Assembly: GCF_000012645.1 (NCBI RefSeq)
Contig: NC_007577.1
Coordinates: forward strand, 1,550,001-1,614,000
From: Prochlorococcus marinus str. MIT 9312
GTDB lineage: Bacteria > Cyanobacteriota > Cyanobacteriia > PCC-6307 > Cyanobiaceae
Direction: 5' to 3'
Length of the DNA: 64,000 nucleotides
The notes beneath the pieces were generated by a model. The model was given only the letters and a program-made list of their open reading frames with translations. It was not told where the DNA came from and searched no databases. This document shows positions 1 to 64,000 of this stretch, one piece after another; positions within the stretch are counted from its first letter, which is position 1; every line of letters starts with the position of its first letter. The position numbers and the translations under genes are program-made.

Positions 1-769
1 CATCTTCGGTATAACCATTTCCACCTTTTAACCACTGTAATATTAAAACTCTATGACTTTTATCTTGAGATATTCCTTTACCAATTGCTTGAAGAGCCTT
101 GCCAAGTGCACTTGTGGATTTCCCTTTTCCCTCACCTGTATAAATCTCAATTCCACCATTAAATCTCCTTTGTCCTGTTATTTTTGATAAGTCTCCACTT
201 AGTCTCGGTCTCATTTCTGAATGGAGTTGCGATATTCTTACCAAAGAAGGAGGGGCTGCCCTTCCTGTAATAATTATTTCCAATCCATCAGGACGACTTT
301 GAAGAGAATCAACTACTTCCTTGATATCAAGCATTCCTAAGTCAAGAACTGGATTCAGCTCATCAAGCACAACTACTGAATAGAGAGAACTAGCAATTGC
401 ACCTTTAGCAATATTCCAACCTCTCTCAGCCTCACCAATATCAAACTTTGTCACCTGGTCAGCAGCAAAGAATTCCGATCTTCCTGTCCTTACGTGGTCA
501 ATTAAGTGTGGGAATCCTCTCTGCAAGGCCTCTATAGCAGAATCCTCATCATATGGTCTCTCAGGACCTTTTAAAAATCTAAGAAGTAGTACTCTGGACT
601 GTCTTTTTTCGCATATTCCTAAACCTATCGTCCTCAGCACAACACCTAAAGCAGCCTGACTTTTACCCTTACCTTCGCCATCATAAATATGTAATTGACC
701 TTTTAATCTCTCTTGACTGTCACTTGCTGTGACAATTCCAATACCTCGATTTCTAATGTTATTCGTCAA
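1..769 (-). CDS. cobO: CobO/BtuR-like corrinoid adenosyltransferase with two P-loop modules (3' truncated)
   Basis: ATP:corrinoid adenosyltransferases transfer the 5'-deoxyadenosyl group of ATP to cob(I)alamin. I translated this minus-strand frame by hand. It opens at a TTG (769) and runs off the left edge with no stop. The first module has the CobA-type P-loop YDGEGKGKS near residue 26, then VVLDEL and IITGRAAPP, which match the family's Walker B and nucleotide-site motifs. A second P-loop, IYTGEGKGKST, begins near residue 220 and is followed by a repeat of the same fold (RVLILQWLKGG). Normal CobA/CobO has one such module of about 200 residues, so this is an internal duplication. The role is inferred from the family and the start codon is uncertain. 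The divergent neighbour is the LarE-like gene. Confidence 0.75.
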   Translation of the reverse strand, partial: MTNNIRNRGIGIVTASDSQERLKGQLHIYDGEGKGKSQAALGVVLRTIGLGICEKRQSRVLLLRFLKGPERPYDEDSAIEALQRGFPHLIDHVRTGRSEFFAADQVTKFDIGEAERGWNIAKGAIASSLYSVVVLDELNPVLDLGMLDIKEVVDSLQSRPDGLEIIITGRAAPPSLVRISQLHSEMRPRLSGDLSKITGQRRFNGGIEIYTGEGKGKSTSALGKALQAIGKGISQDKSHRVLILQWLKGGNGYTED

Positions 770-877
770 TGGAACAAGGTTAATAAACTTAATCTAGGAT
801 ATAGTGAAGAATATTATTAAACATTTAATAATAAATTCAACCTATACATAGGTAATTTGAATTTTAAAGTAATAAGC

Positions 878-1702
878 ATGTTCAATCAACTAGAAATTCT
901 CTCTGATGAACAAAGTGAAAAACTTTATACAATTAGAAGATACATTAAGAATCTGGATAGTGTTTGTATTGCTTATTCAGGAGGAGTTGATAGTACATTG
1001 GTAGCATCATTAGCGTTCGAGCAATTAGGCAGTAAAGCAATCGCAATTACTGGGATTTCTCCTGCACTAGCCAATACACTTCGTGAAGATGCAAGAAGTC
1101 AAGCAAAATGGATTGGAGTAAAGCATTTAGAAATTCAAACATCAGAATTAGAACAATCAAGTTACAGTGAAAATCCCAAAGACAGATGCTTTGCATGCAA
1201 AAAAGAGCTTCACAAACATACAACCTATTTGTCTAAAAAATTTAATTACAAGATTGTTTTAGATGGAGTTAATCTTGATGATCTTAAAGATCATAGGCCA
1301 GGTATACAAGCCGCAAAAAAAGCAGGAGTTATTTCGCCTCTTGCAAAGTTTAAATTTTCAAAACAAGATATTAGGGATATATCAAGAGCATTAGGTTTCC
1401 CTTGGTGGGATAAACCTGCTCAACCTTGCTTGTCATCAAGATTTCCTTATGGCAATGAAATAACTAGTGAGAGGCTAAAAATGGTTGAGAAAGCAGAAGA
1501 ATACCTCAAAGAAGGTGGTTTATCTGAAGTTAGAGTAAGATGTCAGGGCTTAACAGCAAGAATAGAAATTCCTCAAGATGAATTAAAGCATTTTTTTATA
1601 AAATATAATCTTAGTGATTTGGTTCAATATTTTTCCCATTTAGGATTTAATTGCACAAGTTTAGATCTTGAAGGATTAATAAGCGGAAAATTAAATAGAT
1701 GA
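878..1702 (+). CDS. LarE-type PP-loop ATP-pyrophosphatase (sulfur transferase family)
   Basis: This 274-residue protein carries the PP-loop SGGVDS at about residues 34-39, which binds ATP to adenylate a substrate. It also has the LarE signature PCLSSRFPYG near residue 183. Cysteines at about 104, 107 (RCFACK) and 184 match the three-Cys arrangement seen in [Fe-S]-type LarE proteins. LarE makes the nickel-pincer cofactor of lactate racemase by donating sulfur. No larA, larB or larC is visible here, so the substrate is open. I chose the ATG at 878; a TTG seven codons upstream (857) is also in frame. The gene ends 9 bp before the convergent speD stop. Confidence 0.8.
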   Translation: MFNQLEILSDEQSEKLYTIRRYIKNLDSVCIAYSGGVDSTLVASLAFEQLGSKAIAITGISPALANTLREDARSQAKWIGVKHLEIQTSELEQSSYSENPKDRCFACKKELHKHTTYLSKKFNYKIVLDGVNLDDLKDHRPGIQAAKKAGVISPLAKFKFSKQDIRDISRALGFPWWDKPAQPCLSSRFPYGNEITSERLKMVEKAEEYLKEGGLSEVRVRCQGLTARIEIPQDELKHFFIKYNLSDLVQYFSHLGFNCTSLDLEGLISGKLNR

Positions 1703-1711
1703 GAATGCAAG

Positions 1712-2146
1712 CTAAACAGCCGTTCTAATCTCTTGAAGAACTGCCTCAGGAGGATTTCGTTCAATAGCACGCAAGTAATGTTCTTCAGCCTTTAAAGCTT
1801 CAATTAGATATTGACTAGCAAGTTCTGGCATCATATTTTGACCACATGTAAAGATGTCGACTGCAGAATAATTAGATTCAGGCCAAGTATGTATTGAAAT
1901 ATGAGATTCAGCTAGTAATGCAATTGCGGTAACTCCTTGAGGTTCAAATTTATTACTTATCAAATTCAGAACTGTTGCCTTTGCTAATTTTGCAGCCCTA
2001 TTTAAGGTACATCGTAAAAAGGATTCATCATTTAATTTTTCATAATCACATCTATAAAGTTCTAACAAAAGGTGTTTACTTTGATAGACTAATTTTTCAT
2101 CATTACTAAACGAACTGAAATTTTGATTTTTTTTTGGGACTTCCAT
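1712..2146 (-). CDS. speD: S-adenosylmethionine decarboxylase proenzyme
   Basis: SpeD decarboxylates S-adenosylmethionine to give the aminopropyl donor for spermidine synthesis. The 144-residue protein carries LLAESHISIHTWPE. The E80-S81 bond is the expected self-cleavage site that generates the pyruvoyl group on S81. H86 and C101 lie +5 and +20 from that serine, the same spacing as the catalytic His and Cys of the Thermotoga-type enzyme. The length fits the bacterial class 1b family, with a modest N-terminal extension. It lies downstream of recF on the same strand. Confidence 0.93.
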   Translation of the reverse strand: MEVPKKNQNFSSFSNDEKLVYQSKHLLLELYRCDYEKLNDESFLRCTLNRAAKLAKATVLNLISNKFEPQGVTAIALLAESHISIHTWPESNYSAVDIFTCGQNMMPELASQYLIEALKAEEHYLRAIERNPPEAVLQEIRTAV

Positions 2147-2199
2147 TAAAGAAATTCATATTTAAGAATAAGATTAGCTAAAAATAGTACTATTAGAAA

Positions 2200-3291
2200 T
2201 TATAAATAGATCATTTGTGAAGAGCCTAAGAAAGATTGATTAAATTTATCTAGATGTGTCGCACTTATAAAGCATTGACTATCTTTACCAACAGAATTTA
2301 ATAACAAATTTTGTCTAGTTATATCAAGTTCCGCTAAGACATCATCCAATATCAGTATTGGAGAGACATTTAATGTTTTACTTAAAAAATCTAATTCAGC
2401 CATCTTTAACGCCAAGATAAAAGTTCTTTGCTGACCAGATGAACCATATTTTCTAACTGAAATATTATTAATTAGAAACTCAATATCATCACGATGAGGT
2501 CCAAAATTACATTTACCTGTCAAAGCTTCGATTGAACGCTGATTTAATAGTTGTTCTGCTATTTTCTTACTAATAACCTCTTCTTCTTCTTCTTCTGGAC
2601 TTATATTTTGTATCCCAGAAAGATAATTGATGCCTATTTGCTCTTTAGATTTACTTAAGTGATTATGCCAATATTCAATATATGGTTTTATTTTTAATAA
2701 AGCCCTTCTTCTGCGCCTGAAAATCCTTGTACTTATTATTGACATTTGCATATCAAAGCTTTCACAAATATCTGAGGATTGGCTATTTAGGAAGCTTTCT
2801 GAACGCCAAAAATGACTTCTTTGTTTTAAAAGCCTGTTAAATCTACTTATTAAGTCTAAATATACTGGTTCAAGTTGAAATACGACTTTATCAATCCATG
2901 TTCTTCGATAACTGGGTTCACTTCTAACAATATTTATATCATTAGAACAGAAACATACGCTCCTAATATAATTCTTTATTTCACTCTGCTTTTTCAAAAT
3001 TGATTCATTGACATAAATTCTTTTAGGTCCTTTTCGGAATAAATTTAACTTTAAATCATCTTCAAAATCTATTTGTCCTATAACTACAGCCATATCACTA
3101 TCATTTTCTATTAAGTCTTTATCACTTATTGCTCTATTAGATTTTAATTGACTTAAAAATTCAACAGCTTCAAGTAAATTTGACTTGCCAACACCATTAC
3201 AACCAAGAACTATTGCTCTTTGCTCTTTTAGTTCAATTTCAAAACTTTTATGGTTCCGAAAATTTTTAATTTTTAATTTATTTAAAAAAAT
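2200..3291 (-). CDS. recF: RecF recombination/repair ATPase; start codon non-canonical or shifted
   Basis: RecF is an SMC-like ATPase that helps load RecA at single-strand gaps. The longest ATG-initiated version (from 3093) lacks the N-terminal P-loop. The frame is open further upstream and encodes KLKIKNFRNH, the typical RecF opening, followed by Walker A GCNGVGKSN. C-terminal GSSGQQRT (signature) and ILILDDVLAELD (Walker B) are present. There is no ATG, GTG or TTG between the in-frame stop at 3366-3364 and the Walker A region. I place the start at ATT (3291-3289), giving 363 residues, the normal family length. Alternatively, the ATG at 3304-3302 enters this frame by slippage on the A8T7 run at 3298-3284. 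A run of six glutamates lies mid-protein. Confidence 0.85.
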   Translation of the reverse strand: MFLNKLKIKNFRNHKSFEIELKEQRAIVLGCNGVGKSNLLEAVEFLSQLKSNRAISDKDLIENDSDMAVVIGQIDFEDDLKLNLFRKGPKRIYVNESILKKQSEIKNYIRSVCFCSNDINIVRSEPSYRRTWIDKVVFQLEPVYLDLISRFNRLLKQRSHFWRSESFLNSQSSDICESFDMQMSIISTRIFRRRRRALLKIKPYIEYWHNHLSKSKEQIGINYLSGIQNISPEEEEEEVISKKIAEQLLNQRSIEALTGKCNFGPHRDDIEFLINNISVRKYGSSGQQRTFILALKMAELDFLSKTLNVSPILILDDVLAELDITRQNLLLNSVGKDSQCFISATHLDKFNQSFLGSSQMIYL

Positions 3292-3368
3292 TTTTTTTGT
3301 GCATTTATTAATTAAATTAGCTAAGTTTAAAGTATTTAGATTGTCTTTAAAGAAATTGAAAAATTAAA

Positions 3369-3442
3369 GGGCATGTAGCTCAGTTGGATAGAGCATCAGA
3401 TTCCGGTTCTGAGAGTCGTGGGTTCGAATCCCTCCATGCTCG
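3369..3442 (+). tRNA. tRNA-Arg (anticodon CCG)
   Basis: This is a complete 74-nt cloverleaf without encoded CCA. The acceptor stem GGGCATG pairs with CATGCTC (one G-U), the D stem is GCTC/GAGC, the anticodon stem TCAGA/TCTGA encloses the loop TTCCGGT with CCG, and the T loop is TTCGAAT. The discriminator base is G. It reads CGG arginine codons. It is divergent from recF, with about 65-80 bp between them for both promoters. Confidence 0.96.
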
Positions 3443-3452
3443 TAATATATTT

Positions 3453-3899
3453 TTAAAGTTTATATCCCATTACTCTTATTCCATTTGGATCAAGTATGAA
3501 TCCACTTTCTCCTAAGCTTTTAAAAGAAGACACCGGTGCTTGTACAGAAATACTGCAACCAGGCATTTCTCTATTTATTTTATCAAGAGTTACTTGAAGT
3601 AATATTGAATAATAAAGTTGCTGATTATTACCTGGTGCTGCACTTAAATTCCATAAATTAGCATTCAATCCCCTATCGGATGTAACCCTTACAAAGCCAT
3701 ATAATTTATTTTTTAATTCATTCTGGATAGTAAGAAAAAAATTACTTTTCTGAATAGCCTCAGAAAGAGGCTTTATTGGAAATGTATCGCAACCACAATT
3801 TGCTAAAAGTTTGTTAACTTCTTTAGCTAATGGGATCTGAGAAGAGTTAACAAAATAACCTTCTGGAAGAACAAGTTTTTTGTTAGGAAAATATTGCAA
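3453..3899 (-). CDS. Putative GNAT-like acetyltransferase
   Basis: This is a 148-residue protein whose layout suggests an acetyltransferase of the GNAT fold. A middle strand (LYGFVRVTSDRGLNANLWNL) is followed by a helix-rich segment (LYYSILLQVTLDKINREMPG) and a C-terminal SFKSLGESGFI like the closing GNAT segment. I cannot see an unambiguous acetyl-CoA loop (Q/RxxGxG/A), so the assignment is tentative and no substrate can be given. It starts 4 bp after the ppc stop and probably shares its transcript. Confidence 0.5.
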   Translation of the reverse strand: MQYFPNKKLVLPEGYFVNSSQIPLAKEVNKLLANCGCDTFPIKPLSEAIQKSNFFLTIQNELKNKLYGFVRVTSDRGLNANLWNLSAAPGNNQQLYYSILLQVTLDKINREMPGCSISVQAPVSSFKSLGESGFILDPNGIRVMGYKL

Positions 3900-3902
3900 T
3901 TA

Positions 3903-6872
3903 TCAACCTGTATTTCTCATGCCTGCTGCTATCCCATTAATAGTTAGAAGGGCCCCCCTTAATAATTCACTTCTACTATATGCTCTTCTAGATTCATCTT
4001 TATCAATAAGAAATTCACTAATTGGAGGTTGTCTTGTTTGATCTCTAAGTCTTCTTAAAAGTGAAACCTGCAAAAATCCCAATGGGATAATTGTCTTATT
4101 TCTTAAGCTTACTGAAGATTTTAAGTCTCTATCAGATTCGAGTAGCTTATTTTTGCCAGTAATTTCAAGAACTAAAGATTTTGTAAGACTATATTCTTTC
4201 GAAATTACTTCAAAAATATCATCAAAAGAATCTTTATTTTCTTCACTGCCAAGAGTGTCAACATAATATTTAGCAACTTCTAAATCGACCTTAGATAGTG
4301 TCATTTCTACCTTAGATATAAGCATCCTAAAAAATGGCCATCTTTGATGTAGGACTCTTAATAATTCAATTTGTTGTGGGTCTGAATTTAATTCAGATGA
4401 TAATGCAGTACCTACTCCAAACCAACTAGGTAAGAGAAATCTACTTTGTGTCCAACCAAATACCCATGGAATAGCTCTTAAACTTGACAAATCTTTTGCA
4501 CCTTTTTTTCTTCTTGCAGGCCTGCTAGATATTTGTAATTTACTTATTTCTTCAATAGGCGTAACCTCTTGAAAGAAATTTAACAAGTCAGGATTCTCAT
4601 ACACTAATTTTCTGTAGTGAGACCTTGATGTTTCTGCCAACCTAGACATTAATTGATTCCATTCTGGAGTAGCATCAAGTCTATTATTTACCAAACTATT
4701 TTGAATTACAGCTGTAGTAACAGTTTCAAGGTTGTACAAAGCCAGTTCAGGAAGACTATATTTAGACGCTAAAACTTCACCTTGTTCTGTTATTTTTATT
4801 CGCCCTTTTAAAGTACCGCTTGGTTGAGCCAATATTGCCTGATAGGCAGGTCCGCCCCCTCTACCTACAGAACCCCCTCTTCCATGAAAAAGTCTTAGCA
4901 ATATGTTATTTCTACTTGCAAGATTTTGAAGAGCTATTTGGGCTCTATGAATTTCCCAATTACTAGAAACAAATCCTGAATCTTTATTACTATCAGAATA
5001 TCCAAGCATTAATTCTTGAAGAGGTTTAAAAGATTCTCCAACTTTTGGCAATAATGATTTGTAGAAATCTAATTTAAACAACTTTTCCATTACTTCAGGT
5101 GCTCTTTTAAGGTCTTCAACCGTTTCAAAAAGAGGTACAACTAATAAGTTTGAATTTTTTGAATTTTGATCAAGAAGTCCCATTTCTTTTGCCAGTAAGA
5201 GTACTTCAAGCAAATCAGATGCACTATGACTCATTGAAATTACATAAGCATGACAAATTCGACTTCCAAATTCTTGCTGAAGTCTCTTAACCATTTTAAA
5301 AACTGAAAAAGTTTCTTCTGTAGTGTTTGTCCATTTTACGTCAGAGGGAATTAAAGGCCTTTTTGTATTTAATTCGTCTACAAGCCATTTAATTTTCTCA
5401 TCCTCAGACATTTGGTCATATTGCACAGATAAATCGAGATATTTTGTAAGCTCTTGTATGGCGTCACTATGCCTTGTACTTTCTTGACGAATATCTAAAC
5501 TTGCTAAAGAAAATCCAAAAATATGAACCTGAGTAAGTAATGTATTGACTGCCTCGCAAGTCAAATCTGTACTAATAAGGCTATTTTTAATTAGTTCGAG
5601 ATCATAGGTAAATTCATTTACTGATTTATAATATAAATTTTCAACTTTATCTATATTTTTAGTATTCAATTCTCCTTCTAAGTCAAATTTCCACCCATTG
5701 TCAGCCAATAAATTATTCCTTTCTTGTGTTAGCCTCAATTTTTCTAAAATATAACTTAATTTCAATCTATAAGGTTCTGATCTGTATCTTGTCGCCCTAG
5801 CTTCATAAATTGCTGGGAACTTAACCCTATCTGTTTCTAATGACTCTAATAGAGAAGAACTTACTTGACTCCATTGCATTGAGACACTTAATTGATCTCT
5901 AAGATGAGATGTTGCAGTAATATATCTTTCCAACATTAATTGCCTTTGGTAGCAGGCAGTTCTCCATGTTATCTCGGGAGTGACCGATGGATTACCATCC
6001 CTATCGGAGCCTACCCAAGAACCGAAGTTACAGAAAGATTGAGAGGGCAGTTGAACATCTGGATAATTTTCAGTGAGTGCTTCAGCGATTCTGCCTCTCA
6101 ATTGAGGCATTGCATTAAATAAAACTTGCTGAAAATAGTGCAAGGCATAATCTACTTCGTCTAAAACTGAAGGTTTAAATTGATGTAATTCATCTGTTCT
6201 CCACCAAAGTCTTACTTCCTCTTTTAATTGGATTTTTAGAAAGTTTTTTTCTTCTTTTGTTAAAAATTGCTCAACCTGAATTTTTTTTAACAAATTTGCG
6301 ACTCTGGTTTGCTTATGTCTAATCGTATGTCTTACTATTTCGGTCGGATGTGCAGTAAAAACTAAACGAATATCCATTTCCTGCAATAACTCCTCTAATT
6401 TTCCTGGAGGTACATTTAATTTTCTCAACCTATAAAATAATTCTCTAAAAGTTACTGGAGCATTTTGTCTAGCCAATGCTGGGGCAAAGGGATCAAGATT
6501 ATCGGGCGATTTTTGAACATTTTTATTGGTAAAACTTTGAATATATCTATCTTCCTCCACTCTTTGTTCCAAAATATTCACAAGTTGAAAATATAATGAA
6601 AAAGCTCTTGCTGCTGCAATGGATTCTGCTAAATCCATAGAATTTACAATATCAACTATTTCTTTTTTAAAGGTTTTTGAACTATCACCTTCTATTTGTT
6701 TTGAATAACTTAATTCTTTAAGTTGGATTAATCTCTCTGCTTGATCATCTGGGCATTCTTCTCTAAGTACAGATTCCCACAAATCCTCTATTAAAAGACG
6801 ATTTTTATCAAGTGGATCATTAGTACTTATAAGATCCACTTTATTATTTTTTATCTGTTGAAAGGATTCCAT
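3903..6872 (-). CDS. ppc: Phosphoenolpyruvate carboxylase
   Basis: Ppc adds bicarbonate to phosphoenolpyruvate to form oxaloacetate, the main anaplerotic reaction feeding the incomplete cyanobacterial TCA cycle. At 989 residues it is full length. The family's catalytic stretches are visible: [18 protein letters not shown] (active-site His), [11 protein letters not shown], and [14 protein letters not shown] (the mobile glycine-rich loop). It ends in the invariant MRNTG. A roughly 50-bp gap separates it from gshA upstream on the same strand. Confidence 0.98.
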
Positions 6873-6925
6873 ATAATCATTATGTCACAAGTGAAAATGT
6901 TCAGATCAAAAAATTGTTTAAATAA

Positions 6926-8044
6926 TCAAACATTCTTTTTTTCACTCTTGATCATTTCATCGATAGAAATTTTCATTATCTGCTCAATAGAAAGACCTTT
7001 CTCATGTTGATTTATCCATTTCATAGATTGATTACCCTCTTCAAGTACTTTGTGGATAGGTTTCAAAAGATATTTCATATTAAACTTTTCTGCGGTGGAT
7101 GATAAATCTGATAATAAGTCTTTAATCCAGTCTCTACAAATAACTTTTCTGCCATCTTGCCAGTGAATTAACTCTGAATTCAAACTATTTTTAGCAGCAT
7201 TAATTTCATTTTGATCACATATTTCTGATAATTCATCAATAGAAAAAATACTAGCAGTCAAAGGATCTAAAGCATTTATATTCTCAAAAAGATGTAAAAT
7301 CCTTAGTTCTAGCATAGCCGTTATACCTAATAGCAAATTAATATCATGAACAAAATCACAAATTCTTAATTCCAAACGATCAAGAATTAAAGGCCTTTGG
7401 GGACCATTTGGTCGAATTGAAGACCAAAAATGCCTGATGTTTTGCATATTTTTATTATCTATATTTTCCTCGATCCAATCGACATAGCTATTATGATTTA
7501 CGAAAAAAGGAACTTTACTTGGTGTTCTTGGAAACTGAATCCATCTTTGAGAATGATTTTCAGTAATTTTATTATTTAAAAAAGGTGAGCTAGCACTTAT
7601 TGATAGATACAAAGCAGCCTCAGATCTTATCAGCCTTATCGCAGTAAAAAGCTTATCTAAGTCATCAATTCCTATATTTATGTGAACACTTGAAGTTGCA
7701 ATAGAGATTCCATAATTATCTTCTATAAATTGATGATAAACATTTGCAAAATCAGATCTTTGCAATTGAATATCATGTTTAAAGCAAAGAGTGGATGAAG
7801 GAATGATTGTTAACCCTTTATTGTTTAGCCATAGCCTTAATTTTTTTCTTGGATTTATTAATTTCTCGTATAAAAAGTTATAGTCTTTTTCAGGTGTTGT
7901 TATGTATTCAACATTCCTTTTATCTGGCTCTTTCACAAAATTAGAAAATTCTTTTTCAATATCAGCTGAAATACCAATATGAGAATTAAACGAACCTGTG
8001 AAAAGTTCTACTTCAAAACCCTTATAAAGATTATTTTTACTCAT
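6926..8044 (-). CDS. gshA: Glutamate-cysteine ligase, cyanobacterial type
   Basis: This enzyme forms gamma-glutamylcysteine from glutamate and cysteine, the first step of glutathione synthesis. The 372-residue protein resembles the cyanobacterial GCS2-type ligase rather than E. coli GshA. It has an N-terminal GFEVELFTG, SSVHINIGIDD in the middle and LDRLELRICDFV, which contribute acidic metal-binding residues in this fold. Its ATG directly follows the trpE stop (8045), so the two are probably co-translated. No gshB is in the window. Confidence 0.85.
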   Translation of the reverse strand: MSKNNLYKGFEVELFTGSFNSHIGISADIEKEFSNFVKEPDKRNVEYITTPEKDYNFLYEKLINPRKKLRLWLNNKGLTIIPSSTLCFKHDIQLQRSDFANVYHQFIEDNYGISIATSSVHINIGIDDLDKLFTAIRLIRSEAALYLSISASSPFLNNKITENHSQRWIQFPRTPSKVPFFVNHNSYVDWIEENIDNKNMQNIRHFWSSIRPNGPQRPLILDRLELRICDFVHDINLLLGITAMLELRILHLFENINALDPLTASIFSIDELSEICDQNEINAAKNSLNSELIHWQDGRKVICRDWIKDLLSDLSSTAEKFNMKYLLKPIHKVLEEGNQSMKWINQHEKGLSIEQIMKISIDEMIKSEKKNV

Positions 8045-9565
8045 TTAATTATCCAAACAGGCTAATGATTTCAGTATCCCCTTAGCTTTATTTATTGTCT
8101 CTTGATATTCATTTTCAGGAGAAGAATCAGCAACTATTCCAGCTCCTGCCTGCACTGAGACATCAAATTTTCCATCTTCTGAGGGTTTGACTATCATAGT
8201 TCTTATTGTAATTGCCGTATTTAATGCTCCATTAATATCAATAGATCCATAAACACCAGCATAAGGTCCTCTAGCATCTTTTTCAAAGTGTTTAATCAAT
8301 TGCATAGCTCTTATTTTTGGCGCACCAGTTACTGTCCCGGCTGGAAAACATGCCTTTAGCAAATCCCATACATCAGTATTTTCTTTTAAGATTCCCTCAA
8401 CTTCACTCACTATATGCATAACATGTGAATATTTCTCAATAACCATTAAATCTTTTACCTCCACAGTACCAATTTCACAAACTCTTCCAAGGTCATTTCT
8501 TCCAAGATCTATTAGCATTACATGCTCAGCTATCTCTTTTGGATCTTTTAATAAATCTTTTTCAAATTCCAGATCTTGTTTATTATCAATTCCCCTAGGT
8601 CTTGTCCCAGCTATTGGTCTTAAGCTTGCAACTATCTGACTATTTTTATTTTTTTCAGCTTTAACCATGACTTCAGGACTGGAACCTATCAGATACCATG
8701 AGCCAAAATCAAAAAATGACATATATGGGGAAGGATTAACCATCCTCAAACTTCTGTATAAATTAAAGGGATCATTATTGACTTGAGTTTGAAATCTCTG
8801 ACTTATAACAATTTGGAAGATATCCCCTTTTCTTATGTATTTTTTTGCAGAAAGAACTGCATCCTCAAAATCTTTTTTCTTCCAATTACTTTTAAGATCT
8901 AAATTGAAATTCTCATTTTCATTCCAATCTAAAAACTCGTATTCTTTTAGAGGGACTTTCATTAAATCTCTAGTTTTCTGAATTTTAGAAATTGAGTTTA
9001 GATAAACTTCTTCAACAGAAGACTCTTTTGAAGAAGTTATATCTGCATAAACTACTGCGGTTATACATCTTTTAATTTGATCAAAAACAACTAACTGATC
9101 AAAAAACATCCAAGAACCATAAGGTATATTGTTTTCTTGTATTTTATTTATTGGAACACTTGGTTCTATTCGATTAATTAATTCATAACCCCAAGACCCA
9201 TATAATTGCCCAATTGATGGTAAGCCATCAAGCATAGATGATTTATATTCCTTTGTCCAAGTTCTTAAAATATTAAAGGGATCGCCCTTATACATTTCCG
9301 TTTTCCCATTATTCCAGGTTTTAACTATTTCTTCTCCATAACAAACGGCTTCCCAAAGAGGTTTAGTAGCTACGATACTCCACCTTCCCAAACTCTCTCC
9401 TCCTTCAACAGACTCAAGAAAAACTCCATGTGAATCTTTTTCGGATAATTTTAACCAAGTAGATAATGGAGTCTCTAAATCTGCTGGCCAAGTTTGAGTG
9501 ATAGGTATAAAATTTTTACCTTCTTTGTAAGCTTTTAAAAAACTATCTTTATTTGAGCTGATCAT
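8045..9565 (-). CDS. trpE: Anthranilate synthase component I
   Basis: TrpE converts chorismate to anthranilate using ammonia supplied by TrpG, opening tryptophan synthesis. The 506-residue protein has the feedback-inhibition element FLESVEGGESLGRWS near residue 49. The chorismate-binding domain is intact: DIFQIVISQRF, SSPEVMV, IAGTRPRG, ACFPAGTVTGAPK and GAGIVADSSPENEY. TrpE was preferred over PabB because the full tryptophan-site region is present. No leader peptide or attenuator is evident in the 59-bp gap to psaD. Confidence 0.92.
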   Translation of the reverse strand: MISSNKDSFLKAYKEGKNFIPITQTWPADLETPLSTWLKLSEKDSHGVFLESVEGGESLGRWSIVATKPLWEAVCYGEEIVKTWNNGKTEMYKGDPFNILRTWTKEYKSSMLDGLPSIGQLYGSWGYELINRIEPSVPINKIQENNIPYGSWMFFDQLVVFDQIKRCITAVVYADITSSKESSVEEVYLNSISKIQKTRDLMKVPLKEYEFLDWNENENFNLDLKSNWKKKDFEDAVLSAKKYIRKGDIFQIVISQRFQTQVNNDPFNLYRSLRMVNPSPYMSFFDFGSWYLIGSSPEVMVKAEKNKNSQIVASLRPIAGTRPRGIDNKQDLEFEKDLLKDPKEIAEHVMLIDLGRNDLGRVCEIGTVEVKDLMVIEKYSHVMHIVSEVEGILKENTDVWDLLKACFPAGTVTGAPKIRAMQLIKHFEKDARGPYAGVYGSIDINGALNTAITIRTMIVKPSEDGKFDVSVQAGAGIVADSSPENEYQETINKAKGILKSLACLDN

Positions 9566-9624
9566 ACTAATAGTATCAACCCAAATTATAAATATATTCT
9601 TCTTTTATATCAACTTTGAGTAAT

Positions 9625-10047
9625 TTAATCAAAAGTATTCTTAGTTGTAAATTTCAACCCAGCTGGATTAGGATTCTCACCTATTCGCCTTGGGTTATGG
9701 CCAACTTTTTCTCTACCCTCATTAACTTTCTCAGGGAAAACACCATCTTTTGGATGTAAGAATTCAATATCACCGCCTGGGAAAATTCGGTAGATTTTGA
9801 AGTCCTCAATTCTTGGTTTAAAAGATCGTAATTGTGTTCCTAGTGCAAGACATTGTTCCTTTCTTGCAAAATACATTAAATTATCACCTTCATGCATAAT
9901 AGCAGCACCACCAGTGGGTAATTCAAATGCTTGTTCTTTTGAACTATTCCATACAATCGCATATTTTTCTTCGGTTTCTGCTGAGTTCAATAAACCCCCA
10001 GTACTTCCTATATGCTTTGGAAATTGACCAACTAAAGTTTCCGTCAT
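9625..10047 (-). CDS. psaD: Photosystem I subunit II (ferredoxin-docking subunit PsaD)
   Basis: PsaD is a stromal-side extrinsic subunit of photosystem I that holds PsaC in place and provides the basic docking site for ferredoxin. The 140-residue sequence carries the conserved core [59 protein letters not shown] and [14 protein letters not shown]. The length is normal for cyanobacteria. trpE and gshA follow on the same strand. Confidence 0.98.
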
Positions 10048-10063
10048 TCTAGATTTTGAGTTA

Positions 10064-10112
10064 TTTATACTAAGAAATTAGCATTCATATTTTACAAAAT
10101 TCAAAATTTACA
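10064..10112 (-). promoter_or_regulatory. Candidate psaD promoter with two TTTACA half-sites
   Basis: On the minus strand a -10-like TATAAA (10069-10064) lies about 17 bp upstream of the psaD ATG. Further upstream are two TGTAAA copies (10096-10091 and 10112-10107), which read TTTACA on the plus strand. RpaB's HLR1 element is two (G/T)TTACA half-sites whose starts are 10 bp apart, whereas here they are 16 bp apart. The role as an RpaB site is therefore only a suggestion. Confidence 0.35.
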
Positions 10113-10158
10113 AGAAAGTTTCTACATTATTTAATAAATATTAAAGTTATTTCTCATT

Positions 10159-11526
10159 TCATTTTGAATCTGAAATGGGGAAAAATACTGTCAAACCTGT
10201 ATCACGCCTTTGAGTAACATGCCCTCCTAAACTTGCTAACAACTTTTGAGTGGCATTTTGACTTAGTTGTAAACTCCCCGTTTGAGGGTTCCAATTTAAA
10301 ACAGGACCTATATCAGAACCATTTTCTTTTTTTAATATTTCTTTTCGATTACAATCTGATTTTTGTACTTTTAGTTGAAGTTTTAGTTTTTGGCCAGCTG
10401 GTCTTAATTCTAAAACTAATGTACTGCCCTCTTTCAATCCTCTAGTATTTTTATCAATTAATCCCCTTAACATTAATTCTAGTTTTTCAGAATCACTCAA
10501 AATTTGCGGAAGTTGACTGGGGATGTCTATCTTGAAAAAAATCCCACGTCGGTTTAATTGTTTATTCCATACAGGAGAAAGTTTTTTAAAAATTTCGGCT
10601 AAATTAATTTTTGCCAAATTATTTGATGAAGTAACTTCGTTACTTACTAATTCTGCAGCATTAAAAATTAAACCGAACCTATCAATTTGTTCATTACATT
10701 CATTATCTATTTGAATCAAACGATTTCTCATTGATTCATCCATATTATATTTTTTTAAAGTAGAACTTATTAGGGTTCTTATAGTAGCTAAGGGAGTTCT
10801 GACTTCATGAGAAATTGCACTTAACAATTTTGCTTCAGTTATTTGCACATTTTTTTCATCGTTTTTTACAGAATTCTGTATATTATGATTTGGAGCAATA
10901 TTTGCTAATTTTGCCGATAATGTTGGCCAAAATAATTTTTCAAATTGATTATTAATATTAAGGTTACCTAAATTATTGATTGCATTACGAAATTTTACTC
11001 CTTCCTCATAATTTTCTTGGTTTAATTTTGCATGCATTAATTCAATTGAAAGTTTAAGGCTTTCTTCATCACACTTCATTAATAAAATTTTCTTATCTTT
11101 TTCTCCTACAATTGATAATATGCATTGAAAATTTGGGGTGATTATCATTAAAAAAGGTTCATAACCATCTTCTTGACTAAGATTTAAGACTTTATAATTA
11201 CTAACTAAATCGAAATCTTTTTTTATCTTGTCTAAATTTTTGACTGGTAAAAAACCTGCATTCTTATTCTGAAAATATGGAAAACCCTCAGGAGACCAAA
11301 GCCATCCATAAAATTGATTTAAAAATTTTTTATCATTAAAAGCAGGCAAAGGTGAGGCAACCCAAATCCCCCCCTGTTTATAATTTTGAGATAGGAAATC
11401 TTTCTGAATAACTTCTAAAGAAGCCCACCACATTCTTCTGGATGAATCATCATCCACATGTATAGTTTGAACTCCTTTAATCAAAAGGTCTTGAATTTTT
11501 TTTATAGTTATTTGTGATTTCATCAA
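10159..11526 (-). CDS. Sensor histidine kinase with degenerate ATP-binding domain
   Basis: This 455-residue cytoplasmic protein has no transmembrane segment. An N-terminal sensory region (about 1-200) of unrecognised type precedes a HisKA dimerisation domain with SAISHEVRTPLATI, where H240 is the expected phosphoacceptor. The following catalytic domain has an N-box-like LIDKNTRG. The G1 motif DxGxG is not visible, and the expected G2 position reads GSLQLSQNATQKLLASLGG instead of GxGLGL. It may phosphorylate poorly, bind ATP differently or act mainly as a phosphatase or scaffold. Its ATG overlaps the rodA stop (11523-11526), which suggests co-translation with mrp-rodA. Confidence 0.8.
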   Translation of the reverse strand: MMKSQITIKKIQDLLIKGVQTIHVDDDSSRRMWWASLEVIQKDFLSQNYKQGGIWVASPLPAFNDKKFLNQFYGWLWSPEGFPYFQNKNAGFLPVKNLDKIKKDFDLVSNYKVLNLSQEDGYEPFLMIITPNFQCILSIVGEKDKKILLMKCDEESLKLSIELMHAKLNQENYEEGVKFRNAINNLGNLNINNQFEKLFWPTLSAKLANIAPNHNIQNSVKNDEKNVQITEAKLLSAISHEVRTPLATIRTLISSTLKKYNMDESMRNRLIQIDNECNEQIDRFGLIFNAAELVSNEVTSSNNLAKINLAEIFKKLSPVWNKQLNRRGIFFKIDIPSQLPQILSDSEKLELMLRGLIDKNTRGLKEGSTLVLELRPAGQKLKLQLKVQKSDCNRKEILKKENGSDIGPVLNWNPQTGSLQLSQNATQKLLASLGGHVTQRRDTGLTVFFPISDSK

Positions 11527-12794
11527 TTTCTTAGTGATCTAGAACGTTTCAATATAGATAAAACAAATCCAATAGATATAAAATTAGTCACCAATGACGT
11601 TCGACCATAGCTCATAAAAGGAAGGGGAATCCCAGTCACTGGTCCTAATCCAATAGTCATAAATAAGTTAATTATTATTTGAAATAAAAAAGTTGAGGCT
11701 ATTCCAATAACAATTAGAGATTCAAAATTAGTCCTAGCAATTGTTGCAGTATTAATAAGTTTTTTAATCAAAAAAAAGAACAAAAATAAAACTATCATGC
11801 ACCCTACAAAACCCAATTCTTCGCCTAGAGCACTGAATATAAAATCAGTATGTTGTTCCGGTATAAATTGCAAATTAGTCAGCTTACCTTGTAGCAAACC
11901 CGTCCCAAATAATCCTCCAGAACCAATTGCAATTTGACTCTGTATCAAATGATATCCGCCACCTAATGGATCTCTATTTGGATCTAAAAATAAAACTAAT
12001 CTATCTTTTTGATATTCTTTTAAGCCATATTGCCACAAAATTGGTGTCAATTTTGCCACTAATAAATGTAACGAAATAGCGAGAGCAGAAAAAATAATTT
12101 TCTTTTTCGAAGATCTATAAGCAAGATATCCTATAAATGGAATCCAGAAAATAAGAAGAGTTGGTAAGGTTAGATAAAATGCAGCAGTGATAATACAAAA
12201 CACTAATATCAAAATCCACTCTATGGGCATATGCGACCAATAGAGCATCACACCTGTCAAAACAAGTAAAACTAAAGAGGTACCTAAGTCCGGTTGAAAG
12301 AAAATTAATAACCAAGGAATAACTACTACTAATAAGGGCAATACTAAATCTCTTATTGTTAAAATTATTTTTTTGTCGAGTACTAAAGCAAGAGTTAACA
12401 CAGTACTAAGTTTAGCTACTTCTGAAGGCTGAAAAGAAAAGATGCCAAAGTTTAGCCATCTTTGAGCTCCAGAAACTGAAATCCCAAAAAAATAAATTAG
12501 TAATAAGGATATTAAAGTACAAAAATAAAATGGAACCAAATACTTTCTAATTCTCTCTAACGGTATATAAGAAATAAAAAATGCTAAAAAATAACCTAAA
12601 AAACCAGTTAGGATATGACCTAAATAGTTCGATACTAAAAAATCACCCTGAATACTTTTTATTAATAAACCCGAAATAATAACTAAAAACAGAGGAATTA
12701 TAAGTATTGGAGAAAATAAAAAACCTCTATTAAAGTTATCTTTTTTTTGTAAAAATCCTCTGTTATTTAATAAAGAAATTCTCCTAAACATCAA
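11523..12794 (-). CDS. rodA: RodA (SEDS peptidoglycan glycosyltransferase)
   Basis: RodA is the membrane glycosyltransferase of the elongasome. It polymerises lipid II for lateral wall growth together with a class B PBP and MreBCD. The 423-residue protein has about ten hydrophobic segments and SEDS motifs: GAQRWLNFGIFSFQPSEVAKLS, FFQPDLGTSLV, GSGGLFGTGLLQGKLT, FIPEQHTDFIFSALGEELGF and GIPLPFMSYG. RodA was preferred over FtsW because of the QxxLxxxxFIPEQHTDFIF pattern. The partner genes mreBCD lie near 52-54 kb. Confidence 0.92.
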   Translation of the reverse strand: MMFRRISLLNNRGFLQKKDNFNRGFLFSPILIIPLFLVIISGLLIKSIQGDFLVSNYLGHILTGFLGYFLAFFISYIPLERIRKYLVPFYFCTLISLLLIYFFGISVSGAQRWLNFGIFSFQPSEVAKLSTVLTLALVLDKKIILTIRDLVLPLLVVVIPWLLIFFQPDLGTSLVLLVLTGVMLYWSHMPIEWILILVFCIITAAFYLTLPTLLIFWIPFIGYLAYRSSKKKIIFSALAISLHLLVAKLTPILWQYGLKEYQKDRLVLFLDPNRDPLGGGYHLIQSQIAIGSGGLFGTGLLQGKLTNLQFIPEQHTDFIFSALGEELGFVGCMIVLFLFFFLIKKLINTATIARTNFESLIVIGIASTFLFQIIINLFMTIGLGPVTGIPLPFMSYGRTSLVTNFISIGFVLSILKRSRSLRN

Positions 12795-13865
12795 TTAACT
12801 ATTAACGAATTGATTCTTAATTAATTGAGCTAAATTACTAAATACAACAGAACTTTCTTTATTGGGTTGGCTTATTGAGATTGGTATACCTTTATTACTA
12901 TCATTAACGAGAGGAATTTCAATAGGTATTTGGGCTAATAATGGTAAATCATTTTCTTTAGCTAATGTTTGTCCACCACCTTTACCAAAAATTTCATATT
13001 TTTTACCTGGCATATCTGGCGGAATAAATACTGACATATTTTCTACAATTCCCAGTAAAGGTACTCCGAGTTGTTTAAACATTGCTAATCCCCTCCTTGC
13101 ATCTTGTAAAGATACTTGTTGAGGAGTAGTGACAACTATAGCTCCAGAAATAGGCACAGATTGAGAAAGGGATATTTGAGCGTCTCCTGTTCCAGGAGGC
13201 AAGTCAATAACCAAAAAATCAAGATTATTCCATTCAACTTGGTACAAAAATTGTCGGATAATACTATTAAGCATTGGTCCTCTCCATATAACTGGCTGAC
13301 CTTCTTCTATGAGGAAACCCATTGATACCAATGAAATTCCATATTTATTTATTGGTATTAACCTTTGATCACTGCCACTACCTTCTGTAACCTTTGGATT
13401 CTGTTCAGCAACTCCCATCATTGAGGGAGTATTAGGTCCATATATATCCGCATCCAGCAAACCAGTTTTAGAGCCTAATTTAGCTAGAGAACAAGCGAGG
13501 TTAACTGCAATGGTACTTTTCCCAACTCCACCTTTACCACTGCTAACAGCTATGATATGACGAATCCCACCAATCTTCTTCAACTCAGGAGCATTACTTT
13601 GATTTTGAGATTCTGTTTTGGAAGGATTATTATCTATCTCTATTTGAACATCATCAATATCTTCAAAATCCAGTAGTACTTTTCTAACCTCTTGTACAAT
13701 TCTATCTCTCTGAGAATTTGCAAATGATGGCAATGATAATGTTACGATTACTCTCGGTATAGTTACTCTTACGTTTTTAATCCAAGCTAATTCAATTACA
13801 TTTTTTTGTGATCCAGCATCAAGAACCTTTTGTAAAGCAAAATTCGCATCTTCTATTGTGGTCAT
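12795..13865 (-). CDS. mrp: Mrp/ApbC-type P-loop iron-sulfur carrier ATPase
   Basis: Mrp/Nbp35 proteins bind and deliver Fe-S clusters. The 356-residue protein has an N-terminal MIP18/DUF59 domain (about 1-75) and a deviant Walker A SSGKGGVGKST at about 108-118. Other family motifs are LLDADIYGPNTPSMMG and LVIDLPPGTGDAQISL. After GIVENMSVFI the sequence reads PPDMPG, so the CxxC that holds the cluster in many bacterial Mrp proteins is absent. The gene abuts rodA (1 bp). Confidence 0.9.
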   Translation of the reverse strand: MTTIEDANFALQKVLDAGSQKNVIELAWIKNVRVTIPRVIVTLSLPSFANSQRDRIVQEVRKVLLDFEDIDDVQIEIDNNPSKTESQNQSNAPELKKIGGIRHIIAVSSGKGGVGKSTIAVNLACSLAKLGSKTGLLDADIYGPNTPSMMGVAEQNPKVTEGSGSDQRLIPINKYGISLVSMGFLIEEGQPVIWRGPMLNSIIRQFLYQVEWNNLDFLVIDLPPGTGDAQISLSQSVPISGAIVVTTPQQVSLQDARRGLAMFKQLGVPLLGIVENMSVFIPPDMPGKKYEIFGKGGGQTLAKENDLPLLAQIPIEIPLVNDSNKGIPISISQPNKESSVVFSNLAQLIKNQFVNS

Positions 13866-14022
13866 TAAATTTTTAAATATTTTGACAAGGTAGTCGACTG
13901 TTTAAAAGATTAAGAACTATGTCGAACTATCAAATAATAGGAAATAAGGTCCCCCTAAGAGAAATTATAAAGGGAAACTTATAATTAACCAAAAAAAATT
14001 TTCTTCAAGATTTACTAAATAC

Positions 14023-15051
14023 ATGTTGAAAGAACCTCCTAAAAACTCGAGAGAAAAAACTAAAAATCTCTTATTAACTCTACAAGACAAAATTTGTTCA
14101 GGGCTTGAAAATATAGATGGAAAAGGGAAATTTACAGAAGAATCCTGGCTAAGAGACGAAGGTGGCGGTGGAAGATCAAGAGTATTGAAAAATGGTTCTA
14201 TTTTTGAGCAAGCAGGAGTAAATTTTTCGGAAGTACAGGGAAAAGAATTACCTCAATCTATAATCTCCCAAAGGCCCGAAGCAAAAGGTCATGAATGGTT
14301 TGCTACGGGAACTTCTATGGTTTTGCATCCTAAGAATCCCTTTATTCCAACAGTTCATCTGAATTATCGATATTTCGAAGCTGGTCCTGTTTGGTGGTTT
14401 GGCGGAGGTGCAGACTTAACCCCTTTTTATCCATATCTTTCTGATGTGAGAAATTTTCATAAAGAACATAAAAAAGCTTGTGAAAAAGTTGATAAAGACT
14501 TACATAAAGTTTTTAAACCATGGTGTGATGAATATTTCTTCTTAAAGCACAGAAATGAATCTAGAGGAATAGGTGGTATTTTTTATGACTATCAAGATGG
14601 TTCAGGCAATATTTATAGAGGAAATAATCAAAATGGAGAGGCATCAAAAGTTTCAGAAAATATTGGCAAATCTAATTTAAATTGGGATAATTTATTTTCT
14701 TTAGCGGAAAACTGTGGGCAGGCATTCCTCCCTTCATATCTGCCTATTATTGAAAAAAGAGCTAATAAAACATATACATCAAAAGAAAGAGAATTCCAGC
14801 TATATCGAAGAGGTAGATATGTCGAATTCAATTTAGTTTGGGATAGAGGGACAATTTTTGGATTACAAACAAACGGGAGGACTGAATCAATATTAATGTC
14901 ATTACCACCTTTAGCCAGATGGGAGTATGGATATAAAGCTAAAAAGGGTTCTAGAGAGGAATTTCTTACATCAATCTTTACAAAACCGCAAGATTGGTTA
15001 AATGATAAAGATTTAGAAAATTTCTGTATGGAGAATAATATTTTTGATTAA
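14023..15051 (+). CDS. hemF: Oxygen-dependent coproporphyrinogen III oxidase
   Basis: HemF oxidatively decarboxylates coproporphyrinogen III to protoporphyrinogen IX using oxygen, supplying heme, chlorophyll and bilin synthesis. The 342-residue protein has the hallmark stretches [53 protein letters not shown], and [16 protein letters not shown] followed by [18 protein letters not shown]. The upstream 158-bp gap to mrp carries divergent promoters. Confidence 0.97.
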
Positions 15052-15079
15052 AAATTATCGAATTACTTTGGAATTTATC

Positions 15080-15637
15080 TTAAATAGGAGTTTTAAATAA
15101 AGAGCCGTCGCTTTTCAATTGAAGTTTTTCTCCAAGTTCATTTTCTAAAGAGATTAATTCGTCCCTATGCGCTCTTAATCTCATTAAAGTTGAATTATTA
15201 TCATTTTCGTTAATCAATCTTAATTCGAATTTCTCCTCTCTTGCTGATTTTTTAAAATAAACGATACCAGACAAAGGACCACCAATTAATCCTAAAAGTA
15301 TAGGCCACCACCCTAATTCAGGGTATATTTGAATAATTACTAATCCCAAAGCACAAGATCCAAAGCCGCCAAGAAAACCTAAAAAGATTGCTAAAAGTTT
15401 ACTAGAAACAACTTGTCCCTTAAATATTAAAATTCTTTGTTCAAAATCTCCTCCCGTTTGCTTCCATCCCCTTAAATTTAGCCATTCACATAAACCATTT
15501 AAAACCTTCACTGGCTCTTTAGCAGATGAAATCTCAACAATGGTTGTTCTATCTTTACTTGAGGCTCTAAGAAAAAAAAATAATCCTATAGCTAGAAGAA
15601 TTGTCAGCAACAATGTTGAATTTAAGGAATAAGACAT
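15080..15637 (-). CDS. Putative cytochrome b6f heme-ci assembly protein (CCB2/CCB4-like, DUF2930)
   Basis: This 185-residue membrane protein has an N-terminal transmembrane segment followed by FFFLRASSKDRTT. A soluble stretch comes next (LCEWLNLRGWKQTGGDFEQRILIFKGQV), then two more hydrophobic segments around 80-125, then a charged tail. From memory, the FLRAS-KDRT motif and layout match the cofactor assembly of complex C subunit B family, which attaches heme ci to cytochrome b6. I could not confirm this by a profile search. It is convergent with hemF. Confidence 0.6.
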   Translation of the reverse strand: MSYSLNSTLLLTILLAIGLFFFLRASSKDRTTIVEISSAKEPVKVLNGLCEWLNLRGWKQTGGDFEQRILIFKGQVVSSKLLAIFLGFLGGFGSCALGLVIIQIYPELGWWPILLGLIGGPLSGIVYFKKSAREEKFELRLINENDNNSTLMRLRAHRDELISLENELGEKLQLKSDGSLFKTPI

Positions 15638-15794
15638 TAACTAAATCTTTTTTTGTAACTAGAGAATAAAAATTAAAGTTACATCATATTATAAATTTAT
15701 AGATTTATTCTGTAAAATAAGTGCACCAGATAAAAAAATCTTAATTACATAAAAACTACGTAATATCGTAAATGTCTTTAAATACTTATTAAAT

Positions 15795-16430
15795 ATGACT
15801 ATTGAAAATAAAAATATTGATTTTCTTTATAGTGATTTAACAGCAGATTTATATAATATCTATAAAAAATCATCCTACCTTGCTATTGACACTGAAGCAA
15901 TGGGGTTGATTCATGGAAGAGATAGATTATGTTTAGTACAAATATGCAATGAACTTAGAAGAACAGCCTGTATAAAAATCGAACTTAATAGATCTTCTGC
16001 TCCCAATTTAAAAGCACTTCTTGAAGATGAAAAAATTACTAAAATCTTTCACTATGCAAGATTTGATGTAGCAGCGCTAAAATGCAATCTTGGAATTAAT
16101 ACAAAAAATATTTTTTGTACAAAAATTGCAAGTAAGTTGGCAAGAACATATACAAATAAACACGGTTTAAAAGATTTAATTAATGAATTGTTAGGGGTAG
16201 AATTAGACAAAAGTTCACAAAGCAGTGATTGGGGTAGCAAAGAAGATTTAACAAAAGATCAATTAGATTATGCTTCAAATGATGTTAGATATTTAATTGA
16301 AGCGATGCATAAATTAAAAGTCATCTTAGATAGAGAGAATAGATATGAGTTAGCTCAAAAATGTTTCAAAACAGTTTCAGTTCATGCTGATTTAGACATC
16401 CTAAAATTTTCAAATATATTTGAACATTAA
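15795..16430 (+). CDS. rnd: Ribonuclease D (DEDDy 3'-5' exonuclease)
   Basis: RNase D trims the 3' ends of tRNA precursors and other small RNAs. The 211-residue protein contains the DEDDy exonuclease motifs: AIDTEAMGL (D32, E34), IFHYARFDVAAL and YASNDVRYL. It is the short cyanobacterial form without HRDC domains. Ribonuclease specificity is inferred from the family, since related DEDDy enzymes act on DNA. It is convergent with the 88-residue gene, with a 3-bp gap. Confidence 0.85.
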   Translation: MTIENKNIDFLYSDLTADLYNIYKKSSYLAIDTEAMGLIHGRDRLCLVQICNELRRTACIKIELNRSSAPNLKALLEDEKITKIFHYARFDVAALKCNLGINTKNIFCTKIASKLARTYTNKHGLKDLINELLGVELDKSSQSSDWGSKEDLTKDQLDYASNDVRYLIEAMHKLKVILDRENRYELAQKCFKTVSVHADLDILKFSNIFEH

Positions 16431-16433
16431 AAA

Positions 16434-16700
16434 TCAATCTTCAGTTAAAAAATTATCTTCACCATCAAGAGTTTCCATAAGCTTATCAAGTATTCTTGAA
16501 GAACTTAATTTATTGACTTCGTTTTTTTTACAAATTTCTAAGATATTTAGCGCAACTTGTATTTTTTCTTGATTAGTTTTGGAGCCTTCTTTTGCAATTT
16601 GAATTTCTACTTTCTTCTTAGCGGAGGATAAGCTTATACTCATTAGTTTTGCAATCTCTGCACAAATTTTCAGATATTTCCGATCATTTATTGGATACAT
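16434..16700 (-). CDS. Conserved small protein of unknown function
   Basis: This is an 88-residue, highly charged protein, probably mostly helical, with no signal peptide or membrane segment. The N-terminal MYPINDRKYLKICAEIAKLM and the acidic C-terminus (DGEDNFLTED) are its only notable features. I do not recognise the family. Codon use matches its neighbours. It sits 28 bp downstream of the LpxB-related gene on the same strand and could be co-transcribed with it. Confidence 0.7.
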   Translation of the reverse strand: MYPINDRKYLKICAEIAKLMSISLSSAKKKVEIQIAKEGSKTNQEKIQVALNILEICKKNEVNKLSSSRILDKLMETLDGEDNFLTED

Positions 16701-16728
16701 AAAAAAATTAAAACGCTAATGTTATTTA

Positions 16729-17988
16729 CTAAGATAACAAATGAGAGTTTATAGAATCTACAATTTTCTGACTTGCGCCAGATTTCCCCATTCTTTTTTT
16801 ACCAATTTTCGATTGTTCTAACCTAGCAACTTTTTCTCTCAACAGTAAACTTAAACGTTTTAAAAGAATTTCTTTATTCTTGCAAACTAAAACACTTCCC
16901 CCTAATAATCTTGATTGCCTTTTTGCAAATGATTTTGTGAATTGTGGTCCAGATCCTGGAAGTGACAGAGAAGGTATTCCTAAGCCAGCAATTTGCTCTG
17001 TGGCAGTTCCTGCATTAGACAAGCCAATATCTGCCATATTGGCCCATAAATTGAATTTGCCTTTTCCAATCAATATATATTTTTCTTTCTTCTTCCATAC
17101 TGAATCTTGATCAATCAAAAATTTAGTTTTACTTTGTTTTTTAAAACCGTATTTATTTAAATAACTTTGAATTTGCAGCACATTCGCATTAATGCTCAAA
17201 GGCAAAAGTATTACCAAATTCTTAGATAAATCAAAATCTTGCAAACAATCAAGAAAATTATCAAGATTTTTAAATGCTTCTGGGTATCTACTTCCAACTA
17301 ATAAAATTATCCTTTTGAAAGCAATAATATTGGATATCTTTTCATTTTTTGAATTAACAAAATCCATCATTGGATTGCCAAAATATGTTGCATGAATATT
17401 TTTTCTATTCAAATTATTAGCTGTTATTTGATCTCTCATAATTAAATTTTTACATCTTGGAGATGTCATTAAAAACATTTCCCATGGGTCCCATTCAGAA
17501 CCTTTCAACTTATGATAAAAATCGCTTAACGCCCAACCTGGTCCACTACTCCAAGTATGGTCACTTTTGGGAGTGCCAATAAAACTGAATTCGCATTCTG
17601 AACTCCAAGCATAAAGTAATGGTAGAAAATCTCCAACTGCAATAATTTTGCAGTTATGTTTTGACTTTTGTTTTACAATTAAAAAATTTCTTAAATTATC
17701 TATTAAAAATCCTGCAAACAAATCAAGCAAAAATCCCTTCAGACTTTGATTACTAAAACCTCCACTAGGTAGCTCTTTTAAATAGCCTATTTTACAAAAA
17801 TTCTTTGATTTTATGGAATTAAATACATCTCCATTTCCTACTAAAGGCAAGACTTCGATATTTTTATTTTTTATTTTCTTTAATAATCTTTTTATTATTT
17901 CCGATGCGATTACATCTTCTCCATGGCCATTGCATATAAATAATATAGAATGAGTCACCTTACTGTTAAGATCATAAAAAGATTGCAT
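16729..17988 (-). CDS. Lipid-A-disaccharide synthase-related glycosyltransferase
   Basis: This 419-residue protein begins THSILFICNGHGEDVIASEIIKRL, the start of a cyanobacterial family related to LpxB. LLVGSRYPEA and a late GLSNAGTATEQIAGLGIPSLSLPGSGPQFT correspond to the GT-B donor site of LpxB-like enzymes. The substrate is unknown. I chose the ATG at 17988. An in-frame ATG at 18141 would add 51 residues, but 24 of those are the antisense reading of tRNA-Cys, so that start was rejected. The chosen start is 12 bp from the divergent tRNA, which leaves its promoter inside or beyond the tRNA gene. Confidence 0.85.
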   Translation of the reverse strand: MQSFYDLNSKVTHSILFICNGHGEDVIASEIIKRLLKKIKNKNIEVLPLVGNGDVFNSIKSKNFCKIGYLKELPSGGFSNQSLKGFLLDLFAGFLIDNLRNFLIVKQKSKHNCKIIAVGDFLPLLYAWSSECEFSFIGTPKSDHTWSSGPGWALSDFYHKLKGSEWDPWEMFLMTSPRCKNLIMRDQITANNLNRKNIHATYFGNPMMDFVNSKNEKISNIIAFKRIILLVGSRYPEAFKNLDNFLDCLQDFDLSKNLVILLPLSINANVLQIQSYLNKYGFKKQSKTKFLIDQDSVWKKKEKYILIGKGKFNLWANMADIGLSNAGTATEQIAGLGIPSLSLPGSGPQFTKSFAKRQSRLLGGSVLVCKNKEILLKRLSLLLREKVARLEQSKIGKKRMGKSGASQKIVDSINSHLLS

Positions 17989-18000
17989 TAAATCTTTTTC

Positions 18001-18071
18001 GGCGGCATGGCCAAGTGGTAAGGCAGAGGATTGCAAATCCTTTATCCCCAGTTCGAATCTGGGTGCCGCCT
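18001..18071 (+). tRNA. tRNA-Cys (anticodon GCA)
   Basis: This is a complete 71-nt cloverleaf. The acceptor GGCGGCA pairs with TGCCGCC, and the anticodon stem AGGAT/ATCCT (allowing wobble at the base) encloses GCA. The T arm is CCCAG TTCGAAT CTGGG and the discriminator is T. Its last 20 bases recur at 18994-19013, marking it as the attachment site of the islet that follows. Confidence 0.96.
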
Positions 18072-18072
18072 T
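18052..18072 (+). repeat. Direct repeat copy 1 (tRNA-Cys 3' end, att-like)
   Basis: These 21 bases begin with TTCGAATCTGGG and end with GCCGCCTT. They cover the T loop, T-stem 3' strand, acceptor 3' strand and first flanking base of the intact tRNA-Cys. The same 21 bases occur at 18994-19014 in the same orientation. This is the arrangement left when an element integrates at a tRNA 3' end. Confidence 0.9.
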
Positions 18073-18168
18073 CTTTAATTTTGATACTAAATTACCTATA
18101 AACCCTTCTAAAAGCTTAAGTTTTATATATTTGTTATACATTTTTGGTGGAATTTAGACGAATTAGTG

Positions 18169-18234
18169 GTCGGCAAGTTGACCAAATTTTGATTCCAAAA
18201 TATTTGTAATAATTTTATTATCTCACTTGCTGAC
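18169..18234. other. Inverted repeat / possible structured RNA at islet left end
   Basis: GTCGGCAAGT (18169-18178) can pair with ACTTGCTGAC (18225-18234), ten pairs with one G-U. The loop contains a smaller nested pairing of CAAATTTTG with CAAAATATTTG. It lies 100 bp beyond the tRNA-Cys and has no U-run, so it is not a simple terminator. It could be an RNA element or a recombinase arm site. Confidence 0.4.
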
Positions 18235-18397
18235 TACAGAGGAAAATTTATTCCTTAAAGTTTAGTTAGTATTAAAAAAGTATTCAAAATTCCAGATAAT
18301 TTCTAATGGAAGTTAGTATTTATGTTCTAACTCATCCAGCAATGCCGAATATTCAGAACCACCACATTATTAAACTAATTCAGTTCCAAAATAAAAT

Positions 18398-18421
18398 AAG
18401 AGGGTATTTGTTTGCCCTCTT
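18398..18421. other. GC-rich 7-bp hairpin in the islet
   Basis: AAGAGGG (18398-18404) and CCCTCTT (18415-18421) form a perfect 7-bp stem with a 10-nt loop. No U-run follows on either strand, so terminator function is doubtful. It directly precedes the GC-richer stretch and the 26-codon ORF at 18430. Confidence 0.4.
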
Positions 18422-18605
18422 CGAGTCGTATGCACCTCCCTGTCCACAAAGTCGATGAAGTGCTTTTGACTCCTGAATTATTTCTACTCCTAGTGAATGG
18501 GAAAAGATAGTCGTGACAACCACAAAGCACTTTTACTCGGGTAATAATACTCTATGAATTTCAAGTTAATAGGAGGACAATATAGATATAGATCTAGGAG
18601 GTCTT

Positions 18606-18788
18606 ATGAAACTATTCAATCAATTTAACATTCTTCCAAGATACTTAACTGCGTTTAATTATGCAGGATTAAATCTAAACGAAACCCCAAAAGAACTTGA
18701 GAAATGCAACCCTGAGTTTCAAAACTTTTGGGAGAAAGAATGTAGAGAACATCCAACAAATCAAAATTGTTTAATTTACTGCGACTGA
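18606..18788 (+). CDS. Small protein with CP12-like C-terminal Cys tail
   Basis: This 60-residue protein is preceded by a strong Shine-Dalgarno AGGAGGT at 18596-18602, unusual for this genome's weak ribosome sites, which fixes the ATG at 18606. There is no signal peptide or membrane segment. Its tail, CREHPTNQNCLIYCD (C46, P50, C55, Y58), fits CxxxPx4CxxY. This is the spacing of the C-terminal disulfide loop of CP12, the redox linker of GAPDH and phosphoribulokinase. The rest of CP12, including its AWD core, is absent; additional cysteines are C34 and C59. Whether it binds GAPDH is inference; it may equally be an unrelated Cys motif. It is the only solid gene in the islet. Confidence 0.7.
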   Translation: MKLFNQFNILPRYLTAFNYAGLNLNETPKELEKCNPEFQNFWEKECREHPTNQNCLIYCD

Positions 18789-18993
18789 ACTCGCTTTACG
18801 AGTAAATAATTACTTGATCTCAGTTTTGATTTGGACTCTCTCAAAGAACAATCTCTACTCCGACTTTGATAAAAATAAAGTTGAAATTAGTGGTTTAATT
18901 TCCTAGTTAGATATTATTAATTCTGGTCAGCAACTTAATAAAATACCGCTCAAAAAGCACTGTTTAAGGGACTGTTTACACTATTATGTCCAC

Positions 18994-19014
18994 TTCGAAT
19001 CTGGGTGCCGCCTT
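18994..19014 (+). repeat. Direct repeat copy 2 (partial tRNA-Cys 3' end)
   Basis: This is an exact second copy of the 21 bases at 18052-18072, with no tRNA 5' part upstream (the preceding bases, CTATTATGTCCAC, do not match). It cannot make a functional tRNA. It marks the right edge of the islet. Confidence 0.9.
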
Positions 19015-19049
19015 TCTTCAGATTATTTTATATATACATTTGAACTGTT

Positions 19050-19217
19050 TTAATAATCATTATCTGCTACACACATTCCTAGACATCTAACCCCATTTGA
19101 TGCTGTCCTTTTGCAATGAGTACATAAAATAGGATCTTTCTTTGAAGGAGGATTAATTTTTGAACTATTATTAAACTTTAAACTTATTAACTCTTGTTTT
19201 GAATCAAATAGAGTCAT
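19050..19217 (-). CDS. 55-residue Cys-rich putative zinc-binding protein
   Basis: The frame open from 19454 reads mostly as a shadow of the neighbouring 214-residue gene. From the ATG at 19217 it leaves that gene and ends in CTHCKRTASNGVRCLGMCVADNDY (CxxC-x9-C-x3-C), which looks like a real small metal-binding motif. The start overlaps the 3' end of the upstream gene by 14 bp, consistent with coupled translation. I recall similar short C-termini in marine picocyanobacteria but cannot name a family. The function is unknown. Confidence 0.6.
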   Translation of the reverse strand: MTLFDSKQELISLKFNNSSKINPPSKKDPILCTHCKRTASNGVRCLGMCVADNDY

Positions 19218-19848
19218 TCTTGGAAGTGTCATTAGGATCGATACTAACAACAAGTGAAGCATTTGTGTTGGAAGAGGGTATGTCCATAATTTTGACAGTT
19301 TCTTTGGGCTCATCAATAATTTGATTTTCTTCAGCACTCTCATCAACTGCACATGCTTCAAGAGCCTCTCGAAGTAGTGAATCAAAAGTTGCACCTGGCA
19401 ATCTATGTCTCGCAACCTCAAGAAAAGTTCTCGGTAATGATTCAGAAGCAGCATCTCTCAAAGCAGGATTATTCTTCCTATGTTCTTGTTCTTCTTCTAT
19501 GGATTTAATAAACCTGAGTGTGACATCTCTTTTGGTAGAGGCTTTTATCAGCGTATCGTTTTCAGGATTACTACTATTCGGCTCATTCTCAAGATCATTA
19601 AGCCTTTTTTCCAAGCTATTTAAAACTTCATTAGCTTCTTTACTAATATGAGCTAATTGACCATCGGACAAATTAGGTAAATCAGCAACAAAAACCTTCC
19701 CATGATCCCTCAGTGTCAAAAAAGTAGGTCTTGGACCTTGAGCCTGTCTTCCACTAAATTCAGAATTATTACCCAAGGGTCTTTTTGGAGGTGTAGGACC
19801 AGCTGAACTACGTCTACGTGTAATTCTTTGATTATTTGCAAAAGGCAT
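19204..19848 (-). CDS. Conserved picocyanobacterial protein of unknown function
   Basis: This 214-residue soluble protein has a basic, proline-rich N-terminus (RRRSSAGPTPPKRP). A predicted coiled-coil lies at about 85-110 (EANEVLNSLEKRLNDLENE), followed by a second helical stretch with EEEQEHRKN and an acidic, low-complexity C-terminus rich in Asn, Asp and Ser. No enzyme motif is visible. I do not recognise the family. It overlaps the 55-residue Cys-rich gene downstream by 14 bp, suggesting the two work together. Confidence 0.75.
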   Translation of the reverse strand: MPFANNQRITRRRSSAGPTPPKRPLGNNSEFSGRQAQGPRPTFLTLRDHGKVFVADLPNLSDGQLAHISKEANEVLNSLEKRLNDLENEPNSSNPENDTLIKASTKRDVTLRFIKSIEEEQEHRKNNPALRDAASESLPRTFLEVARHRLPGATFDSLLREALEACAVDESAEENQIIDEPKETVKIMDIPSSNTNASLVVSIDPNDTSKNDSI

Positions 19849-19980
19849 TGAATTAAAGGTTAAATCTTAATACTTAAACTTCCGATATAATTCGGCGCTA
19901 ATCTTATTATATTACATCTAACTTTTTCATTTGTGTATAAAAAATTTTTTAAAACTCATTTAAATTATTTTAAAAAAAAC

Positions 19981-21024
19981 TTAAGTTAAAATTTCAGGCA
20001 AAAATTTACTAATTGTTGAATCATTTTTTCGAACTATCTTTCCAATCTCCCAACTATCGATATCATGATCTTTACAGATATTTAATATTGAATCTTTAAA
20101 TTGTTTATCAATAATTAAGCAAAATCCTACCCCAAGGTTAAAAGTATTCCAAAAATCTTTTTCAGGAATCGTCCCTTTTTCTTTTAGGAATTTAAATAAA
20201 ATTGGTATTTCCCAAGAATTGGTGTTGATATAAGGAATAAAATCAGAAGGTATGCATCTTGGAAGATTCTCTGGAATACCTCCACCAGTAATATGAGACA
20301 TTGCTTTAATTTCTATATTTTCGGATAATATTTGATTAACAACATTATTGTAGATCTTTGTAGGTTTCAATAACTCATCATAAAAATTTAAGTGAGAAAC
20401 TTTTTCAAATTCTTTATCTAATTGATTATTGTTTTGAATTATTTTTCTTACTAAACTAAAACCGTTACTATGAACTCCATTACTTTTTAAAGCAATTATT
20501 AAGTCATTTTCTGATATTTTTTTACCATTAATAAGCTTATCCTCGTCAACTATTCCTACACAAAATCCTGCCAAATCATACTTGTTATTTGAATAAAATC
20601 CTGGCATTTCAGCAGTTTCCCCACCGAGTAATGAACAGTTATTTTCTCCACAGCCATGTGAAATTCCTTGAACAACCTGCAATAATTGTTTTTTATCAAG
20701 CTTGCCAGTAGCGATATAATCAAGAAAAAATAAAGGTTTTGCGCCGCAAGTAATAATATCATTCATGCACATAGCAACCAAATCAATACCAACCTCAAAG
20801 TGAAAGTTTTTACTTTGGGCTAATTCTAATTTTGTTCCAACACCATCAGTTCCTGAAACTAGAACTGGTTTTTTAAAACTATCGACAGGGATTCTAAATA
20901 AACCTCCGAACCCACCAATACCGTCAATCACATTAGATGTATGCGTTCCTTCAACTGCCTGTTTAATTTCGGAAACAAATTCTCGCCCAGCCTCTATATC
21001 AACACCTGATGTTTTGTAATCCAT
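19981..21024 (-). CDS. purM: Phosphoribosylformylglycinamidine cyclo-ligase (AIR synthetase)
   Basis: PurM closes the imidazole ring of 5-aminoimidazole ribonucleotide in purine synthesis using ATP. The 347-residue protein shows VSGTDGVGTKL, the signature CMNDIITCGAKPLFFLDYIATGKLD, LLGGETAEMPGFY and MSHITGGGIPENLPR, all standard for PurM. Length and start are normal. It is divergent from panC/cmk with a 98-bp gap. Confidence 0.97.
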   Translation of the reverse strand: MDYKTSGVDIEAGREFVSEIKQAVEGTHTSNVIDGIGGFGGLFRIPVDSFKKPVLVSGTDGVGTKLELAQSKNFHFEVGIDLVAMCMNDIITCGAKPLFFLDYIATGKLDKKQLLQVVQGISHGCGENNCSLLGGETAEMPGFYSNNKYDLAGFCVGIVDEDKLINGKKISENDLIIALKSNGVHSNGFSLVRKIIQNNNQLDKEFEKVSHLNFYDELLKPTKIYNNVVNQILSENIEIKAMSHITGGGIPENLPRCIPSDFIPYINTNSWEIPILFKFLKEKGTIPEKDFWNTFNLGVGFCLIIDKQFKDSILNICKDHDIDSWEIGKIVRKNDSTISKFLPEILT

Positions 21025-21122
21025 GAAATAAAAATGATAGACTTTCCCTATATAGATATTCCTCCGAAGATTGCTTTTGTCCAGTAATTATTTATCAAAT
21101 AGATTTATTTTTTAAAAACAAA

Positions 21123-22655
21123 GTGAAGAAAGTAATCATAAGGAAAACAGAAGAAATAAAAAATTGGAGAAGAAATATAAATAGTGATATTAACTTCATT
21201 CCAACAATGGGTAATCTTCATAATGGACATAAAACCCTAATATCAACAGCAAAAAATGCTAATTCCAATGTTAATTTAGTAAGTATATTTGTTAATCCAC
21301 TTCAATTTGATAACAAGTCAGATTTAGAGAATTATCCTAAAACAATTGACAATGATATTAAAATATCCTTTGAGAATGGCGCAGATGTCATCTTCATCCC
21401 TAGTACTGAAGAGATATATCCATCGGATAATAAAAATATTACATTCCTGAAAGCTCCCTTAGAGTTATCTTCGTCATTATGTGGGTTAAATCGAATTGGA
21501 CATTTTGATGGCGTTTGTACTGTAGTTTATAAATTACTTAATCTCATCAAGCCAAAAAATCTTTATTTAGGAGAAAAAGATTGGCAGCAACTATTAATAT
21601 TAAAAAATCTTGTCTTAACAAAGAAATTGGATGTAGCTATTAAATCTATTCCTACTCAGAGAGACTTTGATGGAATTCCTTTAAGTTCTCGTAATGTACA
21701 TCTATCAAATAACGAAAGAAAATTAATTAGATTTTTCTCACATGAATTATTAGTAGCAAAAGAAAATTTTCAACAAGAAAAAAAGATCAATTTAAAAGAA
21801 ATAATTCAAAAGCTGTCAGCACAAAAAATTTCAATTGAATATTTAGAACATTTACACCCTTATACCCTTCAAGAATCAAAAGTTGAGGACAATATTTCAA
21901 TATTGGCTGGTGCGATAAGATGTGGAGAGACAAGATTAATTGATCACGTTTTTCTAATGAAAAGAAGTCCAATTATTGCAATAGATGGCCCTGCAGGGTC
22001 AGGTAAAAGTACTGTGACACAGTTAATAGCGAAGAAACTTAAACTTTTATATTTAGATACTGGAGCAATGTATAGGGCATTGAGTTGGCTCTTAATAAAA
22101 GAAAATATTGATTATAAAGAAGAAAAAAAATTGCAGAATATCCTTAAAGATATTTCTATTGTGTTCAAGTCAAATACAAATTCACAACAGGATGTTTTTA
22201 TTAATAATTACTGTGTTACTGAAGAAATTCGTTCACAAGAGATAAGTTCGATAGTATCTAAAATTTCCTCCATTAAAGAAGTCAGAGAATTCTTAGTAGA
22301 AGAACAAAGAAAAATTGGAGAATCAGGCGGACTAGTAGCTGAAGGAAGAGATATAGGAACTACTGTTTTTCCTGATGCAGAACTTAAAATATTTTTAACT
22401 GCAAGCATAGATGAAAGAGCAAAAAGAAGAAAGTCTGACAAAAAAAGTAAAGACTCACAAGAAATAGACCTTCATAAATTAAAAGAACTTATAAAGAAAA
22501 GAGATTTTGAAGATTCTAATAGGGAAATCTCACCTCTTATAAAAGCAAATGACGCAATAGAAATTATTACGGATGGATGTTCAATTAATGAGGTAGTAGA
22601 TAAAATTATTGATCTTTATAATGACAAGATCCCTAAAGAGACTCAGATCCGATAA
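21123..22655 (+). CDS. panC/cmk: Bifunctional pantothenate synthetase / cytidylate kinase
   Basis: The first half (about 1-275) is PanC, which condenses pantoate and beta-alanine. It has IPTMGNLHNGHKTL, with the HxGH nucleotide site, and LYLGEKDWQQL. The second half (from about 282) is cytidylate kinase, with Walker A GPAGSGKST at 289-297 and LDTGAMYRALSW, AEGRDIGTTVFPDAELKIFLTAS. This fusion is characteristic of cyanobacteria and totals 510 residues. Translation starts at GTG (21123). It is convergent with the phosphatase gene, 2 bp apart. Confidence 0.95.
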   Translation: MKKVIIRKTEEIKNWRRNINSDINFIPTMGNLHNGHKTLISTAKNANSNVNLVSIFVNPLQFDNKSDLENYPKTIDNDIKISFENGADVIFIPSTEEIYPSDNKNITFLKAPLELSSSLCGLNRIGHFDGVCTVVYKLLNLIKPKNLYLGEKDWQQLLILKNLVLTKKLDVAIKSIPTQRDFDGIPLSSRNVHLSNNERKLIRFFSHELLVAKENFQQEKKINLKEIIQKLSAQKISIEYLEHLHPYTLQESKVEDNISILAGAIRCGETRLIDHVFLMKRSPIIAIDGPAGSGKSTVTQLIAKKLKLLYLDTGAMYRALSWLLIKENIDYKEEKKLQNILKDISIVFKSNTNSQQDVFINNYCVTEEIRSQEISSIVSKISSIKEVREFLVEEQRKIGESGGLVAEGRDIGTTVFPDAELKIFLTASIDERAKRRKSDKKSKDSQEIDLHKLKELIKKRDFEDSNREISPLIKANDAIEIITDGCSINEVVDKIIDLYNDKIPKETQIR

Positions 22656-22657
22656 AT

Positions 22658-23131
22658 TCAAGACATACTTTCCAAAAAGCCGCTCACAGAATCTTCTAAT
22701 ATATCAAGAACATAATCAAAGCCGTCATCACCTCCAAAATAGGGGTCAGGAACTTCTTGCTCATTAAAAACTGATCTAAAATCTTGAATTTTTTTAATTG
22801 ATGCAAAATCAGTTGAAGATGTTCTCTTTTTAAGATCTTGAATATTTCGAAAATTTGAGTCGTCCATCGCAAGAATATAGTTAAATTCCTCAAAATCTTT
22901 GCTAGTAATTTGACGAGCCCTACTTAAGATATTTATGTCTCTTCTTTCTGCAGCAATTCTCATCCTAGAGTCAGCTTTTTTCCCAATATGCCAACTCCCA
23001 GTTCCAGCAGAATCTACAATAAAGCCATCGGTTAATCCTTTCCTTTCAAGTAGACTTATAAAAATAGCTTCTGCTGCAGGAGACCTACAAATATTTCCCA
23101 AACATACAAAAAGAACAGAAATTTTTTTCAT
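22658..23131 (-). CDS. Low-molecular-weight protein tyrosine phosphatase
   Basis: This 157-residue protein has the N-terminal phosphatase loop VCLGNICRS (C10-X5-R16, second Cys C15). The general-acid aspartate is D129 in the family motif DPYFGGDDGF. Such enzymes dephosphorylate phosphotyrosine or low-molecular phosphates, and the physiological target is not evident from context. pebB lies upstream on the same strand with a 32-bp gap. Confidence 0.93.
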   Translation of the reverse strand: MKKISVLFVCLGNICRSPAAEAIFISLLERKGLTDGFIVDSAGTGSWHIGKKADSRMRIAAERRDINILSRARQITSKDFEEFNYILAMDDSNFRNIQDLKKRTSSTDFASIKKIQDFRSVFNEQEVPDPYFGGDDGFDYVLDILEDSVSGFLESMS

Positions 23132-23163
23132 ATCATCTCACCTTTTATAAAATTATAAGATGT

Positions 23164-23925
23164 TTAAGTAGTAAATAAAACTTCTTTAATTAAAGATTCA
23201 GTAAATTCCTTACCAAACAAACTGGATAACATTGGCCTAGCTGGATCGTTATCTATTCTATATTTCAAATAATTATTTTGACCATTTATTAATTCTTTTT
23301 GTAGGTTTAAATTAACTTGCTGGCTTTCGAAAAGAATTTCCAAATACAAATCAAGATATTCCTTAAATGAGGTATAAAGCTGATTAGCAATTAAAAAATC
23401 ACTTCTTTCTTCTTTTGGTAATTTTGACCAGATTACTCCTGGAGAAAAAAATCGAGCTACATCTGCAGACATTTTTTCAGCTAATGGAAGTGATGAATGA
23501 CAATGATTTTTGAGTTTTATAAGTTTTTCTAATAACTCATTATTGTATTGATTTTGTATTTTTAATGAAGGCTGAAAATCTAATACTAATAAATGACTAT
23601 TAGGTAGAGAAACAAAATCTACTCCAAAAAATGGGACATTATAAATAGTATTAGGAATAATTAAAAAATTTAAAACAGAATAATTTGGACTATTTATGCA
23701 TACTGCTCTTGCGAATTGAATTCTTTTTTTATGAGTTACACCCCAAGTAGAGAGATTCACATTTTTTTTTGATTTTTTTGAACCGTAAGTTGAATCTTTG
23801 TAAGAGTATTCAGAAGGTATTTTTTTTTCTAAACAGTTATATTTACTTAAATTATTAACTAGATATTTTAGGAAATTATGCCATTTCCAATCTGGTCTAT
23901 AAAAAATAGTATCTTCTATTAACAT
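23164..23925 (-). CDS. pebB: Phycoerythrobilin:ferredoxin oxidoreductase
   Basis: PebB reduces 15,16-dihydrobiliverdin to phycoerythrobilin with electrons from ferredoxin. The 253-residue protein is of the ferredoxin-dependent bilin reductase fold, with [23 protein letters not shown] carrying the catalytic-region acidic residue and a C-terminal [26 protein letters not shown]. It directly abuts pebA upstream (stop/start at 23926/23925), with ho1 before that. Confidence 0.92.
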
Positions 23926-24636
23926 TCAAAGAATAATCTCATTATTTAATGTAAAAAGAAATTTATTAATAAATTTTTTTGTCCATTTTTCTCCAAAAAA
24001 AGATTTAAACAATTTATCTGCAGGGTCTTTTTCAAAACTGTACTTATCGTATTTAATTTGATTAATCTTTATTTCTTCTAAGTTTAAAAATTGATTAACA
24101 GGATTCGATTTATTAAGATTCAAATAATTATTTATAAATGCATGGAATACATCATTTAAATCTCTATCAAGGTTTAATTTATTGCCTCTACATATAATTA
24201 CCCATGGAGAGAAATACTTTTTTGAATCGTAGATATTCTTCATTTTATTATTATCAAATGCAGAATATTTTTTCTTAATCATACCTAAACTTGAACAATA
24301 CTTTTCGAGATACTTGTTTTCTTGAATTAAAGGTTGATAATCTAGAATTGCTAATAACTTTTTAGCAGTTCCAAACCATAAAATATCAGCTCCTAGGATA
24401 GGCAATTCACTATCAAAATTTGGATATGCGACCGTATTAAAAACTTGAATATTTTTGCCGCCGTCTAATCTAGTTATTCGCCACTTTCTATATTCTGGAG
24501 ATGAAAAAAGCCAATTTTTAATAATATATTTTGAGTCTTTATTGTGATGTTCTTTAAATTCGTTAGATATTTGCAGTTCATGACCATTTAATTCATCAAT
24601 ATTGGTTTTAAGGAAATCAACTAATGAATCAAACAT
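23926..24636 (-). CDS. pebA: 15,16-dihydrobiliverdin:ferredoxin oxidoreductase
   Basis: PebA performs the first two-electron reduction of biliverdin IXalpha to 15,16-dihydrobiliverdin and channels it to PebB. The 236-residue protein has [33 protein letters not shown] and AILDYQPL, plus a C-terminal [17 protein letters not shown] that resembles the PebB tail. It lies between ho1 (5-bp gap) and pebB (adjacent) in one operon. Confidence 0.92.
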
Positions 24637-24641
24637 AAATA

Positions 24642-25352
24642 CTAAGTCTCAGTGCTTCCCTTCCTAGCTTTTTTTGTAATGTAATTAAATACAATCTTGC
24701 CTAAAACTGCAATCAAGTTACCTTCAAGCTCTTTAAACATTTTCATATTGTAAGTAAAAGCTTGATTAGCTTCATCAATAATTTGATCAGCAGTGTTTTG
24801 ATTTATTGGAAGTTGATTCAAAGTAAGGGAATATTCTTCCTTGAATTTCTTTTCGTCCTCAATTAAATCAAATTCATAAAAACTTAAACCATTATTTCCC
24901 TCCAAATTTAATGCTTTTTTGGCGATCCTTTTCAAAATTTGACCACCAGATAAATCTCCTATATAGCGTGTATAGTGGTGACCAACCAATAATTCTGGCG
25001 AATTTTTTGCAACCGAACGGATTCTTTCAACATATTCTTTTGCTGATTGAGAAATATTAATTTGATTCTTCCAGTTATCACCAAAATAAAATTTAAGATC
25101 ATTTTCAAGGGTTTTTTTCCTGAATAATGATTTAAAACCAATAGGTTTTATTACAGGGTGTTCCTCATGGACCAATCTTTCAATTTCTTCTTCCATAGCC
25201 TCATAAACAAAATATAAATCGCTAATTAATTTTCTATAAGATTTCTTTTCAACAACACCTTTTAAAAAACAAGCCACAAAGCCAGTATTTTCTGCCATAG
25301 TGTGGGATTTTTTTGTCCCTTCTCTTAGTTGTCCTGCAAGAGCGACTGCCAT
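24642..25352 (-). CDS. ho1: Heme oxygenase
   Basis: Heme oxygenase opens heme to biliverdin IXalpha, releasing CO and iron, and supplies substrate to PebA. The 236-residue protein has the proximal heme ligand in [17 protein letters not shown] (H17) and the distal-helix signature [17 protein letters not shown]. It is the first gene of the ho1-pebA-pebB operon. No phycobilisome structural gene is in the window. Confidence 0.96.
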
Positions 25353-25409
25353 TTATTTTGAATTAATTTTACATGTGTATTTAATCTACAAGGAAAATAC
25401 ATAAAACAG

Positions 25410-25841
25410 CTAATTTTTGTTACTAGCGGATGTTGTAGAGAATAACTTATAAAGTTCTTTACAAACCAAAAAAAGATTATCTTTCTGCTCCTTTTGAGGT
25501 AAATGAGTACCAGTCATTTCCCACTCTCCGATAGTAGCCACTCTCCATCTCTCGGAGGGAACAATCATACCTCGCATTATTATTCCTAACAATTTTGGGA
25601 CTCCATTATTATTTGCATCTTCAATTCTTAATTGTAGGAGTATTGCTCTACATTCAATGAGAGGACTCCAACCTGGGAAATGAAACGCAAAATCAATAGT
25701 ATCCTTCATAGATTCATTATTTGAATTCTCCCAGGGACTAAAATTTACACTTGCATCTGGAAAATATTTCCGAAACAAAGCTGCAGTGGTAGCAATCTTA
25801 TTAGCTATTTCAACATTACTTACATTTGAACTAGCATTCAT
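25410..25841 (-). CDS. Conserved hypothetical protein upstream of ho1
   Basis: This 143-residue protein is soluble and lacks signal or membrane segments. A conserved-looking centre (FAFHFPGWSPLIECRAILLQLR, then PKLLGIIMRGMIVPSERWRVATIGEWEMTG) suggests a small alpha/beta domain. I do not recognise the family. It is 57 bp upstream of ho1 on the same strand. A link to bilin metabolism would be guilt by proximity only. Confidence 0.75.
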   Translation of the reverse strand: MNASSNVSNVEIANKIATTAALFRKYFPDASVNFSPWENSNNESMKDTIDFAFHFPGWSPLIECRAILLQLRIEDANNNGVPKLLGIIMRGMIVPSERWRVATIGEWEMTGTHLPQKEQKDNLFLVCKELYKLFSTTSASNKN

Positions 25842-25988
25842 AAATAGCTAAGTGTTTTTTTGAAAATGACATAATTTCCTTTAACTTGCTTATTAAATAC
25901 TTTTTCTTTTAATAAAGATGTTGAAATGCTGATCAACAAAGTATTCTCTATTCACATTTGAATAATAAATTTCTAGCTTTTAAAGAAA

Positions 25989-26032
25989 ATAACTCATCAC
26001 AAATTACAATACGAAGAACTTTAATGAGTTAT
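25989..26032 (+). promoter_or_regulatory. Inverted repeat upstream of icd
   Basis: ATAACTCAT (25989-25997) and ATGAGTTAT (26024-26032) are perfect 9-bp inverted repeats separated by 26 nt. They end 21 bp before the icd ATG. They could form a 5'-UTR hairpin or a spaced operator. No known factor site was recognised, and no clear NtcA palindrome was found here. Confidence 0.35.
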
Positions 26033-26053
26033 CTTTGTTCTTAATTCAATGCT

Positions 26054-27478
26054 ATGCCAAAATTTGAAAAATTAAATTTACCTAATCAAGGAGAAATAAT
26101 AACTTTCAAACACGGCAAGCCTAATGTTCCTAATAATCCAATTGTTCCATTTATTAGGGGTGATGGAACTGGAGTTGATATATGGCCAGCAACACAAATT
26201 GTTCTTGATGCAGCGATTAAAAAAAGCTATGGAGATGAAAGAAAAATTAATTGGTTTAAAGTCTATGCAGGAGATGAAGCTTGTGAACTTTATGGAACAT
26301 ATAACTATCTCCCCCAAGATACTATTGAAGCAATTAAACACTTCGGTGTAGCCATCAAGGGTCCTTTAACAACTCCCATCGGAGGAGGCATTAGATCACT
26401 TAATGTTGCATTAAGACAAATCTTTGATTTATATAGCTGTGTTAGACCATGCAGATATTATTCAGGAACTCCAAGCCCTCACAAAAACCCTCAAAATCTG
26501 GACGTTATTGTTTATAGAGAAAATACTGAGGACATCTACATGGGGATCGAATGGGAAGCCGAAGATCATAATTGTCTTGAATTAATTAATCACTTAAATA
26601 ACGTTGTAATACCAAGTAGTAATAATTTAAAAAATAGGTCAATTCCAAAAGGGTCTGGAATAGGAATAAAACCAGTTAGTAAATTTGGTAGCCAAAGACA
26701 TATTAGAAAAGCTATTGAGCATGCAAAAAAATTATCAGGAGATAAAAGGCATGTGACTCTCGTACATAAAGGCAATATCATGAAATATACCGAAGGTGCA
26801 TTTAGAGATTGGGGATATGAATTAGCAGTAAATGAATTTAGAGAAGATTGCATTACAGAAAGAGAAAGCTGGATTTTAGATAATATTCAGAAAAATCCAG
26901 AAATTACAATTGAAAATAATGCTCGTAAAATTGAACCAGGTTTTGACAAGCTTACCAATAACAAAAAAGCATTCATTTGCGAAGAAATTAAAGAAGTTAT
27001 TGCATCAATATCAAATACTCATGGAGATGGGAAATGGCGAGAACTTATTCTTGTTGATGATCGGATAGCTGACAGTATATTTCAACAAATTCAAACTCGA
27101 CCTCAAGAATATTCAATTCTTGCAACATTAAACCTGAATGGAGACTATGTTTCTGATGCAGCTGCTGCAATTGTTGGTGGGCTAGGTATGGCTCCTGGAG
27201 CGAATATTGGAGATAATGCAGCAATTTTCGAAGCTACGCATGGTACTGCGCCAAAACATGCAGGCTTAAATAAGATTAATCCAGGCTCAGTCATTCTAAG
27301 TGGTGTAATGATGCTTGAATATTTTGGTTGGAATGAAGCAGCTAACTTAATTACTAATGGTTTAAGTAAGGCAATAGAGCAAAAAAAAGTCACCTATGAT
27401 CTAGCACGTTTAATGGAACCTAAAGTAGAACCCTTATCCTGCAGCAGTTTTGCTGAAGAAATTATCTCAAATTTCTAA
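26054..27478 (+). CDS. icd: Isocitrate dehydrogenase, NADP-type
   Basis: This enzyme converts isocitrate to 2-oxoglutarate, the carbon skeleton for ammonium assimilation and the cyanobacterial nitrogen-status signal. The 474-residue protein has FIRGDGTGVDIWPA, TTPIGGGIRSLNVALRQ (substrate loop with the equivalent of the E. coli regulatory serine), YRENTEDIYMGIEW, HKGNIMKYTEGAFRDW and GANIGDNAAIFEATHGTAPKHAG. It is slightly longer than the E. coli enzyme, as usual in cyanobacteria. It has its own upstream region of 213 bp. Confidence 0.96.
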   Translation: MPKFEKLNLPNQGEIITFKHGKPNVPNNPIVPFIRGDGTGVDIWPATQIVLDAAIKKSYGDERKINWFKVYAGDEACELYGTYNYLPQDTIEAIKHFGVAIKGPLTTPIGGGIRSLNVALRQIFDLYSCVRPCRYYSGTPSPHKNPQNLDVIVYRENTEDIYMGIEWEAEDHNCLELINHLNNVVIPSSNNLKNRSIPKGSGIGIKPVSKFGSQRHIRKAIEHAKKLSGDKRHVTLVHKGNIMKYTEGAFRDWGYELAVNEFREDCITERESWILDNIQKNPEITIENNARKIEPGFDKLTNNKKAFICEEIKEVIASISNTHGDGKWRELILVDDRIADSIFQQIQTRPQEYSILATLNLNGDYVSDAAAAIVGGLGMAPGANIGDNAAIFEATHGTAPKHAGLNKINPGSVILSGVMMLEYFGWNEAANLITNGLSKAIEQKKVTYDLARLMEPKVEPLSCSSFAEEIISNF

Positions 27479-27480
27479 TT

Positions 27481-28830
27481 TTAACAAGTATTTTTATTTT
27501 CCAAAACTTTCCATATATTAACAAGTGAATCTTTAGTGCCAATGTTTCCAGGATGTGTAATGATAGGAAGCTTTTCATCATTTTTTAAATTGCAAGTCAC
27601 TACAGAAATGCCTGTTAAAATCTGTCCTTCAAGATAAACATAATCTGCATTCAGTCCGTCACTAAGAATCACATTTGTTGTTATTCCGCCTTTTGAAACC
27701 AAATATCCTATTTCATACTTCAAATCTGCTACTAATTCAGCAATAAAAAAAGCAAGTGAATTATAAAAATTAAATTGTTCAGAATAATCTAAGGACATAA
27801 ATTTTCTTGAAGTAAATAATACAGGAGTTTTTCCTTGCTCAAAAGACAATCTAATTTCTTTCAAAAATTTATTTTTAAACAAATTCCTTTTCTTCTGATT
27901 ATTCTCTGATGCAGAAATTTTAAAAAATTCAAAAACATCTAATTCAATTGGCTTGCAAGTGCTTATCTCTAATAAATTTTTCAATTGAATTGTTGAAAGT
28001 TCCACATAAGATCCAACAATTACCAGTCCTGGAAGAAAAAATTTTTCTTTAGTTCTTATTCTTAAATTAGAAAAAAATGTCTCACCCTGACGAACGCTAT
28101 TTTTCTCAGAAATTGAACTTATAAAGCTTGCTGCAGTTCGAAAAAGGAATTTTTTTTGTTTAGTTAATTTTTTAATTATTAAAGAAAATTTTTTTATTTG
28201 AGAATAATTTTCTACATCTACAATTACATGTTTATTATTCTTTAAGTTCTTTAGTTTTTTAAAAATAATATTATTTTCTTCATCATTCAGAATTTCTAGA
28301 TCTGACAAAAAAAGATTTTGAATATCATCTAAATTTAATTTCGATTTACTCTTCTGAAATAACAGATTCTTGATATTGCTTGTCTCATATCCAAATATTG
28401 TATCTCTTGCAAAAATTGTTTTATCAATAGGGGTTTTATCGACAAAGTGTGATCCATTAATTGTTAATCTTTTACCCTCTATAAAAGCTGGAACATGAAA
28501 AGTAGCATCAAAAGGACCTAAGCAACTATTTAGGGCACTTGGCTCTAAATAGTTATGTCCTCTAAGCGTAGAATCTCCTCTACTTATGAAAATAATTTCT
28601 TCTTCATAAAATTGAGAGGCTATGACGGTCTTAAGATTTCTGCAAATTTCTTCTATTATTAATTTCGCATCATTTTCCGATAGTGACCTTGTATTAGCCA
28701 AAATAAAAAATAAATTAGATTTAGATTCAAAACCTTTAACTAAAGTTGGGCAGTCCCATTTAAGAAGTAATAAGCAATCATGGACAGTTTGAGAGCCTGT
28801 TGGATCATCATCAATAACAACAAATTTCAT
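27481..28830 (-). CDS. Four-carbon acid sugar kinase family protein (DUF1537)
   Basis: This 449-residue protein opens with VVIDDDPTGSQTVHD, the N-terminal signature of the OtnK/DUF1537 kinases. Those enzymes phosphorylate four-carbon sugar acids such as erythronate. SRGDSTLRGHN, KGGITTNVILSDGL and the late ITHPGNIG are consistent with the two-domain fold. The catabolic partners (dehydrogenase, isomerase, OtnC) are not adjacent, so the true substrate is unknown. It is convergent with icd, 2 bp apart. Confidence 0.8.
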   Translation of the reverse strand: MKFVVIDDDPTGSQTVHDCLLLLKWDCPTLVKGFESKSNLFFILANTRSLSENDAKLIIEEICRNLKTVIASQFYEEEIIFISRGDSTLRGHNYLEPSALNSCLGPFDATFHVPAFIEGKRLTINGSHFVDKTPIDKTIFARDTIFGYETSNIKNLLFQKSKSKLNLDDIQNLFLSDLEILNDEENNIIFKKLKNLKNNKHVIVDVENYSQIKKFSLIIKKLTKQKKFLFRTAASFISSISEKNSVRQGETFFSNLRIRTKEKFFLPGLVIVGSYVELSTIQLKNLLEISTCKPIELDVFEFFKISASENNQKKRNLFKNKFLKEIRLSFEQGKTPVLFTSRKFMSLDYSEQFNFYNSLAFFIAELVADLKYEIGYLVSKGGITTNVILSDGLNADYVYLEGQILTGISVVTCNLKNDEKLPIITHPGNIGTKDSLVNIWKVLENKNTC

Positions 28831-28843
28831 AATAATTGTGTCA

Positions 28844-29698
28844 TTACTTAAGAGATTTTATTTCTATAGAGGCATCAAACCTTTGGCTATCATTTGAAGG
28901 AATCATAATGTTTCTAAATCCATCAACAAAAGAATTTCGGGGACTAGTCCAAGGTTCAAGACATATCATTCTTCTTGGAGGATCACTCCAAATAACGCCT
29001 AGGTCAAAAGGATATGGATGATTTAAAGTTACCTGTCTTTTAAATATTTTATCTCGAAAAGCACTCTTACCAGAAGTATACATAAGTAGATCAACTCCTA
29101 AATTAATATTGTTTAATTCGTCTAAAGTATTACTTATGATGTTTTTTTCTTGATTCTGACAATTAAGTGGATTATAAATAAACTCTAAATTTTTGAAATC
29201 TGAAATATTAAAATAAGGATGCAATCCAAAATTTATAGGCATTGCAATTTCTGTTTTGTTATGGATATTAATTTCAAATTCTAAACAGTTAATCTTTAGG
29301 GTAACCTTTATTCTTAGTTCGAAATCGAAAGGATAATATTTCCTGGTTGTTTTAGATTCATTTAAAAATAAACATAAAGATTTTTCATTTTCATTAAAAA
29401 AGTATTGCCATTGCAAATCCCTAGCGAAACCATGTTGCATTAACTTCAAATAATCTTTTCCAAATACTGAACTAGAGGTATTGAGATTTCCACAAATTGG
29501 AAACAATATTGGAATGCCTCCCCTAATACTTTTTGTCTTATCCATAAATCTTTTTTCATCGAAATAAAGTATCTCCTTACCATCCGAAACCCAATTTGTA
29601 ATAACACCTCCTCTTTCAGGACAAAATTTAATATAGTTATTTTGATCTAATTGGAAGACAAAAATTCCTTCGTCTATATTAAATAATTTAATTTGCAC
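28844..29698 (-). CDS. Aldose 1-epimerase / glucose-6-phosphate 1-epimerase family protein
   Basis: This 284-residue galactose-mutarotase-fold protein contains GGVITNW, RGGIPILFPICGN, MQHGFARDLQW and NFGLHPYFNI, which provide the family's catalytic histidines. A late ICLEPWTSPRNSF carries the catalytic-type glutamate. It is closer to the YeaD-like hexose-6-phosphate epimerases than to classical GalM. It precedes the DUF1537 kinase on the same strand (13-bp gap), so a shared sugar substrate is possible. Confidence 0.82.
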   Translation of the reverse strand: MQIKLFNIDEGIFVFQLDQNNYIKFCPERGGVITNWVSDGKEILYFDEKRFMDKTKSIRGGIPILFPICGNLNTSSSVFGKDYLKLMQHGFARDLQWQYFFNENEKSLCLFLNESKTTRKYYPFDFELRIKVTLKINCLEFEINIHNKTEIAMPINFGLHPYFNISDFKNLEFIYNPLNCQNQEKNIISNTLDELNNINLGVDLLMYTSGKSAFRDKIFKRQVTLNHPYPFDLGVIWSDPPRRMICLEPWTSPRNSFVDGFRNIMIPSNDSQRFDASIEIKSLK

Positions 29699-29707
29699 AA
29701 TTGTTAA

Positions 29708-30607
29708 TTAAAGAGAATCAACCCAATCCAAAATATGCTGATTCACTAATTCAGGTATTTCATCATGAGGACAATGTCCAGCATCAAGAATAATTTCTTT
29801 TGTATACTTCGGAGTAAACTTTTTATATAGATTTCTTTTTTTTGGAGTATTCATCCAAGGATCTTTGCCACCCCAAAGGAGTAATAATGGTGAATCAAGT
29901 TTTGCAAATAACTTATCCAACGGCAATCCCTGAGGACCCGAGGGGTTAAATACACTTCTAAAAACATTAAAAGCGCCGTAATCTAGCGAAGGCTTTCTTA
30001 TTGACTCAACTAAAAAATCATCAACATTTTTCTTATCAACATAAACTTGATTCAAAGTTTTTTTTATATTTTTTGGATTTCTCATATTCTCAAAAATCAA
30101 ACGTTGAAGAACAACATTTTTTAAAAATATGCCTGCAACTGTTTCAATTGAAGTTTGCAGTATATTCTTCTTGATAGTTTTTTCTTCACTAAAATATCCT
30201 GCAGCATTAAGTAATATCACTCCTGCGTTTAGTTCATTTAATTCTGAACCAGCTGCTAATGCCGCATAACCACCTAATGAATTTCCAACAATAATTGTAG
30301 GTTTTTTTATTTTCTCTTTTACATAAGCGACAACCTGATCTTTCCATAAAGATCCTGAGTATTCAACATCTTGAGGCTTAGGACTTTTTCCAAAACCAAG
30401 TAAATCCATCGCATGAACTTCGTATTTATTACTCAAAATAGGGATATTGAATCTCCAATGATCCGTAGAGGCCCCAAAACCATGAATTAGTAAAATTGCA
30501 TATTCTTTTGATGTTTGCTCAGGCTTAGCAGAAACAGTATGTATTGGGTAATTTAAGAAATTCCAGTCATAATTAACATCACTATCTAACAGAGCTGATT
30601 TTTCCAT
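29708..30607 (-). CDS. Alpha/beta hydrolase
   Basis: This 299-residue alpha/beta-hydrolase has the oxyanion segment LLIHGFGASTDHWR and nucleophile elbow VGNSLGG. The acid region is LWGGKDPWM and the catalytic His lies in DAGHCPHDEIPE. It is clearly homologous to the second hydrolase at 58177-59091, which shares HGFGAS, DLLGFG, VGNS-GG and AGHCPHDE. The substrate is unknown. It precedes the epimerase gene by 9 bp. Confidence 0.88.
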   Translation of the reverse strand: MEKSALLDSDVNYDWNFLNYPIHTVSAKPEQTSKEYAILLIHGFGASTDHWRFNIPILSNKYEVHAMDLLGFGKSPKPQDVEYSGSLWKDQVVAYVKEKIKKPTIIVGNSLGGYAALAAGSELNELNAGVILLNAAGYFSEEKTIKKNILQTSIETVAGIFLKNVVLQRLIFENMRNPKNIKKTLNQVYVDKKNVDDFLVESIRKPSLDYGAFNVFRSVFNPSGPQGLPLDKLFAKLDSPLLLLWGGKDPWMNTPKKRNLYKKFTPKYTKEIILDAGHCPHDEIPELVNQHILDWVDSL

Positions 30608-30650
30608 TTATTGAAAGTCTTATGTTAATTGATTCTAATAAACTTATTTC

Positions 30651-32018
30651 CTAACGAAGACCCACAGGATCAGCTGCAACATCATCTGAAATTTTATTGC
30701 CATCACTTGGAGGCTTATCTTTTAGAACAATTCTCAAGAGAACAGGTGCAAGAAATGTGGTTCCAATAACCATTAATAAAATAGCCGCTTCAAGAGAAGG
30801 AGTTAATAACTTAGCGCTTGTTCCTAGCCCAAGAAAAATTAAACCAACCTCTCCTCTAGGCATCATACCCAAACCCACAACTAATCTATTTGTAGGTTTA
30901 TCACTTGAAAATACCCATCCTGCTGCAATTTTTCCAATAATTGCAACAACTAATAAAAATCCTGCAACTACAAGTGCTGATCTACTTGTTGGATCCAGTG
31001 GATTGATAACTGATAGATCCATACCAGCTCCCACTAATACAAAGAAAATAGTTGCGAATAAAGATACTAAAGGTAAAACGGATTGTTGAATTGCATGATT
31101 ATTTTTAGAACTACTAAGGATCAATCCAGCTGCAAAAGCACCTAAAGCTGCTTCTAATCCAATGGCTGTAGCAACAAAACAACACAACACAAGTATCACA
31201 AAAGATGCCACCACTACAGCTCCAGGAGCTTTTAATCGATCTAAAAGCCAATCAAAACCTGGGGCTGCTGTTCTACTTAATGCTATAGCCGCAATAACAA
31301 ATACTACAGCTGCTGCAACTAATTTAACGATAGGAGCAATTTCTAGAGAACCTCCTGCAGCAAGTGCCACAACAACTGCGAGAATAACAATTCCCAAAAT
31401 ATCGTCTAGAACTGCTGCACCAATAACAATCTGTCCTTCTCTAGTTTTCAAATATCCTAATTCACCGAAAACACTTGCAGTAATTCCTATACTTGTTGCT
31501 GTCATAGATGCTCCAGCAAAAACTGCTGGAATAAGATCTACTTGGAAAATAAACATTAATCCCAGAGTTCCAAAGGCAAACGGTAAAATTACCCCAGCCA
31601 TAGCAACAGTAAAAGCCTGTGCACCGACAGCTACTAATTCCTCTAACTCACTTTCTAATCCTGTTAAGAATAAAAGTGCATATAACCCAAGTGTTGCTAC
31701 TGCTTGGAGGGATGGAAAACTTTCGAAGTAAACATCAGGCACTGCTTCCGGGGGAATTGAAGCTAATGAACTTATAACATTTACAAGACCTCCATTAAGT
31801 TCAGTTCCAGCTGATGGTGGTATTAACAAATGGAATCCTGATGCTCCTATTACAACCCCTGCAAGAAGCTCACCTACAATAGTCGGCAAACTGAGTCTTA
31901 CTAGTACTTCTGCTAATGCTCTTGCAGCTAAAAATATCAGTAGAAATCGTATTACTCCTATAAGTGTTTCAGCAACTTCTAAATCATGAGCACTTAATTC
32001 AGCAAGTAAAGGATACAT
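30651..32018 (-). CDS. CPA2-family cation/proton antiporter
   Basis: This 455-residue integral membrane protein has about twelve hydrophobic segments and no RCK/TrkA domain. It opens with VIRFLLIFLAARALAEVLVRLSLPTIVGELLAGVVIGASG, typical of CPA2 (KefB/NapA-like) exchangers. GASMTATSIGITASVF and LDDILGIVILA carry the acidic ion-binding motif of helix 5/6. It probably exchanges Na+ or K+ for H+ in the plasma or thylakoid membrane. Its base composition gives long spurious antisense ORFs. A terminator-like hairpin lies just upstream of its start. Confidence 0.9.
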   Translation of the reverse strand: MYPLLAELSAHDLEVAETLIGVIRFLLIFLAARALAEVLVRLSLPTIVGELLAGVVIGASGFHLLIPPSAGTELNGGLVNVISSLASIPPEAVPDVYFESFPSLQAVATLGLYALLFLTGLESELEELVAVGAQAFTVAMAGVILPFAFGTLGLMFIFQVDLIPAVFAGASMTATSIGITASVFGELGYLKTREGQIVIGAAVLDDILGIVILAVVVALAAGGSLEIAPIVKLVAAAVVFVIAAIALSRTAAPGFDWLLDRLKAPGAVVVASFVILVLCCFVATAIGLEAALGAFAAGLILSSSKNNHAIQQSVLPLVSLFATIFFVLVGAGMDLSVINPLDPTSRSALVVAGFLLVVAIIGKIAAGWVFSSDKPTNRLVVGLGMMPRGEVGLIFLGLGTSAKLLTPSLEAAILLMVIGTTFLAPVLLRIVLKDKPPSDGNKISDDVAADPVGLR

Positions 32019-32025
32019 TTGAAAT

Positions 32026-32064
32026 GCAAAAAAAATAAACTATCTAACTGGAAGATAGTTTATT
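32026..32064 (-). terminator. Terminator-like hairpin in the 5' leader of the antiporter gene
   Basis: Read on the minus strand, AATAAACTATCT (32064-32053) and AGATAGTTTATT (32045-32034) form a perfect 12-bp stem with a 7-nt loop. A run of T residues follows (about eight, including the stem end). The stem is A/U-rich. It ends about 10-15 bp before the antiporter ATG, and no other minus-strand gene lies upstream, since glgP is divergent. It therefore looks like a leader attenuator or a block on stray antisense transcription. Confidence 0.55.
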
Positions 32065-32170
32065 GAGGGCCCACTTTAAGAACTATGTAAAAAAAAGCAA
32101 AAATACTCAACAAGTGTGGATCTGAAGTTACAACTAAGAAATTTTGGGAAAAATGGCTATTGTCTGATAT

Positions 32171-34717
32171 ATGGCTAATCCAATGAATCCCAACAAACCC
32201 TTTGATCTACGCTTGCCTACACCAGGCTGCTATCTAGATCCTGAGAAAGCTGGCATGGATTCTGATGCTGTTTTTCAAGGAATGACTGCACATCTTTTTT
32301 ATACTCTTGGAAAATTAGCTACTTCCGCAAGTCCTCACGACTTGTATATGGCTCTAAGTTACGCAGTCAAAGATAGGTTGATGACAAGATATTTAGCCAG
32401 TCAAGAGGCCATTAGAAAAAAACCACAAAAAACTGTCGCATACTTATCAGCTGAATTTTTAATAGGTCCTCAATTAAGTAATAACCTCCTTAATCTTGGC
32501 ATAACACAAGAGGCAGAAGTTGCATTAAAAAGATTTGGCATTGAATCATTGGCAACTATTCTTGAGGTAGAAGAAGAGCCAGGATTAGGTAATGGTGGAC
32601 TTGGCAGACTTGCTGCATGTTACATGGAATCATTAGCATCCCTTCAAGTACCAGCAGTTGGTTACGGTATTCGTTATGAATTTGGCATATTCAACCAGTT
32701 AATTAGAGATGGTTGGCAAGTTGAAGTTACTGACAAATGGCTCAAAGGTGGATGGCCATGGGAACTTCCACAACCAGACGAATCATGTTTTGTTGGTTTT
32801 GGAGGTAGAACTGAAAGTTATAGAGATGATAAAGGTAACTACAGATCAAGATGGATACCTTCAGAACATGCAATTGGAGTACCTCATGATGTTCCTGTTT
32901 TAGGATACAGAGTAAATACATGTGACAGATTAAGATTATGGAGAGCTGATGCGACTGAAAGTTTTGACTTTTATGCCTTCAATATTGGCGATTACTATGG
33001 AGCAGTAGAAGAAAAAGTTGCATCTGAAACACTTTCAAAAGTTTTATATCCCAATGATGGAACTGATGAAGGTAGAAGATTAAGGCTCAAACAGCAGCAC
33101 TTTTTTGTAAGTTGTTCTCTGCAAGATATGTTGAGAAGCCTTGAAAAAAGGTCAATACCAATAACAGAGTTTTCTAAAAATTGGACAGTACAACTAAATG
33201 ATACTCATCCTGCTATTGCAGTAGCTGAATTAATGCGACTTCTTATTGACCAATATCATATTGGTTGGGATAAGGCTTGGAGCATAACTACCTCTTCAGT
33301 CGCATATACCAACCACACACTCCTTCCAGAAGCTTTAGAGAAATGGGATTTAGGTTTATTTAGTGACCTCCTTCCTCGTCATCTAGAAATTATTTATGAA
33401 ATTAATTGGAGATTCCTACAACAATTAAGACTACGTTATCCTGGTGATGACAAAATCCTTCAAAAGCTCTCAATAATTGATGAAGAAGGATCCAAATCAG
33501 TAAGAATGGCTCACCTAGCTACAATTGGAGCACATCATATAAATGGGGTTGCAGCTCTTCACTCAGATCTTATAAAAAGACAACTTCTTCCTGAATTTGC
33601 AGAACTATGGCCTGAAAAATTCTCAAATGTTACTAATGGAGTTACTCCAAGAAGATGGGTTGCTCTATCAAATCCATCATTATCTAACCTGCTAGAGGAA
33701 GAAGTTGGTCCTGATTGGATAACAAATATGGATCTTCTTAAAAAATTAGAAGAGAAAAAAGACAATACAAATTTTTTACATAAATTTGAAGAAACTAAAT
33801 TAAATGGTAAACGAAAATTAGCTAGTTTTATCCATTCAAAAACGGGCATCCTTGTTGATCCAGCAAGTTTATTTGATGTTCAAGTGAAAAGAATCCATCA
33901 ATATAAAAGACAACATTTAAATGCTCTACAAATTATTGCTCAATATCTAAGAATTAAAAATGGTACGAACAAATATGAAGTGCCCAGAACAATAATATTT
34001 GGAGGTAAAGCTGCCCCAGGTTATTTCATGGCAAAACTAATGATTAGATTTATTAATGGTATTGCTGATGTAGTGAATTCTGATCCAGATATGGATGGTC
34101 TACTAAGAGTTGTTTTTTTACCAGACTATAATGTAAAGCTTGGTGAAATCGTTTATCCTGCAACGGATCTTTCAGAACAAATTTCAACTGCAGGGAAAGA
34201 AGCATCTGGGACTGGAAATATGAAGTTTGCTATGAATGGGGCATTAACTATTGGAACCTTAGATGGGGCTAATGTTGAATTAAGAGATCTTGTAAAAAAA
34301 GAAAATTTCTTCCTTTTTGGAAAAACTGAAAGTGAAATTATGGATTTAAAAAATAATAATTACTCGCCCCAAACTTTCATTAACAAATGTCCGGAACTAA
34401 AAGAGGTTATACGTTTAATTGAAATAGGGCACTTTAGTAACGGTGATAAAGAATTATTTAAACCTTTATTAAATAGCTTAACTGGACATGATCCATTCTT
34501 TGTAATGGCTGACTTCGAAGATTACTTAAATAAACAGGATGAAGTAAGTCAATGCTGGAATAATAAAAAATCCTGGAATAAAATGGCATTATTAAATACC
34601 GCGAGATCAGGATATTTTTCATCAGATAGATCTATTAGAGAATACTGCAAATCAATTTGGAAAGTATCTCCAATGCCTGTAGAAATCACATGCAATGTAG
34701 AAGAATTAACTAATTAA
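32171..34717 (+). CDS. glgP: Glycogen phosphorylase
   Basis: GlgP releases glucose-1-phosphate from glycogen at night or under carbon limitation. The 848-residue protein is full length. GLGNGGLGRLAACYMESLA and VQLNDTHPAIAVAELMRLL are conserved catalytic-site stretches. The PLP-binding motif EASGTGNMKFAMNGALTIGTLDGANVE holds the Schiff-base lysine. Its stop overlaps the convergent 151-residue gene by 8 bp. Confidence 0.97.
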   Translation: MANPMNPNKPFDLRLPTPGCYLDPEKAGMDSDAVFQGMTAHLFYTLGKLATSASPHDLYMALSYAVKDRLMTRYLASQEAIRKKPQKTVAYLSAEFLIGPQLSNNLLNLGITQEAEVALKRFGIESLATILEVEEEPGLGNGGLGRLAACYMESLASLQVPAVGYGIRYEFGIFNQLIRDGWQVEVTDKWLKGGWPWELPQPDESCFVGFGGRTESYRDDKGNYRSRWIPSEHAIGVPHDVPVLGYRVNTCDRLRLWRADATESFDFYAFNIGDYYGAVEEKVASETLSKVLYPNDGTDEGRRLRLKQQHFFVSCSLQDMLRSLEKRSIPITEFSKNWTVQLNDTHPAIAVAELMRLLIDQYHIGWDKAWSITTSSVAYTNHTLLPEALEKWDLGLFSDLLPRHLEIIYEINWRFLQQLRLRYPGDDKILQKLSIIDEEGSKSVRMAHLATIGAHHINGVAALHSDLIKRQLLPEFAELWPEKFSNVTNGVTPRRWVALSNPSLSNLLEEEVGPDWITNMDLLKKLEEKKDNTNFLHKFEETKLNGKRKLASFIHSKTGILVDPASLFDVQVKRIHQYKRQHLNALQIIAQYLRIKNGTNKYEVPRTIIFGGKAAPGYFMAKLMIRFINGIADVVNSDPDMDGLLRVVFLPDYNVKLGEIVYPATDLSEQISTAGKEASGTGNMKFAMNGALTIGTLDGANVELRDLVKKENFFLFGKTESEIMDLKNNNYSPQTFINKCPELKEVIRLIEIGHFSNGDKELFKPLLNSLTGHDPFFVMADFEDYLNKQDEVSQCWNNKKSWNKMALLNTARSGYFSSDRSIREYCKSIWKVSPMPVEITCNVEELTN

Positions 34718-35165
34718 TATTATTCCTATCTGGTAAATCTGGGGTTTGATGAAATAATCTATTCAAAATTATCCTATCCACATTTAATGGGTCTGGTGCT
34801 AATTCGCATGCAATCTCTTTAAATTTTGATTCAATATTTTTTGAAATTTTTGTATCAAAAATTCTTTCCATTAATGCTTCAATTGAATATAAATAAGCAT
34901 TAACACTTTCAAGTTCATCTAATGCTTCAGTTATATCTTCAACAGAAATATGTTTTTCTTTTGGGCTGATATCTACATTGGATTCACTTTCAGATAATTG
35001 CTTCTGCAATTCATTAGTAACCTTATTACAAAGAGTTCTAAATGATTGAATTGAAGCCCAATTTAATTCTTGTTGCTGCTTAAAAGTGGGAAATTCTCTA
35101 ATCAGACGATCATGCTCTTTGTAAAATCTCTGACAATCAGAGCATTGACAAGGTTCTTCAGCCAA
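34710..35165 (-). CDS. Conserved hypothetical protein with N-terminal CxCxxC
   Basis: This 151-residue soluble protein begins MAEEPCQCSDCQRFY, a Cys cluster (CxCxxC) that could bind metal. The rest is acidic and helical (TEALDELESVNAYLYSIEALMERIF). I do not recognise the family. The gene runs convergently into glgP with an 8-bp overlap at the stops. The 110-residue gene lies upstream on the same strand, 31 bp away. Confidence 0.75.
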   Translation of the reverse strand: MAEEPCQCSDCQRFYKEHDRLIREFPTFKQQQELNWASIQSFRTLCNKVTNELQKQLSESESNVDISPKEKHISVEDITEALDELESVNAYLYSIEALMERIFDTKISKNIESKFKEIACELAPDPLNVDRIILNRLFHQTPDLPDRNNIN

Positions 35166-35196
35166 AAGAATAAATAACTCTTCTTATATCATCTCA

Positions 35197-35529
35197 CTAT
35201 TTAGGCAAAATTGTAGGACCATCCAATAATTCGTCATTTTCATCAAGAGAATCTGGACTATCTGGTAAAGGTATCTCAATACTAGTAACTAAGTTAATGA
35301 CATCTCTTAGTCTCATAGAATCAGCAAACCATCCCATTGCTTGTTCGGCATCACCTCTTTTTTCAGCATCATTGGCTTGATCTTCGTGAGCTTCAGCCAA
35401 TAAAGCAAGCCAGCATAAACATCTTGCTTGAACTATTGAAAGATCTAAATCATTAGGTTGGGATTTAGAAATACGTTCATGCTCTTGTTGAATTAAGAGC
35501 TTTAAACGCATATCATGCAACTTAGCCAT
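35197..35529 (-). CDS. Conserved hypothetical protein
   Basis: This 110-residue, mostly helical soluble protein contains ARCLCWLALLAEAHEDQANDAEKRGDAEQAMGWFADSMRLRD, which has the look of a single TPR-like helical pair. The C-terminus is acidic and proline-containing. The family is not recognised. It is followed by the CxCxxC protein on the same strand. Confidence 0.75.
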   Translation of the reverse strand: MAKLHDMRLKLLIQQEHERISKSQPNDLDLSIVQARCLCWLALLAEAHEDQANDAEKRGDAEQAMGWFADSMRLRDVINLVTSIEIPLPDSPDSLDENDELLDGPTILPK

Positions 35530-35607
35530 AAAAGATTTATTACTATCTATACGCTAGCTAGAGAGTAGCAAGTTTGCACACATACTACATATAGTTTTTT
35601 AATTTAA

Positions 35608-35681
<74 letters not shown>

Positions 35682-35698
35682 AATAGATGCTTTTTGGA

Positions 35699-35715
35699 GT
35701 ATTAAGCACTATGCT
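35699..35715. promoter_or_regulatory. Overlapping divergent promoters of tRNA-Arg(CCT) and rnpB
   Basis: TATGCT at 35710-35715 (plus) lies 5 bp before the mature rnpB 5' end, a good -10 spacing. On the minus strand TAATAC at 35704-35699 is a plausible -10 for the tRNA, whose 5' end is at 35681. The two hexamers are only 5 bp apart, so the polymerases would compete for this site. No strong -35 is seen. Confidence 0.4.
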
Positions 35716-35720
35716 AAATG

Positions 35721-36094
35721 AAAGCAGGAGAGGCAATCGCAAAAAAGTTTTATTTTGTTTCCAAAATAAAACTTTTTTGAGGAAAGTCCGGGCTCCCACA
35801 TGGTCAGGCTTGCTGGGTAATACCCAGTGCGGGTAACCGTGAGGATAGTGCCACAGAAACATACCGCCTAATACTTTATGTATGGCAAGGGTGCAAGGGT
35901 GCGGTAAGAGCGCACCAGCAACATTGAGAAGTGTTGGCTAGGTAAACCCCGGCAGGGAGCAAGGCTTAGTAGATTTATGACCATTACACAATCTACTTTT
36001 AAGCGCCGCTTGAGACTGTGAAGTAATTCCAGCCCTAGATAGATGATTGTCCATCTGAATTAAGATGAACAGAACCCGGCTTATGACCTGCTTT
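35721..36094 (+). ncRNA. rnpB: RNase P RNA, cyanobacterial type A
   Basis: This is the catalytic RNA that matures tRNA 5' ends. Termini AAAGCAGG (35721) and CCTGCTTT (ending 36094) form helix P1. The conserved core GAGGAAAGTCCGGGCTCC, a mid region CCACAGAAACATACCGCC, and AGGTAAACCCCGGCAGGGAGCAAGG are unmistakable, as is the 3' AGAACCCGGCTTAT. The P3 arm is an extreme A/U hairpin of 17 perfect pairs (35741-35757 with 35762-35778). The RNA is about 374 nt. rnc starts 27 bp downstream. Confidence 0.96.
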
Positions 36095-36120
36095 CTAATT
36101 ATTGTGATTATTTAAATCAT

Positions 36121-36870
36121 ATGAAAAATATAATTAACGGAAAGAGAATTAATCAAATAACTACTTTTTTAAAATCTTTAAATATTAAATCAGAAAGATT
36201 TTCTGAGATAATTAGAAAACAAAATATTTCAGTAATTCAAGATTTTAATCAAGCATTTATCCATTCCTCAGAAGATAAAATAATAAATTATGAAAAATTA
36301 GAATTCTTCGGAGATGCAGTACTCAGATTAGCTGCTTCTAATTTTATTGAGAAAAATTATCCTCAAATGAGTGTAGGGGAAAGATCAGAGCTAAGAGCAC
36401 AAATTGTAAGTGATGAATGGTTAACTAAATTAGGGAGAAAAATTGATATAGAGAAATTAATAATTAAAGGACCTAAAGCTCTTGGTGATCAAAATTCAAA
36501 AAATACTATTATTGGTGAAGCTACAGAAGCTTTAATCGGTGCCGTTTACAAGTGCTTTAATTCGATTCAAGAAGTAAATCTTTGGTTAGATGATATTTGG
36601 GAGGAAGATTCAGAAATATTTTTAAAAGCTCCATATAAGTTTAAATCCAAGACAGTATTACAAGAGTGGTGTCAAAGTAAAGGTTTTGATTTGCCAGTCT
36701 ATAAAATAATTGAAGTCTCAAAAAAAAATGGGGACCCTAAAAGATTTTCTTGCGATATATTTGTCGAAGGATTAAAAGAATCGTCTGCATTCGGCAAATC
36801 CCATAAACAAGCAGAAACAAATGCAGCTAAAGTTTTAATAGAAAAATTTATAACTATAGGTAAAATCTAA
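36121..36870 (+). CDS. rnc: Ribonuclease III
   Basis: RNase III cleaves double-stranded RNA in rRNA and mRNA processing. The 249-residue protein has the catalytic signature NYEKLEFFGDAVLRLAAS, then GEATEALIGAVY with the second acidic pair, and a C-terminal double-stranded RNA-binding domain from about 178 (KTVLQEWCQSKGFDLP ... QAETNAAKVLIEKF). It follows rnpB by 27 bp, so two RNA-processing genes may share a transcript. Confidence 0.95.
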   Translation: MKNIINGKRINQITTFLKSLNIKSERFSEIIRKQNISVIQDFNQAFIHSSEDKIINYEKLEFFGDAVLRLAASNFIEKNYPQMSVGERSELRAQIVSDEWLTKLGRKIDIEKLIIKGPKALGDQNSKNTIIGEATEALIGAVYKCFNSIQEVNLWLDDIWEEDSEIFLKAPYKFKSKTVLQEWCQSKGFDLPVYKIIEVSKKNGDPKRFSCDIFVEGLKESSAFGKSHKQAETNAAKVLIEKFITIGKI

Positions 36871-36873
36871 TTT

Positions 36874-37059
36874 TTATAATATTTCTAAATTGGTTAGCTG
36901 AAAAGTAATGAGTTTATCCCAATTACCTCCTTCAAACAGAACAGCTGCACTTCTTTTTGTAACTCTTTGTACAAATCCTTTATATCCTCTGTATATAGAG
37001 TTAGTGTCTTTTACAACAACAAAAGAACCAGGGAGAATGGGTTTATTCGATAATTCCAT
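36874..37059 (-). CDS. ndhS: NDH-1 ferredoxin-binding subunit NdhS
   Basis: NdhS is the SH3-like peripheral subunit of cyanobacterial NDH-1 that helps ferredoxin dock for cyclic electron flow. The 61-residue protein fits the DUF3252/NdhS domain: [48 protein letters not shown]. The conserved [11 protein letters not shown] block is diagnostic. It is a small gene between rnc (convergent, 3 bp) and rimM (divergent, 24 bp). Confidence 0.88.
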
Positions 37060-37083
37060 AAAACATTTTATCTAATACAATAT

Positions 37084-37623
37084 ATGATAAATAATAATAA
37101 ATGGCTGGTTGTTGGATTAATAACATCATGTCATGGAATTAATGGACAATTAAAAGTTAAATCTTTAAGTGATTTTGAAGAAAGATTTTTAAAACCAGGA
37201 ATTAGATGGTTGCAAAAAGAAAATGAACCCCCTTCAAAAATAGAACTTACCTCTGGTTTCAAACAGCCTGGGAAAGAAACCTTTATCATTAAGCTCCAAG
37301 GAATAAATAATAGAAATCAAGCAGAGCGACTTAAAAAATGTAAAATTCTTGTAAAAACTAATAAACTACCAAAATTAAAAAAGGAAGAATTCCACTTGTT
37401 GGAACTTATAAATTTGGAAGTGAAGACTTTAGAAAATGAAGAATTAAAAATAATTGGGAAAGTTATTAATTTAGAAAATGAGAAAAATAATTTACTTGTT
37501 GTTGAACTATTTAAAAATAAAAAAAAAGTTCTAATACCATTTGTTAAAGAAATTGTTCCATTAGTAGATATAAAAAATAATTTTCTAATCATCAATCCTC
37601 CAAATGGACTTTTAGATCTATAA
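37084..37623 (+). CDS. rimM: Ribosome maturation factor RimM
   Basis: RimM binds S19 and the 16S rRNA head during 30S assembly. The 179-residue protein has the N-terminal RimM barrel ([29 protein letters not shown]) and a C-terminal PRC-barrel domain ([13 protein letters not shown] ... [15 protein letters not shown]). The length is normal. The sequence is lysine- and asparagine-rich, in line with the AT-rich genome. It is convergent with glmS. Confidence 0.93.
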
Positions 37624-37655
37624 ATTTTAAAAGATAAAAGTTTGTAAGAAACTAA

Positions 37656-39551
37656 TTATTCCACAGTTACACTTTTAGCTAAATTTCTTGGTTGATCTAC
37701 GTCAAGTCCTCTATGAGCTGCAATATGGTAACTCAATAATTGTAAAGGCACTATATTAAGTAAAGGTGAAATCCATTCAATAGAAGAAGGAACTTTCATT
37801 AAATAATCAAAGATTTCAGTTCCATTAGACTCAGGAGCAATCCCAATCAAATATGCATCTCTAGCTTTTGCTTCTTGAGCATTACTGATGACTTTATCAA
37901 AAACTTCACCAGGGGAGGCAATAGAAATTACAGGGACTTTTTTATCTAACAAAGCTATTGGACCATGTTTCATTTCACCAGCTGGATATCCAGCCGCATG
38001 TATGTAACTAATTTCTTTGAGTTTTAACGCTCCTTCAAGAGCAATAGGATAATTTATACCTCTTCCTAAAAAGATAACATCTTTAATATTAAAAAAATCA
38101 TGTGCTAACTTTTCAGAAGATTTATTATGCTGCTCTAAAAGATCTTCTATTAATGGAGGCAGTTTTATAAGTTCTGTTATTAATTTACCTATTTCATCTG
38201 AGCTTCGACTACCTTTAATTTGCGCAAATTTTATAGCTAATCCATAAAAAGAAAGTAATTGTGCAAAAAAAGTTTTTGTTGCCGCAACTCCAACTTCTAT
38301 TCCTGCACAGATATCAATTACATTTGAAACCTGCCTTCCTATAGAGCTCTCTTTTCTATTTGTTATTGCAATAAGATTGGGTTTAAAGTTTTTATCTTCA
38401 ATCGAAGACCGTCTTTTAATTTCCATATCTATAGCTGCAATTGTGTCAGCAGTTTCTCCAGATTGAGTGACTCCAATAGTTAATGTATTTGGCAGAAGTG
38501 GAGGTGGTGAATATCGAAATTCGCTTGCATAAAAAACATTTGTAGGAATACCTGCAAATTGTTCTAATAAAAAGCTACCCACCATTGCAGCATGTTTACT
38601 TGTACCACAAGCGATAATTTCAATTCTTTCAATTGATTCAAAAAACTTTGTATCAAATGGATATTTAATTTCATATTGGCCCTCTTCTAAATTTTGTATT
38701 AAATAATTTTCCAACCAGTTTTTTGCTGTCCCTGGCTGATCATATATCTCTTTTAACATGTAGTGTTTAAAATTCATCTTATCCATTATTTGGTCTGAAA
38801 CTTTTAGAGAAACTGGATTTCGATATTGTCTCTCGTTGTTTGTGTCATATATTTCTATTCCAAGAGGAGTTAATAAAGCTATTTCTTCATCCTCCATAGG
38901 CAAGATAATGTTTGTAAAATTTGCAATAGCTGGTGTATCACTAGCACAAATGAATTCTCCTTCTCCCAAACCAATAATTAAAGGTGCTTGTCTTCTTGCA
39001 ACTACTAGAGAGGTTGGAGCACCAGACCATAAAACGGCCAAGGCATAAGACCCTTCTAAATCAGATATTACATTTCTAACAGCCACTAATAATTTTGAAC
39101 CATTATTCTCAAGATTAAGTCTACTTAATGTATTTAATTCTTTTTCAATTAGATGGGGAATTACCTCCGTATCTGTATCAGAATTGAAAATGGTGCCCTC
39201 TTTCTCTAACTTATTTTTTAAGTCTTGGAAATTCTCAATAATGCCATTTTGAACAACCGCTATATTTCCTGAACTATCGATATGAGGATGGGCATTTTTA
39301 ACCTCAGGTTTTCCATGAGTTGCCCATCGGGTATGTCCTATACCCACAGTTCCAAGAATATTTTCACCGTTAAGAGTATTTATTAAGTTTTTAAGTTTGC
39401 CCTCTGCTTTGTTACAAATAATAGAATTTGTTTCAGAATTTATTATTGCAATACCTGCAGAATCGTAACCTCTGTACTCAAGTTTTTCTAAACCATTCAT
39501 TAACAATGGTAAAGCTTTTTTATAACCAGTGACAGCAACTATTCCACACAT
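37656..39551 (-). CDS. glmS: Glutamine-fructose-6-phosphate aminotransferase
   Basis: GlmS makes glucosamine-6-phosphate for peptidoglycan and lipopolysaccharide. The 631-residue protein starts MCGIVAVTGY, so Cys2 becomes the N-terminal nucleophile of the glutaminase domain. GHTRWATHG follows. Two SIS domains follow (IACGTSKHAAMVGSFLLEQ, GVTQSGETADT; FLGRGINYPIALEGALKLKEISYIHAAGYPAGEMKHGPIAL). It ends in PRNLAKSVTVE, the usual C-terminus. I see no glmS ribozyme in the 80-bp gap to psaC. Confidence 0.97.
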   Translation of the reverse strand: MCGIVAVTGYKKALPLLMNGLEKLEYRGYDSAGIAIINSETNSIICNKAEGKLKNLINTLNGENILGTVGIGHTRWATHGKPEVKNAHPHIDSSGNIAVVQNGIIENFQDLKNKLEKEGTIFNSDTDTEVIPHLIEKELNTLSRLNLENNGSKLLVAVRNVISDLEGSYALAVLWSGAPTSLVVARRQAPLIIGLGEGEFICASDTPAIANFTNIILPMEDEEIALLTPLGIEIYDTNNERQYRNPVSLKVSDQIMDKMNFKHYMLKEIYDQPGTAKNWLENYLIQNLEEGQYEIKYPFDTKFFESIERIEIIACGTSKHAAMVGSFLLEQFAGIPTNVFYASEFRYSPPPLLPNTLTIGVTQSGETADTIAAIDMEIKRRSSIEDKNFKPNLIAITNRKESSIGRQVSNVIDICAGIEVGVAATKTFFAQLLSFYGLAIKFAQIKGSRSSDEIGKLITELIKLPPLIEDLLEQHNKSSEKLAHDFFNIKDVIFLGRGINYPIALEGALKLKEISYIHAAGYPAGEMKHGPIALLDKKVPVISIASPGEVFDKVISNAQEAKARDAYLIGIAPESNGTEIFDYLMKVPSSIEWISPLLNIVPLQLLSYHIAAHRGLDVDQPRNLAKSVTVE

Positions 39552-39631
39552 ACGCTGATTTTTTTTTAATTATATTGAAAAAAAATGCGTATTTAATAAA
39601 TCATGGACTCTCTTAAAACTGCACTATAAAG

Positions 39632-39919
<288 letters not shown>

Positions 39920-40010
39920 TTACAAAGAAATTAAAAAAATTAAGATATGCTTCACTCTTGTTAACTCTAGGGCATAAAATCTTATAGATAATTAGTAAAT
40001 TCCATAAACT

Positions 40011-40250
40011 ATGTCACAAGAAATCCTCGAAAAAGTCTGTTCTATTGTTTCAGAGCAATTAAGCGTTGAAGCAGCAGAAGTGAAATCAGATTCAAATTTC
40101 CAAAATGATTTGGGTGCAGATTCCTTAGATACTGTTGAATTAGTGATGGCTCTGGAGGAAGCATTTGATATTGAAATACCTGATGAAGCAGCTGAAGGCA
40201 TTGCAACAGTTGGAGATGCAGTTAAATTCATCGAAGAAAAAAAAGGTTAA
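40011..40250 (+). CDS. acpP: Acyl carrier protein
   Basis: AcpP carries growing acyl chains in fatty acid synthesis. The 79-residue acidic protein has the 4'-phosphopantetheine site [16 protein letters not shown], with S38 as the modified serine. fabF begins 6 bp after its stop, a very common gene pair. Confidence 0.97.
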
Positions 40251-40256
40251 TTAAGA

Positions 40257-41501
40257 ATGCCAAATTTCCATCGAGTAGTTATTACCGGTATCGGAGCAGT
40301 AACTCCAATTGGTAACAACATTGATGAATATTTACTAAGTCTTCAAAAAGGTGCTAATGGTGTCTCAGGTATCACTCTGTTTGATCCAGTAGATCATCCT
40401 TGCAAATTTGCAGCAGAAGTTAAAAATCTTCAATCTCAAAATTTCATAGAAGCCAAAGAATCCAAAAGGTGGGATCGTTTCTCACAGTTTGGAGTTATTG
40501 CTGCAAAGCAAGCCTTTAATGATTCTGGTCTTGAAATTAATGAAGCTAATGCATCAAGAATTGGAGTGATTATTGGCTCAGGTGTTGGAGGCTTACTAAC
40601 TATGGAAAGTCAAGCTCAAATACTGAGTCATAAAGGGCCAAAAAGAGTAAGTCCATTTACAGTCCCAATGATGATTCCAAATATGGCAACTGGACTAGCT
40701 GCCATTGCTTTGGGTGCAAAAGGCCCAAGTTCCTCTGTTTCCACTGCTTGCGCTGCTGGCTCTAATGCAATTGGTGATTCTTTTAGATTACTCCAACTTG
40801 GAAAAGCAGATGCAATGATCTGTGGAGGTGCAGAAGCAAGTATTACACCTCTTGGAGTAGCTGGCTTTGCCAGTGCCAAAGCTCTTTCATTCAGGAATGA
40901 AAGTCCCCAGACAGCTAGTAGACCTTTTGATGCTGAAAGAGACGGTTTTGTTATTGGAGAGGGTTCCGGCATTCTTGTGTTAGAAACTTTAGAGAATGCT
41001 CAAAAAAGGGATGCAAGAATCTATGGAGAAATTATTGGATATGGAACAACATGCGATGCTCATCACATCACTGCTCCCTCTCCAGGTGGAGTTGGAGGTG
41101 CAGAGGCTATCAAACTAGCAATTGAAGACAGTTCTATCAGTCTTGACGAAGTTGATTACATAAATGCTCATGGAACGAGTACATCAGCTAATGACAAAAA
41201 TGAAACTTCTGCAATTAAATCTATTTTTAAAGACAGATCTTACCTTATTCCTGTAAGCTCTACTAAGTCGATGACTGGTCATCTCCTAGGAGGTTCAGGA
41301 GGTATAGAAGCTGTTGCTTGTATACTTTCTTTGACACATAATTTTATCCCTCCTACAATTAACTACGTCAATCCAGATCCTGATTGTGATCTAGATTATG
41401 TACCAAATAATGCAAGAGAAGCTCGACTGGGAGTAGCTCTTTCTAATTCTTTCGGCTTTGGTGGTCACAATGTTTGCCTTGCTTTTAGCAAAATGAATTG
41501 A
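40257..41501 (+). CDS. fabF: 3-oxoacyl-[acyl-carrier-protein] synthase II
   Basis: FabF elongates acyl-ACP by condensation with malonyl-ACP. The 414-residue thiolase-fold protein has the active-site Cys in [11 protein letters not shown] (C165), the first catalytic His in [11 protein letters not shown], and the second in [16 protein letters not shown]. Its C-terminal [11 protein letters not shown] is typical. It sits between acpP and tkt, probably in one operon. Confidence 0.97.
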
Positions 41502-41544
41502 AGACAACCAATTCTGTATTTCCAAATTATCTTATTTTAAAAAA

Positions 41545-43551
41545 ATGGTTGCTGCATCTGTTTCAATAGAATCACTCTGTGTAAATAGTATAAGAATGCT
41601 TGCTGTAGATGCAGTAAATAAATCTAATAGTGGGCATCCTGGTTTACCAATGGGATGTGCTCCTATGGGTTATGCACTATGGCAAAACATACTAAATCAC
41701 AACCCCAATAATCCAAAATGGTTTAATAGAGATCGTTTTGTATTATCAGCTGGTCATGGCTGTATGTTGTTATATTCCTTGCTTCATCTAACAGGATACA
41801 AATCAGTTTCCATAGAAGATATTAAAGAATTTAGACAATGGGGATCAAAAACTCCTGGTCATCCAGAAACATTCGAAACTGAGGGAGTTGAAGTTACAGC
41901 TGGACCTCTCGGAGCTGGTATTTCTAATGCAGTTGGTTTAGCAATAGCTGAAACTCACTTAGCAGCCAAATTCAATAAGCCTGATTGCAATATCGTTGAT
42001 CATTATACTTACGTCATAATGGGTGACGGCTGTAATCAAGAAGGTATCGCATCAGAGGCTTGCTCATTAGCTGGTCACCTTAAGCTTGGAAAATTAATTG
42101 CGCTCTATGACGATAATCAAATTACAATTGATGGACGTACAGATGTCTCTTTCACTGAAGATGTTTTAAAAAGATACGAAGCTTATGGATGGCATGTACA
42201 ACATGTTGAAGATGGTAATCATGATGTTAAAGGAATAACTGAAGCTATCGAAAAAGCAAAATCAATTACAAACAAACCTTCTATTATAAAAATCTCTACA
42301 ACAATAGGTTATGGTTCTCCTAATAAATCAGATACTGCAGGAATTCATGGTGCAGCTGTTGGAGAAGAAGAAGCTTCATTAACCAGAGAGTTTTTAAATT
42401 GGGAATATCCTCCATTTGAAATTCCAGATGAAGTATATAAACATTTCAGAAAATCAATAGACAAGGGCGAAAACTTAGAGAAAGAATGGGATTCTAGATT
42501 TGAAGAATATCAGAAAAAATATCCCTCTGAAGGAGCCGAATTAAAAAGAATGTTAAAAGGCCAATTACCTGAGAATTGGGATTCAGATCTCCCATCTTAT
42601 ACACCTAATGATAAAGGTTTAGCTACCAGAAAGCATTCACAAATATGTTTAGGTGCTCTAGGTCCTAACCTACCAGAATTAATTGGTGGATCAGCAGATT
42701 TAACTCACTCTAACTATACAGATATCAAAGGAGAAACAGGATCATTCCAGCCTCATAGTCCTGAAAAAAGATATTTACATTTTGGAGTAAGAGAGCATGC
42801 AATGGCAGCAGTACTTAATGGTATTGCATATCACAATAGCGGTCTTATACCCTATGGTGGAACCTTCCTTGTTTTCGCGGATTATATGAGAGGTTCAATG
42901 AGACTTTCAGCACTTAGCGAATTAGGAGTTATCTATGTATTAACCCATGATTCAATTGGTGTAGGCGAAGATGGTCCAACACATCAACCTATTGAAACTA
43001 TCCCTTCTCTTCGAGCCATGCCTAACATGCTAGTTTTCAGACCAGGAGATGGAAATGAGACGAGTGGAGCTTATAAGCTTGCTATTAAAAATCGCAAAAG
43101 ACCTTCTGCCCTTTGTTTAAGTAGACAAGGTATGCCTAATCAAGAAAACACTTCAATTGAAAAAGTTGCACTAGGAGGATATATAGTTGCTGATTGCGAA
43201 GGAACACCAGATTTAATATTTATTGGAACTGGAAGTGAACTAAATCTTTGTATTGAAGCAAGTAAGGAGATTTCAAACTTAGGTAAAAAAACTAGAGTTG
43301 TCTCTATGCCATGCATAGAACTTTTCGAAGAACAAGAAGAATCTTACAAAGAAAGTGTTTTACCTAATAGTGTGACTAAGAGAGTTGTAGTAGAAGCTGC
43401 CCATTCATTTGGTTGGCATAAATATACAGGTTTTGATGGGATTTGTATTACTATGGATAGGTTTGGTGCATCAGCACCTGGTGGCGAGTGTATGAAAAAT
43501 TTTGGATTTACAGTTGAAAACGTTGTAAATAAAACAAAGGAAATTCTATAA
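41545..43551 (+). CDS. tkt: Transketolase
   Basis: Transketolase moves two-carbon units in the Calvin cycle and pentose phosphate pathway using thiamine diphosphate. The 668-residue protein shows [32 protein letters not shown], the TPP motif [21 protein letters not shown] with DDNQITIDG, and the acceptor-site [14 protein letters not shown] and [15 protein letters not shown]. It follows fabF by 43 bp. The cofactor-synthesis gene thiC is convergent just downstream. Confidence 0.97.
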
Positions 43552-43564
43552 GCATTATTGATAA

Positions 43565-44935
43565 TTACACTGAAGAATTACATTCTTCAAGTTTATCTTT
43601 TAGTTGATCAAGAGATTCATCAGAAATTTTCGAATTCATTGGACAATGTTTAGGTCCACACATTGAACAAAATTCGGCCTTTTTAAAGATTTCTTCAGGT
43701 AGTGTCTCATCATGGTATTGCTTTGCTCTTTCTGGATCTAATGAGAGTTCGAATTGTTTATTCCAATCAAAGTTATACCTTGCATGACTAAGTTCATCAT
43801 CTCTATCACGAGCTCCAGCTCGATGTCTTGCTATATCAGCAGCATGAGCAGCTATCTTGTAAGCAATTAATCCTTCGCGTACATCTTCTGCATTTGGGAG
43901 ACCTAAATGTTCTTTTGGTGTTACATAACATAACATAGAAGTCCCATACCAACCTGCCATTGCCGCTCCAATAGCACTTGATATATGGTCATAACCAGGA
44001 GATATGTCTGTTACTAATGGACCAAGTACATAAAAGGGAGCTTCTGAACATTCTTCCATTTGCTTTCTCACATTAAACTCAATTTGGTCCATAGGAACAT
44101 GACCAGGGCCCTCAACCATTACTTGAACATTATGTTCCCAAGCTCTTCTAGTAAGTTCTCCTAAGGTCTTCAATTCGGCTAGCTGAGCATCATCAGAAGC
44201 ATCATGTAAACATCCAGGCCTGAGTGAATCACCTAGAGAAAAAGTACAATCATATTTCTTAAAAATCTCACAAATATCATCAAACCTTGTATATAGAGGA
44301 TTTTGCTTAAAATGATGCAACATCCATTGAGCTAAAATACCACCCCCTCTACTTACAATTCCAGTAATTCTTCCTTTGACTTTTGGCAAATGCTCTATTA
44401 ATAATCCAGCATGAATAGTTTGATAATCTACGCCCTGCTGGCAATGTTTTTCAATAATATGAAGAAAATCGTCTTCAGTTAGTCTATCTATTGAGCCATG
44501 TACACTTTCTAAAGCTTGATAAACAGGAACTGTTCCTATAGGGACAGGTGATTCGTGAATAATTGCTTTCCGCACTTCATCTAAATTTACTCCTCCTGTA
44601 GAAAGATCCATAACCGTATCAGCCCCATATTTAACGGCTAGCTTGAGCTTCTCTACTTCTTCATTAATATCACTAGCATTAGGGGAAGCACCAATATTTG
44701 CATTAACTTTGCATCTAGAAGCAATACCTATTGACATTGGCTCAAGATTCAAATGATTAATATTAGCTGGAATGATTAATCTTCCTCTTGCAACTTCTTC
44801 CATTATTAAAGAAGCTGGTAGATTCTCTTTTTTAGCAACAAAATCCATTTCTTCAGTAATATATCCATTTCTCGCAAAGTTAATCTGAGTTACATTGTCT
44901 TTGCCTAGGCGAGGCTTAATCCAGGAACTTCTCAT
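43565..44935 (-). CDS. thiC: Phosphomethylpyrimidine synthase
   Basis: ThiC is a radical-SAM enzyme that rearranges aminoimidazole ribotide into the pyrimidine of thiamine. The 456-residue protein contains [63 protein letters not shown] and the C-terminal cluster motif [11 protein letters not shown] (CX2CX4C). It is the shorter cyanobacterial/plant-type form lacking the long N-terminal extension. A TPP riboswitch precedes it. Confidence 0.97.
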
Positions 44936-44981
44936 AATTTATAAATTTTTAAAAGTTTTATTACTAAAGTTTGATCAAATT

Positions 44982-45064
44982 TCCACTTCCCTGAATCAGG
45001 ATTAATGATTCAGGTTCAAAGGGTATGATCTCAGCTAAGTTAAATTTCCCAGCACCCCTAGTAT
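44982..45064 (-). promoter_or_regulatory. TPP riboswitch (THI element) upstream of thiC
   Basis: Read on the minus strand, the conserved pyrimidine- and diphosphate-binding segments are present in order: AGGGGTGCTGGG, then CTGAGAT, ATACCCTTTGAACCTGA, and finally CAGGGAAGTGG. An 8-bp helix, CTGAATCA with TGATTCAG (45013-45006 and 44998-44991), forms the variable arm between the last two. It ends about 47 bp before the thiC ATG, so control of translation or early termination by thiamine diphosphate is expected. Confidence 0.93.
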
Positions 45065-45131
45065 TAATCTTATTGATAGCTCTTTTCTAAAAAATAGTCA
45101 TCACATATTGCGTAAATTAAATAAAATAATT

Positions 45132-45347
45132 TTATTTAATTTTTTTATAAGACTTTATCTTTTGTAAAATATTCTCCCGTTCCAGTCTTCTTCTTACTTC
45201 TTTCTCCAAAATAATTGAAATTCCCATTAAGCCAATAGGCAAATAAAAAATTTTCCTTGTATGGTCACTTAATAACAAGCCAATAGCAGACATTAGGATC
45301 AAAAAAGGGGCCGCAAAAGACAAAATAAACCTTTTATTAATTTTCAT
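45132..45347 (-). CDS. Small two-helix membrane protein
   Basis: This 71-residue protein has two hydrophobic segments (about 8-26 and 33-47) and a strongly basic C-terminus (RRRLERENILQKIKSYKKIK) that should stay in the cytoplasm. The function is unknown. Its ATG overlaps the stop of the M20 peptidase gene by 4 bp (ATGA), indicating coupled translation. Confidence 0.7.
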   Translation of the reverse strand: MKINKRFILSFAAPFLILMSAIGLLLSDHTRKIFYLPIGLMGISIILEKEVRRRLERENILQKIKSYKKIK

Positions 45348-46528
45348 TTGTCAACCGTATTAATTATTTCACTGTTTAATTTTACAATGGCTTCTGTAAT
45401 CACTTTAATTCCAATAGCAATAGCTCTTTCATCTGGATCAAATTTGGAACTATGTAGTGGAGCACATCCATTTGAACTAGAAACACCAAGCCTAAACATT
45501 GCCCCAGGGATTTCATTCAAAAACTCAGCGAAATCTTCAGCACCTAATGATGGTTTTTGTAATTCGATAACATTTTCTTGACCCAAAACATTAATTCCTG
45601 AATCTCTGAGGACTCTATTAATTTCAAAATTATTATTTACTGGGGGAGTTATTTCTCTGAAGAATACTTTTGCCTCAGCTCCGCAACTATTAGCAATAGA
45701 AGAGATATTTTCATTAAGCCAATTACCAATATTCTTAAATAATTTAAGATTAGTGCATCTAACTGTACCAATTAAATTAACATTTTCTGCAAGAACATTA
45801 AATGCATTGCCACCATTAATTTTACCAAAAGTTATCACTACAGGATCTAAAGGATCTAACTTCCTTGTTATTAATTCTTGAATTCCTGAGATTACTTTAG
45901 AGGCGACCCAAATAGCATCAATTCCTTCATGAGGTCGAGCACCATGGCCTGATTTTCCTTTAATCTCTACCTTAAGTTCTCCAGCGGCTGCAGTTAAACT
46001 TCCCTCTTTAATCCCAATAGTCCCTACAGATAAATTGGGGTAAACATGTACCCCCAATATATGGGTTAAACCATCAGTTGCACCATCCTTAATCATCCAT
46101 CTAGCTCCACTCGCGATTTCTTCAGCTGGCTGAAAAATTATCCTAGTCCTAAAATTAAGTTTTAAATCCCTAACAATTTTTGCTACACCCAATCCAATTG
46201 ATATGTGCAAATCATGACCACAAGCATGCATAACGCCATCTACTTTTGAACAAAAACTTAATTTAGTTTCCTCAAATATTGGTAAAGCATCCATATCCAC
46301 TCTTAAACCTATGATCCCTTTATCTAAGGGGCCAAAATCAGCTATAACTCCAGTCCTACCTATGGATTCTCTGACATTCCAACCAATATTTTTTAAATAA
46401 CCACTTATCAAAATCGCAGTTTGATTTTCAAGTCCACTTAATTCCGGATGTGCATGGATATGTCTTCTTAAATTAATTAATTCATCATTAAATGAATCAA
46501 TTTTTTGAAAGCACTCATCTCTATTCAT
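45344..46528 (-). CDS. M20-family amidohydrolase (N-acyl amino acid or related amidase)
   Basis: This 394-residue metallopeptidase-family protein has the metal-site pattern of HipO/AbgB-like amidohydrolases: LRVDMDALPIFEET, GVMHACGHDLHISIGLGVA, IFQPAEEIASGARWMIKDG, and a lid-domain motif GKSGHGARPHEGIDAI. The late SLGAEDFAEF carries another ligand. Substrates cannot be inferred from the sequence. It lies between the TPR gene (3-bp gap) and the small membrane protein. Confidence 0.9.
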   Translation of the reverse strand: MNRDECFQKIDSFNDELINLRRHIHAHPELSGLENQTAILISGYLKNIGWNVRESIGRTGVIADFGPLDKGIIGLRVDMDALPIFEETKLSFCSKVDGVMHACGHDLHISIGLGVAKIVRDLKLNFRTRIIFQPAEEIASGARWMIKDGATDGLTHILGVHVYPNLSVGTIGIKEGSLTAAAGELKVEIKGKSGHGARPHEGIDAIWVASKVISGIQELITRKLDPLDPVVITFGKINGGNAFNVLAENVNLIGTVRCTNLKLFKNIGNWLNENISSIANSCGAEAKVFFREITPPVNNNFEINRVLRDSGINVLGQENVIELQKPSLGAEDFAEFLNEIPGAMFRLGVSSSNGCAPLHSSKFDPDERAIAIGIKVITEAIVKLNSEIINTVDK

Positions 46529-46531
46529 TAC

Positions 46532-47332
46532 TTATTTTAAATCAATAAAGTTCATTAAATCCTTAATTGGTTTTGGAGGCCATCTTCTTATTGTTTTTAA
46601 CCATTTCTCATCACTATACCTAGGATCTAATTCAGTTACTGCTATCCAATTACTCTCTGCTTTACCATATTCACCATTATACCAATTCAAAGCTGTTAAA
46701 GCTGCCCTAGCATCTGCAAAAGTTGGATAACGTCTAATTAATTTTTTTAATTCTTTTTCAGATTCATCAATATTTCCCAACTGGAAATCTGCTAAAGCCA
46801 TACTTGATCTTGCCATCGCAAATCCAGGATTATATGTAGCAGCTTTTGAAAATAAATCTCTTGCTTTTTCCCATTGTGATGCAGAACCTTCAACATTAGC
46901 CAAATTATATAATGCAGAGAAATTCTTATTATCTTGCGAAATAACAAACATATAATCTTTTTTTGCTTGCGACCATAGACCCAAGGCCTCCTCTGCTATA
47001 CCTCTGTTAATGTAAGGATCTATTTCATTAGGATTTAAACCTATTGCCTTATTTTGATCATCTATTGATCCCTCTACATCTCCAATGACAAGTCTTACAT
47101 TTCCTCTATTGCTCAAAGCGGCAGCATCATCAGGATAAGAATCGAGATAGTGATTCCATTCTTGTAGAGCGAGATTAAATTGTCCGCCTGAACTTAAATC
47201 TATTGCATTTTTAAACAAATCCTCTCTTAAAGATAATGAATAGCATGGTGCAATATAAAAAATATTGACAAAAACAAAAATTAATAAAAAACAAACCTTA
47301 ACTTTTTTAAAAGTTATCATTTTTTGAATCAA
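46532..47332 (-). CDS. Secreted or membrane-anchored TPR protein
   Basis: This 266-residue protein has an N-terminal hydrophobic segment (about 12-30) that looks like a signal peptide ([20 protein letters not shown]). Tandem TPR-like repeats follow from about 40 to 240 ([59 protein letters not shown]). Such proteins usually mediate protein contacts. The start (47332, or M5 at 47320) overlaps the end of ruvB by up to 26 bp. Confidence 0.8.
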
Positions 47333-48365
47333 TGTACTTTTTCCCTAAAGCAGTAAGCAATCTTCCTCGAGGAGTTCTTGTGAGAAAACCAATTTGGATT
47401 AGATATGGCTCAACTACAAATTCTAACATTGAAGAATCATCACCCAATCCGGCTGCAATTGAATCTAGGCCAGTTGGAATATTTTTGTTTTGGTTTAGAA
47501 AAGATAAATATTGTCTATCTACATAATCCAATCCTTTTTCATCTATTTGGTAAGAATTTAAAGCTTTTTTTATTAAATTCACGGAGATAACATTAGTTTT
47601 TTTAACAACTTGAGCATAATCTCTAACTCGTCTTAATAATCTCAAAGCAATTCTTGGAGTCCCTCGAGATATCTTTGCTAAGTGAGAGGATGCTTCATCA
47701 TCTACATTAAAGCTTATTAATCTGGAGAAATTATCAATTATTTGTTTTAGTTCATCACATGTATAAAATTCAATTTTTTGAGATATCCCAAATCTATCTC
47801 TTAGAGGCGCACTAATTGAGGCTAATTTAGTTGTGGCGCCAACCAGAGTAAACCTGGGAAGATTAATTGTTCTGCAACGTGCTCCTCTATTAGCTCCCAT
47901 AGTTAAATCAAGTCTAAAATCCTCCATTGCAGAATATAACAACTCTTCAGTTAACCTATTTAAGCGATGTATCTCATCAATAAATAAAACTTCACCTTCT
48001 TTTAATCCAAGCAGTAACCCTACAATATCTCTAGGTCTTTCAATCGCGGGGGCAGTAGCTATCCTACATTTTGTATTCATTTCTTTGGCTATCAAAAAAG
48101 CTAGGGTAGTCTTACCTAAACCAGGCTGTCCATATAAAAGAGTATGCTCCAAAGGTTCTTTTCTATAAATTGAAGCATCTATAGCTATTCTTAAAGAAGA
48201 CTTAAGTTTTTCTTGGCCTATAAATTCTTGAAAAGTAATAGGCCTAGCTAAGTTCAGATTATTTTTTCTTTTTTCTTCTGGAATGATTTTTGAATCAACT
48301 AGCCTAAGCTCTTTTTTACGAAGAGAAAAGTCATTATCGCCTATATTGGAGGAAATTATTGCCAT
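47307..48365 (-). CDS. ruvB: Holliday junction branch migration helicase RuvB
   Basis: RuvB is the hexameric AAA+ motor that drives branch migration with RuvA. The 352-residue protein has [20 protein letters not shown], Walker [13 protein letters not shown], Walker [11 protein letters not shown], sensor [20 protein letters not shown] and the arginine-finger region [18 protein letters not shown], with a winged-helix C-terminus. It is divergent from smpB (52-bp gap). ruvA is not in the window. Confidence 0.97.
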
Positions 48366-48417
48366 AATGAAAGGTTAATTGCAATTGTTCTAAGTAGAAA
48401 GATTTTTTACAGCTAAA

Positions 48418-48912
48418 ATGGCAAAAAATTCAAACAAAGTTAGAAAAAATACTAATAAAGAAAATAATTTTAAACGTCTAGCTGAGAATAGATATGCAAA
48501 ATTTCAATATGCAATATCTGAAACAATCGAAGCTGGAATTGAACTTTTAGGAACTGAAGTAAAATCTATTAGAAACGGAAAAGCAAATTTAAGAGATGGG
48601 TACTGTTCATTCAGAGATGGTGAGATTTTATTATTAAATGTTCACATTTCACCACACAAAAATGTGGGGTCTTTCTTTAATCATGATCCATTAAGAAATA
48701 GAAAGTTGCTACTACATAAAAAAGAAATAATTAAGCTGAAATCCAATACTGAAAAAAAAGGAATGACTATTGTTCCCTTATCTATGTATTTAAAAGGGTC
48801 ATGGATAAAACTAACTCTTGGTGTCGGTAAAGGGAAAAAATTACATGACAAACGACAAGATGAAAAACAAAAAAGTATAAAAAAAGAAATCAACTCTGTA
48901 CTAAAAAGATAA
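48418..48912 (+). CDS. smpB: SsrA-binding protein SmpB
   Basis: SmpB delivers tmRNA to stalled ribosomes for trans-translation. The 164-residue protein has the family core [49 protein letters not shown] and the C-terminal basic tail [16 protein letters not shown]. The tmRNA gene (ssrA) is not visible nearby. Confidence 0.95.
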
Positions 48913-48936
48913 AAATATTATGCAGACTTCTTGAAA

Positions 48937-49185
48937 CTATGAATCCAAACTTACTGAACTTGGAGGCGGGGAAGGATCTGGATCTGCAATTAACATATGC
49001 TGTAAGACAGTTTCAGGTCTTTCACTATCTCTCCAACGTATTTTGTAAGCAGGCATTTTGGTACCCCTACTTGTAGTTTGCTCTACTGGTTCAATAACCC
49101 ATCCTCTTCTTGATCGGCCTTGAGGATTTCTTTTTACTACTGCATCCGCGTGTTTGAAACGGAAACCAACACGTTCACCACTCAT
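48937..49185 (-). CDS. Conserved small cyanobacterial protein
   Basis: This 82-residue protein is basic in its first half (ERVGFRFKHADAVVKRNPQGRSRRGWVIEPVEQ) and ends in an acidic, Pro/Ser-rich tail. A short beta-rich segment (MPAYKIRWRDSERPETVLQHML) suggests an SH3-like barrel. I do not recognise the family. It lies 29 bp downstream of lysS on the same strand and may be co-transcribed with it. Confidence 0.7.
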   Translation of the reverse strand: MSGERVGFRFKHADAVVKRNPQGRSRRGWVIEPVEQTTSRGTKMPAYKIRWRDSERPETVLQHMLIADPDPSPPPSSVSLDS

Positions 49186-49214
49186 TTAAAAAATTGCGTA
49201 TTGGATTAATTATC

Positions 49215-50753
49215 TTATTTTACTTCATTCAAGGGTAATTTTTCGTTTTTATTGGAAGTTATTTCTGGTTTTAACAATGGGAAAGGGATTACATCTCTAA
49301 TTGATGGACTATTAGTAATTAGCATAATCAGTCTATCAATACCTATGCCTAATCCCCCAGTAGGAGGCATACCAATCTCCAAAGCATTCAAAAAATCTTC
49401 ATCTATACAATGAGCCTCATGATCTCCTTCATCTCTAAGAGATTGCTGTAATTGCATTCTTTCTCTTTGATCTACTGGATCTATCAACTCACTAAACGCA
49501 TTTGCTAGCTCTCGTCCAACAATAAATAATTCGAATCTCTGAACCATTTCTTTATTATCAAGATGAGGCCTAGCTAAAGGAGAAATTTCAACAGGATAAT
49601 CGATAACAAAAGTAGGTTCTATAAGTTCTGACTCAACTTTTTGCTCGAAGACCTCATTTAAAAGTCTTCCCATAGAATTCACTTTATTAGAAAATTCAAC
49701 ATTTATACTTTTAACGGCTTGTTTTGCTGATTGAAAGTCTCCACTGAAAGAATCAAAATCAATCCCTGTATATTTTTTGACAATATCTTTCATGGATATT
49801 CTTGACCAAGGTTTAGAAAAATCAATTTCCTTATTTTGATAATTTATAACTAAAGAACCACACACATTAAATACAATATCTTTAATCAGTTCTTCTGTTA
49901 GATTCATCATATCGACATAGTTAGAAAAAGCTTGATAAATTTCAACTGAGGTAAATTCTGGATTATGCTTTGTACTTATCCCCTCATTACGGAAGATTCT
50001 TCCCAATTCATAAACTTTCTCAAATCCTCCAACAACCATTCTTTTTAAATGTAATTCTGTAGCTATTCTTAGATACAGCGGAATATCCAATGTATTGTGA
50101 TGAGTAATAAATGGTCTTGCTTCAGCACCACCAGCTTCAGATTGAAGAATTGGAGTCTCTATCTCTAAAAAATTTCTATTATCTAGCCATTGTCTTATAA
50201 AACTTATACATTTTGCTCTTGTTTTAAATACATTTTTAGAGTGTGGATTAACTATTAAATCTAGATAACGTTGTCTATATCTTTTTTCAATATCAGTCAA
50301 TCCATGCCATTTATCGGGTAAAGGCTGTAATGATTTGGATAACATTTCCCATTTTTCTACTTTAATTGAAAGCTCCCCTTTATTAGTCTTTTTAATAGTG
50401 CCGTATACGCCTATCCAATCACCAATATCTACTATTTCCTTAATATCTTCAAAAGAAAGTAATTTTTGGTTTTCTAAATTGCAATTAATCATCCTTTTAT
50501 CTAGATAAAGCTGAATCTGTCCTTCTTGATCGCTTATTGTGAAAAAAGCAATTTTACCCATTACCCTTTTTGCCATCACTCTACCAGCGAGAGAAACACT
50601 GAAGTCTTCCTCTTGACCATTTTCTAAATAATCAAATTTTTGAATAAGAAATTTTGTAGTATGTGAAACGCTAAAACTCTCTGCGTAAGAAGCAAATCCT
50701 TTACTAACTAGTGAATTAGCTTTTTGTAAGCGTGCTTCTCTTATTTCAGACAA
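49215..50753 (-). CDS. lysS: Lysyl-tRNA synthetase (class II)
   Basis: LysS charges tRNA-Lys. The 512-residue protein has an N-terminal OB-fold anticodon-binding domain ([28 protein letters not shown]). The class II core follows, with motif 1 around [21 protein letters not shown], motif 2 [24 protein letters not shown] and motif 3 [11 protein letters not shown]. rpaB lies 51 bp upstream on the same strand. Confidence 0.97.
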
Positions 50754-50803
50754 AATTTATTTTAATATATTTGTTTTATTTAATAAAATTATCAGACTAT
50801 GGC

Positions 50804-51550
50804 TCAACTTGCCAAAGATGTTGCTGTTTCGCCAACTCTCTGAGACGCATAACCGATCCCTCTAACAGTTAATATTAATTCTGGATTTCTTGGATCTGGT
50901 TCCAATTTACCCCTTAGTCTTGCGACATATACATCTACAACTCTTAAATCTGCAGCTCTACGAGGCGGATAACCCCATAGCTGTTCTAAAATTTCTGCTC
51001 GAGGAACAACTTTACCAGGCTCGTCGAATAATAATTCTAAGAGGCTAAATTCAGTATAAGTTAGACTAATTCTTTCCCCTGCTCTAGAAACTTGTCGACG
51101 ATTAGTATCAACAACTAAACTTCCAAATTTCATAACTCCTTTGCCAGATGGAACTTCTTTAGTTTCAGCAACCGATACAGTAGGTCCCATTCTTCTCAAA
51201 ATAGTAGCTATCCTAGCCTCTAATTCTTTTGGGCTAAATGGTTTAGATAAGTAATCATCAGCACCTAAGTCCAAACCTGCAACTCTTTCTGAAATAGCCT
51301 CTAGAGCGGTTAAGAATATTATTGGCACTACTGATTCAGCTCTAATTCTTCTGCAAACTGCGAATCCATCCATTTTTGGAAGCATAACATCAAGAACTAT
51401 CAAATCTGGGGAATCCCTGTGAAAAGATTCAATAGCTTCTTCGCCGTTAGTGGCTGAAAAAACTTGATATCCTGCTAGTTGAAGCCTTGTAACTAATACC
51501 TTCAAAACTGCAGGTTCATCATCAACAACTAAAATTCTTGCTTTTGACAT
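50804..51550 (-). CDS. rpaB: OmpR-family response regulator RpaB
   Basis: RpaB is the essential cyanobacterial regulator that binds HLR1 elements and adjusts photosystem and high-light genes, normally phosphorylated by Hik33/NblS. The 248-residue protein has a receiver domain (ILVVDDEPAV; phosphoacceptor D54 in LIVLDVMLPKMDG; YLSKPFSPKEL). A winged-helix DNA-binding domain follows (LTYTEFSLLELLFDEPGKVVPRAEILEQLWGY, VDVYVARLRGKLEPDPRNPELILTVRGIGY). RpaB was preferred over RpaA because of the ILVVDDEPAV opening and the linker. An HLR1-like site lies upstream. Confidence 0.88.
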   Translation of the reverse strand: MSKARILVVDDEPAVLKVLVTRLQLAGYQVFSATNGEEAIESFHRDSPDLIVLDVMLPKMDGFAVCRRIRAESVVPIIFLTALEAISERVAGLDLGADDYLSKPFSPKELEARIATILRRMGPTVSVAETKEVPSGKGVMKFGSLVVDTNRRQVSRAGERISLTYTEFSLLELLFDEPGKVVPRAEILEQLWGYPPRRAADLRVVDVYVARLRGKLEPDPRNPELILTVRGIGYASQRVGETATSLAS

Positions 51551-51659
51551 AGTTCAAAAAAATTTCTCAATATTTCAAAGCAAAGAATTATTGCATTGAA
51601 TATTTATTCTAACAATTAAAAATATAACATTACGAACCCTCAAAGGGATATTCCGTAGA

Positions 51660-51675
51660 TTTACAAAAATTTTCA
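51660..51675 (-). promoter_or_regulatory. HLR1-like element upstream of rpaB
   Basis: On the plus strand, TTTACA AAAA TTTTCA (51660-51675) matches the RpaB consensus, two (G/T)TTACA half-sites separated by four bases with A/T in the first two, with one mismatch in the second half. It lies 110 bp upstream of the rpaB ATG in the 182-bp mreD-rpaB gap, suggesting autoregulation. AT-rich background makes chance matches likely. Confidence 0.4.
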
Positions 51676-51731
51676 ATAATTTGTGGATATAAATTTTTTC
51701 GTAAACTTTTTACTTCATTCATAAAAATATA

Positions 51732-52250
51732 TTACTGTAATTTTCTTCTTGAAAATTTAAACAATTTTAAAAGTTGAGAGCAAATAAAAGGAGCAAAAAA
51801 ACCTGTAAGGAATACCTCAGCTAAAATATTTTGAACACTAGGGATAACCAGTAAAAAAGTAATATCTGAAAAATCTTTAAACAAAATTTGTAAAAAATAA
51901 AGAGTCCCACATAACAAACTTCCAAAAGAACAAATTAAACCATACCTAAAATGTCCCACCAAAATATTACTATGTAATTTAATTCTCCCAAATACAATTC
52001 CACATAAAATTAAGCCCGGTATTTGAGTAAAACTACTATCTAAAGTTACAGAATCTAAAATTAGACCTAAAAACAAACCAAATATTAGTCCATTGATTGA
52101 TCCATAAGTCATTGACCAAGGTAATAACCAAAATAACGGCCAATATGGCTGAACACCTAACAATCCAAGCCAATTTGGATGCCACAAAAAAATAATTGGG
52201 ATAAAAATAAATGATATTATTGATGATTTTTTTTTGAAAAATGTATTCAT
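51732..52250 (-). CDS. mreD: Rod shape-determining protein MreD
   Basis: This 172-residue membrane protein has about five hydrophobic segments (SIISFIFIPIIFLWHP, PYWPLFWLLPWSMTYGSINGLIFGLFLGLILDS, GLILCGIVFG). It is the last gene of mreB-mreC-mreD and its ATG overlaps the mreC stop by 4 bp. MreD is poorly conserved, so position carries much of the assignment. Confidence 0.88.
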   Translation of the reverse strand: MNTFFKKKSSIISFIFIPIIFLWHPNWLGLLGVQPYWPLFWLLPWSMTYGSINGLIFGLFLGLILDSVTLDSSFTQIPGLILCGIVFGRIKLHSNILVGHFRYGLICSFGSLLCGTLYFLQILFKDFSDITFLLVIPSVQNILAEVFLTGFFAPFICSQLLKLFKFSRRKLQ

Positions 52251-52999
52251 TCAATATTGACTTTTAAAATTTGCACCCAATCAATTAAGTGAGGTTTTGC
52301 TAAAAGTGATATTTTTGCCGTTTTTTTTGCTTTAAATGTCTCATCTATAGATTGGACAATACCAATGGGTATATTTGGAGGTAATAACGTACTAGCAGGA
52401 GAAGATGATACAAAATCTCCGACTTTAATATCAGCATCTTTTGAAAAAAGTATTAAGCTAGGAAAATCAGACCCTAAACCGACCAGTAATCCATTAATTT
52501 GAATTCTATCCACCCAAACGCCTAACTTACTTTCTGGAGAGGTTATTAAAGTTACCGACGAAGTAAATAAAGAAGTATTATTTACTCTTCCTAATAATCC
52601 CCCTGGACCAATAACAGTACTACCAATTTCCACTCCATCTTTTGAACCTTTATTTAATATTATTTGTCTCCACCAACTACCTGTTTTTCTAGAAATAACT
52701 GCAGCTGAAATATTATCATTATTAGTTGATTCTTGAAGAGATAGGATTTCCCGCAGTCTTGAATTGTCCTTTTTAAGAAGATTTAACTTTATTAAAGATT
52801 CTTGATCAATACTCTCTAGTATAACTTCTTTTTGAAATTGACCAGGCCAAAACGGCTTTGAAATAAAATAATAAAAATCCTTATAAAAAGATCCCTTTGA
52901 TATCCTCACAAAAACTAAAAATACAAAAACTCCGAAGAAAAACCAACTTTGCTTTTTATGCCACCAACGACTAGTAGAAATTCGTCGGATATCTAACAT
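52247..52999 (-). CDS. mreC: Rod shape-determining protein MreC
   Basis: MreC links cytoplasmic MreB to periplasmic wall enzymes. The 250-residue protein has one N-terminal transmembrane helix (about 16-33), a coiled-coil (LIKLNLLKKDNSRLREIL) and the beta-barrel core AAVISRKTGSWWRQIILNKGSKDGVEIGSTVIGPGGLLGRV. It sits between mreB (4-bp gap) and mreD (4-bp overlap). Confidence 0.93.
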   Translation of the reverse strand: MLDIRRISTSRWWHKKQSWFFFGVFVFLVFVRISKGSFYKDFYYFISKPFWPGQFQKEVILESIDQESLIKLNLLKKDNSRLREILSLQESTNNDNISAAVISRKTGSWWRQIILNKGSKDGVEIGSTVIGPGGLLGRVNNTSLFTSSVTLITSPESKLGVWVDRIQINGLLVGLGSDFPSLILFSKDADIKVGDFVSSSPASTLLPPNIPIGIVQSIDETFKAKKTAKISLLAKPHLIDWVQILKVNIE

Positions 53000-53003
53000 A
53001 ATA

Positions 53004-54056
53004 TTAATCTCTTATGGCGTTCCTTATAAAGTCTGGAGTATCGACAACTCTTTTCAGTTTTTTAAAATCATCCAAAACCTCTCCACAACCATTAACTACG
53101 CACAGCAATGGGTTTTCTGCTATGTGAGTAAAAATTCCTGTTTCATCGCTCAATAAATCATTAATTCCTCTGACTAAAGCTCCACCTCCTGCAAGCATAA
53201 TCCCCCTGTCAACAATATCTGCAGCAAGTTCAGGGGGGGTTCGCTCTAAAGTTCTTTTGACAGCTTCCACTATTTTACTTAGTGTTTCCGCCATGGCCTC
53301 TCTAATTTCTCCTGATGTCAAAGTGACTGACCTTGGTAGACCAGATAAAAGATGTAAACCTCTCACTTCTAAAGTAGTTTTATCAAAATCATCATCTGGA
53401 AATGCAGATCCAATTTTGATTTTGATATCTTCTGCAGTTCTCTCTCCAACAACTAAATTGTGAACTTTTTTAAGATATAGCGCAATTGATTCATTTATTT
53501 CGTCGCCAGCTATTCGAACAGATTCACTTAATACAGTTCCGCCCAAACTTAATACTGCAACCTCAGTAGTACCACCACCAATATCAACAATCATAGTTCC
53601 AATTGGCTCAGTCACTGGTAGTGATGCTCCTATTGCTGCTGCAACAGGTTCATCAATTAAGTGAACTTCTCTAGCTCCGGCTAATCCAGCTTCTCTTACT
53701 GCTCTTCGCTCAACACTGGTAACTCCGCTTGGAATACCAATCACGATTCTTGGGGCTACTATACCTTTGCCTTCGTTACATTTTTGAATAAATGTTTTTA
53801 TCATTTGTTCTGCAGCATCAAAATCTGCGATAACTCCATCTCTTAGTGGTCTTACAGCTCTTATATTGCCAGGGGTCCTTCCAAGCATTAACTTTGCTTC
53901 TTTACCAACAGCCAATGGAATCCCTTCTTCTAAATCCATAGCTACCACAGAAGGCTCTTGTAAAACAACCCCCTTACCTGATACATGTATAAGTGTATTG
54001 GCAGTTCCCAAATCTATGCCAATATCTCTAGAAAATTTAAATCTGTTAAAAATCAC
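53004..54056 (-). CDS. mreB: Actin-like cell-shape protein MreB
   Basis: MreB forms membrane-bound filaments that organise lateral wall synthesis. The 350-residue actin-fold protein has [30 protein letters not shown] (phosphate 1), [19 protein letters not shown] (phosphate 2), and [15 protein letters not shown] (adenosine site). It starts the mreBCD operon and is divergent from ssb. Confidence 0.97.
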
Positions 54057-54189
54057 AATAAGAATTCTTTTTATAAATAATATATCTATTTTTTGTTAAG
54101 CTCTCAGAATTCTGTCTTTTAGTTATGAATAGCACTTAAAACTTTGAGCAGAACCTAGAAATATGAGTAGTATTAAAAAAAAAATAATT

Positions 54190-54564
54190 ATGGAAATTAA
54201 CACTATTAACCTAGTTGGCAGAGCTGGAAGAGAACCAGATGTCAGATATTTTGAATCTGGCAGTATCGTAGCGAATTTCACTCTTGCAGTGAATAGAAGA
54301 AGCAGAGATGAAGAACCAGATTGGTTTAATTTAGAAATATGGGGCAAACAAGCTCAAATAGCAGCAGATTACGTTAAAAAAGGATCTTTAATTGGAATTA
54401 CAGGGAGCTTTAAAATTGATAGTTGGAAAGATAAAAATACTGGTGAAGATAGATACAAACCAGTTGTTAGGGTAGATAGATTAAACTTACTAAGCTCCCG
54501 AAAAGAATCTGAAAATAACCAATATTCTAACAACAGTAGTAACTCCAGCGAAATCCCTTTCTAA
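54190..54564 (+). CDS. ssb: Single-stranded DNA-binding protein
   Basis: This 124-residue OB-fold protein (MEINTINLVGRAGREPDVRYFESGS...) has the conserved WFNLEIWGKQAQIAADYVKKGSLIGITGSFK. A short Asn/Ser-rich linker precedes the terminal EIPF, the acidic tip that recruits partners. I chose the ATG at 54190, where SSB homology begins; another in-frame ATG lies nine codons upstream (54163). The stop overlaps the convergent DedA gene by 4 bp. Confidence 0.92.
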   Translation: MEINTINLVGRAGREPDVRYFESGSIVANFTLAVNRRSRDEEPDWFNLEIWGKQAQIAADYVKKGSLIGITGSFKIDSWKDKNTGEDRYKPVVRVDRLNLLSSRKESENNQYSNNSSNSSEIPF

Positions 54565-55220
54565 GCTCTATTGTTTTTTAAAAATCTAATAAGTAGTTTT
54601 ATAAAAAAATATAAGAAAATTAAAATTAAAATTGGCTTTACAAAATATTTGATTTGATCTAAATAAGTTTCAATTATTGGATAATTTTCACCAAATAAAT
54701 ATCCTGCATAAGTGAGAAGTGCGACCCATATAAAGCTACCAAATGTAGTCCAAATCAAGAATTTTCTTAATGGCATAAGTTCTATACCAGCAGGAACTGA
54801 AATTAACGTTCTTATACCTGGTACTAATCGGCCCCAAAAAACTAAAGAAACCCCGTATTTATCAAACCACCTTTTACTTTTATTTAAATCATTAGAAGAA
54901 ATTCCTAAATATTTTCCTTTTTTATCTAAAAAAATTGAAAGTCTTTTTTCATTTACTAATCTACCTAAGTAATACCAAGGCAATGATCCTAGAATCGTTC
55001 CTAATAACCCCCAAAAAACTAAAATGTAGAAATTTAATTTTTGTTGATAAACAAAAAATCCTCCCAACGGCATTATTATTTCTGAAGGGATTGGAGGTAT
55101 TATGTTTTCTAAAAACATAGCCAAACAAATTGTTAGGTATGCAATTGTTGAATTCTTTTCAACAGCCAAACTAATATAGTCAGGGATTGAAGTAAGAAAA
55201 TTTATAAAAATTAAATTCAA
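54561..55220 (-). CDS. DedA-family membrane protein
   Basis: This 219-residue integral membrane protein has the DedA/VTT signature: FLENIIPPIPSEIIMPLGGFF, GTILGSLPWYYLGRLVN, and GRLVPGIRTLISVPAGIELMPLRKFLIWTTFGSFIWV. Family members are thought to flip lipids or handle proton-coupled transport. It is convergent with ssb and directly follows ahcY on the same strand. Confidence 0.9.
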   Translation of the reverse strand: MNLIFINFLTSIPDYISLAVEKNSTIAYLTICLAMFLENIIPPIPSEIIMPLGGFFVYQQKLNFYILVFWGLLGTILGSLPWYYLGRLVNEKRLSIFLDKKGKYLGISSNDLNKSKRWFDKYGVSLVFWGRLVPGIRTLISVPAGIELMPLRKFLIWTTFGSFIWVALLTYAGYLFGENYPIIETYLDQIKYFVKPILILIFLYFFIKLLIRFLKNNRA

Positions 55221-55222
55221 AC

Positions 55223-56641
55223 TTAGTATCTATAAAGCTCTGGTTTATAAGGACCTTCAACAGAAACATTAATATAATCAGCCTGTTCTTCAGTTAATTT
55301 TGTTAATTTTGCACCAATTTTATCAAGATGTAATCTAGCTACCATTTCATCTAAATGTTTTGGTAAAACATAAACCTCCTTAGCATATTTTTCTGACTTA
55401 TTGAAAAGTTCAATTTGAGCTAGTACTTGATTAGTAAACGAATTACTCATAACAAAGCTTGGATGTCCAGTGGCACAACCTAAATTAACTAATCTACCTT
55501 CAGCTAAAAGGATTATTTTATTACCACTCGGTAAAGTTATGTGATCAACCTGCGGCTTAATATTTTCCCATGGATAATCTTTCAATGAAGCCACATCAAT
55601 TTCATTATCGAAATGGCCGATATTACAGACTATGGCCTCGTCTTTCATCTTGACAAGATTTTTGTTTGTTATAACCTGATAGTTCCCAGTAGCTGTAACA
55701 AATATATCTATATCTTCCACAACATCGTCTAATGTAACAACGCTAAAACCTTCCATTGCCGCTTGAAGAGCACAAATTGGATCAACTTCAGCAACTTTTA
55801 CAATTGCACCAAGTCCTCTTAGAGACTGGGCTGAACCTTTACCTACATCTCCAAAACCCATTACTAAAGCGACCTTACCTGCAATCATCACGTCAGTTGC
55901 ACGCTTTATGCTGTCAACTAGAGATTCTCGGCAACCATATAAATTATCAAATTTGCTCTTAGTTACTGAATCATTAACATTGATAGCAGGGAAAGGTAGA
56001 GCATTTTGCTTTTGCAGTTGATAAAGTCTTGCAACTCCCGTTGTAGTTTCTTCAGTGACACCAATGATATTACTCTTAATTCTAGAATAGAAGTCACTAT
56101 CAGTTTCCAACTTATACTTGATAGAATTGAATAAAGCAATTTCTTCTTCATTACCGGGATTATCTAAAACAGATAAATCTTTTTCTGCTTTACTACCAAG
56201 TATCAATAAGCCAGTTGCATCTCCCCCATCATCAAGAATCATATTTGGAGAGTCTGCACCCCAATCAAGGATACAGTGGGTATATTGCCAATATTCATCA
56301 AGAGTCTCACCTTTTTTTGCATACACAGAAATTCCTTGATCTGCAATAGCTGCTGCAGCATGATCTTGAGTTGAAAAAATATTGCATGAAGCCCATTTCA
56401 CTTCTGCACCAAGATCAACAAGAGTTTCTATTAAGACTGCTGTCTGAATAGTCATATGAAGACTTCCAGCTATTTTTGCCCCTTTTAGTGGCTTTTCAGA
56501 TTGATATTTATCTCTAAGTGCCATTAATCCAGGCATTTCCGTTTCGGCAATTTTAATTTCTTTACGACCAAAATCTGATAAAGATATATCAGCAACTACG
56601 TAATTAGTTGTGGAGCTTTTAACTGAATTTGCGATAACCAT
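55223..56641 (-). CDS. ahcY: Adenosylhomocysteinase
   Basis: AhcY hydrolyses S-adenosylhomocysteine to adenosine and homocysteine, recycling the product of methylation. The 472-residue protein carries [15 protein letters not shown], the cyanobacterial/plant-type insert between about 150 and 190, the NAD site [20 protein letters not shown], and the C-terminal [20 protein letters not shown]-like ending (here [16 protein letters not shown]). It is divergent from tsaE. Confidence 0.96.
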
Positions 56642-56680
56642 ATCTAGTAAATACTTTCTCTACTAAACTATAAATGATTC

Positions 56681-57130
56681 TTGTGTAATTTTGTGTTTAT
56701 TGAGAATTTAAAAGAGACTTTAAATTTAGGAAAAAAACTCTCACACAAATTAAATCCCCAATCAATTGTTTTATTAAAGGGTCCAATTGGGGCTGGGAAA
56801 ACTTCATTTGTTCAAGGGATTGCAAAAGGCTTATCAATCTCTGAGGACATTACAAGCCCTACATTTGCTTTATCGCATCACTATAACTCCGGCAAAATTC
56901 CACTAATTCACCTTGATTTATACAGGTTAGAAAATGTTTCTTCAGCAAAAGAAGTTTTTTTTTCAGAAGAAGAAGAGGCAATACAAAGACAAGCTATTTT
57001 AGTTATTGAATGGCCAGAATTAATAGAACCAGTTATTGATAATTTCTGGAAAATAGAAATTAGTTACGCAAAAAATCATGGAAGACACTACGAAATAAGA
57101 GATCCCAAAAATTTCTTAACCTTCTCATAA
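56681..57130 (+). CDS. tsaE: tRNA threonylcarbamoyladenosine ATPase TsaE
   Basis: TsaE is the small ATPase needed for t6A modification of ANN-decoding tRNAs. The 149-residue protein has Walker A LLKGPIGAGKTSFVQGIAKG and the conserved ITSPTFALSHHY and LIHLDLYRLE, then VIEWPELI. No ATG starts the frame. TTG at 56681 is the longest start and GTG at 56693 is an alternative. Its last 43 bp overlap the convergent PfkB-kinase gene. Confidence 0.9.
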   Translation: MCNFVFIENLKETLNLGKKLSHKLNPQSIVLLKGPIGAGKTSFVQGIAKGLSISEDITSPTFALSHHYNSGKIPLIHLDLYRLENVSSAKEVFFSEEEEAIQRQAILVIEWPELIEPVIDNFWKIEISYAKNHGRHYEIRDPKNFLTFS

Positions 57131-58086
57131 TATGGCTGTTGCTCGATGGCCCCTTCACCTAGACAAGTTAATAATCCACAAACACCTGCGAACTTAATGC
57201 AATCTTCTATCTCTAGTTCATTTGAAGGATAGCCAGAAGAAATTAATTTTGAAATTAAGCCAGCTAGAAAAGCATCGCCTGCACCAGTAGTATCGACAAT
57301 TTTTTGTGAAGTAGGAGTTTCGGTAATTCCCTGCAATCCATTGATATACCATGCAACGGGATTTTTCCCATCAGTTATTATTACATCTGGTCTATTAGAC
57401 AATTGTTGAGATATTCGGAAGGGATTTTCATCCTCAAAAAACAAAGTTGCTTCTTCCTTGGCAAGTTTTAAAACATTTGCATTATTTAAAAAGTTCTTGA
57501 TTAACTTAACTTTCGCGGATTTACTAATTTCTGATGAAAAACTTGAATGATCCCAAAAGACCTCTCTCCAATTCAAATCAATAACTATTTTGACTTCAAA
57601 TTTTTTAGCCTGTTCAAGAAGAAAAAAAATAGTCTCTGCTGATATTGGAGATGATAATAAGATCGTTCCTGTAACCAAATATTGTGTTTCTAGCAAAGAT
57701 TTCTCCAAATTTAAAATTTCTTTTTCGATTAATTTCTTACTAAGAACTTCGTCTGCAAAGCATGAATGAGAACTTTCCTCAAAGCCTGAAAAAAAACGAT
57801 CTCCAAATTGATCTCTATCAACATTAACCACGCGAGTAGATGAATCATTATCTAATTGCAAGAAATCTAAATTAACGTCCAATTCACTAAATTGCGTAAT
57901 AAATTTTTTTCCATAATCATCACTACCCAAACTTCCTATAAATGTTGAATCTATTTTTAATTTTCTTAATGCACAAGCAACATTAGCCGGCGCACCTCCC
58001 AAAAAATCTGTAAATCCTTGATTTGACTTATTTCTGATTCTGTCTATTAAAGCCTCTCCAATACATATGACCTTTTTCTTTTTCAT
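57088..58086 (-). CDS. PfkB-family carbohydrate kinase, fructokinase-like
   Basis: This 332-residue ribokinase-fold enzyme has the first signature GGAPANVACALRKL near residue 30, and ATP/anion-hole motif DTTGAGDAFLAGL near 266, with the catalytic Asp. STRVVNVDRDQFGDRFF resembles fructokinase lid regions. It phosphorylates a sugar, most likely fructose, but ribose or others are possible. It overlaps the 3' end of tsaE by 43 bp. Confidence 0.85.
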   Translation of the reverse strand: MKKKKVICIGEALIDRIRNKSNQGFTDFLGGAPANVACALRKLKIDSTFIGSLGSDDYGKKFITQFSELDVNLDFLQLDNDSSTRVVNVDRDQFGDRFFSGFEESSHSCFADEVLSKKLIEKEILNLEKSLLETQYLVTGTILLSSPISAETIFFLLEQAKKFEVKIVIDLNWREVFWDHSSFSSEISKSAKVKLIKNFLNNANVLKLAKEEATLFFEDENPFRISQQLSNRPDVIITDGKNPVAWYINGLQGITETPTSQKIVDTTGAGDAFLAGLISKLISSGYPSNELEIEDCIKFAGVCGLLTCLGEGAIEQQPYYEKVKKFLGSLIS

Positions 58087-58176
58087 AAAATGAAAGCTTT
58101 TTCTTAACTAAGAATAATTTATTAAAAACGAATAATTTTTTTTTGAATTAAAGTTTAATTAAAAGCATATTTCATA

Positions 58177-59091
58177 GTGTCTTTAAATAAATCTGAAACT
58201 TGGAAGTGGAAAAATTGGGAAATTTCTTGGTCTTTATCAAAAGAATCTACTTCTGAAAAAAATATTAAAATTTTATTAGTTCATGGATTTGGGGCATCAA
58301 AAAACCACTGGAGACATAATCAAGATTTCCTTGGGAAATTTTCTAACTGCTTCGCAATTGACTTACTAGGATTCGGAGAAAGCAGTCAGCCTAGTGCTTT
58401 ATTAAATTACGAACCTTATAAAGAGAATTCAATTAAATATTCATTTGATTTATGGAGTGATCAAATATCGACCTTTTGTTCAGAAGTAATAAAATCTCCT
58501 GTTTACTTGGTAGGGAACTCAATTGGTGGTGTTATTGCATTGAAAGCTGCTGAAATTCTCAAAGATAATTGTAAAGGTGTCATTTTAATTGATTGTGCGC
58601 AAAGAACTATGGATGATAAACGCTTGAAAAAAAGTGATGTTTTAATGAATTTACTTAGGCCCGTATTAAAAACATTAGTAAGACAAAGAATAATTAGTAA
58701 TACACTTTTTATGAGAGCTGCTAATCCAAAAGTTATAAAACAAATCCTAAGAAAAGCTTACCCCTCAGGAAAAAATATCGATGAAGAATTAATTGAAATT
58801 CTATATCAACCCTCTAAAAGGAAAAACTCTAAAGAAGCATTTCGTGGCTTTATTAACTTATTTGATGACTATCTTGCTCCAGACCTGTTCGATAAGGTTG
58901 ATACTCCAATCCAATTGATTTGGGGAGAAAAAGATCCTTGGGAATCCTTAAATGAAGCAAAAGAGTGGGAGAAAAAATTCAGGAATATCAAAAGATTAGA
59001 TATTATTAAAGATGCTGGTCATTGTCCCCATGATGAAAAACCTGAAGAAACCAATAAGTTAATATGTGAATTTCTTCAGGAAACAAAATAG
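58177..59091 (+). CDS. Alpha/beta hydrolase, paralogue of the 29.7-kb hydrolase
   Basis: This 304-residue alpha/beta-hydrolase has LLVHGFGASKNHWRHN, DLLGFGESSQPS, the nucleophile elbow LVGNSIGGV, LIWGEKDPWE and the His motif DAGHCPHDEKPE. It shares this whole pattern with the protein at 29708-30607. Translation starts at GTG (58177). The substrate is unknown. Its stop overlaps the sigma factor gene by 16 bp. Confidence 0.88.
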   Translation: MSLNKSETWKWKNWEISWSLSKESTSEKNIKILLVHGFGASKNHWRHNQDFLGKFSNCFAIDLLGFGESSQPSALLNYEPYKENSIKYSFDLWSDQISTFCSEVIKSPVYLVGNSIGGVIALKAAEILKDNCKGVILIDCAQRTMDDKRLKKSDVLMNLLRPVLKTLVRQRIISNTLFMRAANPKVIKQILRKAYPSGKNIDEELIEILYQPSKRKNSKEAFRGFINLFDDYLAPDLFDKVDTPIQLIWGEKDPWESLNEAKEWEKKFRNIKRLDIIKDAGHCPHDEKPEETNKLICEFLQETK

Positions 59092-60077
59092 GCTTCTACA
59101 TTATCACTAAGTCTTCTCAAACCTCTTAATCCATCTCGTTCTAGGTTTCTTACTCTATCCCTACTTATTCCTAGTACTCTTCCTATACCTGTAAGAGACA
59201 TTGGCTCATCACCATCCATTCCATATCTCATTCTTAAAACTCTACATTGCAGGTCTGGTAATTGATGCAAAAGAGAATGAAGATCGCCTCTCATACAATC
59301 CATCTCTATTTGCTCGTCTGGCAAATCCTCGCCGCCTGCTAGTAAATCTAATAAGACAGTGTCTTCACCATCGCCAACTTTTGTTTCCAGACTAACTGGC
59401 TGTCCAGCTTTGCACATCAAATCTTTAACATCTTCTTCAGGAAGCTCTACGTATTTAGCAAGTTCACTCACTGTTGGAGTTCTAGACATTTCTTGACTCA
59501 ACTCTCTTTGACCTTTTTTCAACTTATTCAACATTTCAGTTATGTGAATTGGAAGCCTTATTGCCCTACTTTTTTCAGCTATCGCTCTAGTAATGCCTTG
59601 TCTAATCCACCAGTATGCATATGTTGAAAACTTGTAGCCTCTAGCTGGATCAAATTTTTCTACACCCCTTACAAGCCCTATAGTTCCCTCCTGGATTAAA
59701 TCTAATAATTCCATATTTCTTTTAGTATATTTTTTTGCAACACTTACTACCAACCTTAAATTAGCGGCAACCATTCTTTCTTTAGCCCTTTGTCCAGCTC
59801 GCAATCGTTTCTTGATTATTGGAATTGATAAATTTAATTTGCTAGATAATTCCTCAATACTTGGCTTATCTCCTGTTAATTCAATAATTTCCAATTCTGC
59901 TCTTTCAACTTGCATATATTCTTGGACTTGCCTACCAAGAGTAATTTCTTGCTCGTGAGATAATAGAGGAACTCTACCTATATCTCTTAAATAAGATCTA
60001 ACAAGGTCAACATCATTACTAGCCTTTAAACTTGATATTGTTGCTAATTTATTCTCACTTAATGTTTCAGAAGACAT
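59076..60077 (-). CDS. Group 2 (SigA-like) RNA polymerase sigma factor
   Basis: This 333-residue sigma-70 has region 1.2 (DLVRSYLRDIGRVPLLSHEQEITLGRQV), region 2 with VAANLRLVVSVAKKYTKRNMELLDLIQEGTIGLVRGVEKFDPARGYKFSTYAYWWIRQGITRAI, region 3 and region 4.2 (MSLTGIGRVLGISRDRVRNLERDGLRGLRR). It lacks the long acidic region 1.1 of primary sigma factors, so it is an alternative group 2 sigma. I chose the ATG at 60077; an in-frame ATG 11 codons upstream (60110) is less likely. Several TTTACA-like half-sites lie upstream without HLR1 spacing. Confidence 0.9.
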   Translation of the reverse strand: MSSETLSENKLATISSLKASNDVDLVRSYLRDIGRVPLLSHEQEITLGRQVQEYMQVERAELEIIELTGDKPSIEELSSKLNLSIPIIKKRLRAGQRAKERMVAANLRLVVSVAKKYTKRNMELLDLIQEGTIGLVRGVEKFDPARGYKFSTYAYWWIRQGITRAIAEKSRAIRLPIHITEMLNKLKKGQRELSQEMSRTPTVSELAKYVELPEEDVKDLMCKAGQPVSLETKVGDGEDTVLLDLLAGGEDLPDEQIEMDCMRGDLHSLLHQLPDLQCRVLRMRYGMDGDEPMSLTGIGRVLGISRDRVRNLERDGLRGLRRLSDNVEAYFVS

Positions 60078-60178
60078 GAAAATTGAATGTTGTTTTGTAA
60101 ACAATACCATTAAGAATTGTAAAGTTAAACAAAAAAATCCACAAATTTACAAAAATGAGAATAAATACCTAGTTGATT

Positions 60179-61585
60179 TTAAATCAACGAAAGGCTTAAT
60201 AGCCATTTTGCGGTACTTAGATATATAAATACACCTGCAATATCAGTGATAGTTGTTATGAAAGGAGAGGACATTAAGGCTGGATCCAGTCTCATCCTGT
60301 CAAACAACAATGGGAGAATAGCGCCTGTTGTAGCAGCTAAAGTCGTTATAGATATTAAACTTATTCCTACTGCAGAGGCTATTAAAGGACCTTCTCCTTG
60401 CCACCAAGCGAAAGGAAATACAACTAGCATCATCAAAACACCTAATAGAGCGCCTGTGATTGCCTCCTTAACTACCGCCTTAATTGCACCAAGAGACTTC
60501 AATTTTTGAGTACTTAAACCTCTAATGACAACTGTTGAACTCTGAGCTCCAACATTTCCCCCAGTACCTATTAGCAGTGGAATAAATGCAGCTAGCAAAA
60601 CTATTTCTTTTAATATTTGATCATTCATCGCTATAACTTTTGTCGTCAAACCATTTGCCAAAACCAAAATCAACAACCACAAAATTCTTCTTCGAGCTAT
60701 CGTAAATAAACTACTTTGAAAATAATCATCTTCATCTCCAGGTTGAACTGCCCCCGCTGCATAAATATCTCTTGTGGCTTCTTGCTCTATAACATCAATT
60801 AAATCATCAACAGTTACTATCCCAACAAGTCTTTTTTCTTTATCGACAACTGGGAGCGCTAAAAAGTCATATCTTTGTATTGCTCTTGCCACCTCTTCTT
60901 GATTCGTATTAGTAGAAATATTAACTACATCTTTAGTCATAACATCTCCAATTGGCTTAGAGGGATCAGCAGTTACAAGGTCTCTCAAAGAAAGAATACC
61001 AGTTAAATGTCTTTCCTTGTCTGTAACATATAAACTATAAATTGTTTCTGTATATGGAGCTCTTTTTCTGACTAAAGCAAGAGCCTCGGCTGCCGTTTGC
61101 ATCTCTTTAAGATCTATGAATTCAGTTGTCATTAATCTTCCAGCAGTTTCAGGCTCATATCCAAGCAATTCAGCTGTTACTTTCCTTTCACCAGGACTTA
61201 GAGCAGACAGAAATTTTCTTACAACTTTTGCAGGTAATTCGTCAAAGAGTTGAACCCTATCATCAGGAGACATTTTCTCAACGATTTCTAAAACTTCTCC
61301 CGAACGAAGTCTATCCAATAAAGTTTGCTGAACTATTGGATCTAAATATTCATAAACCTCAATCGCCTCATTTTTCTTTAGTAATCGAAATGCTAATGCC
61401 TGCAATATTAATGGAAGACTTCCAATAGCATCTGCAATATCAACAGGTTGAGAAGGTTCTAAAAGTAACTTTGCCTCATCATAATTTCCTGCGACGAGCA
61501 ATTCTTCCAGTTGAATAGTAATATTTTCTCGAGTACTTAAATCTGAAGGTAAGGATGTAACAGTTTCAAGATTATCTTCATTCAT
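60179..61585 (-). CDS. mgtE: Magnesium transporter MgtE
   Basis: MgtE is a Mg2+-gated Mg2+ channel. The 468-residue protein shows the MgtE N domain (DRLRSGEVLEIVEKMSPDDRVQLFDELPAKVVRKFLSAL) and tandem CBS domains from about 140 to 265 (GRLMTTEFIDLKEMQTAAEAL, IGDVMTKDVVNI). A five-helix membrane domain follows, with LLIGTGGNVGAQSSTVVIRGL and the ion-pathway region ATTGAILPLLFDRMRLDPALMSSPFITTITDIAG. It directly follows the sigma factor gene upstream region on the same strand. Confidence 0.95.
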   Translation of the reverse strand: MNEDNLETVTSLPSDLSTRENITIQLEELLVAGNYDEAKLLLEPSQPVDIADAIGSLPLILQALAFRLLKKNEAIEVYEYLDPIVQQTLLDRLRSGEVLEIVEKMSPDDRVQLFDELPAKVVRKFLSALSPGERKVTAELLGYEPETAGRLMTTEFIDLKEMQTAAEALALVRKRAPYTETIYSLYVTDKERHLTGILSLRDLVTADPSKPIGDVMTKDVVNISTNTNQEEVARAIQRYDFLALPVVDKEKRLVGIVTVDDLIDVIEQEATRDIYAAGAVQPGDEDDYFQSSLFTIARRRILWLLILVLANGLTTKVIAMNDQILKEIVLLAAFIPLLIGTGGNVGAQSSTVVIRGLSTQKLKSLGAIKAVVKEAITGALLGVLMMLVVFPFAWWQGEGPLIASAVGISLISITTLAATTGAILPLLFDRMRLDPALMSSPFITTITDIAGVFIYLSTAKWLLSLSLI

Positions 61586-61629
61586 AAAATATAATTCCTT
61601 TTCAAAGTAACAACACCATTATATGAAAT

Positions 61630-61959
61630 CTAAGTAATTTTTCTACTTATCCAAAACCCAAAATACATTACCAATAAATTTATAATAATAATTAAATTAC
61701 AAAAAATTATGAATTTCATCAAGTCTCCTTGATTAAAAACTTTATACAAAAAATATATAAATCCGCTAAAAGATGTAAAGCACGAAAAAAAACCGCTTAA
61801 TATAATTTTTTCTATCGAGTAACTTAATCTTTTGTCAATAAAAAAACCAAAAAGTAATGATCCAATGATTGAAACAATGAAATTATTATTTATAAATAAT
61901 CTTAAAAAAGAAGCTATATAACAAGCTAAAAGAATATAAATATAAATTTTTATTTTCAT
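61630..61959 (-). CDS. crcB: CrcB/Fluc-like membrane protein, divergent second copy
   Basis: This 109-residue protein has four hydrophobic segments and retains FFSCFTSFSGF, the counterpart of the Fluc phenylalanine box, and an Arg in SFLRLF. The helix that normally carries the pore Asn (GTLxVN) reads SIIGSLLFGF, with no Asn. Its ATG at 61959 overlaps the stop of the first copy as ATGA; a longer in-frame start is at 61998. It probably forms a heterodimeric fluoride channel with the upstream copy. Confidence 0.75.
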   Translation of the reverse strand: MKIKIYIYILLACYIASFLRLFINNNFIVSIIGSLLFGFFIDKRLSYSIEKIILSGFFSCFTSFSGFIYFLYKVFNQGDLMKFIIFCNLIIIINLLVMYFGFWISRKIT

Positions 61960-62324
61960 TTTATAATTTGCATCAAATAATAACCTAAATAAAAGCATAT
62001 AAAGGAAATTATTATTACCTCGAAATAGTGAAAAAATAAATGCATAAATTTCCTCTTTTGCAATAAAACAAATAGTTGATATATAAAAGAAGAAAATGTA
62101 CTAAAACATCCTAAAAATCCAATATAAAATAACAATAATAAGTTGTTATTAGTAAGATTTAATGCTAATAAAATTCCTAAAAAAAATGATGCTATGAAAT
62201 TAACTATTGAAGTATTTTGAATATTAAAACCTATATTAATTTTTAAATTATTTTGTATGAACATCCTAAATATTAATCCAAAAGTACTCCCAAATAAAAC
62301 AAGACTTATGGCAGTAATATCCAA
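61956..62324 (-). CDS. crcB: CrcB/Fluc fluoride channel, first copy
   Basis: Fluc channels export fluoride as small dual-topology dimers. The 122-residue protein has four transmembrane segments. GLIFRMF carries the conserved Arg, SIVNFIASFFLG the pore Asn, and GFLGCFSTFSSF the Phe-box. The sequence is unusually low in GC and rich in Phe, Ile and Leu. It starts 3 bp after the SH3-like gene, with no gap that could host a fluoride riboswitch. Confidence 0.85.
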   Translation of the reverse strand: MDITAISLVLFGSTFGLIFRMFIQNNLKINIGFNIQNTSIVNFIASFFLGILLALNLTNNNLLLLFYIGFLGCFSTFSSFIYQLFVLLQKRKFMHLFFHYFEVIIISFICFYLGYYLMQIIK

Positions 62325-62327
62325 AAT

Positions 62328-64000
<1,673 letters not shown>

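Follow-up and report, generated by a model that had tools for sequence, protein, structure and literature searches.

Upon oxidation, the C-terminal tail of CP12 forms a disulfide bond and its acidic end is placed in the active site of GAPDH (PMC4436894, PMC3906501; here and below, papers are cited for the portions of their text that were available). On the GAPDH side, the negatively charged residues of this end are contacted by an arginine (PMC3728087, in excerpt). The tail is portable, as plant GapB carries it by fusion (PMC4436894), and cyanophage proteins resembling the CP12 C-terminus are already in print (PMC3906501). No phototroph of the nutrient-poor ocean is said to be more abundant than Prochlorococcus, whose regulatory proteins are described as very few (PMC2518516). 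The gene described here lies in a stretch of 64,000 nucleotides (the window) from P. marinus MIT 9312, the genome of which is a single contig of 1,709,204 bp, and it encodes a 60-residue protein with a CP12-like tail. No paper on its family was found in the open-licence literature, and the available portion of PMC7368042 mentions neither 'CP12' nor 'small protein'. Syn_n060, described in the accessible part of PMC5069720, could be a member of the family: it is a 52-residue peptide whose start site is highly active, and both phages and Prochlorococcus have homologues of it.

The gene and its surroundings

An earlier note on this DNA had placed an ORF of 60 residues at 18606-18788, with a strong Shine-Dalgarno sequence. 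Both were found as it described, the ORF on the plus strand with an ATG start and AGGAGG at 18596-18601, 4 nt 5' of the ATG. The product ends in C46-x3-P50-x4-C55-x2-Y58-C-D60, and the CxxxPxxxxCxxY pattern reported in the note is matched by C46, P50, C55 and Y58; two extra cysteines are present (C34 and C59). This ORF was the sole carrier of C...P....C..Y among the 210 ORFs of at least 40 residues in the window. Residue shuffles gave an expectation of 0.0125 such motifs per window, or 0.0005 if the motif ends no more than 3 residues from the C-terminus. Single-sequence searches of Pfam, NCBIfam, PHROGs and the PDB returned nothing significant for the protein, and a search of viral_contigs with the window protein alone returned no relative. 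Structure prediction was of low confidence (mean pLDDT 57), with a helix at residues 36-48 and an average above 70 in the block 41-50 only, and the model was too weak for use, also in a fold search. The features of the locus are listed below, with their basis where one applies.

18001-18071, plus strand: tRNA-Cys, left edge of the islet
18388-18421, minus strand: terminator-like hairpin (18398-18421), then a T-rich run; sequence, pairs with both sides changed
18395-18578, minus strand: possible structured RNA of about 185 nt; folding energies, two-sided pair changes
18395-18605, plus strand: conserved leader of 211 nt; travels with the ORF, flanks outside differ
18596-18601, plus strand: Shine-Dalgarno sequence AGGAGG; read in the sequence
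18606-18788, plus strand: gene of the 60-residue microprotein with a CP12-like tail; ORF list, relatives, dN/dS 0.158
18606-18635, plus strand: N-terminal module MKLFNQFNIL (family consensus MKLxTPFTI); in tail-bearing and tail-less paralogues
18729-18785, plus strand: CP12-like tail, W42 to D60; alignments, PDB profile searches, dN/dS 0.078
18994-19013, plus strand: 20-nt repeat that exactly matches the 3' end of tRNA-Cys, perhaps what is left of an attachment site

The word islet, used in the earlier note, is apt for the window copy, which lies between the tRNA-Cys and the 20-nt repeat. The same site is common to four other loci, none of which has a second exact copy of the tRNA repeat. At 9 of 80 named loci (6/60 and 3/20) a tRNA was present in the surrounding DNA, with a tmRNA at one more; a tRNA neighbour is therefore not the rule, and tRNA-linked mobility was rejected as a general explanation. 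The flanks of the 80 loci formed 9 clusters on the left and 16 on the right, the largest left-flank cluster (56/74) being a product of single linkage and possibly chained. The suggestion that a mobile element bears the gene was borne out in so far as several neighbourhoods are occupied and one member is on phage DNA, but no integrase-sized ORF was found between 18072 and 18993 and the tRNA linkage is not general. Of the traits of a tycheposon or another element that a tyrosine recombinase inserts at the 3' end of a tRNA, the window locus shows the 20-nt repeat. The leader-ORF cassette has moved.

Distribution and modularity of the family

Within the genus, 252 of 266 genomes contained a relative of the window protein (E<=0.01). 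With a 12-row profile, each of seven genomes showed between 4 and 9 matches, at a threshold (E<=0.1) where the counts take in partial matches and frames with stops. Across the taxonomic family, with genomes at least 80% complete, a 16-row profile found matches in 212 of 392, spread over 17 of 40 genera. The matched genera include others that are presumably Prochlorococcus in the wide sense and, matched more weakly, larger genomes taken to be marine Synechococcus. This is a real and widespread microprotein family, in which a CP12-type tail is set on a new chassis.

The proteins are modular. An N-terminal stretch resembling MKLxTPFTI is common to most of the paralogues read, and a tail of the form (F/Y)W-x2-(E/R)C-x3-P-x4-C-x2-Y to many of them. 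The earlier note had proposed looking for homologues that share the tail while varying in the first 30 residues; these were found in the presumed marine Synechococcus variants, which keep the tail on an unrelated N-terminus. The converse also occurs, with the front kept and the tail absent in the B- and F-type paralogues.

C46, P50 and C55 were invariant in alignments A1, A4 and A5; the last of these also takes in four variants whose genera are not Prochlorococcus-like. (Alignment A2 holds 14 of the 30 proteins of its set, two of them trimmed.) Tail residues were counted in a set of 203 sequences picked by pattern, in which the 64 tail-less entries include unrelated ORFs. Tyr or Phe occupied the Tyr position in 126 of 139 distinct tail-bearing proteins and was absent in 13, an acidic residue followed within two positions in 112 and was absent in 27, and 11 distinct proteins stop at the Tyr (tail end KVY). 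The conservation on which the note had staked its proposal held for the Cys spacing and the Pro in these alignments, but was incomplete for the Tyr. No motif was found at locus L096. A match of one relative to PF22905 (E 0.0012) was under the cut-off of that model and was treated as chance.

Other short ORFs were seen beside family members. A conserved hydrophobic ORF of 33 residues (MTNLxxEILFWTILI...) occurs between two members (L160:1752-1853, L157:1384-1485), and 33-residue ORFs with an LTYRG motif occur near members at L151:1743-1844 and, on the minus strand, L159:375-476; judging by position, one of the latter may be the Yfr6 peptide. At 19 of 30 loci (e.g. L004, L008, L014), another ORF was read as starting just 3' of the window-type ORF and as having a separate ribosome site (GGAGGTTTT ATGAAACTAACTACTCCATTCAC and variants), as in a two-gene microprotein operon; this arrangement is absent from the window.

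Similarity of the tail to CP12

Alone, the window protein had no match to the Pfam CP12 model (E<=10) and none to CP12 in the PDB, and five relatives scanned singly likewise had no CP12 match in Pfam. The curated score of PF02672 is 22.7 bits; the best outlying relative scored 15.9 and the CP12 of the host 63.8. Among nine outlying variants, four matched the C-terminal end of the Pfam model below its cut-off (E 0.022-0.069) and five had no match. Some of the outlying variants look intermediate.

Profiles of the family did reach CP12 when searched against 177,635 PDB sequences. With A1, CP12 took ranks 1, 3 and 5 of nine (3b1j first, E 0.027); with A4, all four matches were CP12 or CBS-CP12 (E<=10; best E 0.012); and with the broader A5, seven of ten were CP12 or CBS-CP12 (best E 0.00095), the other three being the C-terminal ends of GAPDH chains, two GAPDH-B and one 'GAPDH Aor' (E 1.3-1.8). 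Each time the top match was the CP12 C-terminal peptide of 3b1j, an entry that goes back to a study of the complex of GAPDH with CP12 (PMC3906501, in part). A control with the alignment reversed, the exact reversal being confirmed, gave one PDB match, to an unrelated chain that is not CP12. Profile-profile comparison with 14 CP12s gave P = 1.1e-4, 1.5e-4 and 1e-6, in ungapped alignments confined to the C-terminus (last 22-26 columns). A tblastn search of phages with an E-type paralogue was less discriminating: most of the 234 records returned (E<=10) were cyanophages, annotated CP12 was reached only with E values of 0.2-1, and three unrelated records came first by coverage. The profile search that the earlier note had put forward thus connects the family with CP12, but not the window protein by itself.

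By eye, the closest pair was the E-type tail CELNPSNPRCLVYED and the tail of the host CP12 (L033, 72 residues), CDANPDEPKCLVYDD. The note had stated that the N-terminal Cys pair and AWD core (AWD_VEE) of CP12 are absent, and both are indeed missing from the 60-residue sequence. The host CP12 also lacks both, so that the absence of the remainder of CP12 is not enough to tell the two proteins apart. The window protein has the spacing of the C-terminal Cys pair of CP12 and the central Pro, as well as Y58 and D60 at its end with a Cys in between. Since the window type ends in Y-C-D, the residue right after the Tyr is a Cys and not the acid of CP12. The lead-in to the first Cys is W-x-x-E-C in the family and LExYC in CP12. 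The curated cut-off and the missing Cys pair and core lie against identifying the window protein as CP12 proper, and on the available comparisons that identification fails.

The CP12 likeness might instead be convergent: the CX8C tail would then be a generic disulfide-clamped hairpin serving another redox partner. This is consistent with the tail having only about 20 residues in common with CP12, with a lead-in and, often, a residue after the Tyr that differ from CP12, and with the failure of single sequences to reach CP12. However, A4 and A5 matched nothing in the PDB (E<=10) but CP12 and C-terminal ends of GAPDH chains, conservation extends beyond the Cys spacing to the Pro, the Tyr and the acidic end, and some of the outlying variants have the intermediate look mentioned above. 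We consider convergence unlikely, if still a serious contender. The resemblance goes beyond a chance motif at the level of the family, as the three profiles, the profile-profile comparison and the reversed control indicate. The comparison with CP12 holds at that level; the case for a strict mimic is weakened by the matchless single protein, by the 13 and 27 of 139 proteins without Tyr/Phe or the acid, and by the tail-less paralogues.

Family members in phages

Prochlorococcus phage P-TIM68, whose host is MIT9515, encodes a member (MKLTTPFSVIKNAMSDIKRMHDFNYTLPKENYWDNECKEHPTNSHCLVYCD) between a heat-shock protein and DNA polymerase, annotated as a hypothetical protein (L258:3914-4069; P-TIM68 129293-129448). 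The same phage has, in addition, a CP12 that scores above the cut-off of Pfam; the presence of both led us to reject the idea that the phage microprotein replaces CP12. Members were also present on two IMG/VR contigs (L256 and L257), L257 having the leader too; the left end of L257 carries a tRNA-Ser, and this contig may be host DNA. Phage P-SSM2 has an N-terminal piece of the family only, after an hsp20 gene, and a CP12-tail protein elsewhere. In the latter, near 53825-53896 (L313), a CP12 tail CDNHPDADECKVYDD is set on a different, His-rich front, and the match of the protein to the CP12 model is limited to model positions 47-70.

The conserved leader and a predicted opposite-strand RNA

In most of the relatives found first, the leader was present 5' of the ORF at about 88-98% identity, over part of its length only in L026 and L032, and it was matched in 224 of 266 genomes of the genus (E<=1e-4). 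Among 80 loci it was full in 50 and reduced to its last part in 28; these final ~55 nt (roughly 18552-18605) can be present with the rest missing. It also precedes B- and C-type ORFs, and some leader-associated paralogues are tail-less. De-duplication at 96% reduced 126 leaders to 64, of which 39, together with L142, made up a set of 40 sequences for folding. For leader positions 1 to ~195, folding energy was lower on the minus strand in 35 of these 40; for the full leader, the z-score favoured the minus strand in no more than 8 of 14 (14 of the 64 were folded), and in the leader of the window itself the plus strand was slightly better (z -1.96 vs -1.75). RNAalifold predicted 15 pairs for the 40 sequences, 5 of them with changes on both sides, and weak consensus structures only for the 64 leaders. 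A second hairpin was kept through three sequence classes, with the minus strand lower in energy in 22 of 40. The terminator scan did not list the hairpin at 18398-18421. The opposite-strand RNA is a good candidate for a structured RNA and remains a predicted transcript.

Rfam gave nothing above threshold in the leader, either in the window stretch or at eight loci, and a match to MIR5292 was dismissed (22.9 vs a cut-off of 105). A stand-alone copy of the RNA region lies at L142:1501-1684, that is 1348212-1348394 of a genome which also holds a family member starting at 627532 and which we take to be MED4. The 64 leaders showed no blastn similarity (E<=1e-3) to 13 loci holding the MED4 Yfr genes of Table 1 in PMC2518516, and identity with Yfr8/9, Yfr11/16 or another RNA of that table was rejected.

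A peptide gene with a predicted RNA opposite its leader could also be an antisense-controlled, type I-like toxin cassette, in which a growth-modulating peptide would be held by an antidote RNA. A toxin-antidote idea was reportedly proposed by Steglich in 2008 for other Prochlorococcus RNA pairs. The possible structured RNA and the occurrence of the leader-ORF unit in several neighbourhoods agree with such a cassette; however, RNA and ORF are separable, with 28 of 80 loci keeping the last part of the leader only and the RNA region standing alone at L142. Type I toxins typically have a hydrophobic stretch; none was read in this protein, which moreover is conserved across the genus. In favour of the cassette, the presumed-MED4 member at 627532 ends ~0.1 kb from the phage-induced Yfr14 (627811-628062; PMC2518516, in part). 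The gene adjacent to Yfr14 is named there as PMED4_07142, which we infer to be this member. Overall, a toxin cassette appears quite improbable.

Selection on the window-type gene

A 60-codon ORF was obtained under the search pattern from 77 of the 80 named loci, which with the window gave 71 unique ORFs. The overall dN/dS of this window type was 0.158, with values of 0.120 for codons 1-20, 0.235 for codons 21-40 and 0.078 for codons 41-60. The tail is the most constrained part, and the middle drifts while front and tail are held. The window-type gene is under purifying selection. This pattern points to a translated, selected protein and is silent on expression levels. RiPP cores are variable, and the notion of a RiPP precursor with a conserved leader and a Cys-bearing core, which the short, Cys-containing, multi-copy products with a common N-terminal motif might recall, can hardly be credited when conservation is highest in the putative core and the LanC-like gene (PF05147, the lanthipeptide enzyme covered by the search) has 0 matches in the genome itself.

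Discussion

With a little more belief than doubt, we read these microproteins as portable CP12-tail adaptors that would act redox-dependently on GAPDH. The tail likely works like that of CP12, and because the two tails are so similar the pocket of GAPDH that CP12 occupies would be the simplest target. Under oxidising conditions a disulfide between C46 and C55 would form and the last ~20 residues would fold. The Tyr/Asp end could then enter the cleft that holds the cofactor in Gap2, the GAPDH of the Calvin cycle, like the tails of CP12 and plant GAPDH-B, and thioredoxin would reverse the insertion. The N-terminal module (MKLxTPFTI) may bind something other than the partner recruited by full CP12. 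Each paralogue would be an extra redox-dependent ligand of Gap2, which might compete with the host CP12 or redirect it.

The family suggests an add-on control of carbon fixation. If Gap2 is gripped in this way, carbon flux would be set by a family of small redox ligands and not by CP12 alone, and a phage that has a member as well as a CP12 would gain a second viral handle on carbon metabolism. A bolder extension, which we regard as doubtful, is that of an expandable adaptor set, in which one Gap2-gripping redox tail and interchangeable fronts, spread through genomes by the copying of a leader-ORF unit that brings along an opposite-strand RNA, would be used by picocyanobacteria and phages to plug new partners or controls into the Calvin cycle.

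Among known systems, the Yfr6/Yfr14 and Yfr8/Yfr9 pairs of MED4, as far as the available text of PMC2518516 describes them, resemble the cassette in combining a small peptide with an opposite-strand RNA in variable regions. Cyanophage CP12 is like the family in being phage-borne with a CP12 tail, and P-TIM68 carries both; the CP12s of three searched phages pass the Pfam cut-off, whereas the microprotein was not among the matches. CP12 itself (PF02672) is, like the family, small, with Cys-x3-Pro-x4-Cys-x2-Tyr and an acidic end, and present in cyanobacteria and cyanophages, but the family differs in its MKLxTPFTI front, its multiple copies, its conserved leader and scores under the Pfam threshold. 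Plant GAPDH-B (GapB), chains of which were recovered by the A5 profile (E 1.4-1.8), shares with the family a CP12 tail that is detached from the rest of CP12 and joined to another protein; in GapB the tail is fused to the enzyme itself, whereas in the microproteins it is carried by free small proteins.
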